Position numbers and translations under genes: made by a program. DNA of 38,101 nt from Sporichthya brevicatena (lineage in GTDB: Bacteria > Actinomycetota > Actinomycetes > Sporichthyales > Sporichthyaceae). The notes beneath the pieces were generated by a model. It was not told where the DNA came from. It made no database searches and saw only the letters and a list, made by a program, of their open reading frames with translations. Where the stretch lies: positions 10,228 through 48,328 of the forward strand of contig NZ_BAAAHE010000012.1 of the NCBI RefSeq assembly GCF_039525035.1, read 5' to 3'. Positions 1-38,101 of the stretch are shown piece by piece. How positions within the stretch are numbered: the stretch's first letter is position 1; the number at the start of each line of letters is the position of its first letter.

Positions 1-31
1 CTTTGAGCCGGGCGTGGGCCAGGATGTGCCC

Positions 32-280
32 ATGGCTGATCGCGATGTCGAACGCAACTACACGGTCCCGGAGTTCGCGGCGAAGCTCCGCCGCCTGGCG
101 GACGCCCTGGAGTCGGGCAAGCCCTTCCGGATCCAGATCGCGGGTCAACGGTTCACCGTCCCCCGCCACGCCCAGATCAGCGTCGAGCACGAGCGCGAGG
201 GCGAGGTCGAGGAGGTCGAGTTCCAGCTGAAGTGGAAGCTCGCCGACGTCGAGGAACCCGACACCGACGACGCCGTCTGA
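32..280 (+). CDS. amphi-Trp domain protein
   Basis: Small soluble protein of 82 residues that matches the amphi-Trp family, whose molecular role is not established. What is seen is an N-terminal segment YTVPEFAAKLRRLADALE (roughly residues 10-27), a middle section resembling a short beta region (IAGQRFTVP), and an acidic C-terminus with the FQLKWK stretch that gives the family its amphipathic Trp strand. The length is the usual one for the family. I chose the ATG at 32; a GTG at 14 is in frame but would add six residues with no family support. A CAGGAT box ends six bases before the ATG, which fits a leaderless start. The gene is followed by a strong palindromic terminator, so it is probably the last or only gene of its transcript. 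No signal peptide or membrane segment is visible. Identification is fairly sure, function unknown. Confidence 0.8.
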   Translation: MADRDVERNYTVPEFAAKLRRLADALESGKPFRIQIAGQRFTVPRHAQISVEHEREGEVEEVEFQLKWKLADVEEPDTDDAV

Positions 281-324
281 CCTGCCCCGCCCCACCTGAC
301 CTGCCCCGCCCCCACCCCTGTCAA

Positions 325-370
325 AAAAGGGTGACACCCCTTACTGCGCAGTAAGGGGTGTCACCCTTTT
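325..370. terminator. perfect 46-nt palindrome, bidirectional terminator
   Basis: Two 23-base arms are exactly complementary with no unpaired loop base, centred between 347 and 348. Each arm begins with AAAA and ends in TGC, so on either strand the hairpin is followed by TTTT. It lies between two convergent genes, the amphi-Trp gene (+) and ppdK (-), which suits a shared terminator. Its inner segment GGGTGACACCCCTTA recurs at 3718-3732. Confidence 0.85.
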
Positions 371-396
371 GTGACGTCGGGGCGCGCGCCCGGTGA

Positions 397-2025
397 TCAG
401 AGCTCGGCGGCCCAGGACTCCAGGATCGCGAGCTCGGGGAGTTCGTGGGCGAGGGCGGCCTCGCCCGCGGCCGCGGCGGTGTCGCTGCCGCCGCCCTCGC
501 TCGCCTCGTCGGTGTTCTGGCCGAGCCAGACCTCGCCGGTCTTGCCGTCGATGGTGATGACGTCGCCGGCGCGGAACAGGACGGTGCCGTCCGGGCCGAG
601 GGCGGCGTCGTCGGTGACGGTCAGGTCACCGGCGCCGACGACGGCCGGGATGCCCCAGCCGCGGGCGACGACGGCGGCGTGGGAGACCAGACCGCCATGG
701 CTGGTGAGGATGCCGGCGGAGACGCCCATGCCGTGGACGTCCTCGGGGCTGGTCTCCTCGCGGACGAGGATGATCGGGTCGTCGGAGGCGTCGGCCGCGT
801 CGGCCGCGTCGTCGGCGTTGAAGATCGCCTTGCCGTGCACCCGGCCCGGGGACGCACCCAGGCCGGTCGCGATCGCCGGACCACCGGACCCGCCGGTGGA
901 GACGCCGGCGAGGATCTCGGCCCGCGCGGCCTCGCGCTGCTCGGGGGTGACGCGGGCGACGGCCTCGGCCTTGGTCAGCGCGATGACCGGGTCGTCGACC
1001 ATCTGCACCGCGGCGCGGACGGCCGCGACGGCGCCGCGCTTGGCGACGCGGGTCTGCAGGATCCAGACGTTGCCGCGCTCGATGGTGAACTCGACGTCGC
1101 ACATGTCGCGGTAGTGCTTCTCGAGCTCGGCGAGGTGCTGGGCGAGGACGGTGTCGGTGCCGGGCAGGTGGGTGCCGAGCTCGGAGATGTCCAGGGTCCG
1201 GGCGATGCCGGCGACGACGTCCTCACCCTGCGCGCGGGGCAGGAAGTCGCCGTAGGCCTTGTTCTCCCCGGTGTTCGGGTTGCGGGTGAACACCACCCCG
1301 GTGCCGGAGGTGTCGCCGTAGTTGCCGAACACCATCGCCTGCACGTTCACGCCGGTGCCGAGGTTCTCGTCGATGTTCTCCCGGGCCCGGTAGGCCTTGG
1401 CCCGCGGGGAGTCCCAGGACTTGAACACCGCCTCGACCGCGCCGCGCAGCTGCTCGCGCGGGTCGGACGGGACGAGCACGTTCGCCCCGGCCAGCAGGGC
1501 CTTGACCGCCTCCAGCTTGGCCGCGGCCGAGGTGCCCGCGTCGTGGGCCTCGGCCGGCTCCTTCAGCTCGGCCCCCAGGACGGTGTTCGCGTAGCTCATG
1601 AGGAACCGGCGGTAGGAGTCGAAGGCGAACTCCTCGTCGCCGGAGGCCGCCGCGAGGCCGGCGACGGTCTCGTCGTTCAGGCCCAGGTTCAGGACGGTGT
1701 CCATCATCCCGGGCATCGAGAACGCCGCACCGGAGCGGACCGCGAGCAGCAGCGGGTCGGCCGGGTCGCCGAACCGGCGGCCCAGCGTCGCCTCCAGCTT
1801 CGCCAGATGCTCGGCGATCGCCTCCGACAGACCCTCGGGCCAACCCCCGGCCCGGTAGGCCCGGCACACCGGCACCGCGATCGTGAACCCCGGCGGCACC
1901 GGCATCTTCAGCACCGACGTCATCTCCGCCAGACCCGCACCCTTACCGCCGAGCAGGTCCTTCAGCGTGCGCGGCGGGGCCTCGTGCGGGTGGTCGAACG
2001 CGTAGACCTCCGGCGCTGCGGCCAT
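397..2025 (-). CDS. ppdK: short pyruvate phosphate dikinase, lacking the PEP/pyruvate domain
   Basis: Pyruvate phosphate dikinase family protein of 542 residues; full-length enzymes are about 870-900. An ATP-grasp nucleotide domain occupies about residues 15-330 (RSGAAFSMPGMMDTVLNLGL near 97-116, FTRNPNTGE near 246). The swivelling phosphohistidine domain follows at about 385-510, with TSHGGLVSHAAVVARGWG and the catalytic His at 449. The C-terminal PEP/pyruvate barrel is absent; the protein ends about 30 residues after the His domain in a short acidic tail. ATP-dependent phosphorylation of His449 is therefore plausible, but transfer to pyruvate on the same chain is not. The residue two before the catalytic His, a regulatory Thr in plant PPDK, is Val447. 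The start at 2025 has AGGAG about eight bases upstream. As I recall, M. tuberculosis also has a short PpdK, so this is likely a natural subfamily and not a broken gene. The gene upstream on the same strand encodes a winged-helix protein. Confidence 0.85.
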   Translation of the reverse strand: MAAAPEVYAFDHPHEAPPRTLKDLLGGKGAGLAEMTSVLKMPVPPGFTIAVPVCRAYRAGGWPEGLSEAIAEHLAKLEATLGRRFGDPADPLLLAVRSGAAFSMPGMMDTVLNLGLNDETVAGLAAASGDEEFAFDSYRRFLMSYANTVLGAELKEPAEAHDAGTSAAAKLEAVKALLAGANVLVPSDPREQLRGAVEAVFKSWDSPRAKAYRARENIDENLGTGVNVQAMVFGNYGDTSGTGVVFTRNPNTGENKAYGDFLPRAQGEDVVAGIARTLDISELGTHLPGTDTVLAQHLAELEKHYRDMCDVEFTIERGNVWILQTRVAKRGAVAAVRAAVQMVDDPVIALTKAEAVARVTPEQREAARAEILAGVSTGGSGGPAIATGLGASPGRVHGKAIFNADDAADAADASDDPIILVREETSPEDVHGMGVSAGILTSHGGLVSHAAVVARGWGIPAVVGAGDLTVTDDAALGPDGTVLFRAGDVITIDGKTGEVWLGQNTDEASEGGGSDTAAAAGEAALAHELPELAILESWAAEL

Positions 2026-2088
2026 GCGAAAACTCCTGTCAGGGACGAGAAACGGGGACATGCCTTCGGCGGACCGCCGACTCAAAAC

Positions 2089-2125
2089 CTGTCAGACAGT
2101 ATGTCCAGACAGAACGATCGAGCAA
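2089..2125 (-). promoter_or_regulatory. candidate ppdK promoter with repeated operator motif
   Basis: On the minus strand TTGCTC (2125-2120) and CATACT (2103-2098) are separated by 16 bases, a reasonable -35/-10 pair. Overlapping it are two copies of a TGTC-AGACAG motif: TGTCAGACAG at 2090-2099, part of the near-palindrome CTGTCAGACAG, and TGTCCAGACAG at 2102-2112. This could be an operator for a dimeric regulator; the neighbouring winged-helix protein or a TetR protein are candidates. By eye only. Confidence 0.4.
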
Positions 2126-2758
2126 CTAGTGGCCGTCGGCCGCGGTCCGCTCACGGGCGAGCGTGCTCAGCAGGTCCTGGTGCAGCTCCATCCAGGCGTC
2201 GTGGTAGCTCTCGTTCATCGGAGCGGCGAACGCCTTGATGTCGCCGGCCTGGACGCGTGCGAGGGCGGCGTCGAAGTCCCGGGCGTAGCGGCCGAAGCGG
2301 GGCAGCGCGGCGGTGAGCTCGCCGCACAGCTCGAGGACGCCGGGGTGGGCGGCCGCGAGGTCGTCGATGACGGCCTGGTCGTAGGCGGCGTCGGAGTGGT
2401 CGTTCGGCGTCCCGGTCTCGGGGTCGCCGATGATCTGCCACCGCGTGCAGAGGGCCTTGAAGGGCTCGTTGAGCGCGACGAACTTCTCGTCGAGCCGCTC
2501 GATCTCGGCCTTCGCGCCGGAGGCGGCGAGCTCCTCGGCCAGGAGCGCGGCGTGCGCCTCACGGCCGGCGGGCATCAGCATCCAGCCGCTGATGCGACCG
2601 GTGCGCTCCTTGACCTCGTCGGCGGCGGCCGCCGCCGTCAGGACCTCGGTGACCTGGTCCTCGGTCAGACCGGTGCGGTGAACGAGCTTCTCCACCGACA
2701 GAAAGCCGGAGAGACGCAGAGCGTGCAGGACGAGCAGGCGGGGGGAGGAAGTGTCCAT
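2126..2758 (-). CDS. winged-helix domain protein, partner of short PpdK
   Basis: Protein of 210 residues that I do not recognise by name. Residues 6-70 look like a MarR-type winged helix: LLVLHALRLSGFLSVEKLVH, then the presumed recognition region GLTEDQVTEVLTAAAAADEV and a wing-like RTGRISGWMLMPAGREAH. The remaining 140 residues are helical, acidic and rich in Trp/Tyr (LCTRWQIIG, MNESYHDAWMELHQDLL) and may bind a ligand or protein. No signal or membrane segment is seen. It lies 100 bases upstream of ppdK on the same strand, and I recall a similar-sized conserved protein beside ppdK in mycobacteria. The inference is that it regulates or works with the short PpdK. The ATG at 2758 is chosen because the winged helix begins just after it. 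DNA binding is inferred from fold-like sequence only. Confidence 0.65.
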   Translation of the reverse strand: MDTSSPRLLVLHALRLSGFLSVEKLVHRTGLTEDQVTEVLTAAAAADEVKERTGRISGWMLMPAGREAHAALLAEELAASGAKAEIERLDEKFVALNEPFKALCTRWQIIGDPETGTPNDHSDAAYDQAVIDDLAAAHPGVLELCGELTAALPRFGRYARDFDAALARVQAGDIKAFAAPMNESYHDAWMELHQDLLSTLARERTAADGH

Positions 2759-2837
2759 CCGGGTATTTTGCCGCACGACTATTTGCGCGGTATGTCCGGC
2801 GTCACAATCCCGGGGTCCGAGCCCCCGATCCCGGGGT

Positions 2838-3092
2838 TCAGAGGCGGTAGAGCTTCGAGCACGGGAGCTGGAAGCGGCGCCGCTCCCCTCCCCGGAAGGT
2901 GACGACGACGCTGGTGGGTTCCACGGCGGAGACCACGCCGAGGCCGTGCTGGTCGTGGGAGACCTGGTCGTCGAGCTCGAAGGTCTCCGGCTCGGGAGCA
3001 ACCTCCGGCGCCCGGTCGAGCGGGCTGGAGAACGACCGGGGCGCGGCAGCGCGGCGAGGCTTCATGACTCCAGTGTCTCTCGTTAGTCCCAC
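2838..3092 (-). CDS. small beta-barrel (Tudor/CarD-like) protein
   Basis: Hypothetical protein of 84 residues. The N-terminal 35 residues are basic and probably disordered (MKPRRAAAPRSF). The C-terminal half, FELDDQVSHDQHGLGVVSAV followed by VVVTFRGGERRRF, has the pattern 'dxVxHxxxGxGxVxxV' found in small SH3/Tudor-like barrels such as the N-terminus of CarD and the C-terminal domain of UvrD/PcrA helicases, which bind RNA polymerase. Such a stand-alone barrel could bind RNA polymerase or a helicase partner; that is inference. I took the GTG at 3092 because GGGAGG lies ten bases upstream; the ATG at 3065 (75 residues) is a real alternative that lacks a well-placed ribosome binding site. The divergent GNAT gene begins 80 bases away. 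Confidence 0.6.
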   Translation of the reverse strand: MGLTRDTGVMKPRRAAAPRSFSSPLDRAPEVAPEPETFELDDQVSHDQHGLGVVSAVEPTSVVVTFRGGERRRFQLPCSKLYRL

Positions 3093-3171
3093 TCATTCGT
3101 CGCCTCCCGTCCAATTGAGGACGAAATCGGGCGGAAATCACCCCTCGACGGCCGGTGGTAGACCTGTGGTC

Positions 3172-3723
3172 GTGCCCGATCTGCCCGCGCCGCCGCCGAT
3201 CCGCGTCGCGACCGCGGCGGACGTCCCGAGCCTCCAGCGCCTGATCCACTCCGCGTACCGGGGCGAGTCCAGCCGGGCCGGCTGGACCCACGAGGCCGAC
3301 CTGCTCGACGGCAATCGCATCGACGAGGACATGCTCCGCGCGGAGCTCGCCGATCCGGGGACGACGCTGTTCCTGACCGAGGACGACGCCGGCCCGCGCG
3401 GCTGCTGCGTCGTGACGGACCGCGGGGACGGCACCGCCTACTTCGGCACGTTCGCGGTCCGCCCCGCCGCGCAGGGCGGCGGCCTCGGCGACGCGCTGCT
3501 CCGGCACGCCGAGTCCCACGCCCGCAGCCTCGGCGCGAGGCGGATGGAGCTCACCGTCGTCACCCAGCGCGCCGACCTGATCGCCTGGTACGCCCGCCGC
3601 GGCTACACCCCGACCGGCGAGACCCGCCCCTTCCCCTACGGCGACGAGCGCTTCGGCCGCCCCCGCCGCGACGACCTCGCCTTCGCGGTCCTGGTCAAAC
3701 CTCTCCCGTCACCGCGGGGGTGA
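3172..3723 (+). CDS. GNAT family N-acetyltransferase
   Basis: Acetyl-CoA-dependent N-acetyltransferase of the GNAT superfamily, 183 residues, one domain. Visible landmarks are the N-terminal strand IRVATAADVPSLQRLIHSAY, the central strand YFGTFAVRP, the acetyl-CoA pyrophosphate loop as QGGGLGDALL (family pattern Q/RxxGxG/A), helix HAESHARSLGARRMEL and the closing YARRGY motif. The substrate cannot be read from the sequence. The GTG at 3172 starts the protein just before the domain; TAGACC ends seven bases upstream, suggesting leaderless translation. GTG at 3166 is an alternative. Its stop codon TGA lies inside a GGGTGACACCCCTTA element that also holds the stop of the convergent lipoprotein gene. 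Confidence 0.85.
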   Translation: MPDLPAPPPIRVATAADVPSLQRLIHSAYRGESSRAGWTHEADLLDGNRIDEDMLRAELADPGTTLFLTEDDAGPRGCCVVTDRGDGTAYFGTFAVRPAAQGGGLGDALLRHAESHARSLGARRMELTVVTQRADLIAWYARRGYTPTGETRPFPYGDERFGRPRRDDLAFAVLVKPLPSPRG

Positions 3724-3732
3724 CACCCCTTA
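3717..3732. repeat. copy of the terminator half-element at a convergent gene end
   Basis: GGGTGACACCCCTTA (3718-3732) is identical over 15 bases to one arm of the palindrome at 325-370. With one more G it forms a small hairpin GGGGTG-A-CACCCC (3717-3729). It carries the TGA stop of the GNAT gene and, on the other strand, the TAA stop of the lipoprotein gene, so one element closes both genes. Confidence 0.6.
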
Positions 3733-4614
3733 TTTCTTCTTCGGGGCCGGCCCGGTGACGGCGCGGTGGGTCTCGGTCCCGTTCTCGTCGAGCAGGACGA
3801 GGGTGGAGCCGTCGAACCCGGCGAGGACGGCCCGGTCGAGGAGGTTGACGTTCTCGCACCCGATCAGCGTCTGCGCGAAGTCGACCAGCAACAGGGCGCC
3901 GTCGACGAAGGCCCACCGCGAGCCGAGCCCGTTGCACCCGTCGGAGCCGACCCACCGGCCGTCGGTCCGGAACGTCACGAACGGCCAGTTGTCGCCGTCG
4001 GCCGACTCCCCCGGCCGGACCCAGGTACCGAGCAGCTCGGACCGCTCGGCCGGGCGGACCCCGGCCGGGAACTCCGGCAGCGGCCGGTCGAGCTTGGCGC
4101 GCTCGGCATCGGTGAGCACCGGCGGGTCGCCGTAACTCTGGATCACCGACTTCGGGACGTCCGGCCGTCGCGTCGCGGGCGCGAGGGAGACGACCACGGC
4201 GTCCGCGGAGTCGCGGAGTTCGCGACCCTCGCCGTCGACGGCGAACGCGGTCGCGCGCTCCAGCCAGGCCGGGGTGAAGTTGTTGTTCGTCGGCCGGCAG
4301 CCGCCGGAGGCGCTGTAGGCGTCGGCGAGGAACGCGCCGCCGACGAGGGCCTTCCACGACCCGTCGATCAGGCCGCACGTCACGAAGACGCGGACCTCGG
4401 ACGCGGTGAACATCAGCATCGTCCCCGGCTCGACGCCGGCGCCCTCGACCTCCCACGTCCCGACGAGCTGGGACGGGAGGACCGGGGCCGCCGCGGCGGG
4501 TGGCGACGACGTCGCCCCGGGCTCCTCGGCCACGGTGTCGTCGTCCCCCGCACAGCCGACCAGGACAGCGAGAGCCAGGCTCAACCCGGCGGCGATCGCA
4601 GCACGACGCTTCAT
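3730..4614 (-). CDS. META-domain-like lipoprotein
   Basis: Secreted, lipid-anchored protein of 294 residues. The N-terminus MKRRAAIAAGLSLALAVLVG is followed by a lipobox Cys at 21 (LVGC) and an acidic, Pro/Ala-rich linker. Two similar modules follow, each starting with an 'LxGTW' strand: LVGTWEVEGAG near residue 50 and LLGTWVRPGESADGDNWPFV near 195. The second reads on as VTFRTDGRWVGSDGCNGLGS, the typical G-x-x-GCN turn of META/HslJ domains. The function of this family is poorly known; some members are linked to heat shock or envelope stability. ATG 4614 is preceded by AAGGGG at five bases. It is a single gene, convergent with the GNAT gene. Export and the META fold are well supported; the role is not. 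Confidence 0.8.
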   Translation of the reverse strand: MKRRAAIAAGLSLALAVLVGCAGDDDTVAEEPGATSSPPAAAAPVLPSQLVGTWEVEGAGVEPGTMLMFTASEVRVFVTCGLIDGSWKALVGGAFLADAYSASGGCRPTNNNFTPAWLERATAFAVDGEGRELRDSADAVVVSLAPATRRPDVPKSVIQSYGDPPVLTDAERAKLDRPLPEFPAGVRPAERSELLGTWVRPGESADGDNWPFVTFRTDGRWVGSDGCNGLGSRWAFVDGALLLVDFAQTLIGCENVNLLDRAVLAGFDGSTLVLLDENGTETHRAVTGPAPKKK

Positions 4615-4660
4615 GTCCTCCCCTTCGTCGGGGAGAGGACGGACGAGCGCCGCGGTTCGT

Positions 4661-5386
4661 TCACTCCTCGGCAGCGGCGATGTACGGCAACGGGACGCGG
4701 TCGCCGACCGCGCCGCTCTCGTCGCGCAGGGCCGGCGCGGCCAGGCCCTCGCGCAGGAGCCAACGGGCGAGTTCGAGCGTCTCGGTGATCTCGTCCTCGG
4801 AGAGGCGGAGTCCGTCGGGCTGGAGACCCAGGCTGATGACGCCGTTCCAGGCCCCCCAGAGGAAGCGCGTCATCCGCGCGCTGTCGACGGGGCGGGCCTC
4901 GCCGGCCTCGATCGCGGCGTCGATCTGCTGGGCAAACCGGTCGAGCAGGAGACCGACGCGGTCGCGGACGCGGGCCTCGAGGGCGTCGTCCTCGGCGAGC
5001 GCGTCCTCGCCCGGCGCGCGGTAGGCGAGGAACTGGAACGCGCCGGGGTGGTCGCGGTGGAAGCGCAGGTAGGCGTCCCCGCCGGCGAGGACGCGCTGCA
5101 GCGGGGTGAAGGACGGGTCCTCGCTGCGGGCCATGTAGGCGGTGAAGAGCTCGAGCGCCCGGTCGACCAACGTCAGGTAGAGCCCGCGCTTGCCGTCGAA
5201 GTGCTGGTAGATGGAACCGACCGACATGTCGGCCCGCTCGGCGATCTCCTCCACCCGGGCCGCGTCGTAGCCGCGGGCGCGGAAGACCTCCTCCGCCGCG
5301 TCGAGGATCGCCGTCCGCGTGCGGGCCCGCCGCCGCTCGCCACGGGCGGCGGCGCTGGTGTCGCGTACGGCGGGCTCGGCGGTCAT
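4661..5386 (-). CDS. TetR family transcriptional regulator
   Basis: DNA-binding repressor-type protein of 241 residues. The TetR N-terminal helix-turn-helix is clear at about residues 22-70: TRTAILDAAEEVFRARGYDA, then EEIAERADMSVGSIYQHFDG and KRGLYLTLVDRALELF. The C-terminal helical ligand and dimer domain has the pattern seen in regulators of lipid or hydrophobic-compound genes (FLWGAWNGVISLGL). It is divergent from the FAD oxidoreductase at 5471, and the 84-base gap contains an inverted repeat (5395-5413) that is its likely operator, so it probably represses itself and the oxidoreductase. The ATG at 5386 starts the protein 20 residues before the HTH. The ligand is unknown. Confidence 0.9.
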   Translation of the reverse strand: MTAEPAVRDTSAAARGERRRARTRTAILDAAEEVFRARGYDAARVEEIAERADMSVGSIYQHFDGKRGLYLTLVDRALELFTAYMARSEDPSFTPLQRVLAGGDAYLRFHRDHPGAFQFLAYRAPGEDALAEDDALEARVRDRVGLLLDRFAQQIDAAIEAGEARPVDSARMTRFLWGAWNGVISLGLQPDGLRLSEDEITETLELARWLLREGLAAPALRDESGAVGDRVPLPYIAAAEE

Positions 5387-5394
5387 CCCGGATA

Positions 5395-5413
5395 GTCTAA
5401 GTGATTTTTAGAC
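5395..5413. promoter_or_regulatory. inverted repeat, likely TetR operator
   Basis: GTCTAA (5395-5400) and TTAGAC (5408-5413) are perfectly complementary around a 7-base spacer, within an AT-rich patch that is rare in this GC-rich window. It starts 8 bases upstream of the TetR ATG and sits in the only divergent gap of this gene pair. Binding by the adjacent TetR is inferred from position and symmetry. Confidence 0.55.
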
Positions 5414-5470
5414 AGATTCATTCACTGAACGGTCTTGCAAAACACTCCGGGAACCGGGCAGTCTGTGCCC

Positions 5471-6829
5471 ATGAGCGAACGCACCGATGTCGTGGTCGTC
5501 GGCGCCCGCTGCGCCGGGTCGGCCGCGTCGATCGCCCTCGCCAGTCGGAGCCGGTCCGTGATCGCGCTGGACGTCGCGACCTTCCCGTCCGACACGCTCT
5601 CGACGCACCTGTTCTTCCCGAACCACTGGGCAGAGGTCGCGGCGCTCGGTGCGCTGGACCGCGTGATGGCACTCGATCCCCCGCTGCACCCGATCGCGGG
5701 GATCGCCACGGCGCGCACCGAGGTCCTCGGCCCGTACACCGACTACGAGGGCTTCGCCTTCGGGTCCTGCGTGCGGCGCCCCGGCCTGGACATGGCACTG
5801 ATCGAGACCGCCCGCGAGGCCGGGGCCGAGGTGCGCGAGCGCACCCGGGTGACGGGCCTGCTGCGCGACGGGACCGGCCGCGTCACCGGCGTCGAGTGGA
5901 CCGATCACGACGGCCGCACCGGCACCATCGAGGCTCAGCTCGTGATCGGTGCCGACGGGCGACGCTCCACGGTCGGGCGACTGGTGGGCACGACCGAGCA
6001 CCACCAGTGGCCCAACGGCCGGATGATGGCCTACGCCTACTACCGCGACCCGCGCACCGAGTTGCGCGACCGCGCGATGCAGTGGCGGCAGGACGACGAA
6101 CTGGTCACGGTCTTCCCCTGCGACGGCGGGCAGTCGGTCGTACTGCTCATGCCGCCCACGTCCCGGGCGCAGGAGTTCCGTGAGCGGTCCGTCGAGGCCT
6201 ACGAGAAGACGGTGGCGAGCATCGAGCAATTGCGCGAGCGGCTGGTCGGCTGCGAGCGCGAGAGCAACGTGCGCTGCTCGTTCGAGCACCCGTCCTACTT
6301 CCGCCACTCAACCGGCCCGGGCTGGGCCCTGGCCGGCGACGCCGGGCACTTCAAGGATCCCGTCACCGCGCAGGGCATCCGTGACGCCCTGCGGTTCGGG
6401 CGCCTGCTCGGTGAGCGGGTCGCTCCCGTGCTCGACCACCCGGTACAGCTGGCCTCGGCCCTGCAGGCGTGGGAGCACGACCGCGACCAGCAGTGCCTGC
6501 CGATGTACCAGTGGGCGAACGGGCTCGGGCTCCCCGACCACGTCTCCCCCATCGAGCACGCCGCCTACGCCTGGTTCGCCGCCCAACCCGGTGGCCCCAG
6601 CGAGGTGCTCGACGTCTTCTCCCGCAAACGGAATGCCGACGAAGTCTTCACGCCGTCGCGGCTGGCCCGCTGGATCGCGATCGCGTTGCGTGACCCCACC
6701 ACGTCCCGGGGTGGGGTCGCGCGCACCTTGCGTCGCGACATCGGCCGCGAGGTGGCGCGGCGCAAGGAGCTGGCGCTCTTCGAGCGTCGGCGTACCGCCT
6801 CCGCGAGAAACCGCGCCACCTCGCTCTGA
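5471..6829 (+). CDS. FAD-dependent oxidoreductase/monooxygenase
   Basis: Cytoplasmic flavoprotein of 452 residues of the aromatic-hydroxylase/geranylgeranyl-reductase superfamily. The dinucleotide fold opens at residue 7 with VVVVGARCAGSAAS. The second FAD motif VIGADGRRSTVGRLVG lies near residues 158-173 (the usual DG motif), and the third, GWALAGDAGHFKDPVTAQGI, has its GD at 289-290. A NAD(P)H-binding role is expected from the family, but the substrate is not readable. ATG 5471 is chosen because the FAD fold starts six codons later; CAGTCT ends six bases upstream. It is divergent from a TetR gene and followed, 57 bases on, by an FMN reductase with its own promoter. The whole region looks like detoxification or oxidative modification of a small hydrophobic compound, which is inference. 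Confidence 0.85.
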   Translation: MSERTDVVVVGARCAGSAASIALASRSRSVIALDVATFPSDTLSTHLFFPNHWAEVAALGALDRVMALDPPLHPIAGIATARTEVLGPYTDYEGFAFGSCVRRPGLDMALIETAREAGAEVRERTRVTGLLRDGTGRVTGVEWTDHDGRTGTIEAQLVIGADGRRSTVGRLVGTTEHHQWPNGRMMAYAYYRDPRTELRDRAMQWRQDDELVTVFPCDGGQSVVLLMPPTSRAQEFRERSVEAYEKTVASIEQLRERLVGCERESNVRCSFEHPSYFRHSTGPGWALAGDAGHFKDPVTAQGIRDALRFGRLLGERVAPVLDHPVQLASALQAWEHDRDQQCLPMYQWANGLGLPDHVSPIEHAAYAWFAAQPGGPSEVLDVFSRKRNADEVFTPSRLARWIAIALRDPTTSRGGVARTLRRDIGREVARRKELALFERRRTASARNRATSL

Positions 6830-6847
6830 CTCCTGCGTCTCGACGGC

Positions 6848-6878
6848 TTGACTTGAAGTTCACTTCAACTTCTACCGT
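6848..6878 (+). promoter_or_regulatory. promoter with MerR-type spacing and palindrome
   Basis: TTGACT (6848-6853) and TACCGT (6873-6878) are 19 bases apart, the over-long spacer typical of MerR-family activated promoters. TTGAAGT (6853-6859) and ACTTCAA (6862-6868) form a perfect inverted repeat between them, as in SoxR/MerR operators. The predicted transcript would start close to the ATG at 6887, which has no ribosome binding site, so the mRNA is probably leaderless. No MerR gene lies in the window. Confidence 0.6.
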
Positions 6879-6886
6879 CGCGATGC

Positions 6887-7423
6887 ATGGAGAGAATTCG
6901 TCTGGCTGTCGTCGTCGGCAGCACCCGTGAGGGCCGGTTCGGTCCCACCGTCGCGCACTGGTTCGCGGGCTTCGCCGCCCGCCGACCGGACGTGGAGGTC
7001 GACGTCGTCGACCTCCTGGAGCCCGGGGTCCCCGGCCCCCGCTTCTCGGCCGCGATCGACGCGGCGGACGGGGTCGTGGTCGTCACCCCGGAGTACAACC
7101 ACTCGTTCCCCGGGCCGCTGAAGACGGCGATCGACACGCTCTGGCCGGAGTGGCACGCCAAGCCGGTGGCGTTCGTCAGCTACGGCGGGATCTCCGGCGG
7201 TCTGCGCGCGGTCGAACCCCTGCGCGGGGTCTTCGCCGAGTTGCACGCGATGACGATCCGGGAGACCGTCAGCTTCGCGGGTGCAAGTGCGGCCTTCGAC
7301 GCCGACGGCAATCCGAAGGAGACGGACGCGGTCGAGACCGCGGCGGAGCGCCTGCTGGATCAGCTGCTGTGGTGGGCCGACGCCCTCCGCACCGCCCGGG
7401 CCACGCGCCCCTACGCGGCATGA
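6887..7423 (+). CDS. NADPH-dependent FMN reductase
   Basis: Flavodoxin-fold NAD(P)H:flavin or quinone reductase, 178 residues. Seen are the first strand and phosphate loop RLAVVVGSTREGRFGPTVA (FMN phosphate site GSTREGR), the central VVVTPEYNHSFPGPLKTAID motif (about residues 64-83) that is diagnostic of this family, and VAFVSYGGISGGLRA. The length is typical. It reduces FMN or a quinone with NADPH, possibly supplying the oxidoreductase encoded upstream; the pairing is inferred from proximity. It starts at ATG 6887 nine bases after a -10 box with no ribosome binding site. The stop overlaps the start of the MFS gene (ATGA), so the two form an operon under the MerR-type promoter. Confidence 0.9.
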   Translation: MERIRLAVVVGSTREGRFGPTVAHWFAGFAARRPDVEVDVVDLLEPGVPGPRFSAAIDAADGVVVVTPEYNHSFPGPLKTAIDTLWPEWHAKPVAFVSYGGISGGLRAVEPLRGVFAELHAMTIRETVSFAGASAAFDADGNPKETDAVETAAERLLDQLLWWADALRTARATRPYAA

Positions 7424-8643
7424 GGGCGACGGCGGCCCCCGAGCCGGTCAACCTGACGATCGGTCAGCGCAGTGCGCTGACCGTCCTGCTCCTCGCCTCG
7501 ACGCTGACGGTGATGGCGACGGCCGTGATCTCGCCGGTCATCGCGGCCGTCCGGGACGACCTCGGCCTGAGCGGCACGCAGGCGGGGTTGCTGCTCACCG
7601 CGCACTGTCTCGTGATAGCGCTCGTGAGTCCGGTGGCGGGGACGCTGATCGACCGGCACGGGGTCCGCCGCCCGATGGCGATCGGCCTCGCGGTTTACGG
7701 CATCGCCGGCGGGGCGGGTCTGTTCGCCGACAGCTACCTCGCGCTGCTGGCGTCGCGGGTGCTGTTCGGACTCGGGGCCGCGCTGGTGTTCACCGGCAGC
7801 ACGGTCGGCCTGCTCAACCTCTTCCGCGGCGCGGCCCAGGACCGGGTGATGGGCTGGCGGACCAGCGCCACCGCGGTCGGGGCCCTGAGCTGGCCGCTGA
7901 TCGGCGGGGCTCTCGGCACGCTGTCGTGGCACGCCCCGTTCGGGGTGTACCTCGTCGGCGTCGCCGTCGGGGCCACCGCGCTGCGGGCCCTCCCCGACGA
8001 CCGCCCCGAGCAGCGCCCGACCGCCGGGATCCGCGCGGCACTGGGAGTCGCCCGTCACCACCGGCCCCTGCTCGGCTACTACGCCCTGTTCGCGAGCACG
8101 AGCGTCCTGCTCTACGCCCAGGTGGTGTTCCTGCCGTTGCGGATCGACGAACTCGGCGTGCACGACAGCTTCGTCATCGCCGTCCTGGGCCTCGGAGTGT
8201 CGGTCACGATGATCGGGATGGGGTTCGTCTACGGCCGGATCCGGCAGCAGCTCACCCACCGTCAGATCCTGCAGGCGACCTTCGCGATCTGGACCGTCTC
8301 GTTCCTGCTCCTCGCCGGCACCGGCCACGTCGCGTTCGTCGTCGTCGCGTCCGCCCTGTTCGGCGTCGGGATGGGGATGTCCATGCCGACCCTGACCGTG
8401 CTCATCGGCACCGCCTCTCCCCCGGAGCTCCGCGGCGCCCTGACCGCACTGAGCGGCACCGCCGTCTTCCTCGGGCAGTTCGCCTCGCCCCTGCTCCTCG
8501 GCCCGATCTCCGACCGGACCTCTCTCACCACCGGGTTCCTCACCGCCGCCGTCCTCGCCGCGGGGATCCTGCTCGCCCTGCACCGGACCCCGTCCGTCAG
8601 GAACGCGGGTCGACCCCGTACCGGACGGCCATCGCGTCGATGA
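7420..8643 (+). CDS. MFS family transporter
   Basis: Integral membrane permease of the major facilitator superfamily, 407 residues, about twelve hydrophobic segments. The cytoplasmic loop between helices 2 and 3 has the MFS signature as AGTLIDRHGVRRPMAIGLAV. TM1 is LTVLLLASTLTVMATAVISP, and a central loop PDDRPEQRP separates the two six-helix halves. Drug or metabolite efflux is likely by family; the substrate is unknown. The start ATG 7420 overlaps the FMN reductase stop by four bases, giving translational coupling. The last 47 bases overlap the 3' end of the convergent TetR gene, and the polar tail after the last helix (RNAGRPRTGRPSRR) is encoded there. The operon suggests export of a redox-active or oxidised compound. 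Confidence 0.9.
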   Translation: MRATAAPEPVNLTIGQRSALTVLLLASTLTVMATAVISPVIAAVRDDLGLSGTQAGLLLTAHCLVIALVSPVAGTLIDRHGVRRPMAIGLAVYGIAGGAGLFADSYLALLASRVLFGLGAALVFTGSTVGLLNLFRGAAQDRVMGWRTSATAVGALSWPLIGGALGTLSWHAPFGVYLVGVAVGATALRALPDDRPEQRPTAGIRAALGVARHHRPLLGYYALFASTSVLLYAQVVFLPLRIDELGVHDSFVIAVLGLGVSVTMIGMGFVYGRIRQQLTHRQILQATFAIWTVSFLLLAGTGHVAFVVVASALFGVGMGMSMPTLTVLIGTASPPELRGALTALSGTAVFLGQFASPLLLGPISDRTSLTTGFLTAAVLAAGILLALHRTPSVRNAGRPRTGRPSRR

Positions 8644-9268
8644 GCTGCCGGAGTCCGGTGGTGAAGGTGTCGTGCGGGACCTGGACGGTCCAGGCCCGGG
8701 CATGGCGGACGACTCCGGAGCGCGGGTTGGCACCGGCCTCGATGTTCCGCCGGAGTTCGGCGGCGCGGTCGTTCTGGATGTGCACGTGGTGGGCCATGCC
8801 GGCCGTGAACACCTGGAGCGTGTTGAGCGCGTCGATGGCGCCCTCCCGGGGGAACCCGCCGGACTCAAGGATCGCCACCAGACCGTCGGCGACCCGACGG
8901 ATCTCGGGCGTGAAGATCGCGGGCGAGCTGAACGTCAGCTCGATCCCGCTCCGGTGCGCGCGGAACGTCTCGTACAGCTCGTCGAGCGCGGCGTAGAGCT
9001 GTTCCTTCCACCCCGTCGCCGGGTCGGGCTCGAGCGTGATCGCGACGAACACGCGCTCCCGCATGCGGTTGACCAGGTCCTCCTTGTTCTCCACGTGGAG
9101 GTACACGGTCGTGACGGCGACGCCGAGCTCCGCCGCGACCCGGCGCATGCTGAGGGCCTCCAGCCCGACGACGTCGGCCACGCGGATCGCGGCGTCGACG
9201 ATCGCGTCCGCCGACAGCGTCGGGGGACGCCCGCGGCGCGGCGGGCTCACGTGCTCCTCCGAGGTCAT
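8597..9268 (-). CDS. TetR family regulator (TetR/AcrR, C-terminal TetR_C-like)
   Basis: Regulator of 223 residues. After a short basic leader (PPRRGRPPTL) the helix-turn-helix runs through about residues 20-65: SADAIVDAAIRVADVVGLEA, MRRVAAELGVAVTTVYLHVE, NKEDLVNRM. The C-terminal domain (GWKEQLYAALDELYETFRAH, MAHHVHIQNDRAAELRRN) resembles the ligand domain of the classical TetR subgroup. The ATG at 9268 is the start nearest the HTH. It faces the phosphotransferase gene, and the 94-base gap holds two tandem 21-bp repeats that are likely its binding sites. The 3' end overlaps the MFS gene by 47 bases in antisense, so the two transcripts collide. Control of the MFS operon by this protein is possible but there is no operator copy in front of that operon. 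Confidence 0.9.
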   Translation of the reverse strand: MTSEEHVSPPRRGRPPTLSADAIVDAAIRVADVVGLEALSMRRVAAELGVAVTTVYLHVENKEDLVNRMRERVFVAITLEPDPATGWKEQLYAALDELYETFRAHRSGIELTFSSPAIFTPEIRRVADGLVAILESGGFPREGAIDALNTLQVFTAGMAHHVHIQNDRAAELRRNIEAGANPRSGVVRHARAWTVQVPHDTFTTGLRQLIDAMAVRYGVDPRS

Positions 9269-9291
9269 GACCGAGGAAGATACCGGCGCCT

Positions 9292-9333
9292 TTACAACAA
9301 CACCTGTGAGTGTTACAACAACACCTGTTAGTG
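9292..9333. promoter_or_regulatory. two tandem 21-bp direct repeats, likely operator
   Basis: Two head-to-tail copies (9292-9312 and 9313-9333) share the core TTACAACAACACCTGT followed by G or T and AGTG; they differ at one base in 21. The period of 21 bases equals two helical turns, so two dimers could sit on the same DNA face. GTGTT (9310-9314) and AACAC (9320-9324) form an inverted repeat across the junction. They lie between the divergent TetR and phosphotransferase genes. Confidence 0.6.
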
Positions 9334-9362
9334 AAAACCCGGAGGCGACGAGAAGAGCCCCG

Positions 9363-10571
9363 ATGTCGACGACGCAGGAACAACTGCGACCCGCCCCCAT
9401 GCCCAGTACCCGTGCCGGACTGGCTCGCCAGGCGACCACCGTCGCCGCGAGCAAGGTCCGCGAGCGGTGGCGACCACAGCCGGCACGCGAGCTCACCGAC
9501 GTCCCCGGCAGCGCTCAGGACCTCACCACCGATTGGCTCACCGCCGTCCTGTGCCGCGACGTCCCCGGCGCGCAGGTCACGGAGTTCGCGACACCCGGCG
9601 GGAGCTCGGGAACGTCGGAGCGGGTCGCGCTCCGGCTGCGCTACAACGACGTCGGGGTCGAAGCCGGGCTGCCGACCGAGCTCTACCTGAAGCTGACCGC
9701 GTCGTTCCGGCAGCGCATGATCCTGGGCGGCGCCGGGGCCATCGCCGGCGAGGCCACGTTCTTCCGGCACTTCCGGCCGCGGGTCGAGATGAAGGCTCCC
9801 CGCGGCTACTGGGGAGCCGCGGACACCGGTACCTGGAAGTCCGTCGCGGTCATGGAGGACATCGCGGCGAGCAAGGGCGCGGTGTTCTCCCGACCGACGA
9901 CCCCGATGACGCGGGCCCAACTCGAAGACCTGCTGCAGAACCTGGCGCGTTGCCACGGCGCCTTCTGGGACGACCCGGAACTGCCCCGACTGCGGACCCC
10001 GGAGGAGCATTTCCGCACGATCAGCACCTGCATCGCCATGGAGGCGCGCTGCCGCGTGGGCATGAAGCGCGCCCGGGCCGTGCTCGCGAAGAGAGTCGAC
10101 GGCGAGGCGGGCCGGTTGTGGGAGGGCACCCGGCGCGCCCTGACCATCGCCACCGACGCACCGCGGACGCTGCTGCACGGCGACCTCCACGTCGGACAGA
10201 CGTACGAGACCGCCGACGGGCGCATGGGACTGGCCGACTGGCAGATCGTCCTGCAGGGCGGGTGGAGCTACGACTTCGCGTACCTGGTCAGCACCGCGTG
10301 CGAACCCGAGGACCGCCGCGCCTGGGAACGCGACCTGCTCGAGTTCTACCTGGACCACCTGGTCGAGCACGGTGGCCGGCCACCCGGCCTCGACGAGGCC
10401 TGGACCGCCTACTGCCAACTGCTCTTCTACCCCTACACGGCCTGGGCCTTCACCATCGGCCGCGCGGCCTACCAACCACGGATGCAGCCGGAGTCCTACT
10501 GCCTGGCCGTCCTGCGCCGAGTCTCGGCCGCGATCGAGGACAACGACGCGTTCCGCACGGTCGGGCTCTGA
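9363..10571 (+). CDS. aminoglycoside phosphotransferase-like kinase
   Basis: Protein-kinase-fold small-molecule phosphotransferase (APH/ecdysteroid-kinase-like), 402 residues. The catalytic loop is clear near residues 276-284 as LLHGDLHVGQ, with the metal-binding site MGLADWQ following about 20 residues on. The N-lobe has ELYLKLTA as the likely Lys strand and the hinge region SVAVMEDIA. Bacterial relatives are often annotated only as phosphotransferases and can act on hydroxylated small molecules; resistance function cannot be claimed. ATG 9363 was chosen downstream of the operator repeats; an in-frame ATG at 9267 would place the repeats in coding sequence and is less likely. It is divergent from a TetR gene and followed by a hairpin terminator shared with the tRNA on the opposite strand. 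Confidence 0.8.
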   Translation: MSTTQEQLRPAPMPSTRAGLARQATTVAASKVRERWRPQPARELTDVPGSAQDLTTDWLTAVLCRDVPGAQVTEFATPGGSSGTSERVALRLRYNDVGVEAGLPTELYLKLTASFRQRMILGGAGAIAGEATFFRHFRPRVEMKAPRGYWGAADTGTWKSVAVMEDIAASKGAVFSRPTTPMTRAQLEDLLQNLARCHGAFWDDPELPRLRTPEEHFRTISTCIAMEARCRVGMKRARAVLAKRVDGEAGRLWEGTRRALTIATDAPRTLLHGDLHVGQTYETADGRMGLADWQIVLQGGWSYDFAYLVSTACEPEDRRAWERDLLEFYLDHLVEHGGRPPGLDEAWTAYCQLLFYPYTAWAFTIGRAAYQPRMQPESYCLAVLRRVSAAIEDNDAFRTVGL

Positions 10572-10610
10572 GGGTCGGGACACCCGCCGACCGGGGCCCG
10601 GAAACACTCA

Positions 10611-10640
10611 GCCCCTGACCTGTTCGCGCAGGTCAGGGGC
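10611..10640. terminator. hairpin between phosphotransferase gene and tRNA-Tyr
   Basis: GCCCCTGACCTG (10611-10622) and CAGGTCAGGGGC (10629-10640) form a perfect 12-bp stem with the 6-base loop TTCGCG. It lies 39 bases after the phosphotransferase stop and 15 bases beyond the 3' end of the minus-strand tRNA, so it can end transcripts from both sides. There are only short T runs after it. Confidence 0.75.
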
Positions 10641-10655
10641 CGGTTTCCCGAAGGG

Positions 10656-10736
10656 TGGCAGGTCCAGGATTCGAACCTGGGTAGCTTTCGCGACGGATTT
10701 ACAGTCCGCTCCCATTGGCCGCTCGGGCAACCTGCC
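10656..10736 (-). tRNA. tRNA-Tyr (GTA)
   Basis: Read on the minus strand, the acceptor arms GGCAGGT and ACCTGCC pair over seven bases with discriminator A at 10656. The anticodon stem GCGGA/TCCGT encloses the loop CTGTAAA, giving anticodon GTA. A long variable arm (about 13 bases) marks a class II tRNA, as bacterial tRNA-Tyr has. The T arm is CCAGG-TTCGAAT-CCTGG. The 3' CCA is not encoded (ACCC follows). Confidence 0.95.
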
Positions 10737-10868
10737 GATGCCACGGGGTCCGGTCCGGTGAACCGGGCGTCCGCGGCGGTTTGGAAGGATACCGCAGGGC
10801 GGGAGGGGCTCGATCAGCCAGATCCCCCGCCTCCTCCGCCGCCGAGGCAACACGAAAGAGGTACCGCC

Positions 10869-11357
10869 GTGGCCGACTCGTCGTTCGACGTCGTCAGCAA
10901 GGTCGACCGCCAGGAGGTCGACAACGCCCTCAACCAGGCGAGCCGTGAGCTGACCCAGCGGTTCGACTTCAAGAACACCGGCGCCGAGATCAAGTGGTCC
11001 GGCGAGAAGATCGAGATGAAGGCCGAGTCCGAGGAGCGCGTCAAGGCGATCCTGGACGTCTTCAAGGAGAAGCTGATCAAGCGTCAGATCTCCCTGAAGG
11101 CCCTCGACGCCGGGGAGCCGCAGCTCTCGGGCAAGGAGTACAAGATCTTCGCGACGATCCAGGAAGGCATCTCCCAGGACAACGCGAAGAAGGTCTCCAA
11201 GGTCATCCGCGACCTCGGGCCGAAGGGCGTGCAGGCGCAGATCCAGGGTGACCAGCTCCGCGTCTCCTCCAAGAAGCGTGACGACCTTCAGACCGTGATC
11301 GCCCTGCTCAAGGAGCAGGACTTCGACTTCGCGCTGCAGTTCGTCAACTACCGGTGA
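10869..11357 (+). CDS. YajQ family nucleotide-binding protein
   Basis: Cytoplasmic protein of 162 residues with the full YajQ pattern: [20 protein letters not shown] at the N-terminus, [16 protein letters not shown], the central [17 protein letters not shown] and the end [20 protein letters not shown]. YajQ proteins are two fused ferredoxin-like domains; some bind cyclic di-GMP, others bind RNA or nucleotides, so a nucleotide-responsive role is likely. GTG 10869 is well supported by AAAGAGG seven bases upstream. The stop overlaps the GTG of the thioesterase gene (GTGA), so the two are translated together. It is divergent from tRNA-Tyr. Confidence 0.95.
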
Positions 11358-11788
11358 GCTTCGGCAGCCGGCCGGGCCTGCAGGTCCTGCTGGACTGGAT
11401 CGCCGGCGAGTACCAGCACTCGATGGCGGACACGCTCAACTTCTGGCCGGTCGAGGCCGAGGTCGGGCGGGTGGTCTGGGAGGGCCGCCCCGACGAGCGG
11501 CACCTCAGCTCCCGCGGCGCGGTGCACGGGGGCTACCTGGCCGCGTTCCTGGACTCCGTGACCGGCAGCGCGATCGCGAGCCACCTGGAACAGGGCGCCG
11601 ACTGCGTGACGCTCGACCTGGCCGTGAAGATGATCCGGCCCGTGGCGGCCGGGACCCTGCTGCGCGCGGAGGGACGCTCACTGAGCGTCACTCGGCGGGT
11701 GGGCAGCTCCGAGGCGGTCGTGACCGACCCGGACGGCCGGGTCATCGGCCACGGGACCGCCACGATGCTCATCACCCGGCCGAGTTAG
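11354..11788 (+). CDS. PaaI-type hotdog thioesterase
   Basis: Acyl-CoA thioesterase of the PaaI/4HBT hotdog fold, 144 residues. The hallmark helix [20 protein letters not shown] (about residues 56-75) with HGG is present, followed by strands [20 protein letters not shown] and a C-terminal [11 protein letters not shown]. Such enzymes hydrolyse short or aromatic acyl-CoA esters; the substrate is unknown. The start GTG 11354 overlaps the yajQ stop by four bases. The TAG stop at 11786 forms part of a TAGGTT -10 box for the next gene. Confidence 0.85.
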
Positions 11789-11791
11789 GTT
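11786..11791 (+). promoter_or_regulatory. -10 box of a leaderless promoter
   Basis: TAGGTT ends seven bases before the ATG at 11799 and there is no ribosome binding site, so transcription should begin at or next to the start codon. The box overlaps the TAG stop of the upstream gene. The same hexamer is found in front of the next, paralogous gene. Confidence 0.5.
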
Positions 11792-11798
11792 CTGGGGT

Positions 11799-12212
11799 AT
11801 GCGGACGCCCCCACGCATCACCCTCGCCCTGACCGCGGCCCTGACGGCCCTCACCCTCACCGCCTGCGGCGGTGACGACGACGAGCCCGAGCAGTCGGCG
11901 CAGGAGATCGCGCGCCGGCAGAGCGAGCAGCTCCAGCAGGAGACCATCCAGAAGGCCACGGTCGACGCCCTGTTCGGCGCCCTGTGCGGGATCCGGTTCG
12001 AGTGCGGCGGCATCAACGAGGAGCTGAAGGCGGACCCGAAGGGCGCCACCGAGGACGCCCGCGCGATCTGCACGACGATGCAGGAGAAGGACGAGGCCGC
12101 GGCACGCGCCGAGGCCCGCAAGCGGTTCAGCAACGACAAGTTTCAGGTCACCGATCAGAAGGCCGAGGACGTCGTCCGCATCCTCAAGCTGAAGATCTGC
12201 CCGGACCTCTGA
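11799..12212 (+). CDS. small lipoprotein, paralogue 1
   Basis: Unrecognised lipoprotein of 137 residues. The signal peptide ends in a lipobox LTAC (Cys at 24), followed by an acidic GGDDDEPE linker. A glutamine-rich helix (QSEQLQQETIQKATVDALF), a loop with two Cys (LCGIRFECGG) and a conserved C-terminal helix AEARKRFSNDKFQV ending LKICPDL follow. The next gene encodes a paralogue sharing AEARKRFS, the RA-x-C segment and the C-terminal Cys-Pro. Two to four Cys suggest disulphides outside the membrane. ATG 11799 lies just after a TAGGTT box. Function unknown. Confidence 0.75.
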   Translation: MRTPPRITLALTAALTALTLTACGGDDDEPEQSAQEIARRQSEQLQQETIQKATVDALFGALCGIRFECGGINEELKADPKGATEDARAICTTMQEKDEAAARAEARKRFSNDKFQVTDQKAEDVVRILKLKICPDL

Positions 12213-12232
12213 TCCCGGCCGGAGGGTCCGGC

Positions 12233-12238
12233 TAGGTT
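12233..12238 (+). promoter_or_regulatory. -10 box of a leaderless promoter
   Basis: TAGGTT ends six bases before the ATG at 12245, duplicating the arrangement in front of the upstream paralogue. There is no Shine-Dalgarno sequence between the box and the ATG, so a leaderless transcript is expected. Confidence 0.5.
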
Positions 12239-12244
12239 GCGGGG

Positions 12245-12625
12245 ATGCCGACCCGACGCACCCCCACCCGTCGCTGCGCCGTCCTGCTGACCGCCGCCCT
12301 GTTCGCCCTGACCGCCTGCGGGGACGACGACCCGATCTCCCAGGCCCAGGACAAGGCCCGCCAGGCGGGCACCCAGGCCCAGCAGAAGGCGGTCGAGGCG
12401 TTCGCCGTCGCGGCGCTCGCCGCGATCGACCCCGAGCTCGCCAAGGACCCGGCGCGCGCCCTCGTCTCCGCCCGCGCGGTGTGCGCGGCGATCGAGAACG
12501 AGAACGCGACCAAGGCCGCCACCGAGGCCCGCAAGCGGTTCAGCACCGGCTCGGTGAAGGTCGACGAGGCGACGGCGAAGAGCATCGTCCGGACCCTGCA
12601 GAAGGACCTCTGCCCGCGCCTCTAG
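12245..12625 (+). CDS. small lipoprotein, paralogue 2
   Basis: Lipoprotein of 126 residues, a tandem paralogue of the gene at 11799. The signal peptide ends LTAC (Cys at 25) followed by GDDDP. A coiled-coil-like helix (SQAQDKARQAGTQAQQKAVE) replaces the first helix of the paralogue. The segment ARAVCAAIENENATKAATEA, the AEARKRFS-like TEARKRFS and the end DLCPRL align with RAICTTMQEKDEAAARAEA, AEARKRFS and KICPDL in its neighbour. The internal Cys pair of paralogue 1 (LCGIRFEC) is missing. The gene ends 19 bases before the convergent lipid-enzyme gene. Function unknown. Confidence 0.75.
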   Translation: MPTRRTPTRRCAVLLTAALFALTACGDDDPISQAQDKARQAGTQAQQKAVEAFAVAALAAIDPELAKDPARALVSARAVCAAIENENATKAATEARKRFSTGSVKVDEATAKSIVRTLQKDLCPRL

Positions 12626-12644
12626 GCGAACCGGTCCACCGCGA

Positions 12645-14090
12645 TCACCGCGCGCCGCCTCGGTACACCCGCAACCGGCCGGCCTTGCCGAGCCGGAAGG
12701 TCCGGGCCGGGTCACCGACCTCGCCGTCGCGGGCCAGCCGCAGGGCCCCGGACCGGGACTCGACGTCGAGGGACTCGGTCGTCCACGCCTCGAACGCCGG
12801 GCACCGCTCGAGGCGGCCGGTGAGGACGGCGGTCACGAGCCGGGTCCGCGCCATCGGCTGGGTCGCGTCGACGAGCCGGACGTCGAACAGCCCGTCGTCG
12901 AGCCGGTCCCGCCACGAGGGCGCCGAGCCGGGCGGGGAGTACACGCAGTTGCCGGCGAAGAGCAGCCACACCCGCCGGTCCCGGCCGTCGATCCGGAGCT
13001 CGACGGGGTCCGAGCGACGCAGTACGCGGCCGAGCGCCACGACCATCGCCGGCCACTTCCCGAGCCGCTGCTCCATCCGCTCCCGGGCGCGCACCATCTC
13101 CGCGTAGCCGCCGAGGCTCGCGGTGTTGAGGAAGACCTGACGCTCCCCGTCGACCTCGACGCCCCCGACGTCCACCCAGCCCGCCTCCCCGGTGCGGACC
13201 GCCGCCAGGGCGTCCTCGACGGAACTCAGGCCGAGGTCGCGCGCGAAGTGGTTGAGCGTCCCGCCCGGGATCACCAGCAGCGGCAGGTCGGCCTCGAGGG
13301 CCACGGCGGCGGCGGCGTTGATCGTCCCGTCCCCGCCCGCGACGCCGATGACCCGCGCCTTCCGGGCCTCCTCGGCCAGCACCGCCGGGACGTCGTCGTC
13401 CGGTCCGAGTTCGCGCACGCTCGCGGCCGGCAGGGCGGCGCGAATCTCGGCCGCGACCTCCCCCTCACCGTCGCCCGCAGAGGCGTTGACGACGACGCTG
13501 ACGCCGGACCCGTCCGGGGCCACCGGCACGTCCGCGGCCGGGGCCCGCTCGACCGGGTCGACCGGCGACCGCGGCGGCCACACCCGGGCCAGCCCGTAGG
13601 TCGCGAGGGCCCCGACGGCGAGGCCGGCGAGGACGTCCCCCGGGTAGTGCGCGCCGGTGTGGACGCGGGAGGCCGCGACTCCGGCGGCGAGCACCCCGAC
13701 CCCCACCGCGGCCGCGGGCTGCTCCAGCGCGACCCCGGTCGCGAAGGCCGCCGCCGACGCCGAGTGGCCCGACGGGAACGACGAGGTCCGGGGCGGGCGC
13801 ACCAGCCGCCGGGCGACGGTGACCACGTCACCGGCCGGGCGCGGGCGCGCCGTCAGCCACTTGCCGGGACCGTTGGTCGCGGCGCTCGCGAGCGCCAGCC
13901 CGCCGAGCCCGCGCAGCGCGGCCCGCCGCAGCTCGGGCCGCCCCGACGCCCACAGCGCACCGGCGACGCCGAGCCAGAGCACGCCGTGGTCGGCGGCCCG
14001 GGACAGCGGCGGCAGGACCCGGTCGAGCCGCGGTGTCTCGGTCCGGTGCCAGCGGGCGAAGAGGGCGTCGTCCAGACGCGGCCAGGCCAC
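12645..14090 (-). CDS. PAP2 phosphatase-diacylglycerol kinase fusion
   Basis: Bifunctional membrane lipid enzyme of 481 residues. The N-terminal half is a PAP2 phosphatase with all three motifs: K77-x6-RP (KWLTARPRP), PSGH at 106-109 and SRVHTGAHYPGD at 141-152, embedded in several hydrophobic helices. The C-terminal half is a diacylglycerol/sphingosine-type lipid kinase: VVVNASAGDG, then GVAGGDGTIN with the nucleotide GGDGT at 252-256, and VIPGGTLNHFARDLGL. Kinase and phosphatase could thus interconvert a lipid and its phosphate, or act on prenyl phosphates. The GTG at 14090 lies three bases after the htpX stop, so the two form an operon. Fusions of this order are known in actinobacteria; the lipid is not identifiable. 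Confidence 0.9.
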   Translation of the reverse strand: MAWPRLDDALFARWHRTETPRLDRVLPPLSRAADHGVLWLGVAGALWASGRPELRRAALRGLGGLALASAATNGPGKWLTARPRPAGDVVTVARRLVRPPRTSSFPSGHSASAAAFATGVALEQPAAAVGVGVLAAGVAASRVHTGAHYPGDVLAGLAVGALATYGLARVWPPRSPVDPVERAPAADVPVAPDGSGVSVVVNASAGDGEGEVAAEIRAALPAASVRELGPDDDVPAVLAEEARKARVIGVAGGDGTINAAAAVALEADLPLLVIPGGTLNHFARDLGLSSVEDALAAVRTGEAGWVDVGGVEVDGERQVFLNTASLGGYAEMVRARERMEQRLGKWPAMVVALGRVLRRSDPVELRIDGRDRRVWLLFAGNCVYSPPGSAPSWRDRLDDGLFDVRLVDATQPMARTRLVTAVLTGRLERCPAFEAWTTESLDVESRSGALRLARDGEVGDPARTFRLGKAGRLRVYRGGAR

Positions 14091-14093
14091 CGA

Positions 14094-14957
14094 TCAGCGC
14101 CGGTAGCCGGCCATGCCCTCCAGCCGACGGACCCGCTCCGCCATCGGCGGGTGGGTCGAGAACAGGTTGGAGATCCCGCCGCCCCGGAACGGGTTGGCGA
14201 TCATCAGCGAGCTGGTCGTCTGCAGCGACGGCTGCGGCGGCAGCGGCGCGGCCTGGGTGCCGTGCTCGAGCTTGCGCAGGGCGCTCGCGAGGGCGAGCGG
14301 GTCGCCGGTCAGCTCGGCGCCGGACGCGTCGGCCTGGTACTCCCGGGAGCGGCTGATCGCCATCTGGATGACGCCGGCCGCGAGCGGGCCGAGGAACATG
14401 ATCAGCAGCGCGACGAGCGGGTTCGGGCGGTCGTCGTCGCCGCCGCTCGGGAGGAAGAACGCAAGGTTGGCGATCATCACGATGCCGCCGGCGATCGTCG
14501 CCGCGACCGAGGAGATCAGGATGTCGCGGTTGTAGACGTGGGCGAGCTCGTGGCCGAGCACGCCGCGCAGCTCCCGCTCGTCGAGCAGCCCGAGGATGCC
14601 CTCGGTGCAGCAGACCGCCGCGTTGCGCGGGTTCCGCCCCGTGGCGAAGGCGTTCGGGGCCTGGGTCGGGGAGATGTACAGGGCCGGCATCGGCTGCTTC
14701 GCCTGCGTCGAGAGCTCGCGGACGATCCGGTACAGCGCGGGGAACTCGGCCTCGCTGACCGGGCGGGCGTGCATCGACCGCAGCGCGAGCTTCGCGCTGT
14801 TGAAGTACGCGTAACCGTTCATCGCAAGGGCGAGCAGACCGCCCAGGAACAGACCGGTGGTGCCCGCCAGGAGCCCCCCGGCCCCGATGAACATGGCCGA
14901 CAGCAGCCCGAGGAGGGCGGCCGTCTTCAACCCGTTGTAGTGCCGGTGGCCGTGCAT
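14094..14957 (-). CDS. htpX: HtpX family membrane zinc metalloprotease
   Basis: Membrane-bound M48 protease that degrades misfolded membrane proteins, 287 residues. Two N-terminal hydrophobic segments (residues about 12-50) precede the catalytic motif HELAH at 126-130 in [13 protein letters not shown]. The third zinc ligand is in [16 protein letters not shown]. Further hydrophobic helices lie between them ([32 protein letters not shown]). The ATG at 14957 has GGGAG eight bases upstream and matches the usual HtpX length; a longer reading from 15023 adds sequence without family support. It is the first gene of a two-gene operon with the PAP2-kinase fusion. An envelope-stress role is inferred from the family. 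Confidence 0.92.
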
Positions 14958-15094
14958 CGACGTTTCTCCCATCCCGTGGTGGAGCGCTGCGGCTCTACCC
15001 GAAAGCGTCTCTGCCAGGGACAACGCTCATGCCCTGGCCGACGTTCCGCGAGCCTCAGTTCTACCGCGGGAGCCCCCGTCGGGGGAGGACCGGC

Positions 15095-17002
15095 TCAGGC
15101 GCCGCCGGGCTGGAGCTGGTCGTTGACCGTCAGGCTGTAGGGCACGTAGCCCGAGTGGGCCCCGACCAGGTCGTCGACGCTGACCACGGCGATCACGGTC
15201 TTGAACGGAGCGAACTCCTTCAGGTCCGCCGCGGTCAGGGTCAGGTTGGTCGCGTTCTCGAACGACCGGACCAGGACCCGCTTGCCCTTGGCGTCGATGC
15301 CGACGAGCCGGACCATCCAGTTCTCGACCGGCACGTCGCCGGGGCCCGTCGCCGGGCCGACGAAGGTCAGCGACTTGAGGTCCTTGCCGGCCAGCGGTCC
15401 GTTCGGGCCGAGCAGCTCGACGTAGTCCGCGCCGTTCGGGGCCGCGCCAGGCGCCGCGTAGGCCGCCTTGTAGCGGTAGTTGATCTGCGCCTTGAGCAGC
15501 TTCGAGGTGATCCGCGCCTTGTCGACGCCGGTCAGCTTCACGCCCTTCGCGCTGACGATGTTGTCGAGCAGGTTCATCAGCTGGAAGTCGTGCAGGACGT
15601 CGTAGGCGTCCACGCCCTCGCCGAACTCGTTGAGCAGGTTCTGCAGGCTGACCAGACCGAACTCGGGGTCACGGTGCAGCGCCGAGATCATCTCCGGGCC
15701 GTACCGGTCGTGGAGGAAGATCATGAACGACCAGGCGTTGCCGTAGTCGGCCAGGATGTCGGAGTTGCCGCCCTGGTCCTCCCACAGCGTCAGGGAGTTC
15801 TCCGGACCACCGCAGTAGTTGGGGTTGGCGTTGCCCTTCCCCTTCTTCTCGCCGTAGCCCTGGAAGCAGAAGATGTGCGACTCCGCGCCGATCCGGTCGA
15901 CCGTGATCGACGGGTCCGCGTAGCCGGCGAACATCGGGGCCATGTCCGACAGGCCCTCGTTGATCCAGAGGTCCTCGCTCCGGAACGGCAGGCCGACCGG
16001 CGAGGGGTTCGGGTTCGTGTAGCTGTGCAGCAGGTGCTGGTACTCGTGGATGAAGACGCTCTCGTAGGTCCGCGGGCGCGCCGGCCGCGACTTGCAGATG
16101 TCCTCGTCCGGCTCGTTCTTCGGGTTCGCCCCGGTGCGGTGCTGCCAGTCGAAGGCGTCGATCGTCATCACGTTGCGGTCGGTGATGAGGTTGAAGATCG
16201 GCGCGAAGAACCCGGCGATGTAGGTGCGGTTGTTGACGAAGTCGTAGAAGTTCGGGTCCCGCACGTTGTCGACGAGCGTGACGACCGAGTTGCCGTTGCC
16301 GGTGAAGTCCGGCCCGCCGAGCAGACCGAGCTGGCCGATGCCCTTCGTGCCGTCCCGCGGCGGGGCGGTCGAGAAGTACTTCGACGAGATCGGCAGCTGC
16401 TTGTCCTGGAACTCGTCGGCCAGCGCCTGGGCCTGAGCCGGCGTCACGACCGTCGGGTCGGCCTCGACCGAGCGGCAGTCCCCGGCCGGGAACTGGGTGC
16501 CGGTCGAGATGTCGTCGGTGCCGCTGGCGACCCAGATCTCGATGTTCTCGCGCTTGGCCTGGAGCGTGTACTCCTTCAGGTACAACCCGAACGGCGGAAC
16601 CGAGTTACTGGTCTTGCCGACCATGTCGAGCGCGGGCCACAGCCGCTTCGTGCCGACCTCGGGCGTGTCCGCCGGCAGGACGCCCGGCCGCGCCGCGAGG
16701 CCGCTGCTCGCGTTGCGCTGCGAGAGGAGCTTGGCCGCCTCGTCCGCGCTCACCGTCGCCCTGCCGACCAGGGCGGCGAGCTCGGGCGAGAGGCTGAAGA
16801 CCGCGTCGTGCGGGAAGTGCGCGATGACGCCCGGGTCCAGGGCGTGGGAGGCGGCGGAGAACGGGTCCGCGAGCGCCTGGTCGATCAACGGCACGTCGGC
16901 CTTCGCCGTCGAGCCCGACAGGCCGGCCGCGAGGCCCACCGCCAGGCCCAGCGCGCTCAGCGCGGCGATCGAACGAGCTCCCGGCCTGCGGGTACGAGAC
17001 AT
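15095..17002 (-). CDS. secreted zinc metallopeptidase (HEYQH)
   Basis: Exported protein of 635 residues. The signal peptide has a basic start (MSRTRRPGAR), a hydrophobic core and a likely cut after STAKA (about 35). The zinc site is HEYQH at 319-323 (SVFIHEYQHLLHSY), with a Glu 26 residues later in LWINEGLSDMAP at 349 as third ligand, the gluzincin layout of M6/M30-like peptidases. The C-terminal ~130 residues (from about 500) look like a beta domain (LTFVGPATGPGDVPVENWMV). Cys pairs around 166, 303 and 415-430 suggest disulphides. ATG 17002 has AAGGGG eight bases upstream. The substrate is unknown; degradation of extracellular protein is the simplest role. The family placement is moderately sure, the catalytic site clear. 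Confidence 0.85.
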   Translation of the reverse strand: MSRTRRPGARSIAALSALGLAVGLAAGLSGSTAKADVPLIDQALADPFSAASHALDPGVIAHFPHDAVFSLSPELAALVGRATVSADEAAKLLSQRNASSGLAARPGVLPADTPEVGTKRLWPALDMVGKTSNSVPPFGLYLKEYTLQAKRENIEIWVASGTDDISTGTQFPAGDCRSVEADPTVVTPAQAQALADEFQDKQLPISSKYFSTAPPRDGTKGIGQLGLLGGPDFTGNGNSVVTLVDNVRDPNFYDFVNNRTYIAGFFAPIFNLITDRNVMTIDAFDWQHRTGANPKNEPDEDICKSRPARPRTYESVFIHEYQHLLHSYTNPNPSPVGLPFRSEDLWINEGLSDMAPMFAGYADPSITVDRIGAESHIFCFQGYGEKKGKGNANPNYCGGPENSLTLWEDQGGNSDILADYGNAWSFMIFLHDRYGPEMISALHRDPEFGLVSLQNLLNEFGEGVDAYDVLHDFQLMNLLDNIVSAKGVKLTGVDKARITSKLLKAQINYRYKAAYAAPGAAPNGADYVELLGPNGPLAGKDLKSLTFVGPATGPGDVPVENWMVRLVGIDAKGKRVLVRSFENATNLTLTAADLKEFAPFKTVIAVVSVDDLVGAHSGYVPYSLTVNDQLQPGGA

Positions 17003-17196
17003 CCGGACGACCCCTTCGATCTGACGCACAAAGCCCGGCGCACGCCTGGTGGGCGAAGCGCGCGAGCGGGACTTTTGGCGCAGTGTAAGCATCCGACCTT
17101 GGTACGCCGTGGAGCGTTTTGCCGATTTCGGGACCGCAGCAGGTTTGCCGATCTGCTTCCGCTGGCACAGTGTCGAACAGGGGACGGATACCCGGA

Positions 17197-17224
17197 TTGA
17201 CACCATCCGCCCGCTGATCACCGT
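17197..17224 (+). promoter_or_regulatory. candidate promoter of the small membrane protein gene
   Basis: A consensus -35 TTGACA (17197-17202) is followed after 16 bases by CACCGT (17219-17224), a weak -10. The gene starts at 17258 behind an AGGGGAG ribosome binding site. The wider divergent gap (17003-17257) has two TTTGCCGAT copies 26 bases apart (17118 and 17144) and no other clear signal. Confidence 0.35.
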
Positions 17225-17257
17225 TTTGGCACTCCCGTCCCGGCATCCAGGGGAGCA

Positions 17258-17590
17258 ATGACCGAGCAGATCGAGGCGGCCTACGCGCCCCCGGCCCCCG
17301 TGCGGCCCGCCCCGGTCCACGCCGTCCCCGCCGACCGCGCCGACCGCGAGCACCTCCGCCGCGCCCGGGCCGCCTACGAGGCGAAGCTGTCCCGCCTGCG
17401 GTTCTACTCCTACTGCCTGACGCTGACCTCGTGCGTCCTCGCCCTGATGTCGTTCATGTACCTCGCCCAGGGCGCCGCCGACGGCGACCCCACGTTCACC
17501 TGGCTCGGCGTCGGCTTCGTCGCCGCCACCGTCACCGCCCTGTGGGCCGCCGTCCGCATCACCCACGCCGGCGAGTTCGCCGCGACGTAG
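17258..17590 (+). CDS. small two-helix membrane protein, hypothetical
   Basis: Hypothetical protein of 110 residues. A Pro/Ala-rich N-terminus (APPAPVRPAPVHAVPAD) leads into a charged helix REHLRRARAAYEAKLSRLRF, then two membrane segments: YCLTLTSCVLALMSFMYLAQ (about 53-72) and TWLGVGFVAATVTALWAAV (about 81-99). The short C-terminus is probably cytoplasmic. I recognise no family. ATG 17258 has AGGGGAG just upstream. It is divergent from the metallopeptidase gene and immediately followed by the 52-bp repeat array. Confidence 0.7.
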   Translation: MTEQIEAAYAPPAPVRPAPVHAVPADRADREHLRRARAAYEAKLSRLRFYSYCLTLTSCVLALMSFMYLAQGAADGDPTFTWLGVGFVAATVTALWAAVRITHAGEFAAT

Positions 17591-17620
17591 GGGCTCTCTC
17601 GCCGCCCGGGTGCCGCGTAC

Positions 17621-17800
17621 TCCCGAAAGCGCACTCCAGCACCCCAATCGCCCGATCCACAGTGCTTTCGTCTCCCGAAAGCGCACTCCAGCACCCCAAT
17701 CGCCGGATCCACAGTGCTTTCGTCTCCCGAAAGCGCACTCCAGCACCCCAATCGCCGGATCCACAGTGCTTTCGTCTCCCGAAAGCGCACTCCAGCACCC
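17621..17800. repeat. 52-bp tandem repeat, cluster 1 (four copies)
   Basis: Copies begin at 17621, 17673, 17725 and 17777 with an exact 52-base period; the last is cut short after about 24 bases. Each starts TCCCGAAAGCGCACTCCAGC and ends near ATCCACAGTGCTTTCGTC. The copies are almost identical. Each junction holds the hairpin GCTTTCG-tctcc-CGAAAGC (for example 17664-17682). Because 52 is not a multiple of 3 and the copies are interrupted in no frame-preserving way, this is not coding. Positions 17801-17965, between the clusters, are unrelated GC-rich sequence without a recognisable gene. Confidence 0.9.
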
Positions 17801-17965
17801 TGCGCACCCCGGCGCCGTGTGCTCACCTGCCCCCACTGCGCAGATCAGCACCGGCCGGCGCGCAGCCAGCCGGGCCCATCTGCGCACTCAGCGCACCTCG
17901 GCACTCGCCCCGCCGGAACTCGCCGCGGCCCAGAGCACATCCTCGCCGCGCCGGCACTCCTCTCT

Positions 17966-18248
17966 CCCGAAAGCGCACTCCAACACCCCAATCGCCCGAT
18001 CCACGGTGCCGCGCTCTCCCGAAAGCGCACCCCAGCACCCCGAACGCCCGACCCACAGTGCCGCGCTCTCCCGAAAGCGCACCCCAGCACCCCGAACGCC
18101 CGACCCACAGTGCCGCCCCCTCCCGAAAGCGCACCCCAGCACCCCGAACGCCCGACCCACAGTGCCGCGCTCTCCCGAAAGCGCACTCCAGCACCCCAAT
18201 CGCCCGACCCACGGTGCCGCGCTCTCCCGAAAGCGCACTCCACCACCC
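17966..18248. repeat. 52-bp tandem repeat, cluster 2 (six copies)
   Basis: Copies begin at 17966, 18018, 18070, 18121, 18173 and 18225; the period is 52 except one 51-base step. The three central copies share a variant (GCACCCCAGCACCCCGAACG) while the outer ones resemble cluster 1 in their first half. The 3' half is changed from AGTGCTTTCGTC to AGTGCCGCGCTC or GGTGCCGCGCTC, which removes the junction hairpin of cluster 1. Both clusters end in the same CACCCTGCGCACC flank, which suggests one arose from the other. The array ends about 50 bases before the 3' end of the PD40 gene. Confidence 0.9.
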
Positions 18249-18302
18249 TGCGCACCGCCGCGCCGGGCGCCGCACGCAGCGCGCCTCGGCGCAGGGGGCC
18301 GC

Positions 18303-19319
18303 TCAGCAGACGATCGGGGGCTGACCGAACAGTTCCCGGACCAGCGTGGTCGCGGGGTCCCCGCAGGGGGCCTGGATGCCGGGTCCCGGGGCGGGCGCCG
18401 AGAACGGGTCGGGAGCTCCGGTCGAGCCGGGACCCCACGCCGCCTGGGTGTCGCCGCGGTCGTTGTTCGTGAGCCGGACGGCGGTGAACGGCGGGGTCAG
18501 CGCCATCAGGTAGAGCTCCTCGTCGCCGTCCCGGTCGCTGTCGAAGACGATGCGGGTGCCGTCGGGCGAGAACGCGGGAGCGGCGTCGAAGGCGGCGTCA
18601 GAGGTCAGCTGCCGGGGGTTGCGGCCGTCGACGTCCATCAGCCAGATGTCGGGGCTGCCGCCGATCGTGCTCGTGTACGCGATCGTCCGCCCGTCGGGTG
18701 AGAACGCGGCCTCGGTGTCGAACGCGAGCGTCTTCGTCAGCCGGGTGGCCGGGCCGCCGGCGGCGTCCATGACGTAGACGTCGGCGTTGTCGTTGCGCAG
18801 GCTCGTGAAGGCGATCCGGGTGCCGTCGGGCGAGAACGTCGGCTTGTAGTCCGTGCTCGGGTGGGTCGTCAGCCGCTGCCGGTTCCGGCCGTCGACGTCC
18901 ATCACGTAGATGTCGGAGTTGCCGGCCCGCAGACCGGCGAAGACGATGCGCGTGCCGTCCGGCGAGAACGACGGGTCGATCGAGGGCAGGTCGCCGGGCG
19001 TCAGCCGGGTCAGGCCCGTGCCGTCGACGTTCACCAGCCAGAGATCGTCGGTCCCGGCGCGGTTGCTCGCGAAGACGACCCGGCTCCCGTCCGGCGAGAA
19101 CGCGGGCGAGGCGTCCCGGCCCGGGTCGTGGGCCAGCGGGACCGAGCGCCCCGACGCGACGTCGGCGACGAACAGTTCGGGGTTCCCGTCCCGGTCCGCC
19201 ACGAACGCGATGCGCCCGTCACCGGATCCGGCGGTCGGGACCGCCGCCGCCGGCGCCGCGAGTGCGCCCCCGACGATGCTCAGAACGAGCGCGCCGAGGG
19301 CACCGCGACGGGTTCTCAC
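18303..19319 (-). CDS. secreted TolB-like PD40 beta-propeller protein
   Basis: Exported protein of 338 residues. The signal peptide is MRTRRGALGALVLSIVGGAL with a cut after APAAA (about 26). Six repeats of the PD40 propeller motif follow, each with AFSPDG-x-RIVF and a 'D-x-W/Y-x-M-D-V-D-G' strand (for example FSPDGSRVVFASNRAGTDD, then DLWLVNVDG). This is the TolB C-terminal type of beta-propeller, used for protein or ligand binding. The end has a Pro-rich stretch and two Cys (IQAPCGDP, PPIVC). No enzyme motif is seen. The GTG at 19319 follows TAGCGT by six bases (leaderless). The crotonase gene lies 20 bases upstream on the same strand but this gene has its own promoter box. Confidence 0.85.
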   Translation of the reverse strand: MRTRRGALGALVLSIVGGALAAPAAAVPTAGSGDGRIAFVADRDGNPELFVADVASGRSVPLAHDPGRDASPAFSPDGSRVVFASNRAGTDDLWLVNVDGTGLTRLTPGDLPSIDPSFSPDGTRIVFAGLRAGNSDIYVMDVDGRNRQRLTTHPSTDYKPTFSPDGTRIAFTSLRNDNADVYVMDAAGGPATRLTKTLAFDTEAAFSPDGRTIAYTSTIGGSPDIWLMDVDGRNPRQLTSDAAFDAAPAFSPDGTRIVFDSDRDGDEELYLMALTPPFTAVRLTNNDRGDTQAAWGPGSTGAPDPFSAPAPGPGIQAPCGDPATTLVRELFGQPPIVC

Positions 19320-19325
19320 CCCTCG

Positions 19326-19331
19326 ACGCTA
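19326..19331 (-). promoter_or_regulatory. -10 box of a leaderless promoter
   Basis: On the minus strand TAGCGT ends six bases before the GTG start at 19319. The box sits in the 20-base gap after the crotonase gene, so the PD40 gene may be transcribed on its own. Confidence 0.45.
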
Positions 19332-19339
19332 GGGACGGA

Positions 19340-20149
19340 TCAGCGTCCCCGCCAGACCGGGGCCCGCCGTTCGGCGGCCGCGGCGGCGCCCTCGGCGGCG
19401 TCCTCGGTGGCCTGAACGACCTTGCGCATGGTCTCCCCGAACCGGATCGCCTCAGTGATCGGCAGGTTCGCGCCGCGGACGGCCATCTCCTTCGTCGCGC
19501 GGACGGCGAGCGGGGCGGCGCGGCAGAGGCGGTCGGCGAGGGCCCGGGCCTCGGTCATCAGCTCCTCGTGCGGGACGACCCGGCCGGCGAGGCCGACCTG
19601 GAGCGCACGCTCGGCGTCGATCCGCTCCCCCGTCAGCAGCAGCTCCATCGCGTCGTGCCAGCGCATCCGCTGCGGCAGGCGCAGCGCGCCGACGATCGTC
19701 GGGATGCCGACGGTCACCTCCGGATAGCCGAAGGTCGCGCGGTCGGAGGCGAGGACGAAGTCGCACCAGGTCACGAGCGTCAGGCCGTAGCCGAGGCAGT
19801 GTCCGTTCACCGCGGCGATGACGGGCTTGAAGATCTCCCAGCCGCTCTCGAAGGAGTTGACCGTCGGCTTCTCCCAGAAGGTGCCGGGGAAGTCGCCCGC
19901 CGGGTTGCCGGTCTCCGAGCGCAGGTCCGCGCCCGCGCAGAACGCCCGGCCGGTGCCGGTGACGATCGCGACCCAGGCGTCCTCGTCGTCCCGGAACCGC
20001 GCGAAGGCGGCGTTGATCTGCGTGCGCATGGCGCCGTCGATTGCGTTCAGCCGCTCGGGACGGTCGTAGGTGATCGTCGCGACGTGGCCGTCGAGCGCGT
20101 AGCGCACGTACTGCCGGGGGGTCCCGGTCTCCTGTTCCGCAGCGTCCAC
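19340..20149 (-). CDS. enoyl-CoA hydratase/isomerase family protein
   Basis: Crotonase-fold protein of 269 residues acting on an acyl-CoA. The oxyanion-hole loops are GTGRAFCAGADLRS (about residues 65-78) and PVIAAVNGHCLGYGLTL (about 107-123). The crotonase base equivalent to rat Glu164 is kept in FGYPEVTVGIPT. The other Glu (Glu144 in rat, normally in GGGCEL) is replaced: here the segment reads GYGLTLVTWCD, so Thr sits there. Family members with one Glu can be isomerases or other crotonases, so classical hydration is uncertain. The GTG at 20149 is chosen for GAGGGA seven bases upstream; a GTG at 20164 is alternative. It is divergent from the deacetylase-like gene. Confidence 0.85.
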   Translation of the reverse strand: MDAAEQETGTPRQYVRYALDGHVATITYDRPERLNAIDGAMRTQINAAFARFRDDEDAWVAIVTGTGRAFCAGADLRSETGNPAGDFPGTFWEKPTVNSFESGWEIFKPVIAAVNGHCLGYGLTLVTWCDFVLASDRATFGYPEVTVGIPTIVGALRLPQRMRWHDAMELLLTGERIDAERALQVGLAGRVVPHEELMTEARALADRLCRAAPLAVRATKEMAVRGANLPITEAIRFGETMRKVVQATEDAAEGAAAAAERRAPVWRGR

Positions 20150-20217
20150 GTGTGAATCCCTCACCCAAATCCGGCAAACCGCCCGTTTTGCTGACACGGC
20201 GTTCTTACCGTGCCGTC

Positions 20218-21288
20218 ATGCGCAGAATCCGGCAGAAGATGCGGACCGGCGGCCTCGTGGCGTTGGCCTCCTCGTTGCTCGCCGGAGTGGCGATGCTGTC
20301 GCCGACGGCGACGGGATCCACGGCGGCGACCGGAGGGGAGCCGCCGCAATTCATCGTGGTCTCGTTCGACGGCGGCGGCAGCATCCCCGCGTGGCAGCGC
20401 TGGCGCACCCTCGCGTCCCAGGTGGATGCGTCGATGACGTTCTTCCTCACCGGCACCTACCTGGTGCCGGAGCAGAAGGCGTACCTGTACCGGCCCCCGG
20501 GCAAGCGGCAGGGCGCGTCCGAGGTCGGTTTCGCCGCGGCGGAGAACGTCCGCCCCCGCATGGAGCAGATCCGGGCCGCGCGCGCCGAGGGCCACGAGAT
20601 CGGCACCCACTACAACGGCCACTTCTGCGGCAGCACCGGCGTCCAGCGCTGGTCGACCGCGGACTGGCTGAGCGAGATTCGCCAGTTCAACTCGTTCCTC
20701 GACAACTGGCGTGTGAACAACAACGCGACCGACGTCCGGCCGCTCGGCTGGGACTCGGGTGTCATTCAGGGCGGCCGCACCCCGTGCCTGGAGGGCAACC
20801 GGTCCGCGATGTACCCGGCGATGGTCGCGAACGGCTACCGGTACGACACCAGCAACTCGGGCTCGCTGCGCTGGCCGCGGAAGATGGCCAACGGCATGTG
20901 GGACATCCCCCAGCAGTCGCTGCGCATGGCCGGCACCGGCACCTCGGTGCTGTCGATGGACTACAACTTCTTCGAGCGGCAGAGCGGCGCCGTCAACGGC
21001 GCGGCCTCGCGCCGGCCCGCCTGGTACTCCCAGGTGCTCAACACGTACCGCAACGCGTACAAGGCGGTCTACAACGGCAACCGGGCGCCGCTCATCCTCG
21101 GCGCGCACTTCAACACCTGGAACGGCGGCATCTACGCCGACGCCCTGTACGACTTCGTGAAGGAGACCTGCACGAAGCCGAACACGCGGTGCGTCTCGTT
21201 CGTCGAGCTCATCGACTGGATGGAGAGCCAGCCGGCGTCGGTGCTCGCCAAGCTCCAGGCCCGCCCGACGCAGTCGATGGGGTACTGA
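20218..21288 (+). CDS. secreted polysaccharide deacetylase-like protein
   Basis: Exported NodB-fold protein of 356 residues. The signal peptide spans about residues 1-37 ([20 protein letters not shown]). Motif 1 reads [11 protein letters not shown] in place of the usual TFDDGP, so the second Asp, a metal ligand, is Gly. Motif 2 is intact as [10 protein letters not shown] (H-x3-H). The C-terminal [20 protein letters not shown] carries the late His. The family removes acetyl groups from peptidoglycan or chitin-like sugars; with an altered metal site the activity here is unsure. ATG 20218 follows TACCGT by six bases, suggesting leaderless translation. It is divergent from the crotonase gene; bioA follows after 31 bases. 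Confidence 0.8.
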
Positions 21289-21319
21289 CCCCGGACGCGG
21301 CAGTGACAGACTCCGCGGG

Positions 21320-22636
21320 GTGACCGACTTCGTCACCCCCGGGGTTCCCGCCGACACGGCCGAGCTGATCGCGCTCGACCGCGCACACGTCTGGCACCCG
21401 TACGCCTCGATGACCGACCCCACCCCGGCGTACCCGGTCGTGGGGGCGTCGGGCGTGCGGCTGCAGTTCGCCGACGGCCGTGAGGTCGTCGACGGCATGT
21501 CCTCCTGGTGGGCCGCGATCCACGGGTACCGGCACCCGGTGCTCGACGCCGCCGCGCGGGACCAGCTCGACCGCATGTCCCACGTCATGTTCGGCGGGCT
21601 CACCCACCCCGGCGCGATCGGGCTCGCCCAGCGGCTGGTCGCCATCACCGGCGAGGGTATGGAGCACGTCTTCTTCTCCGACTCGGGCTCGGTGGGCGTC
21701 GAGGTCGCGATCAAGATGGCGCTGCAGTACTGGCGTGGGCGCGGGGAACCTCGGCAGCGCCTGCTCACCGTCCGCGGCGGGTACCACGGCGACACGTTCG
21801 CGACGATGGCCGTCTGCGACCCCGTCGGCGGCATGCACCACCTGTTCACCGGGGTCCTGCCCGAGCACCTGTTCGCCCCACGCCCGCCGGACGGCTACGA
21901 CGCCCCGCTCGACGAGGCCTGGGTCGCGGCGACGGCGGACCTGCTCGCCCGGCACGCCGGCGAGGTGGCCGCGGTGATCGTCGAACCGACCGTCCAGGGC
22001 GCCGGCGGGATGCGCTTCCACTCCCCCGCGTGCGTGCGCGCGCTCCGTGAGCTGTGCGACGCCCACGGGGTCCTACTGATCCTCGACGAGATCGCCACCG
22101 GCTTCGGCCGGACCGGGGCGTGGTTCGCCCACCTCGCGGCGGACGTCGTGCCGGACATCCTCTGCGTCGGCAAGGCCATGACCGGCGGGTACCTGTCGAT
22201 GGCCGCGACGCTGTGCACCCCCGCCGTCGCCGCGAGCGTGTGCTCGGGCGAGGCGGGCGCGCTCATGCACGGGCCGACCTACATGGCGAATCCGCTCGCC
22301 GCCGCCGTCGCCTGCGCGAACCTCGACCTGCTCGCCACCGGCGCCTGGCGCGAACAGGTCGCCGGGATCGAGGCCGGACTGCGCGCGGGCCTGGCGGCGG
22401 CGGACGGTCTGCCGAAGGTCGCGGACGTCCGCGTGCTCGGCGCGATCGGCGTCATCGAGACCGTCGGACCGGTCGACGTCCGGGCCGTCACCGAGGCCGC
22501 GCTGGCGCACGGTGTGTGGCTGCGGCCGTTCTCGAATCTGATCTACACGATGCCCCCGTACGTGACCGGAGCCGCGGACGTGACGCGCATCGCAGCGGCC
22601 ATGGTCGCGGGTGCACGCGCGAACGCCGGAGTTTGA
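21320..22636 (+). CDS. bioA: adenosylmethionine--8-amino-7-oxononanoate aminotransferase
   Basis: Biotin synthesis enzyme BioA: transfers the amino group of S-adenosylmethionine to KAPA, giving DAPA. 438 residues, usual length. A fold-type I PLP enzyme with Lys285 in [16 protein letters not shown], Asp in [15 protein letters not shown], and BioA-specific substrate-site segments VWHPYASM (near 24-31), [14 protein letters not shown] and [20 protein letters not shown]. The GTG start at 21320 follows CAGACT by seven bases. No bioF, bioD or bioB is seen nearby, so the gene stands apart from the rest of the pathway. It is followed by the korAB operon, from which a 118-base gap with its own palindrome separates it. 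Confidence 0.93.
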
Positions 22637-22671
22637 GGCCGGAGTATCCTGCACAGCGCAGCCAGCCCTAC

Positions 22672-22687
22672 CTACAGGCTGTAGATT
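22672..22687 (+). promoter_or_regulatory. palindrome at the likely korA promoter
   Basis: CTACAG (22672-22677) and CTGTAG (22679-22684) are exact inverted repeats around one G. The right arm overlaps TAGATT (22682-22687), a good -10 box about 68 bases upstream of the korA start. A repressor bound here would block the promoter; which protein does so is unknown. Confidence 0.4.
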
Positions 22688-22754
22688 TGATGACGATCAG
22701 GCGGGCAGGCACGACCGCCCGACCCTGCACAGGCCCCCACCATGGAGTCTCAGC

Positions 22755-24659
22755 GTGGACAAGCAAGTCCAGCAACTCGACCGCGTGATCATCCGCTTCG
22801 CCGGCGACTCCGGCGACGGCATGCAGCTCACCGGGGACCGGTTCACGGCGGAGACCGCGAACTTCGGCAACGACCTCGCCACCTGGCCCAACTTCCCGGC
22901 CGAGATCCGGGCCCCAGCCGGGACCCTGGCCGGTGTCTCCAGCTTCCAGCTGCACTTCGCCGACCACGACATCATGACGCCGGGTGACGCCCCGAACGTC
23001 CTGGTGGCGATGAACCCGGCGGCCCTGAAGGCGAACCTGGCCGACATGCCCCGCGGGGCGACGATCATCGTCGACACCGACGAGTTCAACAAGCGCAACC
23101 TGCAGAAGGTCGGCTACAAGATCAGCCCGCTCGAGGACAACAGCCTCGAGGCGTACCACGTGCACGCGCTGGCGCTGACGTCGCTGACCGTCGAGGCGCT
23201 CGCGGCCTTCGAGCTCACCCGCAAGGAGGCCGAGCGCGCGAAGAACATGTTCGCCCTCGGCCTGCTCTCCTGGCTGTACGCCCGCCCCAAGGAGGGCACG
23301 GAGAAGTTCCTGCGCGACAAGTTCGCCCGTAAGCCGGAGATCCGCGACGCGAACATCGCCGCGTTCCGTGCCGGCTGGAACTACGGCGAGACCACCGAGG
23401 ACTTCGCGGTCTCGTACGAGGTCAAGCCGGCCCGGATGGCCAGCGGCGAGTACCGCAACATCACCGGCAACCTGGCGCTGTCCTACGGCCTGATCGCCGG
23501 GTCGTTCCTGTCGAAGCTGCCGCTGTTCCTCGGCGCGTACCCGATCACTCCGGCCTCGGACATCCTTCACGAGCTGTCCAAGCACAAGGGCATGGGCGTG
23601 CGGACGTTCCAGGCCGAGGACGAGATCGCGGCCGTCGGCGCCGCGCTCGGCGCCTCCTTCGGCGGTGCGCTCGGCGTGACGACGACGTCGGGCCCCGGTG
23701 TGGTCCTCAAGGCCGAGACGATCGGCCTCGCGGTCAGCCTGGAACTCCCCCTGGTCGTCGTCGACGTCCAGCGCGGTGGCCCGTCCACCGGTCTGCCGAC
23801 CAAGACCGAGCAGTCCGACCTGCTGATGGCGATGTTCGGCCGCAACGGTGAGTGCCCCGTCGCGATCGTCGCGCCGCAGTCGCCCGGCGACTGCTTCGAC
23901 GCGGCCGTCGAGGCCGTGCGGCTCGCGACGAAGTACCGCACGCCGGTCATGCTTCTCTCGGACGGCTACATCGCGAACGGCTCCGAGCCGTGGCTGATCC
24001 CGGACGTGACGAAGCTGCCGGACCTCGCCGTGCAGTTCGCGACGACGCCGAACCACGAGACCGAGTCCGGCGAGCGCGTCTTCTGGCCGTACAAGCGTGA
24101 CCCGAAGACCCTCGCCCGGCCGTGGGCGATCCCGGGCACCCCGGGCCTCGAGCACCGCGTCGGCGGCATCGAGAAGGCCGACGGGCACGGGAACATCTCC
24201 TACGACCCGATCAACCACGACCTGATGACCCGTACGCGTCAGGCCAAGATCGACGGGATGGCCTACGACATCCCGAAGCTCGCGGTCGACGACCCGACGG
24301 GCAAGGCGAAGGTCCTCATCATGGGCTGGGGTTCGACCTACGGCCCGATCGGCGCCGCGGTGCGCCGCGTCCGCCAGTCCGGCGGCGAGGTCGCGGTGGC
24401 GCACCTGCGTCACCTCAACCCGTTCCCGGAGAACACCGGCGAGGTCCTGCGCAGCTACGAGCGCGTCATCGTCCCCGAGATGAACCTCGGGCAGCTGACG
24501 ATGCTGCTCCGCGCGAAGTACCTGGTCGACGTCATGGGCTTCAACAAGGTCCAGGGCATGCCGTTCTCCGTCGGCGAGCTGGAGACCGCGATCACCGACG
24601 TCATCGCCACCGTCAACGCTCCCAAGCCCCGCACCCGTCGCAACGTTGGAGAGAACTGA
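22755..24659 (+). CDS. korA: 2-oxoglutarate:ferredoxin oxidoreductase, alpha subunit
   Basis: Larger subunit of KorAB (634 residues), which oxidatively decarboxylates 2-oxoglutarate to succinyl-CoA and reduces ferredoxin in an alternative TCA step. The N-terminal third is the gamma domain (VIIRFAGDSGDGMQLTGDRF at 10-29, then LHFADHDIMTPGDAPNVLVA), fused to the alpha (pyrimidine/PP-type) domain: FLGAYPITPASDILHELSKH, FQAEDEIAAVGAALGASFGG, VQRGGPSTGLPTKTEQSDLL. The C-terminal domain II is ILIMGWGSTYGPIGAAVRRV-like (VLIMGWGS). The GTG at 22755 has GGAG seven bases upstream. It ends one base before the korB start; the two form an operon. Length and order match the actinobacterial enzyme. Confidence 0.95.
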   Translation: MDKQVQQLDRVIIRFAGDSGDGMQLTGDRFTAETANFGNDLATWPNFPAEIRAPAGTLAGVSSFQLHFADHDIMTPGDAPNVLVAMNPAALKANLADMPRGATIIVDTDEFNKRNLQKVGYKISPLEDNSLEAYHVHALALTSLTVEALAAFELTRKEAERAKNMFALGLLSWLYARPKEGTEKFLRDKFARKPEIRDANIAAFRAGWNYGETTEDFAVSYEVKPARMASGEYRNITGNLALSYGLIAGSFLSKLPLFLGAYPITPASDILHELSKHKGMGVRTFQAEDEIAAVGAALGASFGGALGVTTTSGPGVVLKAETIGLAVSLELPLVVVDVQRGGPSTGLPTKTEQSDLLMAMFGRNGECPVAIVAPQSPGDCFDAAVEAVRLATKYRTPVMLLSDGYIANGSEPWLIPDVTKLPDLAVQFATTPNHETESGERVFWPYKRDPKTLARPWAIPGTPGLEHRVGGIEKADGHGNISYDPINHDLMTRTRQAKIDGMAYDIPKLAVDDPTGKAKVLIMGWGSTYGPIGAAVRRVRQSGGEVAVAHLRHLNPFPENTGEVLRSYERVIVPEMNLGQLTMLLRAKYLVDVMGFNKVQGMPFSVGELETAITDVIATVNAPKPRTRRNVGEN

Positions 24660-24660
24660 G

Positions 24661-25731
24661 ATGCCGCCTCGCGACGACACTCCGCCCCCCGGGCTCGCCT
24701 ACAAGAGCCTGTCGCTGGTCCCCAAGACCGAGGTCAGCCAGAGCGCCAAGGACTTCAAGTCCGACCAGGAGGTGCGCTGGTGCCCGGGTTGCGGTGACTA
24801 CGCGATCCTCGCCGCGGTGCAGTCCTTCATGCCGGACCTCGGGCTCCGCAAGGAGAACATCGTCTGGGTGTCGGGCATCGGGTGCTCCTCCCGTTTCCCG
24901 TACTACATGGACACCTACGGGATGCACTCGATCCACGGCCGGGCGCCGGCGATCGCGACCGGTCTGGCCGCCTCGCGCCAGGACCTGTCGGTGTGGGTCG
25001 TCACCGGTGACGGTGACGCGCTCTCCATCGGTGGCAACCACCTGATCCACGCTCTGCGCCGCAACATCAACCTGAAGATCCTGCTGTTCAACAACCGGAT
25101 CTACGGTCTGACGAAGGGTCAGTACTCGCCGACCTCCGAGGTCGGCAAGGTCACCAAGTCGACCCCGCTGGGCTCGCTCGACGCACCGTTCAACCCGGTG
25201 TCGCTGGCCCTCGGCGCCGAGGCGACCTTCGTCGCCCGGACCATCGACTCGGACCGCAAGCACCTGCAGGAGGTGCTGCGCGCCGCGGCCGAGCACTCCG
25301 GCACCGCGCTGATCGAGATCTACCAGAATTGCAACATCTTCAACGACGGCGCGTGGGACGTGCTCAAGGACCCGGAGGGCGCCAAGACGCACCTCATCCG
25401 GCTCCAGCACGGCCAGCCGATCCGCTTCGGCCCCGAGGGCGAGCGCGGCGTCATGCGCATGCCGGACGGGACGATCCAGGTCGTCGACGTGACGCCGGAG
25501 AACTCCTCGCAGATCCTGATCCACAACGCGAACGCCGAGGACCCGGGCGTCGCCTTCGCGCTCTCCCGGCTGCCCGACCTCACCCTGGACAAGACGCCGA
25601 TCGGTGTCTTCCGGGACGTCGAGCGTCCGACCTACGACGCGCAGATGACCGCCCAGCTCCGGCAGGGCTCGGTCAAGGCCGGCGACCTGCAGCGTCTGCT
25701 CCGCGGCACCGACACCTGGACCGTCGCGTAG
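24661..25731 (+). CDS. korB: 2-oxoglutarate:ferredoxin oxidoreductase, beta subunit
   Basis: Thiamin-diphosphate and iron-sulphur subunit of KorAB, 356 residues. The cluster ligands start with WCPGCGDYA (Cys 41 and 44), and IGCSSRFPYYMDTYGMHSIH follows with a further Cys. The ThDP/Mg motif is WVVTGDGDALSIGGNHLIHA with NNRIYGLTKGQYSPTS about 30 residues on. The later region EIYQNCNIFNDGAW adds another Cys. ATG 24661 has GGAG nine bases upstream, directly after the korA stop. The electron acceptor ferredoxin is not encoded in the window. In aerobic actinobacteria this enzyme supports a ferredoxin-linked TCA branch. Confidence 0.95.
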   Translation: MPPRDDTPPPGLAYKSLSLVPKTEVSQSAKDFKSDQEVRWCPGCGDYAILAAVQSFMPDLGLRKENIVWVSGIGCSSRFPYYMDTYGMHSIHGRAPAIATGLAASRQDLSVWVVTGDGDALSIGGNHLIHALRRNINLKILLFNNRIYGLTKGQYSPTSEVGKVTKSTPLGSLDAPFNPVSLALGAEATFVARTIDSDRKHLQEVLRAAAEHSGTALIEIYQNCNIFNDGAWDVLKDPEGAKTHLIRLQHGQPIRFGPEGERGVMRMPDGTIQVVDVTPENSSQILIHNANAEDPGVAFALSRLPDLTLDKTPIGVFRDVERPTYDAQMTAQLRQGSVKAGDLQRLLRGTDTWTVA

Positions 25732-25775
25732 TCCGGACGTCCCCGCACGAACACGGATCACCCGGTCGAGCCACG

Positions 25776-25781
25776 TAGGCT
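25776..25781 (+). promoter_or_regulatory. -10 box of a leaderless promoter
   Basis: TAGGCT ends seven bases before the GTG at 25789 and no ribosome binding site is present. It separates the first hydrolase gene from the korAB operon. Confidence 0.45.
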
Positions 25782-25788
25782 CGGCCGG

Positions 25789-27366
25789 GTGATCTCGTTC
25801 GGGGCCCTGCGGCCGCCCGCCACCGCCGTCCTCGCGTGCCTCGGGAGCGTCGCCCTCGCGTCGACCGCCCTCGGCCCGGCCGTCCCCGCGGCGCAGGCGC
25901 GCAGCAGTGAGCCGGCGGCGGTGACGGCGACGAGCGCGTTCAAACCCCGGCCGATCACGTGGGGCAGATGCGCCTCGGGCTCACTGCAGGCCGGCGGGGC
26001 CCAGTGCGGTTTCCTGACCGTGCCGCTGGACTACGCGAAGCCCGACGGGCGCACGATCCAGGTCGCGGTCTCGCGCGTGAAGGCGACCGCGCCGAAGAAG
26101 AAGCGGCAGGGCGTCCTGATCGCGAACCCGGGCGGCCCCGGCGGCTCCGGGCTCGGGCTCAGCACCTACCTCGCCGGTGCGCTGCCGCCGGGCGTCGCGT
26201 CCACCTACGACCTGCTCGGGTTCGACCCCCGCGGAGTCGGTCGCAGCAAGCCGGCGATCTCGTGCCAACCGAGCTACGCCCGTGGCCCGCGGCCGGCTTA
26301 CGAGCCGATGTTGGGTCAGCTCCCCGTCCAGAGCCCGAACGAGACGGCCTGGCTGGAGCGGTCGAAGCGCTACGCGGCGGCCTGCGCGGCCAAGCACGGC
26401 GGGGTGCTGCCCCACCTGCCGACACTGAACACCGTCCGGGACCTCGAGATCCTGCGCCGGGCGCTCAAGGTCAAGAAGATCAACTACTACGGCTTCTCCT
26501 ACGGCACCTACCTCGGCCAGGTCTACGCGACGCTGTACCCGAAGAAAGTCCGGCGCATGGTCTGGGACGGCGTCGTCGACCCGGCGGAGGTCTGGTACCG
26601 CGGGCAGCTCAACCAGGACCGCGCGTTCGAGGATGCGATCGCCGAGTTCTGGACGTGGGTCGCCCGGCACCACAAGATTTACCGACTCGGCGAGACCGCG
26701 AAGGCCGTCGAGGACCGCTTCTACTCGGAGCAGGCGAAGCTCGCGGCCAACCCCGACGGCGAACTCGGACCGGCGGAGTTCAACGACGTCTTCGTCGGCG
26801 CCGCGTACTACCAGGGCGGGTGGCCGGAGGTGGCGTCCGCCTTCTCCGCCTACGCCGGCGGCAACGGGGCCCTGATGAAGGCGCTCTACCGCGAGTCGGC
26901 GTCGGGCGGGGACAACGGCTACGCGACGTACCTCGCCGTCCAGTGCATCGACGCGGCCTGGCCGGCGGACTACGCCACCTGGCGGGAGGACGCGTTCGCC
27001 ACCGCGCGCTCCGCGCGGTTCCTGACGTGGAACAACGTCTGGTACAACACGCCCTGCCTGTACTGGCCCGCCCCGGCCGGCCGTCCGGTGACGGTCGACG
27101 GCAGCCGCGCACCCAAGGTGCTGCTGGTCAACACCACCCTCGACGGCGCGACGCCGTACGCCGGGGCGCTCGAGGCCCGGCGGCTCTTCCGGCGCGCGGT
27201 GCTCGTCGCCGAGGTCGGCAACAGCACCCACGCGAACACCCTCAACGGCAACCGCTGCGTCGACCGCGCGGTGTTCCGGTACCTGCGCGACGGGACCCTG
27301 CCGACCCGCAAATCGGGCACCGGCGCCGATGTCACCTGCGCCCGTTCGCCGCACCCGCAGCCCTGA
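25789..27366 (+). CDS. secreted S33/TAP-type alpha/beta hydrolase (copy A)
   Basis: Exported tripeptidyl-aminopeptidase-like hydrolase of 525 residues. A signal peptide covers about residues 1-37 (VLACLGSVALASTALGPAVP). The mature enzyme starts with CGFLTVPLDYAKPDG, then the oxyanion loop NPGGPGGSGLG (near 113) and DLLGFDPRGVGRSKP. The catalytic triad is Ser237 (GFSYG), Asp452 (TTLDGATPYAG) and His481 (NSTHAN). Conserved Cys pairs (73, 159, 199, and later ones) suggest disulphides. Such enzymes release tripeptides or amino acids from peptide N-termini outside the cell. GTG 25789 lies seven bases after a TAGGCT box. Four paralogues lie from 31.3 kb on; this copy lacks the C-terminal extension of copies C-E. 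Confidence 0.9.
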   Translation: MISFGALRPPATAVLACLGSVALASTALGPAVPAAQARSSEPAAVTATSAFKPRPITWGRCASGSLQAGGAQCGFLTVPLDYAKPDGRTIQVAVSRVKATAPKKKRQGVLIANPGGPGGSGLGLSTYLAGALPPGVASTYDLLGFDPRGVGRSKPAISCQPSYARGPRPAYEPMLGQLPVQSPNETAWLERSKRYAAACAAKHGGVLPHLPTLNTVRDLEILRRALKVKKINYYGFSYGTYLGQVYATLYPKKVRRMVWDGVVDPAEVWYRGQLNQDRAFEDAIAEFWTWVARHHKIYRLGETAKAVEDRFYSEQAKLAANPDGELGPAEFNDVFVGAAYYQGGWPEVASAFSAYAGGNGALMKALYRESASGGDNGYATYLAVQCIDAAWPADYATWREDAFATARSARFLTWNNVWYNTPCLYWPAPAGRPVTVDGSRAPKVLLVNTTLDGATPYAGALEARRLFRRAVLVAEVGNSTHANTLNGNRCVDRAVFRYLRDGTLPTRKSGTGADVTCARSPHPQP

Positions 27367-27390
27367 TGCAGAACGGCGTTCCACATAGTG

Positions 27391-27409
27391 AGCTGACTGG
27401 TCGTCAGCT
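27391..27409. promoter_or_regulatory. inverted repeat downstream of hydrolase A
   Basis: AGCTGAC (27391-27397) and GTCAGCT (27403-27409) are perfectly complementary around five bases. It begins 25 bases after the hydrolase stop. It may be a weak terminator or a protein site for the following surface-protein genes; there is no T run. Confidence 0.35.
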
Positions 27410-27497
27410 GAATGTTCGGGCGGCAAAAGTTTTCGATCATGGCCGTTCCCGGCCACTGCGCAGCGTGAGTGGACGTGTCAACCTCGCGCTGTCCGCT

Positions 27498-27528
27498 TTG
27501 GTGGTTGCGCCCATCTGACGGGTAGTTC
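27498..27528 (+). promoter_or_regulatory. weak candidate promoter of the surface-protein cluster
   Basis: TTGGTG (27498-27503) and TAGTTC (27523-27528) are 19 bases apart. The 374-base gap 27367-27740 contains no gene; it holds the inverted repeat at 27391, this promoter-like pair and the hairpin leader at 27616-27662. The call is tentative because the boxes are poor. Confidence 0.25.
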
Positions 27529-27615
27529 GTTCCCCGCGGGCCGCTTAGACGTCCCCCTCCCCCGGTCGGTTCCGGCTTTCGCGACTTTGCCCATTCCTGA
27601 CGTGCATTCGTCACA

Positions 27616-27662
27616 GCGGGTGTCGTGAGACCCGCAGCGCCAAACGGCTTCCTGAGCGTTTG
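27616..27662 (+). promoter_or_regulatory. structured leader RNA upstream of the surface-protein cluster
   Basis: Two consecutive hairpins in the presumed 5' leader. Hairpin 1: GCGG (27616-27619), two bulged bases, GTC, a GTGA (GNRA-type) loop at 27625-27628, then GAC and CCGC (to 27635). Hairpin 2: CAAACG (27641-27646) with CGTTTG (27657-27662). A small third stem CTCGA-tg-TCGAG follows near 27675. The first gene starts at 27741 behind GGGGGGAA. It does not fit the c-di-GMP riboswitch core by eye; no known class was recognised. Confidence 0.35.
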
Positions 27663-27740
27663 CTGGACGGCAATCTCGATGTCGAGCGGTCGAGCGAACG
27701 GCCGCCGCCAACACCGAAAATCCCTGGGGGGAACTCGCTC

Positions 27741-28178
27741 ATGCGCATCACCAAGAAGCTCGCCGGCGCCGTTGCTGTCTCCGCTGTCGTCGCCCTCGGC
27801 GCCGGGACCGCGTTCGCGTACTGGACCAGCAGTGGCACCGGGGCCGGGACGGGCTCGGTCGGCACCAACGTGGCGTTCCAGGTCGCGGGCGACCTGACCA
27901 CGCCGCTCGTCCTCGACGCCGAGCAGAGCTGGACGGTCACCGTCACCAACCCGGCGTCGTTCGCGCAGACCCTCAGCACCCTGACTGTCGACTTCGAGCC
28001 GTCGGACGCCGACTGCAACAAGGCCTGGTTCACGCTCACGCAGCCGACCGTCTCGCCGATCGACATCGCCGCCGGCGCCAGCCAGGGCTACACGGCGAAG
28101 CTCGTGCTCAACAACGAGGCCGTCAACCAGGACGCTTGCAAGAACAACTCGATCGACTTCACCTACACCGCGGGCTGA
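27741..28178 (+). CDS. exported surface protein 1, AFA-YW signal end
   Basis: Exported protein of 145 residues of a family I do not know by name. The signal peptide MRITKKLAGAVAVSAVVALG ends in GTAFA, giving a mature protein starting YWTSSGTGAGTGSVG. This resembles the SipW/TasA-type signal peptides (short hydrophobic core, aromatic and Ser/Thr start), which is inference. The mature domain is a predicted beta sandwich (SWTVTVTNPASFAQTLSTLT) with two Cys and a conserved end AVNQDACKNNSIDFTYTAG. The next gene carries the same end, [12 protein letters not shown] 27741 has GGGGGGAA eight bases upstream. It is first in a four-gene cluster and followed by a strong hairpin, so it may be made in excess over the others. 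Confidence 0.75.
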   Translation: MRITKKLAGAVAVSAVVALGAGTAFAYWTSSGTGAGTGSVGTNVAFQVAGDLTTPLVLDAEQSWTVTVTNPASFAQTLSTLTVDFEPSDADCNKAWFTLTQPTVSPIDIAAGASQGYTAKLVLNNEAVNQDACKNNSIDFTYTAG

Positions 28179-28183
28179 TCACC

Positions 28184-28221
28184 CGGTGGTGGCGGGTTCA
28201 GGGGTGAGCCCGCCACCACCG
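28184..28221 (+). terminator. 16-bp hairpin after surface protein gene 1
   Basis: Positions 28184-28199 pair with 28206-28221 over 16 bases with one G.U pair and a 6-base loop (AGGGGT). It begins five bases after the stop codon and has no T run. As the next three genes lack an obvious promoter in the 44 bases that remain, it may act as a partial terminator that lowers their expression. Confidence 0.65.
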
Positions 28222-28265
28222 CCAGTTCTCAGGGACGTTGAAGCAGTTGCGGTGGGGGGACCACG

Positions 28266-28961
28266 TTGACAGCCAGCAGTAGGCGCGACGCGCGAGCGTT
28301 GCGCACGGCGGCACTCGCCCTGGGGGCGGGCGCTGTCGTCCTCGGCGGAGCCGGGGCGGCGAACGCCGCACCGGGCGACGCGTTCACGATCAGCGGCACG
28401 CTCGACAGCACGCTGTACCCGGGTGGGTCCGGCGCGCTGGACCTGAGCCTGACCAACGTCGGTACGACGGAACTGACGGTGGGTGAGATCACCGTGCGCG
28501 TCGCCGGCGTCACCACCCGCTCCGCGGCGCCGTGCCTGACCTCCGACTTCGTCGTCGACCAGCAGCTCGACCCGACGCGGGAGTTCACGCTGCCCGCCGG
28601 GGCGACGCGCACGCTGACCGAGCTCGGCATCGCGCCGGCCGACCTGCCGCGCGTCTCGATGACCAACACCGCCGTGAACCAGGACGGCTGCAAGAACTCG
28701 ACGGTGAACCTCGCCTTCGCCGGCCGGGCCGCCGAGGTCGGCGGGGTCTCCGTCCCGCCGAACCCGACGCCCACCCCGCCGGCCGAGACGCCGGTCGCGA
28801 CCCCGGCGCCGGACGACGACCAGGTCGTCGGCGGCGTCAACCTTCCCGGCACCGGTGGGGACCCGATGACGTTCTGGACCGCGCTGGCCGGCCTCGGCCT
28901 CGTCGCCCTCGGCGGCGGTTCGGTCGTGCTGACCCGTCGCACCAAGGGGGCCGTGCGATGA
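28266..28961 (+). CDS. exported LPGTG sortase-anchored surface protein 2
   Basis: Cell-wall protein of 231 residues. The signal peptide runs to about residue 34 ([20 protein letters not shown], cut at NAA). A beta domain related to surface protein 1 follows: [20 protein letters not shown], and the shared [16 protein letters not shown] with two Cys. A Pro/Thr linker ([17 protein letters not shown]) leads to the sortase signal LPGTG (about residues 195-199), a hydrophobic helix [20 protein letters not shown] and an RR-containing tail. Sortase would cut and link it to peptidoglycan. The TTG start at 28266 lies five bases after GGGGGGA. The stop overlaps the next start (ATGA), showing coupling. 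No sortase gene is in the window. Confidence 0.82.
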
Positions 28962-29440
28962 CGCGCCTCCGCATCCGGGCGGGCCGCACCGCGGTCGTCG
29001 CCGCCGTCACCGCCGGCGCCCTGCTCTCGACCGGCACCGCCTTCGCCTACTGGAAGGCCACCGGCTCCGGCTCCGGCACCGCGAAGGTGGGCGTCGGTCA
29101 GACCATCCGCGCCAACGCGGTCACCCCCGCCACCGGCCTGCTCTTCCCGAGCACGACGCCCAACGGCAGCCTGGCGCTGACGTTCACCACCCCGGTGAAC
29201 GCACTCGTCACCGGCATCGCCAAGGACCCCGCCCGTCCGGTGATCAGCAGCGTCACCGGTTGCGGAGCCTTCCTGGACATGCCGGCCGTCACCGGGCTCA
29301 GCATCGCCGTCACGGCCCCGGGACCGTCGCCGGTGACGACCCTGCCGAACCGGGTCCGTCTGCTGATGGACACCCCGGCGAACTGCCAGGGCGCCACCTT
29401 CACGATCCCCGTCGTGCTGACCACGCAGGAGACGCCGTGA
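28958..29440 (+). CDS. exported surface protein 3, AFA-YW signal end
   Basis: Exported protein of 160 residues. The signal peptide [20 protein letters not shown] continues to TGTAFA, and the mature chain begins [15 protein letters not shown], the same boundary and Gly/Ser-rich start as in proteins 1 and 4. The body is beta-rich: [40 protein letters not shown] and the end [20 protein letters not shown], with two Cys at places that match the Cys pair of protein 1. No anchor or membrane segment follows, so it should be secreted or held by other subunits. The ATG at 28958 and the GTG of the next gene both overlap neighbouring stops by four bases. Function unknown. Confidence 0.75.
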
Positions 29441-30228
29441 ACCGCCGCTCCCTCGTCGTCGCGGGCGTCGCCGCGACGGTCGTCCTCGGCACCGTCGCCC
29501 CGGCGTTCGCCTACTGGACCCTGACCTCCCACCCCGAGTCGACGGGAGGGGCCGCCGCGGGCACACTCGCCGCTCCGGTCGTCCAGGTCGACCGCACCGG
29601 CCAGGGCTCGAACATCAAGGTGCACTTCCGGATCGTGTCCGTGCCGGGCCAGCTGCCGACGACGTTCAGCGTCTCCCGCCAGGGCAACAGCGGCGGGTAC
29701 GCCCCGCTCGACGGCTGCATGGACGTGCCGGTCACCGAGACCTGCACGTCGACCGACAGCGCGAACAACGGCAACCAGCACTACCGGATCTTCGCCACGG
29801 CCGGGACGTACTGGAAGTCCTCGGACGCCATCTGCGACTTCCAGAACTCGCAGGACGTCCTCGCCAACACGTCCGTGAACTGCTCCGTGTTCACCTACGT
29901 GCCGCCCGCCGCGCCGGTCGCGCCGCGGATGGCCGGCCCCGCCGCCGCGGAAGACCTCTCGACCCCGGCACCCACCCCCACGCCGGAGCCCAGCCCGACC
30001 CCGAGCCCAACCCCGAGCCCGACCCCGAGCCCGACCCCCACGCCGACGCCGACCCCGACGCCGGAGCCGACGCCCACCCCGACCCCGACCCCGACGCCGG
30101 AGCTCTCCCCTGGGGCTCCGTCGACGCCGGTCGTGGAACCGGAACCCCCGGTGGCGGCCCCGGCGGAGGAGTCCGTGGCCGGCACGGAGCCGGAGGTCGC
30201 ACCGGAGGATCCGCCGACCGCAGGCTGA
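29437..30228 (+). CDS. exported surface protein 4, AFA-YW signal end and Pro-Thr tail
   Basis: Exported protein of 263 residues. The signal peptide ends VAPAFA before [18 protein letters not shown] fibronectin/Ig-like beta domain follows ([40 protein letters not shown]) with four Cys (about residues 94, 102, 133, 149). From about 178 the chain is low-complexity [13 protein letters not shown] type, some 45 residues of Pro alternating with Thr, Ser or Glu, then an acidic end [13 protein letters not shown]. Such tails usually span the cell wall, yet no LPxTG or membrane helix is present. The start GTG 29437 overlaps the stop of gene 3. It closes the cluster and is followed by the long hairpin at 30260. 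Confidence 0.75.
29971..30102 (+). repeat. Pro-Thr coding microsatellite
   Basis: A run of CCNACN/CCNAGC codons (mostly CCGACC, CCGAGC) encoding alternating Pro and Thr/Ser/Glu in surface protein 4. The 6- and 12-base periods make it prone to slippage in steps that keep the frame, so its length may differ between strains. Confidence 0.7.
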
Positions 30229-30259
30229 GTTCTCAGCTGACTGCGCGGCAGATCACACC

Positions 30260-30305
30260 CCGCCCGGGCGGGTGGACCGAACAATCGGTTCGCCCGCCCG
30301 GGCGG
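30260..30305. terminator. 21-bp hairpin between surface cluster and rarD
   Basis: Positions 30260-30280 pair with 30285-30305 over 21 bases with two G.U-type mismatches and a 4-base loop ACAA. The stem includes the GC block CCGCCCGGGCGG on each side. It follows surface protein 4 by 31 bases and ends eight bases before the rarD -10 box, so it can insulate the two units. No T run. Confidence 0.7.
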
Positions 30306-30312
30306 TCGCACG

Positions 30313-30318
30313 TAGCCT
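30313..30318 (+). promoter_or_regulatory. -10 box of a leaderless promoter (rarD)
   Basis: TAGCCT ends seven bases before the GTG at 30326, without a ribosome binding site between. It immediately follows the long hairpin at 30260-30305. Confidence 0.45.
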
Positions 30319-30325
30319 CGGCAGC

Positions 30326-31249
30326 GTGACCGTCGACCGCCGAGGCCTGATCTTCGGCGTCTGGGCCTACGTGCTCTGGGGCCTGCTGCCCCTGTACTGG
30401 CCGCACCTGGAGCCGGCCGGGGCCCCGGAGGTCCTGGCCCACCGGGTCGTCTGGTCGGTCGTGTTCTCGGCCCTGCTGATCTGGGTCCTCGCCCGCCGCG
30501 GCGGCGCCGCCGGCCGCAACCTGCGCGGGCTGCTGCAGGACCGCCGCCGGCTGCGCCTGCTCGCGGTCGCGGGGGTGCTGATCGGCGGGAACTGGCTCGT
30601 CTACATCTGGGCGGTCAACTCCGACCACATCGTCGAGACGGCGCTCGGCTACTACATCAATCCGTTGGTGACGATCGGTGTCGCGGTCGTCGTCCTCGGC
30701 GAGCGGCTCCGCGCCCCGCAGTGGGCCGCGATCGGCATCGCCGCGACGGGCCTGGTCGTGCTGACCGTCGGCTACGGCCGGCTGCCGTGGATCGGACTGA
30801 TCCTGGCCTTCTCCTTCGCCGCGTACTCGCTGATCAAGAAGACGATCTCGGTCGGCGCCGTCGAGGGCCTCACCGTCGAGACGGTCGTGCTGCTGCCGCC
30901 GGCCCTGATCTTCCTCGCGGTGATCACCTCGACCGGCGACGCCGAGTTCGGGCACGCCGGGACCGGCCACGCGCTGCTGATGGCCTGCGCCGGCATCGCC
31001 ACGCTCGCGCCGCTGCTGCTCTTCGCGGGCGCCGCGAGCCGCGTCCCGCTCACGACGCTCGGGATGCTTCAGTACCTCGCGCCGACGCTGCAGTTCGGAA
31101 TCGGCGTCCTGATCAACGACGAGCCGCTCCCGCCCGAGCGGTTGGCCGGGTTCGTGCTGGTGTGGGTCGCGCTGGTCGTGCTCACCGTCGACGGGGTGCA
31201 CAACCAGCGCCGGCGGACGCTCCGCCTGACCACCGAGCCCGCCGTCTGA
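30326..31249 (+). CDS. rarD: EamA family transporter, RarD type
   Basis: Inner-membrane permease of the drug/metabolite transporter superfamily, 307 residues, about ten hydrophobic helices in two EamA halves. RarD-type signatures are the start GLIFGVWAYVLWGLLPLYWP, the loop VLAHRVVWSVVFSALLIW, NWLVYIWAVNSDHIVETALG (about residues 91-110) and GYYINPLVTIGVAVVVLGER. The second half has FSFAAYSLIKKTISVGAVEG and LGMLQYLAPTLQFGIGVLIN. RarD was named for chloramphenicol sensitivity, but the substrate is unknown. The GTG at 30326 follows TAGCCT by seven bases. It sits between the surface-protein cluster and the hydrolase array, with no obvious link to either. Confidence 0.92.
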   Translation: MTVDRRGLIFGVWAYVLWGLLPLYWPHLEPAGAPEVLAHRVVWSVVFSALLIWVLARRGGAAGRNLRGLLQDRRRLRLLAVAGVLIGGNWLVYIWAVNSDHIVETALGYYINPLVTIGVAVVVLGERLRAPQWAAIGIAATGLVVLTVGYGRLPWIGLILAFSFAAYSLIKKTISVGAVEGLTVETVVLLPPALIFLAVITSTGDAEFGHAGTGHALLMACAGIATLAPLLLFAGAASRVPLTTLGMLQYLAPTLQFGIGVLINDEPLPPERLAGFVLVWVALVVLTVDGVHNQRRRTLRLTTEPAV

Positions 31250-31298
31250 GGCTCGCGCGCTAGGTCGCCGGCGGGGACGTCTGCGAGACTCCGGACGC

Positions 31299-32840
31299 AT
31301 GAGCCGCCGCGCCGCGTTCGTCACCGTCCCGCTGCTCGCGCTCGTCGCCACCGGGCTGGCGGTGCCGGGCCCGGCCGACGCCGAACCGGCTCCGGCGGCG
31401 GACGCCACCGTGGCCGCGGCGCCGTCGATCTCCTGGAAGCGGTGCGGCCAGGCGCGGCTGCGGGCGGTCGGGGCGCAGTGCGGCATGCTCGCCGTCCCGC
31501 TGAACCACGCGGACCCGGGCGGCCGACACATCAAGATCGCGGTGTCGCGGATCCGCGCCACCGCGCCGACGTCGAAACGTCAGGGCCCGCTGCTGGTGAA
31601 CCCGGGCGGGCCGGGTGGGCGCGGGCTGCACTGGTCGGCGTACCTCTACCGCGACCTGCCGCGCTCGGTGCGCAGCACCTACGACATCGTCGGCTTCGAC
31701 CCCCGCGGGGTCGGCGCGAGTTCACCGTCGCTGCGGTGCAAGGCGAACTACGCCAAGGGGCCGCGCCCGGCGTACCGGCCGTCGTCCGGTCCGGCGAAGC
31801 CGCCGAGCGCGAACGAGCGGAAGTGGCTGACGCGGTCGAAGTCGTACGCCCAGGCGTGCGCCGACCGGTACCCCAATCTGCTCCCGTTCCTGCGGACCGA
31901 GGACGTCGCCCGTGACCTCGACCTGCTCCGGCGGGCCCTGGGTGCCGAGCGCATCAACTACTACGGCTTCTCCTACGGGACCTACCTCGGCCAGGTCTAC
32001 GCGACGCTGTTCCCGGCCCGCACGCGGCGGCTGGTCTTCGACGGCGTCGTCGACCCGCGCAACGTCTGGTACGCCGGCCAGCTCGCCCAGGACCGGGCGT
32101 TCGAGAAGGCGATGAACCGCTTCTGGGCTTGGGTGGCGAAGAACCACCGCACGTACCGGCTCGGGTCGACGACGAAGCAGGTCCGCACGCGGTACTACCG
32201 CGAGGAGCGCGCGCTGACGCGACGTCAGAAGGGTCCGATCGGGCCGGCCGAGTGGAACGACGTCTTCCTCACCGCCGGGTACTCGCAGTACACCTGGCGG
32301 GCGATCGCGAGCGCGTGGGCGTCCTGGGAACGCGGGAGCACGGCGGCGATCCGCTCCCGCTACGCCAACGACATCGCCGACTTCGACAACGGCTACGGCA
32401 TGTATCTCGCCGTCCAGTGCACCGACGTCGCGTGGCCGAAGGACTACGCGCGCTGGCGCCGCGACGCCTTCGCGACTGCGAAGAAGGCGAAGTTCGAGAC
32501 CTGGGGCAACGTCTGGTTCAACGCGCCCTGCCTGTACTGGAAGGCCCCGGCCGGGGTGCCGGTCTCGATCGACGGCTCGCGGACGCCGTCGCTGCTCATC
32601 GTCTCCACGACGCTCGACGGCGCGACGCCGTTCTCCGGCGCGCTGTACGCGCGGCGGCAGTTCCCGCGCTCCGCGCTCGTCGCGCAGGTCGGGAGCACCA
32701 CCCACTCGGACAGCCTCAACGGCAACGACTGCGTCGACCGCCGCGTGATCCGCTACCTGCGGGACGGGACGCTCCCCCGCCGGACCAGCGGGTCCGGGGC
32801 CGACGTCCGTTGCTCCCGGACGCCGCTCCCCCGGGCGTGA
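31299..32840 (+). CDS. secreted S33/TAP-type alpha/beta hydrolase (copy B)
   Basis: Exported hydrolase of 513 residues. The signal peptide is MSRRAAFVTVPLLALVATGL with a cut near PADA (about 29). The triad is Ser225 (GFSYG), Asp440 (TTLDGATPFSG) and His469 (STTHSD). The oxyanion loop reads NPGGPGGRGLHW; Arg replaces the Ser that copies A, C, D and E have. It is closest to copy A: both keep NYYGFSYGTYLGQVYATLYP-like helices and end directly after the last domain (CSRTPLPRA). Secreted peptidase activity on peptide N-termini is expected. The ATG at 31299 lies eight bases after GAGACT. Its stop overlaps a GTG that opens a 29-codon remnant (32837-32926). Confidence 0.9.
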   Translation: MSRRAAFVTVPLLALVATGLAVPGPADAEPAPAADATVAAAPSISWKRCGQARLRAVGAQCGMLAVPLNHADPGGRHIKIAVSRIRATAPTSKRQGPLLVNPGGPGGRGLHWSAYLYRDLPRSVRSTYDIVGFDPRGVGASSPSLRCKANYAKGPRPAYRPSSGPAKPPSANERKWLTRSKSYAQACADRYPNLLPFLRTEDVARDLDLLRRALGAERINYYGFSYGTYLGQVYATLFPARTRRLVFDGVVDPRNVWYAGQLAQDRAFEKAMNRFWAWVAKNHRTYRLGSTTKQVRTRYYREERALTRRQKGPIGPAEWNDVFLTAGYSQYTWRAIASAWASWERGSTAAIRSRYANDIADFDNGYGMYLAVQCTDVAWPKDYARWRRDAFATAKKAKFETWGNVWFNAPCLYWKAPAGVPVSIDGSRTPSLLIVSTTLDGATPFSGALYARRQFPRSALVAQVGSTTHSDSLNGNDCVDRRVIRYLRDGTLPRRTSGSGADVRCSRTPLPRA

Positions 32841-32926
32841 TCACCGTGCGGCGGGGAACGGTGAGCGCACTCGCGGCGCTCACGCTCGTCGCCGGGCCCG
32901 GCCCGGACCTGCAAAACCGCCTCTGA
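32837..32926 (+). pseudogene. 29-codon remnant resembling a signal peptide
   Basis: Starting from the GTG that overlaps the copy B stop (GTGA), the frame reads VITVRRGTVSALAALTLVAG and ends nine codons later at TGA. It is basic then hydrophobic, like the signal peptides of the neighbouring hydrolases, but no mature domain follows. It may be the leftover N-terminus of a deleted sixth hydrolase, or a short membrane peptide coupled to copy B. Too short to be sure it is translated. Confidence 0.3.
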
Positions 32927-32991
32927 CCAGCACTTCGACGGGTTGTCCACAGTTTTCGGTCATGTCCCGGACCGCTCCAAGGTGCCGCATT

Positions 32992-32997
32992 TAGGAT
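32992..32997 (+). promoter_or_regulatory. candidate -10 box of hydrolase C
   Basis: TAGGAT lies 44 bases before the GTG at 33042, leaving a leader of about 38 bases with a GAGGTGG ribosome binding site. A sequence TTGTCCACA (32943-32951), identical to the GC-rich actinobacterial DnaA box, lies upstream; a single copy is probably chance. Confidence 0.35.
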
Positions 32998-33041
32998 GCG
33001 TCAATCCCGGCCCCCGGTCCGGGCTAGCGAGGTGGTTGCCC

Positions 33042-34676
33042 GTGCGGGCTCTGGTGGCGGTCGCGACCGCCGGGATGGTCGCCGTCAGCGGCGCGGCCGC
33101 GCTCGGCGTGGCCACCTCCCCGGCCGCCCGCGCCGACGCCACCGGCGTGGCCCGCCCCGCCGCCGCGATCACCTGGGGAGCCTGCGAGTCGGCCGCGCTG
33201 ACCGGCGTCGGCGCCGAGTGCGGATTCGTCCCGGTGCCCCTGGACTGGTCGAAGCCCGCCGGCCAGAAGATCGAGATCGCGGTCTCCCGCCTGCGGGCCA
33301 CGGAGAAGCGCCAGGGCGTCCTGCTGATCAACCCCGGCGGGCCCGGCGGCTCCGGCCTGGAGTTCCCGGCGATCTACCCCGAGCGGGTGCCCGACGGCGT
33401 CGGCCGGCAGTACGACTGGATCGGTTTCGACCCCCGCGGTGTCGGGGCGAGCAAGCCTGCCGTCTCCTGCGACGCGTCCTTCTTCAAGGGACCGCGCCCG
33501 GCCTACGAGCCCGCCGACCTGACGAAGGTCACCGGCAACGAGGCGGCCTGGGTCGCCCGGACGAAGAAGTACGCGCAGGCGTGCGCCGACCAGAACGGCG
33601 AGATCCTCTCCCACCTGCGCTCGATGGACACCGTGCGCGACATGGACGCGATCCGGCAGGCGCTCGGCGAGCAGCAGATCAACTACTACGGCATCTCCTA
33701 CGGCACCTTCCTCGGGCAGGCGTACGCGTCGACGTTCCCGGAACGGGTCCGCCGGATGGTGCTCGACAGCAACGTCGCGCCGGACTACCCCGGCTACGGC
33801 GACGCGGGCCGCGGGCAGATCGAGGGCTTCGAGTACACGGCCGGTGAGTTCTTCGCCTGGATCGCCGCGCACGCGGTCCAGTTCAACCTCGGCACGACGG
33901 CGGAGGCGGTCACCGAGGCCTACTACGCACGGTTGGCCGACCTGCGGAAGTCTCCGGTCGGCACCATCGGGTCGGCCGAGTGGCAGGACGTCTTCCTCGT
34001 CGCCGGCTACGCGGAGAGCCTGTGGCCGACGCTCGCCGACGGGTGGGCGCTGTGGGAGACCGGCGACCACTCCCGCATGGAGTTCCTCTACGACGTGCTC
34101 TCCGGCGTCGGCGACGACAACATGTTCGCGGCGTTCAACGCCACGCTGTGCACCGACGGCCACTGGCCGCGCAACTACACGAAGATGCGCAACGACGCGA
34201 TCGGCCTCGCGAAGGAGTTCCGCTTCGGCACCTGGGGCAGCTTCTGGTTCTCCGGGCCGTGTGCGTTCTGGCCGGTCAAGTCCGCGAAGCCGCCGGTGGT
34301 CGACGGGTCGAAGATCTCCGTCCCGATCCTGCTGCTCAACGCCACCCGGGACGCGCCGACGCCCTTCGCCAACGCCCTGAGGGTCCGTCAGGAGTTCCCG
34401 ACCTCGGTCCTGATCTCCGACGTCGGCGGCATGACGCACGGCGTCGGCCTCAACGGCAATGCGTGCGTCACCGCGTACGTCACCGACTACCTGCGCGACG
34501 GGACGCTCCCGGCGCGCGCGGCGGGCGAGGGTCCGGACGCCGAGTGCGCCCGCAAGCCGCTGCCCGAGCCGTCACTGCTGTTCCGGGGCCAGGCCGCGGG
34601 GGCCTTCTTCGACGGGTTCGCGCCGGAGCCGTTCAACACCTTGCTCCTCCAGATCCCGGTGGCGCACCGCCGATGA
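33042..34676 (+). CDS. secreted S33/TAP-type alpha/beta hydrolase (copy C)
   Basis: Exported hydrolase of 544 residues. The signal peptide (ALVAVATAGMVAVSGAAALG) ends near ARADA, about residue 32. The triad is Ser219 (GISYG), Asp437 (ATRDAPTPFAN) and His466 (GMTHGVG); the Asp lies in RDAPTP where the other copies have LDGATP. The oxyanion loop NPGGPGGSGLEF is standard. It shares with copy E a changed middle region (GYGDAGRGQIEGFEY, DDNMFAAFNATLCTDGHWP) and a C-terminal extension of about 35 residues (EPSLLFRGQ to PVAHRR). The GTG at 33042 has GAGGTGG six bases upstream; a TTG at 32943 is in frame but would precede the likely promoter. Substrate range probably differs from A, B and D. Confidence 0.9.
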   Translation: MRALVAVATAGMVAVSGAAALGVATSPAARADATGVARPAAAITWGACESAALTGVGAECGFVPVPLDWSKPAGQKIEIAVSRLRATEKRQGVLLINPGGPGGSGLEFPAIYPERVPDGVGRQYDWIGFDPRGVGASKPAVSCDASFFKGPRPAYEPADLTKVTGNEAAWVARTKKYAQACADQNGEILSHLRSMDTVRDMDAIRQALGEQQINYYGISYGTFLGQAYASTFPERVRRMVLDSNVAPDYPGYGDAGRGQIEGFEYTAGEFFAWIAAHAVQFNLGTTAEAVTEAYYARLADLRKSPVGTIGSAEWQDVFLVAGYAESLWPTLADGWALWETGDHSRMEFLYDVLSGVGDDNMFAAFNATLCTDGHWPRNYTKMRNDAIGLAKEFRFGTWGSFWFSGPCAFWPVKSAKPPVVDGSKISVPILLLNATRDAPTPFANALRVRQEFPTSVLISDVGGMTHGVGLNGNACVTAYVTDYLRDGTLPARAAGEGPDAECARKPLPEPSLLFRGQAAGAFFDGFAPEPFNTLLLQIPVAHRR

Positions 34677-34713
34677 CGCCACCGGAGCTGAGGACCAGTC
34701 ACAGGGGGTCGCT

Positions 34714-36363
34714 ATGAAGCGCACGGTCGTTCCCGGCGTCGCCGGGGCGGCCGGGGTGGTCGGTGCGTCACTGATCGCACTGCTGCCGGTCGGGACCGCG
34801 GGGGCGAGCGAGGCGGCGCCGGCCGCCGCCGGCGCCGGCAAGCTCGACTGGGTCAGCTGCGAGCAGTTGGGCATGGGCGGCCGCGCCACCGAGTGCGGCT
34901 ACCTGACGGTGCCGATGGACTGGTCGAAGCCGAACGGCAAGAAGATCAAGCTCGCGGTGTCGCGGACCAAGTCGCGCGTCCCGGCGGCGAAGTACCAGGG
35001 CGTCATGCTCGTGAACCCCGGCGGCCCCGGCGGCTCCGGCCTCGCCTACTCCGGCCTCAAGGACCTGCTGCCCAACCGCAGTGGCGAGGCCTACGACTGG
35101 ATCGGCTTCGACCCCCGCGGGGTCGGCGACTCGCAGCCGGCGTTGTCCTGCGTCAGCAACTACGCCGAGGGCAAGCGCCCGCCGTACGTGCCCGCGAAGG
35201 CCGGCAAGACCACGACGGCGAGTGAGAAGGCGTGGCTGAAGCGCTCGAAGCGGTACGCCGAGGCGTGCGGCAAGAAGCACGGTGAACTGCTGGAGCACAT
35301 GCGCACCGTCGACACGGTGCGGGACATGGACGCGCTGCGTGCGGCGCTCGGCGCCGACAAGATCAACTACCTCGGGTTCTCCTACGGCACGTACCTCGGC
35401 CAGGTCTACGCGACGATGTACCCGGACCGGGTGCGCCGCATGATCTTCGACGGCAACGTGAACCCCAAGGGCATCTGGTACAGCTCGCAGCTCAACCAGA
35501 ACCGCGCGTTCGAGAAGGTCGCCGACCGGTTCTTCGCCTGGGTCGCCCGGAACAACTCGACCTACAAGCTCGGCACGACCGCCGACGCGGTGCGCAGCAA
35601 GTACCTCGGCGTCATCAAGGAGCTGCGCGACGTCCGGCACGACGGCATCGGTGCGAACGAGTTCACCGACGCCTTCGTCCGGGCGATGTACGCGGAGTCG
35701 TTGTGGGCCGACACGGCGCACGCGCTCGCGGCCTGGGTGCTGCGGCGCGACATCGGGCCGGCCAAGTCGGCGTTTCAGGCGTCACTGGACCCGGACGACA
35801 ACCTCTTCGCCGTCTACAACGCCGTGCAGTGCACGGACACCCCGTGGCCGACGGCGTACGCGACCTGGCGCAAGGACGCCTTTCAGGTCGCGAAGACGGC
35901 GCCGATCCTGACGTGGAGCAACGTCTGGTTCAACACACCCTGCCTGTACTGGCCGGCCAAGCCGGGGACGGCCGTGAAGATCGACGGCTCGAAGGCTCCG
36001 CCGATCCTCCTGCTGAACGCGACGCTCGACGGCGCCACCCCGTACGCCGGGGCGCTCGAGGTCCGCCGCCTGTTCCCGAAGGCCGTCCTGGTCGCCGAGA
36101 AGGACGCGACCACGCATTCCGGCGCGGTCCTCGGCGGGAACCCGTGCATCGACAAGCGGATCGCCGACTACCTGCTGACCGGCAAACTGCCGGCCCGTTC
36201 GGCCGGCGACGCCGCGGACGTCATGTGCCCCCGGGGCGCCGGCCCCGAGCCCGGGCTGCTGCCGTTCGACGTCGACTCGTCCCTGCCTGCCCCCGACCCC
36301 CAGCCCCGGGATCAGTCCCTGTTCGACAAGATCATCGGCCTTCTCCCGTCCCGCGCCAGCTGA
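34714..36363 (+). CDS. secreted S33/TAP-type alpha/beta hydrolase (copy D)
   Basis: Exported hydrolase of 549 residues. The signal peptide includes AGAAGVVGASLIALLPVG with a cut near GASEA (about 33). The triad is Ser223 (GFSYG), Asp439 (ATLDGATPYAG) and His468 (ATTHSGAV). The oxyanion loop is NPGGPGGSGLAY. It resembles A and B in the lid region (GIWYSSQLNQNRAFEKVADR) but, like C and E, has a C-terminal extension, here Pro-rich (PFDVDSSLPAPDPQPRDQ) with a short amphipathic end FDKIIGLLPSRAS. The ATG at 34714 is preceded by CAGGGGG. It lies 37 bases after copy C and 27 before copy E, so C-D-E are probably one transcript. Confidence 0.9.
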   Translation: MKRTVVPGVAGAAGVVGASLIALLPVGTAGASEAAPAAAGAGKLDWVSCEQLGMGGRATECGYLTVPMDWSKPNGKKIKLAVSRTKSRVPAAKYQGVMLVNPGGPGGSGLAYSGLKDLLPNRSGEAYDWIGFDPRGVGDSQPALSCVSNYAEGKRPPYVPAKAGKTTTASEKAWLKRSKRYAEACGKKHGELLEHMRTVDTVRDMDALRAALGADKINYLGFSYGTYLGQVYATMYPDRVRRMIFDGNVNPKGIWYSSQLNQNRAFEKVADRFFAWVARNNSTYKLGTTADAVRSKYLGVIKELRDVRHDGIGANEFTDAFVRAMYAESLWADTAHALAAWVLRRDIGPAKSAFQASLDPDDNLFAVYNAVQCTDTPWPTAYATWRKDAFQVAKTAPILTWSNVWFNTPCLYWPAKPGTAVKIDGSKAPPILLLNATLDGATPYAGALEVRRLFPKAVLVAEKDATTHSGAVLGGNPCIDKRIADYLLTGKLPARSAGDAADVMCPRGAGPEPGLLPFDVDSSLPAPDPQPRDQSLFDKIIGLLPSRAS

Positions 36364-36390
36364 TTCGCCGCCCGAGAACAAGAGGTCCTC

Positions 36391-37986
36391 ATGCGCACAT
36401 TCCTCGCCAGCCTCGCCGCCGGAAGCCTGGTCGCCGGTGTCGTCGCCGCCACGGCCGGCAATCCCGTCGCCTCCGCGGCGGAGACCATCAGTTGGTCCGC
36501 CTGCAGCGACGAGAGTCTCGCCGCCGCGAACGCCGAGTGCGGGTTCCTCTCCGTCCCGCTCGACTGGTCGAAGCCCAGCGGCGAGAAGATTCAGATCGCG
36601 GTCTCCCGCGTCAAGGCCACCGGCAAGTCGCAGGGCCCGATGCTGATCAACCCCGGCGGTCCCGGTGGTTCCGGTCTCGGCTTCTCCGCGTACCTCAAGC
36701 AGATGATGCCCGCGGAGGTCTCGGCCCAGTTCGACCTGATCGGCTTCGACCCCCGCGGCGTCGGGTCGAGCAAGCCCGCGCTGTCGTGCGTCAAGGACTA
36801 CGCCGCCGGCCCGCGCCCCGCCTACACCCCGGTCGAGTCGCGCAAGGCGGCGAACGAGGTGGCCTGGATCGAGCGCACCAAGGCGTACGCCGCCGCGTGC
36901 AAGGAGAAGAACGGCAAGCTGCTCGACCACGTCAAGACGATCGACACGATCAAGGACATGGACGCGCTGCGCGCGGCGCTCGGCGCGGAGAAGATCAACT
37001 TCTTCGGCTTCTCCTACGGCACGTTCCTCGGCCAGACCTACTCGACGCGGTACCCGAACCGCGTCGCGAAGATGGTCCTCGCCGGCATGGTCGACCCGCA
37101 CAACTACGGCGGTTACGCCGACGGCGGCAAGGCGCAGACCGAGGCCTTCCAGAAGGTGCTCGACATCTGGTTCGACTGGATCGCGCAGCGCAACTCGACC
37201 TACGGCCTCGGGTCCACCCGCGCCGAGGTGCTGAAGACGTATCAGGAGATGCGCGCCAAGCTGACCTCGGCGCCGGTCGGGACGATCGGCCCGTCCGAGC
37301 TCGCCGACGTGTTCTTCACCGGCGCCTACGCCGAGCAGCTCTGGGTGCCGATCACCGCCGCCGTCGCGGACGCGCACGAGGGCGACTTCTCGTTCCTCAC
37401 CCGCGTCTACGAGATCCTCGGCAGCCCGGCCGACGACAACGGGTACGCCGCGTTCAACGCGACCCTGTGCACCGACGGCAAGTTCCCGCGCAGCTACGAC
37501 CGCATCCGCAAGGACGCGTTCGCGCTCTCGAAGACCGCACCGGAGAGCACCTGGAGCAGCTTCTGGTTCTCCGCCCCCTGCACGTGGTGGCCGGCCAAGG
37601 CCGGCAAGGTCCCGCCGGTCGACGGGGCGAAGGTCTCGGTGCCGTTCCTGCTCGTGCAGCAGAGCCTCGACGGCGCGACCCCCTACGAGGGCGCGGAGTC
37701 GGTCAAGAAGGAGTTCCCGAGCTCGGCGATGGTTCTGGAGGTCGGCGCCACCACGCACGCGGCCGTCTACAGCGGCAACAAGTGCGTCGACGACGTCGTG
37801 ACCGCGTACCTGCTGAACGGCACGCTCCCGACCCGGGCCGCGGGCAACGGGGCGGACGTCAGCTGCGAGCGCACGCCGTTCCCCGAGCCCTCGGTCGTCA
37901 ACCGCTCCCTGCAGCAGGGTCAGCTGGGGTACTTCCTCGGCCTCCCGCCCGAGCTCGCCGCGATCGTCAACATGATCCCGCTGTAA
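36391..37986 (+). CDS. secreted S33/TAP-type alpha/beta hydrolase (copy E)
   Basis: Exported hydrolase of 531 residues. The signal peptide FLASLAAGSLVAGVVAATAG ends near ASAAE (about 30). The triad is Ser208 (GFSYG), Asp427 (QSLDGATPYEG) and His456 (ATTHAAVY). The oxyanion loop NPGGPGGSGLGF is standard. The middle domain (NYGGYADGGKAQTEAFQKVL, DDNGYAAFNATLCTDGKFP) is closest to copy C, and the C-terminal extension (EPSVVNRSLQQGQLGYFLGL) also follows the C type, ending in a hydrophobic IVNMIPL. ATG 36391 has AGAGG about eight bases upstream. Last gene in the window; 115 bases of non-coding sequence follow it. Confidence 0.9.
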   Translation: MRTFLASLAAGSLVAGVVAATAGNPVASAAETISWSACSDESLAAANAECGFLSVPLDWSKPSGEKIQIAVSRVKATGKSQGPMLINPGGPGGSGLGFSAYLKQMMPAEVSAQFDLIGFDPRGVGSSKPALSCVKDYAAGPRPAYTPVESRKAANEVAWIERTKAYAAACKEKNGKLLDHVKTIDTIKDMDALRAALGAEKINFFGFSYGTFLGQTYSTRYPNRVAKMVLAGMVDPHNYGGYADGGKAQTEAFQKVLDIWFDWIAQRNSTYGLGSTRAEVLKTYQEMRAKLTSAPVGTIGPSELADVFFTGAYAEQLWVPITAAVADAHEGDFSFLTRVYEILGSPADDNGYAAFNATLCTDGKFPRSYDRIRKDAFALSKTAPESTWSSFWFSAPCTWWPAKAGKVPPVDGAKVSVPFLLVQQSLDGATPYEGAESVKKEFPSSAMVLEVGATTHAAVYSGNKCVDDVVTAYLLNGTLPTRAAGNGADVSCERTPFPEPSVVNRSLQQGQLGYFLGLPPELAAIVNMIPL

Positions 37987-38052
37987 CCACCCCTGCCGTC
38001 CCTCTCCGACCCACCCACTCACCCACCCGTCCGGCACCGCTCCCCCGGTGCT

Positions 38053-38081
38053 CATTACTGAGTGGAGCGGCGCCTGTAATG
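38053..38081. promoter_or_regulatory. inverted repeat near the right window edge
   Basis: CATTAC (38053-38058) and GTAATG (38076-38081) are complementary around 17 bases, in the gap after the last hydrolase. It could be an operator or the promoter region of a gene beyond the window. A weak GCACCG/CGGTGC hairpin precedes it near 38034-38051. Little can be said. Confidence 0.25.
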
Positions 38082-38101
38082 CGCGGGCGACCAGATTCGG
38101 G

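Follow-up and report, generated by a model that had tools for sequence, protein, structure and literature searches.

What is a strictly periodic, non-coding repeat doing in the gap between two convergent genes of Sporichthya brevicatena, and from what is it built? The repeat lies in the window, i.e., the whole stretch of 38,101 nucleotides analysed here (G000:C12:10228-48328 of the 5.2 Mb source genome G000), and it was compared with the sister genome G001, with G002, which like G001 belongs to the same genus as G000, with G003 of the same family, and with further genomes named below. The answer that we consider rather probable is that the array represents the tandem, head-to-tail form of a short dispersed palindrome belonging to a nuclease–palindrome system, in which the nuclease would drive the spread of the palindrome.

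Anatomy of the array and its dispersed palindromes

The sequence CTCCCGAAAGCGCAC occurs ten times in the window, starting at positions 17620, 17672, 17724, and 17776, and again at 17964, 18016, 18068, 18120, 18172, and 18224, with steps of 52, 52, and 52 bp, one of 188 bp, and five of 52 bp. Eight of the ten units are full, while those at 17776 and 18224 are truncated after approximately 22 bases (Table 1). TRF returned a period of 52 for both clusters (17620-17800, 99% match, score 355; 17962-18248, 93% match, score 476), bearing out the ten copies in two clusters with a strict 52-base period described in an earlier note on this DNA, with a start at 17620 instead of 17621. The same note had regarded the array as non-coding, and this holds: the array fills the gap between the stops of two convergent genes, as called with a simple custom codon-usage caller, and a protein-coding array was ruled out by the period of 52 and by the lack of a called gene across it (mechanical open reading frames do span it). 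The near-identical units of cluster 2 are three consecutive ones (18016, 18068, and 18120), in agreement with the homogenisation of its central copies that had been proposed. The junction hairpin (GTGCTTTCG/CGAAAGCGCAC), said to mark cluster 1 and to be lost in cluster 2, indeed folds in cluster 1 (z −3.9, 1 of 200 shuffles being equally good) and is weak in the cluster-2 unit (z −0.5), but the stem that matters is the inner one, since it is in register with the solo palindromes described below.

Table 1. Features of the array region and the tRNA gene, with positions in the window.
Feature	Position	Strand	Description	Basis
Cluster 1	17620..17775	+	three full 52-bp units of family A, each with the left arm, the loop, and the inner right arm of the 57-bp palindrome	TRF + unit positions
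Truncated family-A unit	17776..17800	+	left arm only, passing into the B module	TRF + unit positions
Family-B 58-bp palindrome	17833..17890	.	core TGCGCAGATCAGCACC 17837-17852, right arm CTGCGCACTC 17880-17889	bounds set by hand from solo B copies (B motif + inverted arms)
Cluster 2	17964..18223	+	five full 52-bp family-A units, outer right arm altered to CCGCGCTC/CCGCCCCC	
Truncated family-A unit	18224..18248	+	passing into a partial B-like flank	TRF + unit positions
Upstream neighbour gene	17258..17590	+	110-aa protein; convergent with the downstream gene; identifies the orthologous site of G001 and of contig L042 from a Sporichthya MAG	
Downstream convergent gene	18303..19319	-	132-bp internal repeats	
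tRNA-Tyr (gta)	10654-10736	-		Rfam search

Rfam at gathering cut-offs returned the tRNA only over the whole window, and a search for plasmid relatives of the array found none. The 132-bp repeats of the downstream gene likely correspond to beta-propeller-like blades, as judged by eye. Other repeats in the window are a low-complexity 12-bp/6-bp tandem repeat (29960-30103) within the called gene 29437-30228 and a 21-bp AT-richer repeat, TTACAACAACACCTGTGAGTG (9292-9333), whose two copies are 95% identical and which is odd for a high-GC window.

When a 78-nt array probe was compared with the genome, it matched the array itself and two short places elsewhere, and nothing more. Counting the unit in the genome and its relatives, a check suggested earlier, showed that the full 52-bp unit is confined to this array within the genome, its left arm being dispersed elsewhere. 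Specifically, the left arm agrees with solo palindromes over 22 of 22 bases at G001:2904986 and 2080412 and over 25 of 26 bases at G000:C44:97721. The short matches, like others with a single mismatch to the 15-mer CCGAAAGCGCACTCC, proved to be arms of complete palindromes with the layout TCCCGAAAGCGCA - variable - CAC - loop (often ATTTTGCTTTC) - GTG - variable - TGCGCTTTCGGGA, which we refer to as family A. The CGAAAGCGCA core is found in 62 distinct palindromes, of which 37 measure 57 bp and 22 measure 58 bp; 59 of the 62 are thus exactly 57 or 58 bp despite freely varying loops. A 58-bp relative of A (the 58-class) forms a third palindrome family in the genome. Out of 60 palindromes whose location was determined, 55 are intergenic and 5 lie within a called gene. 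An A-type covariance model built from twelve palindromes identified 23 distinct places in G000, 19 in G001, 29 in G002, 14 in G003, and 0 in G004 (hand-counted from match listings), and gave one weak match in 55 further genomes. We also weighed a conserved stem mismatch (G:G or C:C) and dropped it, as it is frequent without being universal among the palindromes.

The array unit retains approximately positions 1–44 of the 57-bp palindrome, with the outer right arm missing or degenerate, and each following left arm starts 5 bp ahead of the expected palindrome end. In 0.73 of cells, the inner stem of the array units pairs at i+j=58, which is the register of symmetry of the full 57-bp palindrome; the 21 other registers reach 0.41 at most. 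The full palindrome covariance model had no match in the window at E<=1, the left arm and the inner stem being all that the two have in common.

The spacer between the clusters holds a 58-bp palindrome of the second family, B (with TGCGCAGATCAGCACC at 17837). The B motif was counted 16 times in G000, 42 times in G001, and 3 times in G002, with 0, 0, and 1 matches of the reversed-pattern control, and a few of the two-mismatch rows in these counts resemble chance matches in genes. Solo B palindromes, measured by hand, are 58 bp long, and B tandems have a period of 53, with i+j=59 as the register of the inner stem (0.73 of cells paired, while the 25 other registers reach 0.53 at most); the tandem period therefore equals the palindrome length minus 5 in both families (52 from 57, 53 from 58). 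Both clusters of the window run, as had been noticed, into similar TGCGCACC-type sequence, but this common flank is the family-B module, so that the duplication of the whole array once put forward is needless as an explanation, a mosaic of two modules being the likelier one. At the orthologous site, G001 likewise carries a mosaic of A and B modules, the same 52-bp and approximately 165-bp modules following one another in an order that differs from that of G000. The sole relative of the upstream 110-aa gene found in GTDB contigs belongs to a Sporichthya MAG, where the orthologous site in contig L042 (taken as the same contig as G002:C373) carries one complete palindrome approximately 45 bp past the stop of the gene. 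A further short palindrome, TGGAGATGACATCTCCA or near, is clustered by B elements (L171, L201, and L217) and flanks the nuclease-family gene of L171 (G000:C25).

The nuclease gene between inverted palindromes

Several palindromes are paired approximately 1.1 kb apart in inverted orientation, with one gene of approximately 300–315 aa between them, some 26–45 bp from the palindromes, and both the A and the B family flank such a gene in this manner, as does the 58-class; all three families also occur as solo copies, mostly intergenic. The flanked gene matches REase MTES_1575 (PF18741), with an E of ~1e-7 for two of the three tested that does not reach the curated cut-off, and, weakly, DUF559 (PF04480). 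The PF18741/MTES_1575 domain is termed a novel Vsr-REase in PMC3710099. Up to 14 PF18741 matches were found in a single genome.

An AlphaFold model (42 sequences, pLDDT 95.9) consists of two parts. Residues 1–177 adopt an AbiEi antitoxin fold (6y8q, Z 12.6, rmsd 5.5 over 170), and residues 182–287 a nuclease fold resembling I-Bth0305I (3r3p, Z 12.6, rmsd 2.6 over 96) and Vsr (1cw0, Z 10.2, rmsd 2.7 over 101), which belong to the group named EDxHD nucleases. The acidic residues E185, D218, and D245 are present in 42 of 42 members and E229 in 39; further conserved residues are R248 (40/42) and H235 (33/42). The PADLOC AbiEi model matches 40 of the 42 members, and candidate defence models match many members of the family. 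Matches to MenT/nucleotidyltransferase and mitoribosomal structures were set aside, covering the same regions at lower Z. The predicted protein is thus a fusion of an AbiEi-antitoxin-like fold to a nuclease of the Vsr/I-Bth0305I type, whose acidic residues are conserved. Compared with the AbiEi antitoxin of the AbiE type IV toxin–antitoxin systems, which according to PMC7319586 binds inverted repeats in its promoter in an autoregulatory manner, the protein differs in that the AbiEi-like half is fused to a nuclease domain. Similarly, it shares its predicted C-terminal fold and its conserved acidic residues with EDxHD/Vsr nucleases such as the homing endonuclease I-Bth0305I and Vsr, whereas the gene is bracketed by palindromes, lies outside introns, and is not a mismatch-repair gene.

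When 23 proteins of five related genomes were placed in a tree, the nucleases associated with A, B, and the 58-class fell into separate groups (support 100/100 for A and B, 97/95 for the 58-class). The B group has members in G000 and G001 only, both of which are rich in B motifs; no B nuclease was found in G002, where the B motif count is 3 (control 1). Within the 58-class, G000 (5/5), G001 (6/6), and G003 (2/3) have CGTACG as the inner arm and G002 has GCAGG (7/8), and the flanks of the 58-class nucleases in G000, G001, and G002 match the inner-arm type of their own genome. As far as sequence comparison goes, palindrome type was shown to follow nuclease clade and species.

Some individual genes deserve mention. 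Relative to G001 L101, the family-B nuclease of G000 (L102, G000:C20:25820-26662) is shortened in frame close to the C-terminal end of its nuclease domain, and it may be inactive because part of this end is missing. G000, with the shortened B nuclease, has fewer B motif matches than G001 (16 vs. 42). A same-family nuclease gene, G000:C12:49837-50556, is located outside the window approximately 21 kb from the array, and its likely G001 ortholog (L116) has CTTCACCAGCC-type flanking repeats.

Recurrence of the layout across Actinobacteria

The upstream and downstream flanks of nuclease-family genes from 28 genomes were compared in inverted orientation. The sample was taken from 22 homolog rows and ~140 further rows; 71 genes were tested, and one duplicate (L129=L148) was dropped. 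Helicase-fused or long frames (L117-L128, L135), contig-end loci (L103, L109, L115, L130, L141), and duplicates (L139, L142, L143) were omitted, as were rows whose sequences had not been retrieved. The first 31 genes were tested before the next 40, mostly standalone frames with flanks unseen, were chosen. A control set including related genomes had a maximum of 48.6, and cross-genus pairs were used in its place.

Among the resulting 70 genes, which were hand-picked instead of random and include orthologs and so are not 70 independent cases, 44 had inverted flanks that scored beyond the 99% level, and 40 beyond the 99.9% level, set by 2100 mispaired controls drawn across genera, and at least one significant gene was present in 23 of the 28 genomes. 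By comparison, the same-locus control (upstream flank vs. inside of the gene) exceeded the level in 3 of 70, and the first 31 genes, when set against 100 mononucleotide shuffles, gave 20 of 31. The downstream arm starts at most 60 bp from the stop codon in 42 of the 44, and folding was better than in shuffles (z < -2) for both arms in 25 and for at least one arm in 36 of them. No significant inverted flanks were detected in 26 of the 70 genes, including 5 of the 8 tested in G007 and 4 of the 6 in G051.

The flanking palindromes vary from gene to gene. Two palindromes of distant families proved to be dispersed and specific to their genome: the G043 palindrome occurs at 17 places in G043 and at none in 10 of 11 other genomes, the eleventh having a 23-base match (E 0.009), while the G007 palindrome occurs at 5 places in G007 and at none in 11 others, including its congener. 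Stretches at similar coordinates to the G007 palindrome sites in this congener, G051, are non-syntenic. The layout of a gene between inverted palindromes recurs across Actinobacteria with different palindrome sequences.

Mechanism and competing explanations

Whereas the earlier note listed a small-RNA source, binding of nucleoid or replication proteins, and a recombination hotspot as candidate roles, the comparisons link the repeat instead to dispersed palindromes that have a cognate nuclease gene. We observed the anatomy and register of the array, its two palindrome families, their flanking of the gene, the generality of this layout, and the co-variation with the enzyme; given this association, the most economical reading would be that the nuclease spreads the palindromes. 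The AbiEi-like half would bind the arms of the inverted repeat, by analogy with AbiEi at its own promoter, and the nuclease half would nick or cut in or near the palindrome. Repair would then copy the palindrome into new intergenic places and at times lengthen it into a tandem whose period (52, 53) falls 5 bp short of the palindrome length. The array of the window would have grown after a palindrome was placed between the two convergent genes, the relative having kept a single palindrome. When five G000 copies were compared with G001, those at C20:18629 and C24:80584 were absent, those at C10:20538 and C15:122262 were shared, and that at C44:97682 was unalignable. No transposition event, target-site duplication, or precise insertion junction was seen, and C20:18629, the one clean absence, lies in a stretch diverged around the element. 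Weighing against this reading are also the 26 genes with no significant inverted flanks, the limited match of the array units to the full palindrome, the placement of solo copies next to convergent stops described below, and the shortened B nuclease of G000.

These features are best read as those of an actinobacterial system that resembles REP/RAYT but is driven by an unrelated nuclease. As in REP/REPIN elements with their RAYT (TnpA-REP), short palindromes of enzyme-specific sequence are scattered between genes and form tandem or mosaic clusters, and the enzyme gene lies between two inverted palindromes, as found for 44 of the 70 genes here and as PMC2817692 describes for the RAYT gene. In contrast, the enzyme here combines a predicted AbiEi fold with a Vsr-like nuclease, whereas RAYT is a Y1 (HUH) transposase, and a search for the Y1 transposase PF01797 (RAYT) found it in 0 of 11 genomes (controls scored in 5 of 14). 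The palindromes are ~57–61 bp long in the families measured compared with 20–40 for REPs, and they occupy ~5–30 places per genome, whereas REPs number hundreds, more than 100 copies being usual according to PMC2817692. The GTAG/GTGG or CGTC foot tag is mostly absent, lying within 12 bp of the foot in 8 of 61 palindromes. Our verdict is that the system works like REP–RAYT but is not a member, the transposase not being found and the foot tag being mostly missing.

An alternative that we regard as unlikely takes the palindromes as bidirectional terminators or RNA-stability hairpins, with the flanked nuclease being coincidental, the AbiEi half using the upstream copy as an operator, and the array being a slipped terminator. 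Placement agrees with it: outside the nuclease-gene loci, 23 of 39 copies lie between convergent genes, as do 18 of the 136 gaps between genes that measure 60 bp or more (P 3e-8), and solo copies are situated mostly 10–45 bp from convergent stops, far over the baseline. Additionally, RNA folding is strong (z -9), and AbiEi-type proteins autoregulate via inverted repeats in the account of PMC7319586 cited above. The excess between convergent genes (23/39 vs. 18/136) indicates that insertion or retention favours gene ends, and a terminator function of the solo copies is possible. However, copies on either side of one gene share family-specific sequence that changes between genes, palindrome sequence follows nuclease clade and species, the length is fixed at 57/58 bp while the loop varies, and no T-run follows the stem in the copies inspected by eye.

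It is quite unlikely that the enzyme serves in repair or defence by acting on hairpins or cruciforms, with the palindromes being recognition or decoy sites that selection keeps and the enzyme does not spread. Such a role is compatible with the Vsr and Holliday-junction-resolvase-like folds found in the structure matches and with the AbiEi and candidate defence models that match many members, but a gene bracketed by its own inverted sites, solo copies elsewhere, and species-wide sequence turnover form the pattern of a self-propagating unit.

Very improbable is a derivation from MITE-like relics moved by another transposase, with the nuclease genes as passengers. MITEs are short, non-autonomous inverted-repeat elements of fixed length, and the inverted-repeat structure, fixed length, and intergenic dispersal of the palindromes are similar. 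Against this, flanks of differing sequence go together with this single gene family in 23 of 28 genomes, the cognate gene is not a transposase, and the Y1 transposase (PF01797, the only transposase family searched) was absent in 11 of 11 genomes. At the single alignable absence mentioned above, where the flanks had diverged, no target-site duplication was seen.

An ordinary tandem repeat born of replication slippage and unrelated to mobile DNA is hardly credible: the strict period and homogenised copies fit slippage and gene conversion, which may explain the copy number, but the left arm, the inner-stem register, and the B module are all those of dispersed families, G001 and L042 carry other forms of the same element at this site, and the shared 22–26 base arms and common register would have to be chance.

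Returning to palindromes spread by the nuclease, the recurrence of this gene-and-palindrome layout in relatives, with different palindromes, suggests a form of small selfish DNA that has yet to be described, and searches of open-access full text in PMC found no prior description of the gene–palindrome pairing. A broader proposal, on which we are evenly balanced, is that a large, as yet undescribed class of palindrome-propagating mobile elements in Actinobacteria is driven by AbiEi-fold/Vsr-type nucleases, each gene moving and maintaining its own palindromes, as a RAYT does for its REPs, via homing-like cutting and repair instead of single-strand HUH chemistry, with the tandem form (period = length - 5) as a by-product. 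To our knowledge, REP-like repeats have so far been tied to one enzyme class. If the proposal is true, the use of the same architecture by another enzyme unrelated to the first would represent convergent evolution of palindrome-based selfish DNA, the multi-copy 'DUF559 / AbiEi-domain' genes would gain a function, and every such genome would offer a simple, testable protein–DNA pair.

Follow-up and report, generated by a model that had tools for sequence, protein, structure and literature searches.

A recurrent four-gene cluster of Sporichthya brevicatena that may encode a non-covalent donor-strand surface fibre

Introduction

Work on TasA-type fibres has centred on Firmicutes of the Bacillus group and on some archaea. 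Chaperone-usher pili, such as type 1 and P pili, are built from Ig-like subunits, with shaft, adaptor, tip, and base being ordered by donor-strand pairing. TasA subunits were reported to join via an N-terminal donor strand that completes the sandwich of the next subunit, and the N-terminus of TapA resembles the TasA donor strand (PMC9674648, PMC10151520). Secretion of BsaA in Clostridium perfringens (sipW-bsaABCRSD) was reported to require SipW, which is encoded in the operon (PMC7395162).

The window analyzed in this study, i.e., the whole stretch of 38,101 nucleotides from Sporichthya brevicatena, harbors a cluster of four genes, P1 to P4, that shares features with each of these systems.

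Results

The four genes and all features described within the cluster lie on the forward strand (+), and the reading frames are located where a preliminary description of the window had placed them. P1 (27741-28178) encodes 145 aa with a signal peptide ending in AFA|YW and a single Ig-like domain that closes with NQDACKN, and is the predicted major (shaft) subunit; its G/T-rich N-terminal segment YWTSSGTGAGTGSVGT (27819-27866) is the predicted donor strand and is of low confidence and unstructured in the AlphaFold2 model. Directly 3' of the P1 stop lies a GC-rich perfect hairpin with a 13-bp stem (28184-28221), in which a U tract is absent. P2 (28266-28961; 231 aa, TTG start), the predicted wall-anchored base, has an ordinary leader (..AANA|AP) and the P1 domain without the YW segment. 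P3 (28958-29440; 160 aa), a predicted adaptor, combines an AFA|YW signal with a P1-type N-terminal segment and a P1 domain ending in CQG, and P4 (29437-30228; 263 aa, GTG start), the predicted tip protein, has an AFA|YW signal, an FnIII-like domain, and a Pro/Thr-rich tail with Pro/Thr/Glu repeats (29960-30103). The overlaps of four bases each that had been noted between genes 2 to 4 read ATGA (P2/P3) and GTGA (P3/P4), and the AVNQDxCKN end ascribed to the first two proteins was recovered as AVNQDACKN in P1 and AVNQDGCKN in P2.

Neither sigma-70 promoters nor U-tract terminators were found within the cluster. Reading the ORFs beside it pointed to ferredoxin oxidoreductase genes as neighbours, together with genes for aminopeptidase-type hydrolases and RarD. 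Five related alpha/beta hydrolases, which by eye belong to the tripeptidyl-aminopeptidase type, are encoded at window positions 25789-27366, 31299-32840, 32943-34676, 34459-36363, and 36391-37986, and the cluster together with rarD sits within this array. Elsewhere in the window (17620-18248), a 52-bp repeat forms two arrays of 3.5 and 5.5 copies, the units of which contain the near-inverted arms CGAAAGCGCACT and AGTGCTTTCG.

Each of P1, P3, and P4 closes its hydrophobic leader with AFA|YW, in agreement with the preliminary description. AFA is a canonical A-x-A site of signal peptidase I too, so that what sets these proteins apart is the pair of aromatic residues behind the cleavage site, the first of which hardly varies in P1 alignments. 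A motif search across the 5.2-Mb genome with the pattern GCNTWYGCNTWYTKS gave 10 matches, six of them encoding A-[FY]-A-[YF]-W: three belong to this cluster, a fourth to the P1 paralogue of contig 55, and the other two are no signal peptides, one lying inside a rhodanese-like frame and the other in a reading frame that runs antisense to a long ORF. In the whole genome, four genes carry the motif as a signal-peptide end, namely P1, P3, P4, and the P1 paralogue.

Profile comparison revealed that P1, P2, and P3 represent one Ig-like domain family (hhalign probabilities of 99.2, 96.1, and 99.2%) with two conserved cysteines, the C-terminal end being of the N-Q-D-x-C-K type in P1 and P2 and CQG in P3. 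P4 has its leader in common with P1, but a different domain. The common fold of all four chains, a point on which the preliminary description had let its assembly stand or fall, is thereby upheld by homology for P1 to P3 and does not extend to the domain of P4. For mature P1, AlphaFold2 with 15 sequences gave a beta-sandwich with a mean pLDDT of 86.8. Its N-terminus is loose (residues 6-14 below 50; averages of 43 and 61 for the first two ten-residue blocks), and the first strand starts at residue 21. The matches listed by Foldseek and VIA-align for this model are general Ig-like sandwiches (best Foldseek E-value 7e-3, Z below 8), with TasA absent among them, and sequence searches of the PDB with P1 gave nothing meaningful. 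For the N-terminal part of P4, the model was poor (pLDDT 57.8), the Foldseek matches listed being mostly fibronectin type III domains; relatives of P4 reach up to 1,153 aa and carry Laminin_G_3 (LamG/lectin-type) or other domains.

The set recurs, whole or in part, at more than 25 loci in Actinobacteria and in one Chloroflexi MAG, three times in this genome, where paralogues of P1 and P2 lie on contigs 7 and 55 in the same neighbourhood. As to gene order in relatives, which had been proposed as a check, the genes stay together across distant genomes. P1-P2-P3-P4 is the order in the window, on contig 55, in G001, in Pseudolysinimonas (L055), and in Aeromicrobium (L057); contig 7 and G003 show P1-P3-P4-P2 with an LPXTG motif, and G004 shows P1-P1-P2-P3-P4. 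Shorter versions are P1-P2-P4 (G047, Geodermatophilaceae L056, and the Chloroflexi MAG L058), P1-P3-P4 (Winogradskya L059 and L060), and the pair P1-P4, by itself in Arthrobacter agilis (L062) and with a membrane-anchored P2-like gene behind it in Actinophytocola (L061) and Actinokineospora (L063). A P1 profile matched 20 of 296 genomes of the phylum, about 13 of them strongly and over nearly the full length; a scan of genome contigs with the single P1 sequence gave nothing. The P2 profile searches used a three-row alignment. In a plasmid collection, one match was found, an unannotated one from Arthrobacter. No Pfam or NCBIfam family model matched P1 to P4 over its cut-off, and no published actinobacterial description of the set was found in the open-licence literature; the gene set is widespread and apparently undescribed. 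Three further loci (L108, L109, and L110) hold only the P3-type small subunit, and there the P4 N-terminus is partly like that of this subunit, with AW followed by GTG-rich and A-[RK]-A residues.

A stem of at least 10 bp follows P1 at 17 of 25 loci; other gene ends have one in 19 of 133 cases (14%; p = 1e-7), and 0.06 loci would be expected from dinucleotide shuffles. The hairpin sequences vary between loci, and the element could be an attenuator or a structure protecting the mRNA, either of which would favour P1. In comparison with G001 of the same genus, mature P1 showed 56% identity, the P1 signal peptide 96%, P2 89%, P3 88%, P4 82%, and the flanks 91-98%; mature P1 is therefore the fastest-diverging part, as would be expected of an exposed shaft protein.

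The N-terminal segments were scored over the 14 residues after the aromatic pair for their likeness to P1. The P3 segment is P1-type at 8/8 loci, ranking first within each protein. For P4, a P1-type segment was found at 10/11 loci without P3 and at 1/15 with P3 (p = 2e-5), a total that includes the first loci used to form the hypothesis (6/6 without and 0/9 with P3) and leaves out L108-L110, the test set for which the prediction had been written beforehand contributing 4/5 and 1/6 (p = 0.08), and both p-values are optimistic since the loci are related and not independent. L043 breaks this rule and L105 is borderline; L065 is no exception, as a P3 gene is present there. For the window itself, a donor segment shared between P4 and P1 was considered and rejected, the P4 segment not being P1-type; this P4 would instead fit P3.

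The LPGTG motif reported for P2 is present at residues 193-197 (28842-28856) and is followed by a hydrophobic segment (203-223) and the basic tail TRRTKGAVR, which together make up the anatomy of a sorting signal; scores with models of the sorting domain come close to the cut-off without reaching it (TIGR01167, 15.1 bits with a cut-off of 15.9). Most P2 relatives lack LPXTG. All eight P2 proteins inspected have either a sorting signal or a hydrophobic N-terminal (transmembrane) segment and consist of the P1 domain without the YW segment, none of them having a convincing P1-type segment (scores of at most 1.3 in seven and 4.5 in one), which makes the proposed role of the LPGTG protein as the base plausible. 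At some loci (Winogradskya, Arthrobacter agilis), the P2 gene is missing. No sorting signal was found in P1, P3, or P4. The genome encodes five sortases, none of them on the contig of the cluster, and the three for which a class was assigned comprise one class E and two class F enzymes; the class E sortase sought after the preliminary description is thus there, away from the cluster, no sortase adjoins the cluster, and class C is not represented among the three. In the P2-like proteins L061:6454-7074 and L063:8837-9376, a sorting-signal-like stretch (LAFTG or LAATG, a hydrophobic segment, and a basic run) is located at the N-terminus, not at the C-terminus.

None of the window proteins exceeded the gathering score of PF12389 (22.5 bits), P1 giving no match, or the cut-off of 19 for TIGR04088, the SipW-cognate signal, for which the contig-7 P4 paralogue reached 18.0 bits. 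The best PF12389 scores of P1 relatives were 17.3 and 18.9 bits, the latter, obtained with the contig-55 P1 paralogue, being the best single-stretch match in this genome. P1 of Pseudolysinimonas and Aeromicrobium aligns to PF12389 over about 90 residues from the N-terminus, and the P1 profile matches weakly genes less than 2 kb from SipW in G156, G167, G187, and G197. In a comparison with a small group of TasA-like proteins linked to SipW, P1 gave a probability of 78.6% across the leader and the L-x-PG region; this box follows the loose N-terminus in most P1 relatives, and window P1 has LVLD there. At the sequence level, the N-terminal half of P1 thus seems to have a remote kinship with TasA/camelysin, not membership of that family.

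One SipW-type peptidase exceeds the model cut-off in this genome. It is encoded on contig 68, outside the cluster, where its gene forms a row with two small genes for exported proteins (L046:3500-5396), the leaders of which end in TWA|AWQ (the one over the PF12389 cut-off) and AWG|AWH. A profile of this pair and two relatives had its top match in the PDB, a weak one, with the archaeal bundling protein AbpX. Near the SipW operon, L046:5724-6743 encodes an exported protein that contains the repeats NGLINVTDNNVHVPVQVCNNYVPVNVLGGQGSGE and by eye resembles chaplins.

Discussion

We propose, with a probability of roughly 0.5, that the cluster encodes a non-covalent donor-strand surface fibre with P1 as shaft, P2 as base, P3 as adaptor, and P4 as tip, a reading deduced from gene content and comparison. 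All four chains would be exported by the Sec pathway, and the cut at AFA|YW would leave P1, P3, and P4 with a free N-terminal segment that starts with Tyr-Trp, is rich in Gly/Thr in P1 and P3, and may act as a donor strand. Outside the membrane, strand exchange would then build a fibre in a defined subunit order, in principle like that of TasA. As P1 has both a putative donor and an Ig-like acceptor domain, it would be the repeating shaft subunit; P2, an acceptor without a donor that sortase or a membrane segment keeps in place, would be the base taking the first P1 donor; and P4, a donor without an acceptor domain, would form the end of the fibre. P3, with a P1-type donor and an acceptor of its own, could stand between P1 and P4 as an adaptor. 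The tip would carry FnIII together with extensions of the lectin/Ig or Pro/Thr kind, and owing to its hairpin, P1 would stay in excess over P2 to P4. What the sequences show is the gene order, the homology, the common segments, the hairpin, and the pattern of divergence; polymerization, subunit order, and an adhesive role are all inferred. It is conceivable, though we hold this part more tentatively, that the cluster represents a Gram-positive donor-strand pilus free of chaperone and usher, with its base, shaft, adaptor, and tip ordered by matching N-terminal segments, in which an ordinary signal peptidase can replace SipW.

Several other explanations have to be weighed against this fibre. That the four are independent Ig-like proteins, wall-bound or secreted (coat, S-layer-like, or polysaccharide-binding), and form no fibre is unlikely, yet deserves attention, since their domains look like ordinary Ig-like sandwiches, with a weak likeness to DUF11 surface repeats, and the P4 relatives bear lectin-type domains; the conserved gene order, the common leader segment, its lack in P2, and the P1 hairpin point instead to one assembly with unequal subunit numbers. 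A covalent pilus polymerized by sortase with P2 as the pilin would account for the LPGTG of P2 in a genome with five sortases, but we consider it very improbable, with three proteins devoid of sorting signals, no sortase adjoining the cluster, class C missing from the three enzymes classified, and LPXTG being absent from most P2 relatives.

The preliminary description leaned toward a dedicated SipW peptidase. In its strict form, a TasA/camelysin system would have the three YW proteins processed by the SipW-type peptidase of this genome and assembled into matrix fibres of the TasA type. The enzyme exists on contig 68, the leaders resemble the SipW-cognate model, with the contig-7 P4 paralogue just below its cut-off, P1 relatives match PF12389 weakly, and among 60 relatives SipW is enriched in cluster genomes (7/9 versus 14/51 others, p = 0.006). 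The dependence suggested by these 60 relatives was given up, since the association is gone in the 296 genomes of the phylum, where SipW exceeds the cut-off in about 4/13 cluster genomes and in 81/296 overall. Furthermore, G003 and G004, both about 100% complete and carrying the cluster, gave no SipW match, the genome of Arthrobacter agilis gave weak SipW matches below the cut-off only, the window proteins remain under the cut-offs of TIGR04088 and PF12389, and AFA is a normal A-x-A site. With SipW on another contig and cluster carriers lacking it, a dedicated peptidase is not supported, and we regard the strict TasA system as a rather improbable explanation.

If the donor-strand fibre proposed here is real, many Actinobacteria bear a TasA-related fibre with a recognizable base, shaft, adaptor, and tip, and without a Pfam or NCBIfam match in this analysis. 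It would account for a gene set lacking any family assignment and provide a system in which ordered self-assembly that needs neither chaperone nor usher can be readily tested. Roles in adhesion or biofilm formation would be suggested by the variable tips and their lectin-type domains.

In comparison with known systems, the cluster shares with chaperone-usher pili the Ig-like subunits and, as inferred here, an order of shaft, adaptor, tip, and base; it differs from them in its Gram-positive host and in that no chaperone or usher gene was seen beside it among the ORFs read. With the sortase-assembled pili of Gram-positive bacteria it has one LPXTG protein for wall attachment in common, whereas its presumed shaft subunit is without a sorting signal and a sortase is not adjacent. 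Like BsaA, it combines a secreted polymer-forming subunit (predicted in our case) with minor secreted partners in one operon, but SipW is not part of the cluster, and an organization into base, adaptor, and tip is not seen for BsaA in the available part of that report (PMC7395162). The Bacillus systems, TasA/TapA/SipW of Bacillus subtilis and TasA-CalY-CapP of Bacillus cereus, likewise have small exported subunits, beta-sandwiches whose N-terminus is loose once the signal has been cleaved off. Further likenesses are the L-x-PG box, present in most relatives, and partners with a common N-terminal segment (PMC9674648, PMC10151520, PMC13082335), as well as non-covalent assembly, which is proposed as the principle here. 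Unlike these systems, the cluster lacks SipW, which was not detected in several of its carriers, its mature subunits comprise about 119 aa with PF12389 below the cut-off, and it also encodes a predicted wall-anchored base and a predicted tip protein of the FnIII/lectin type.
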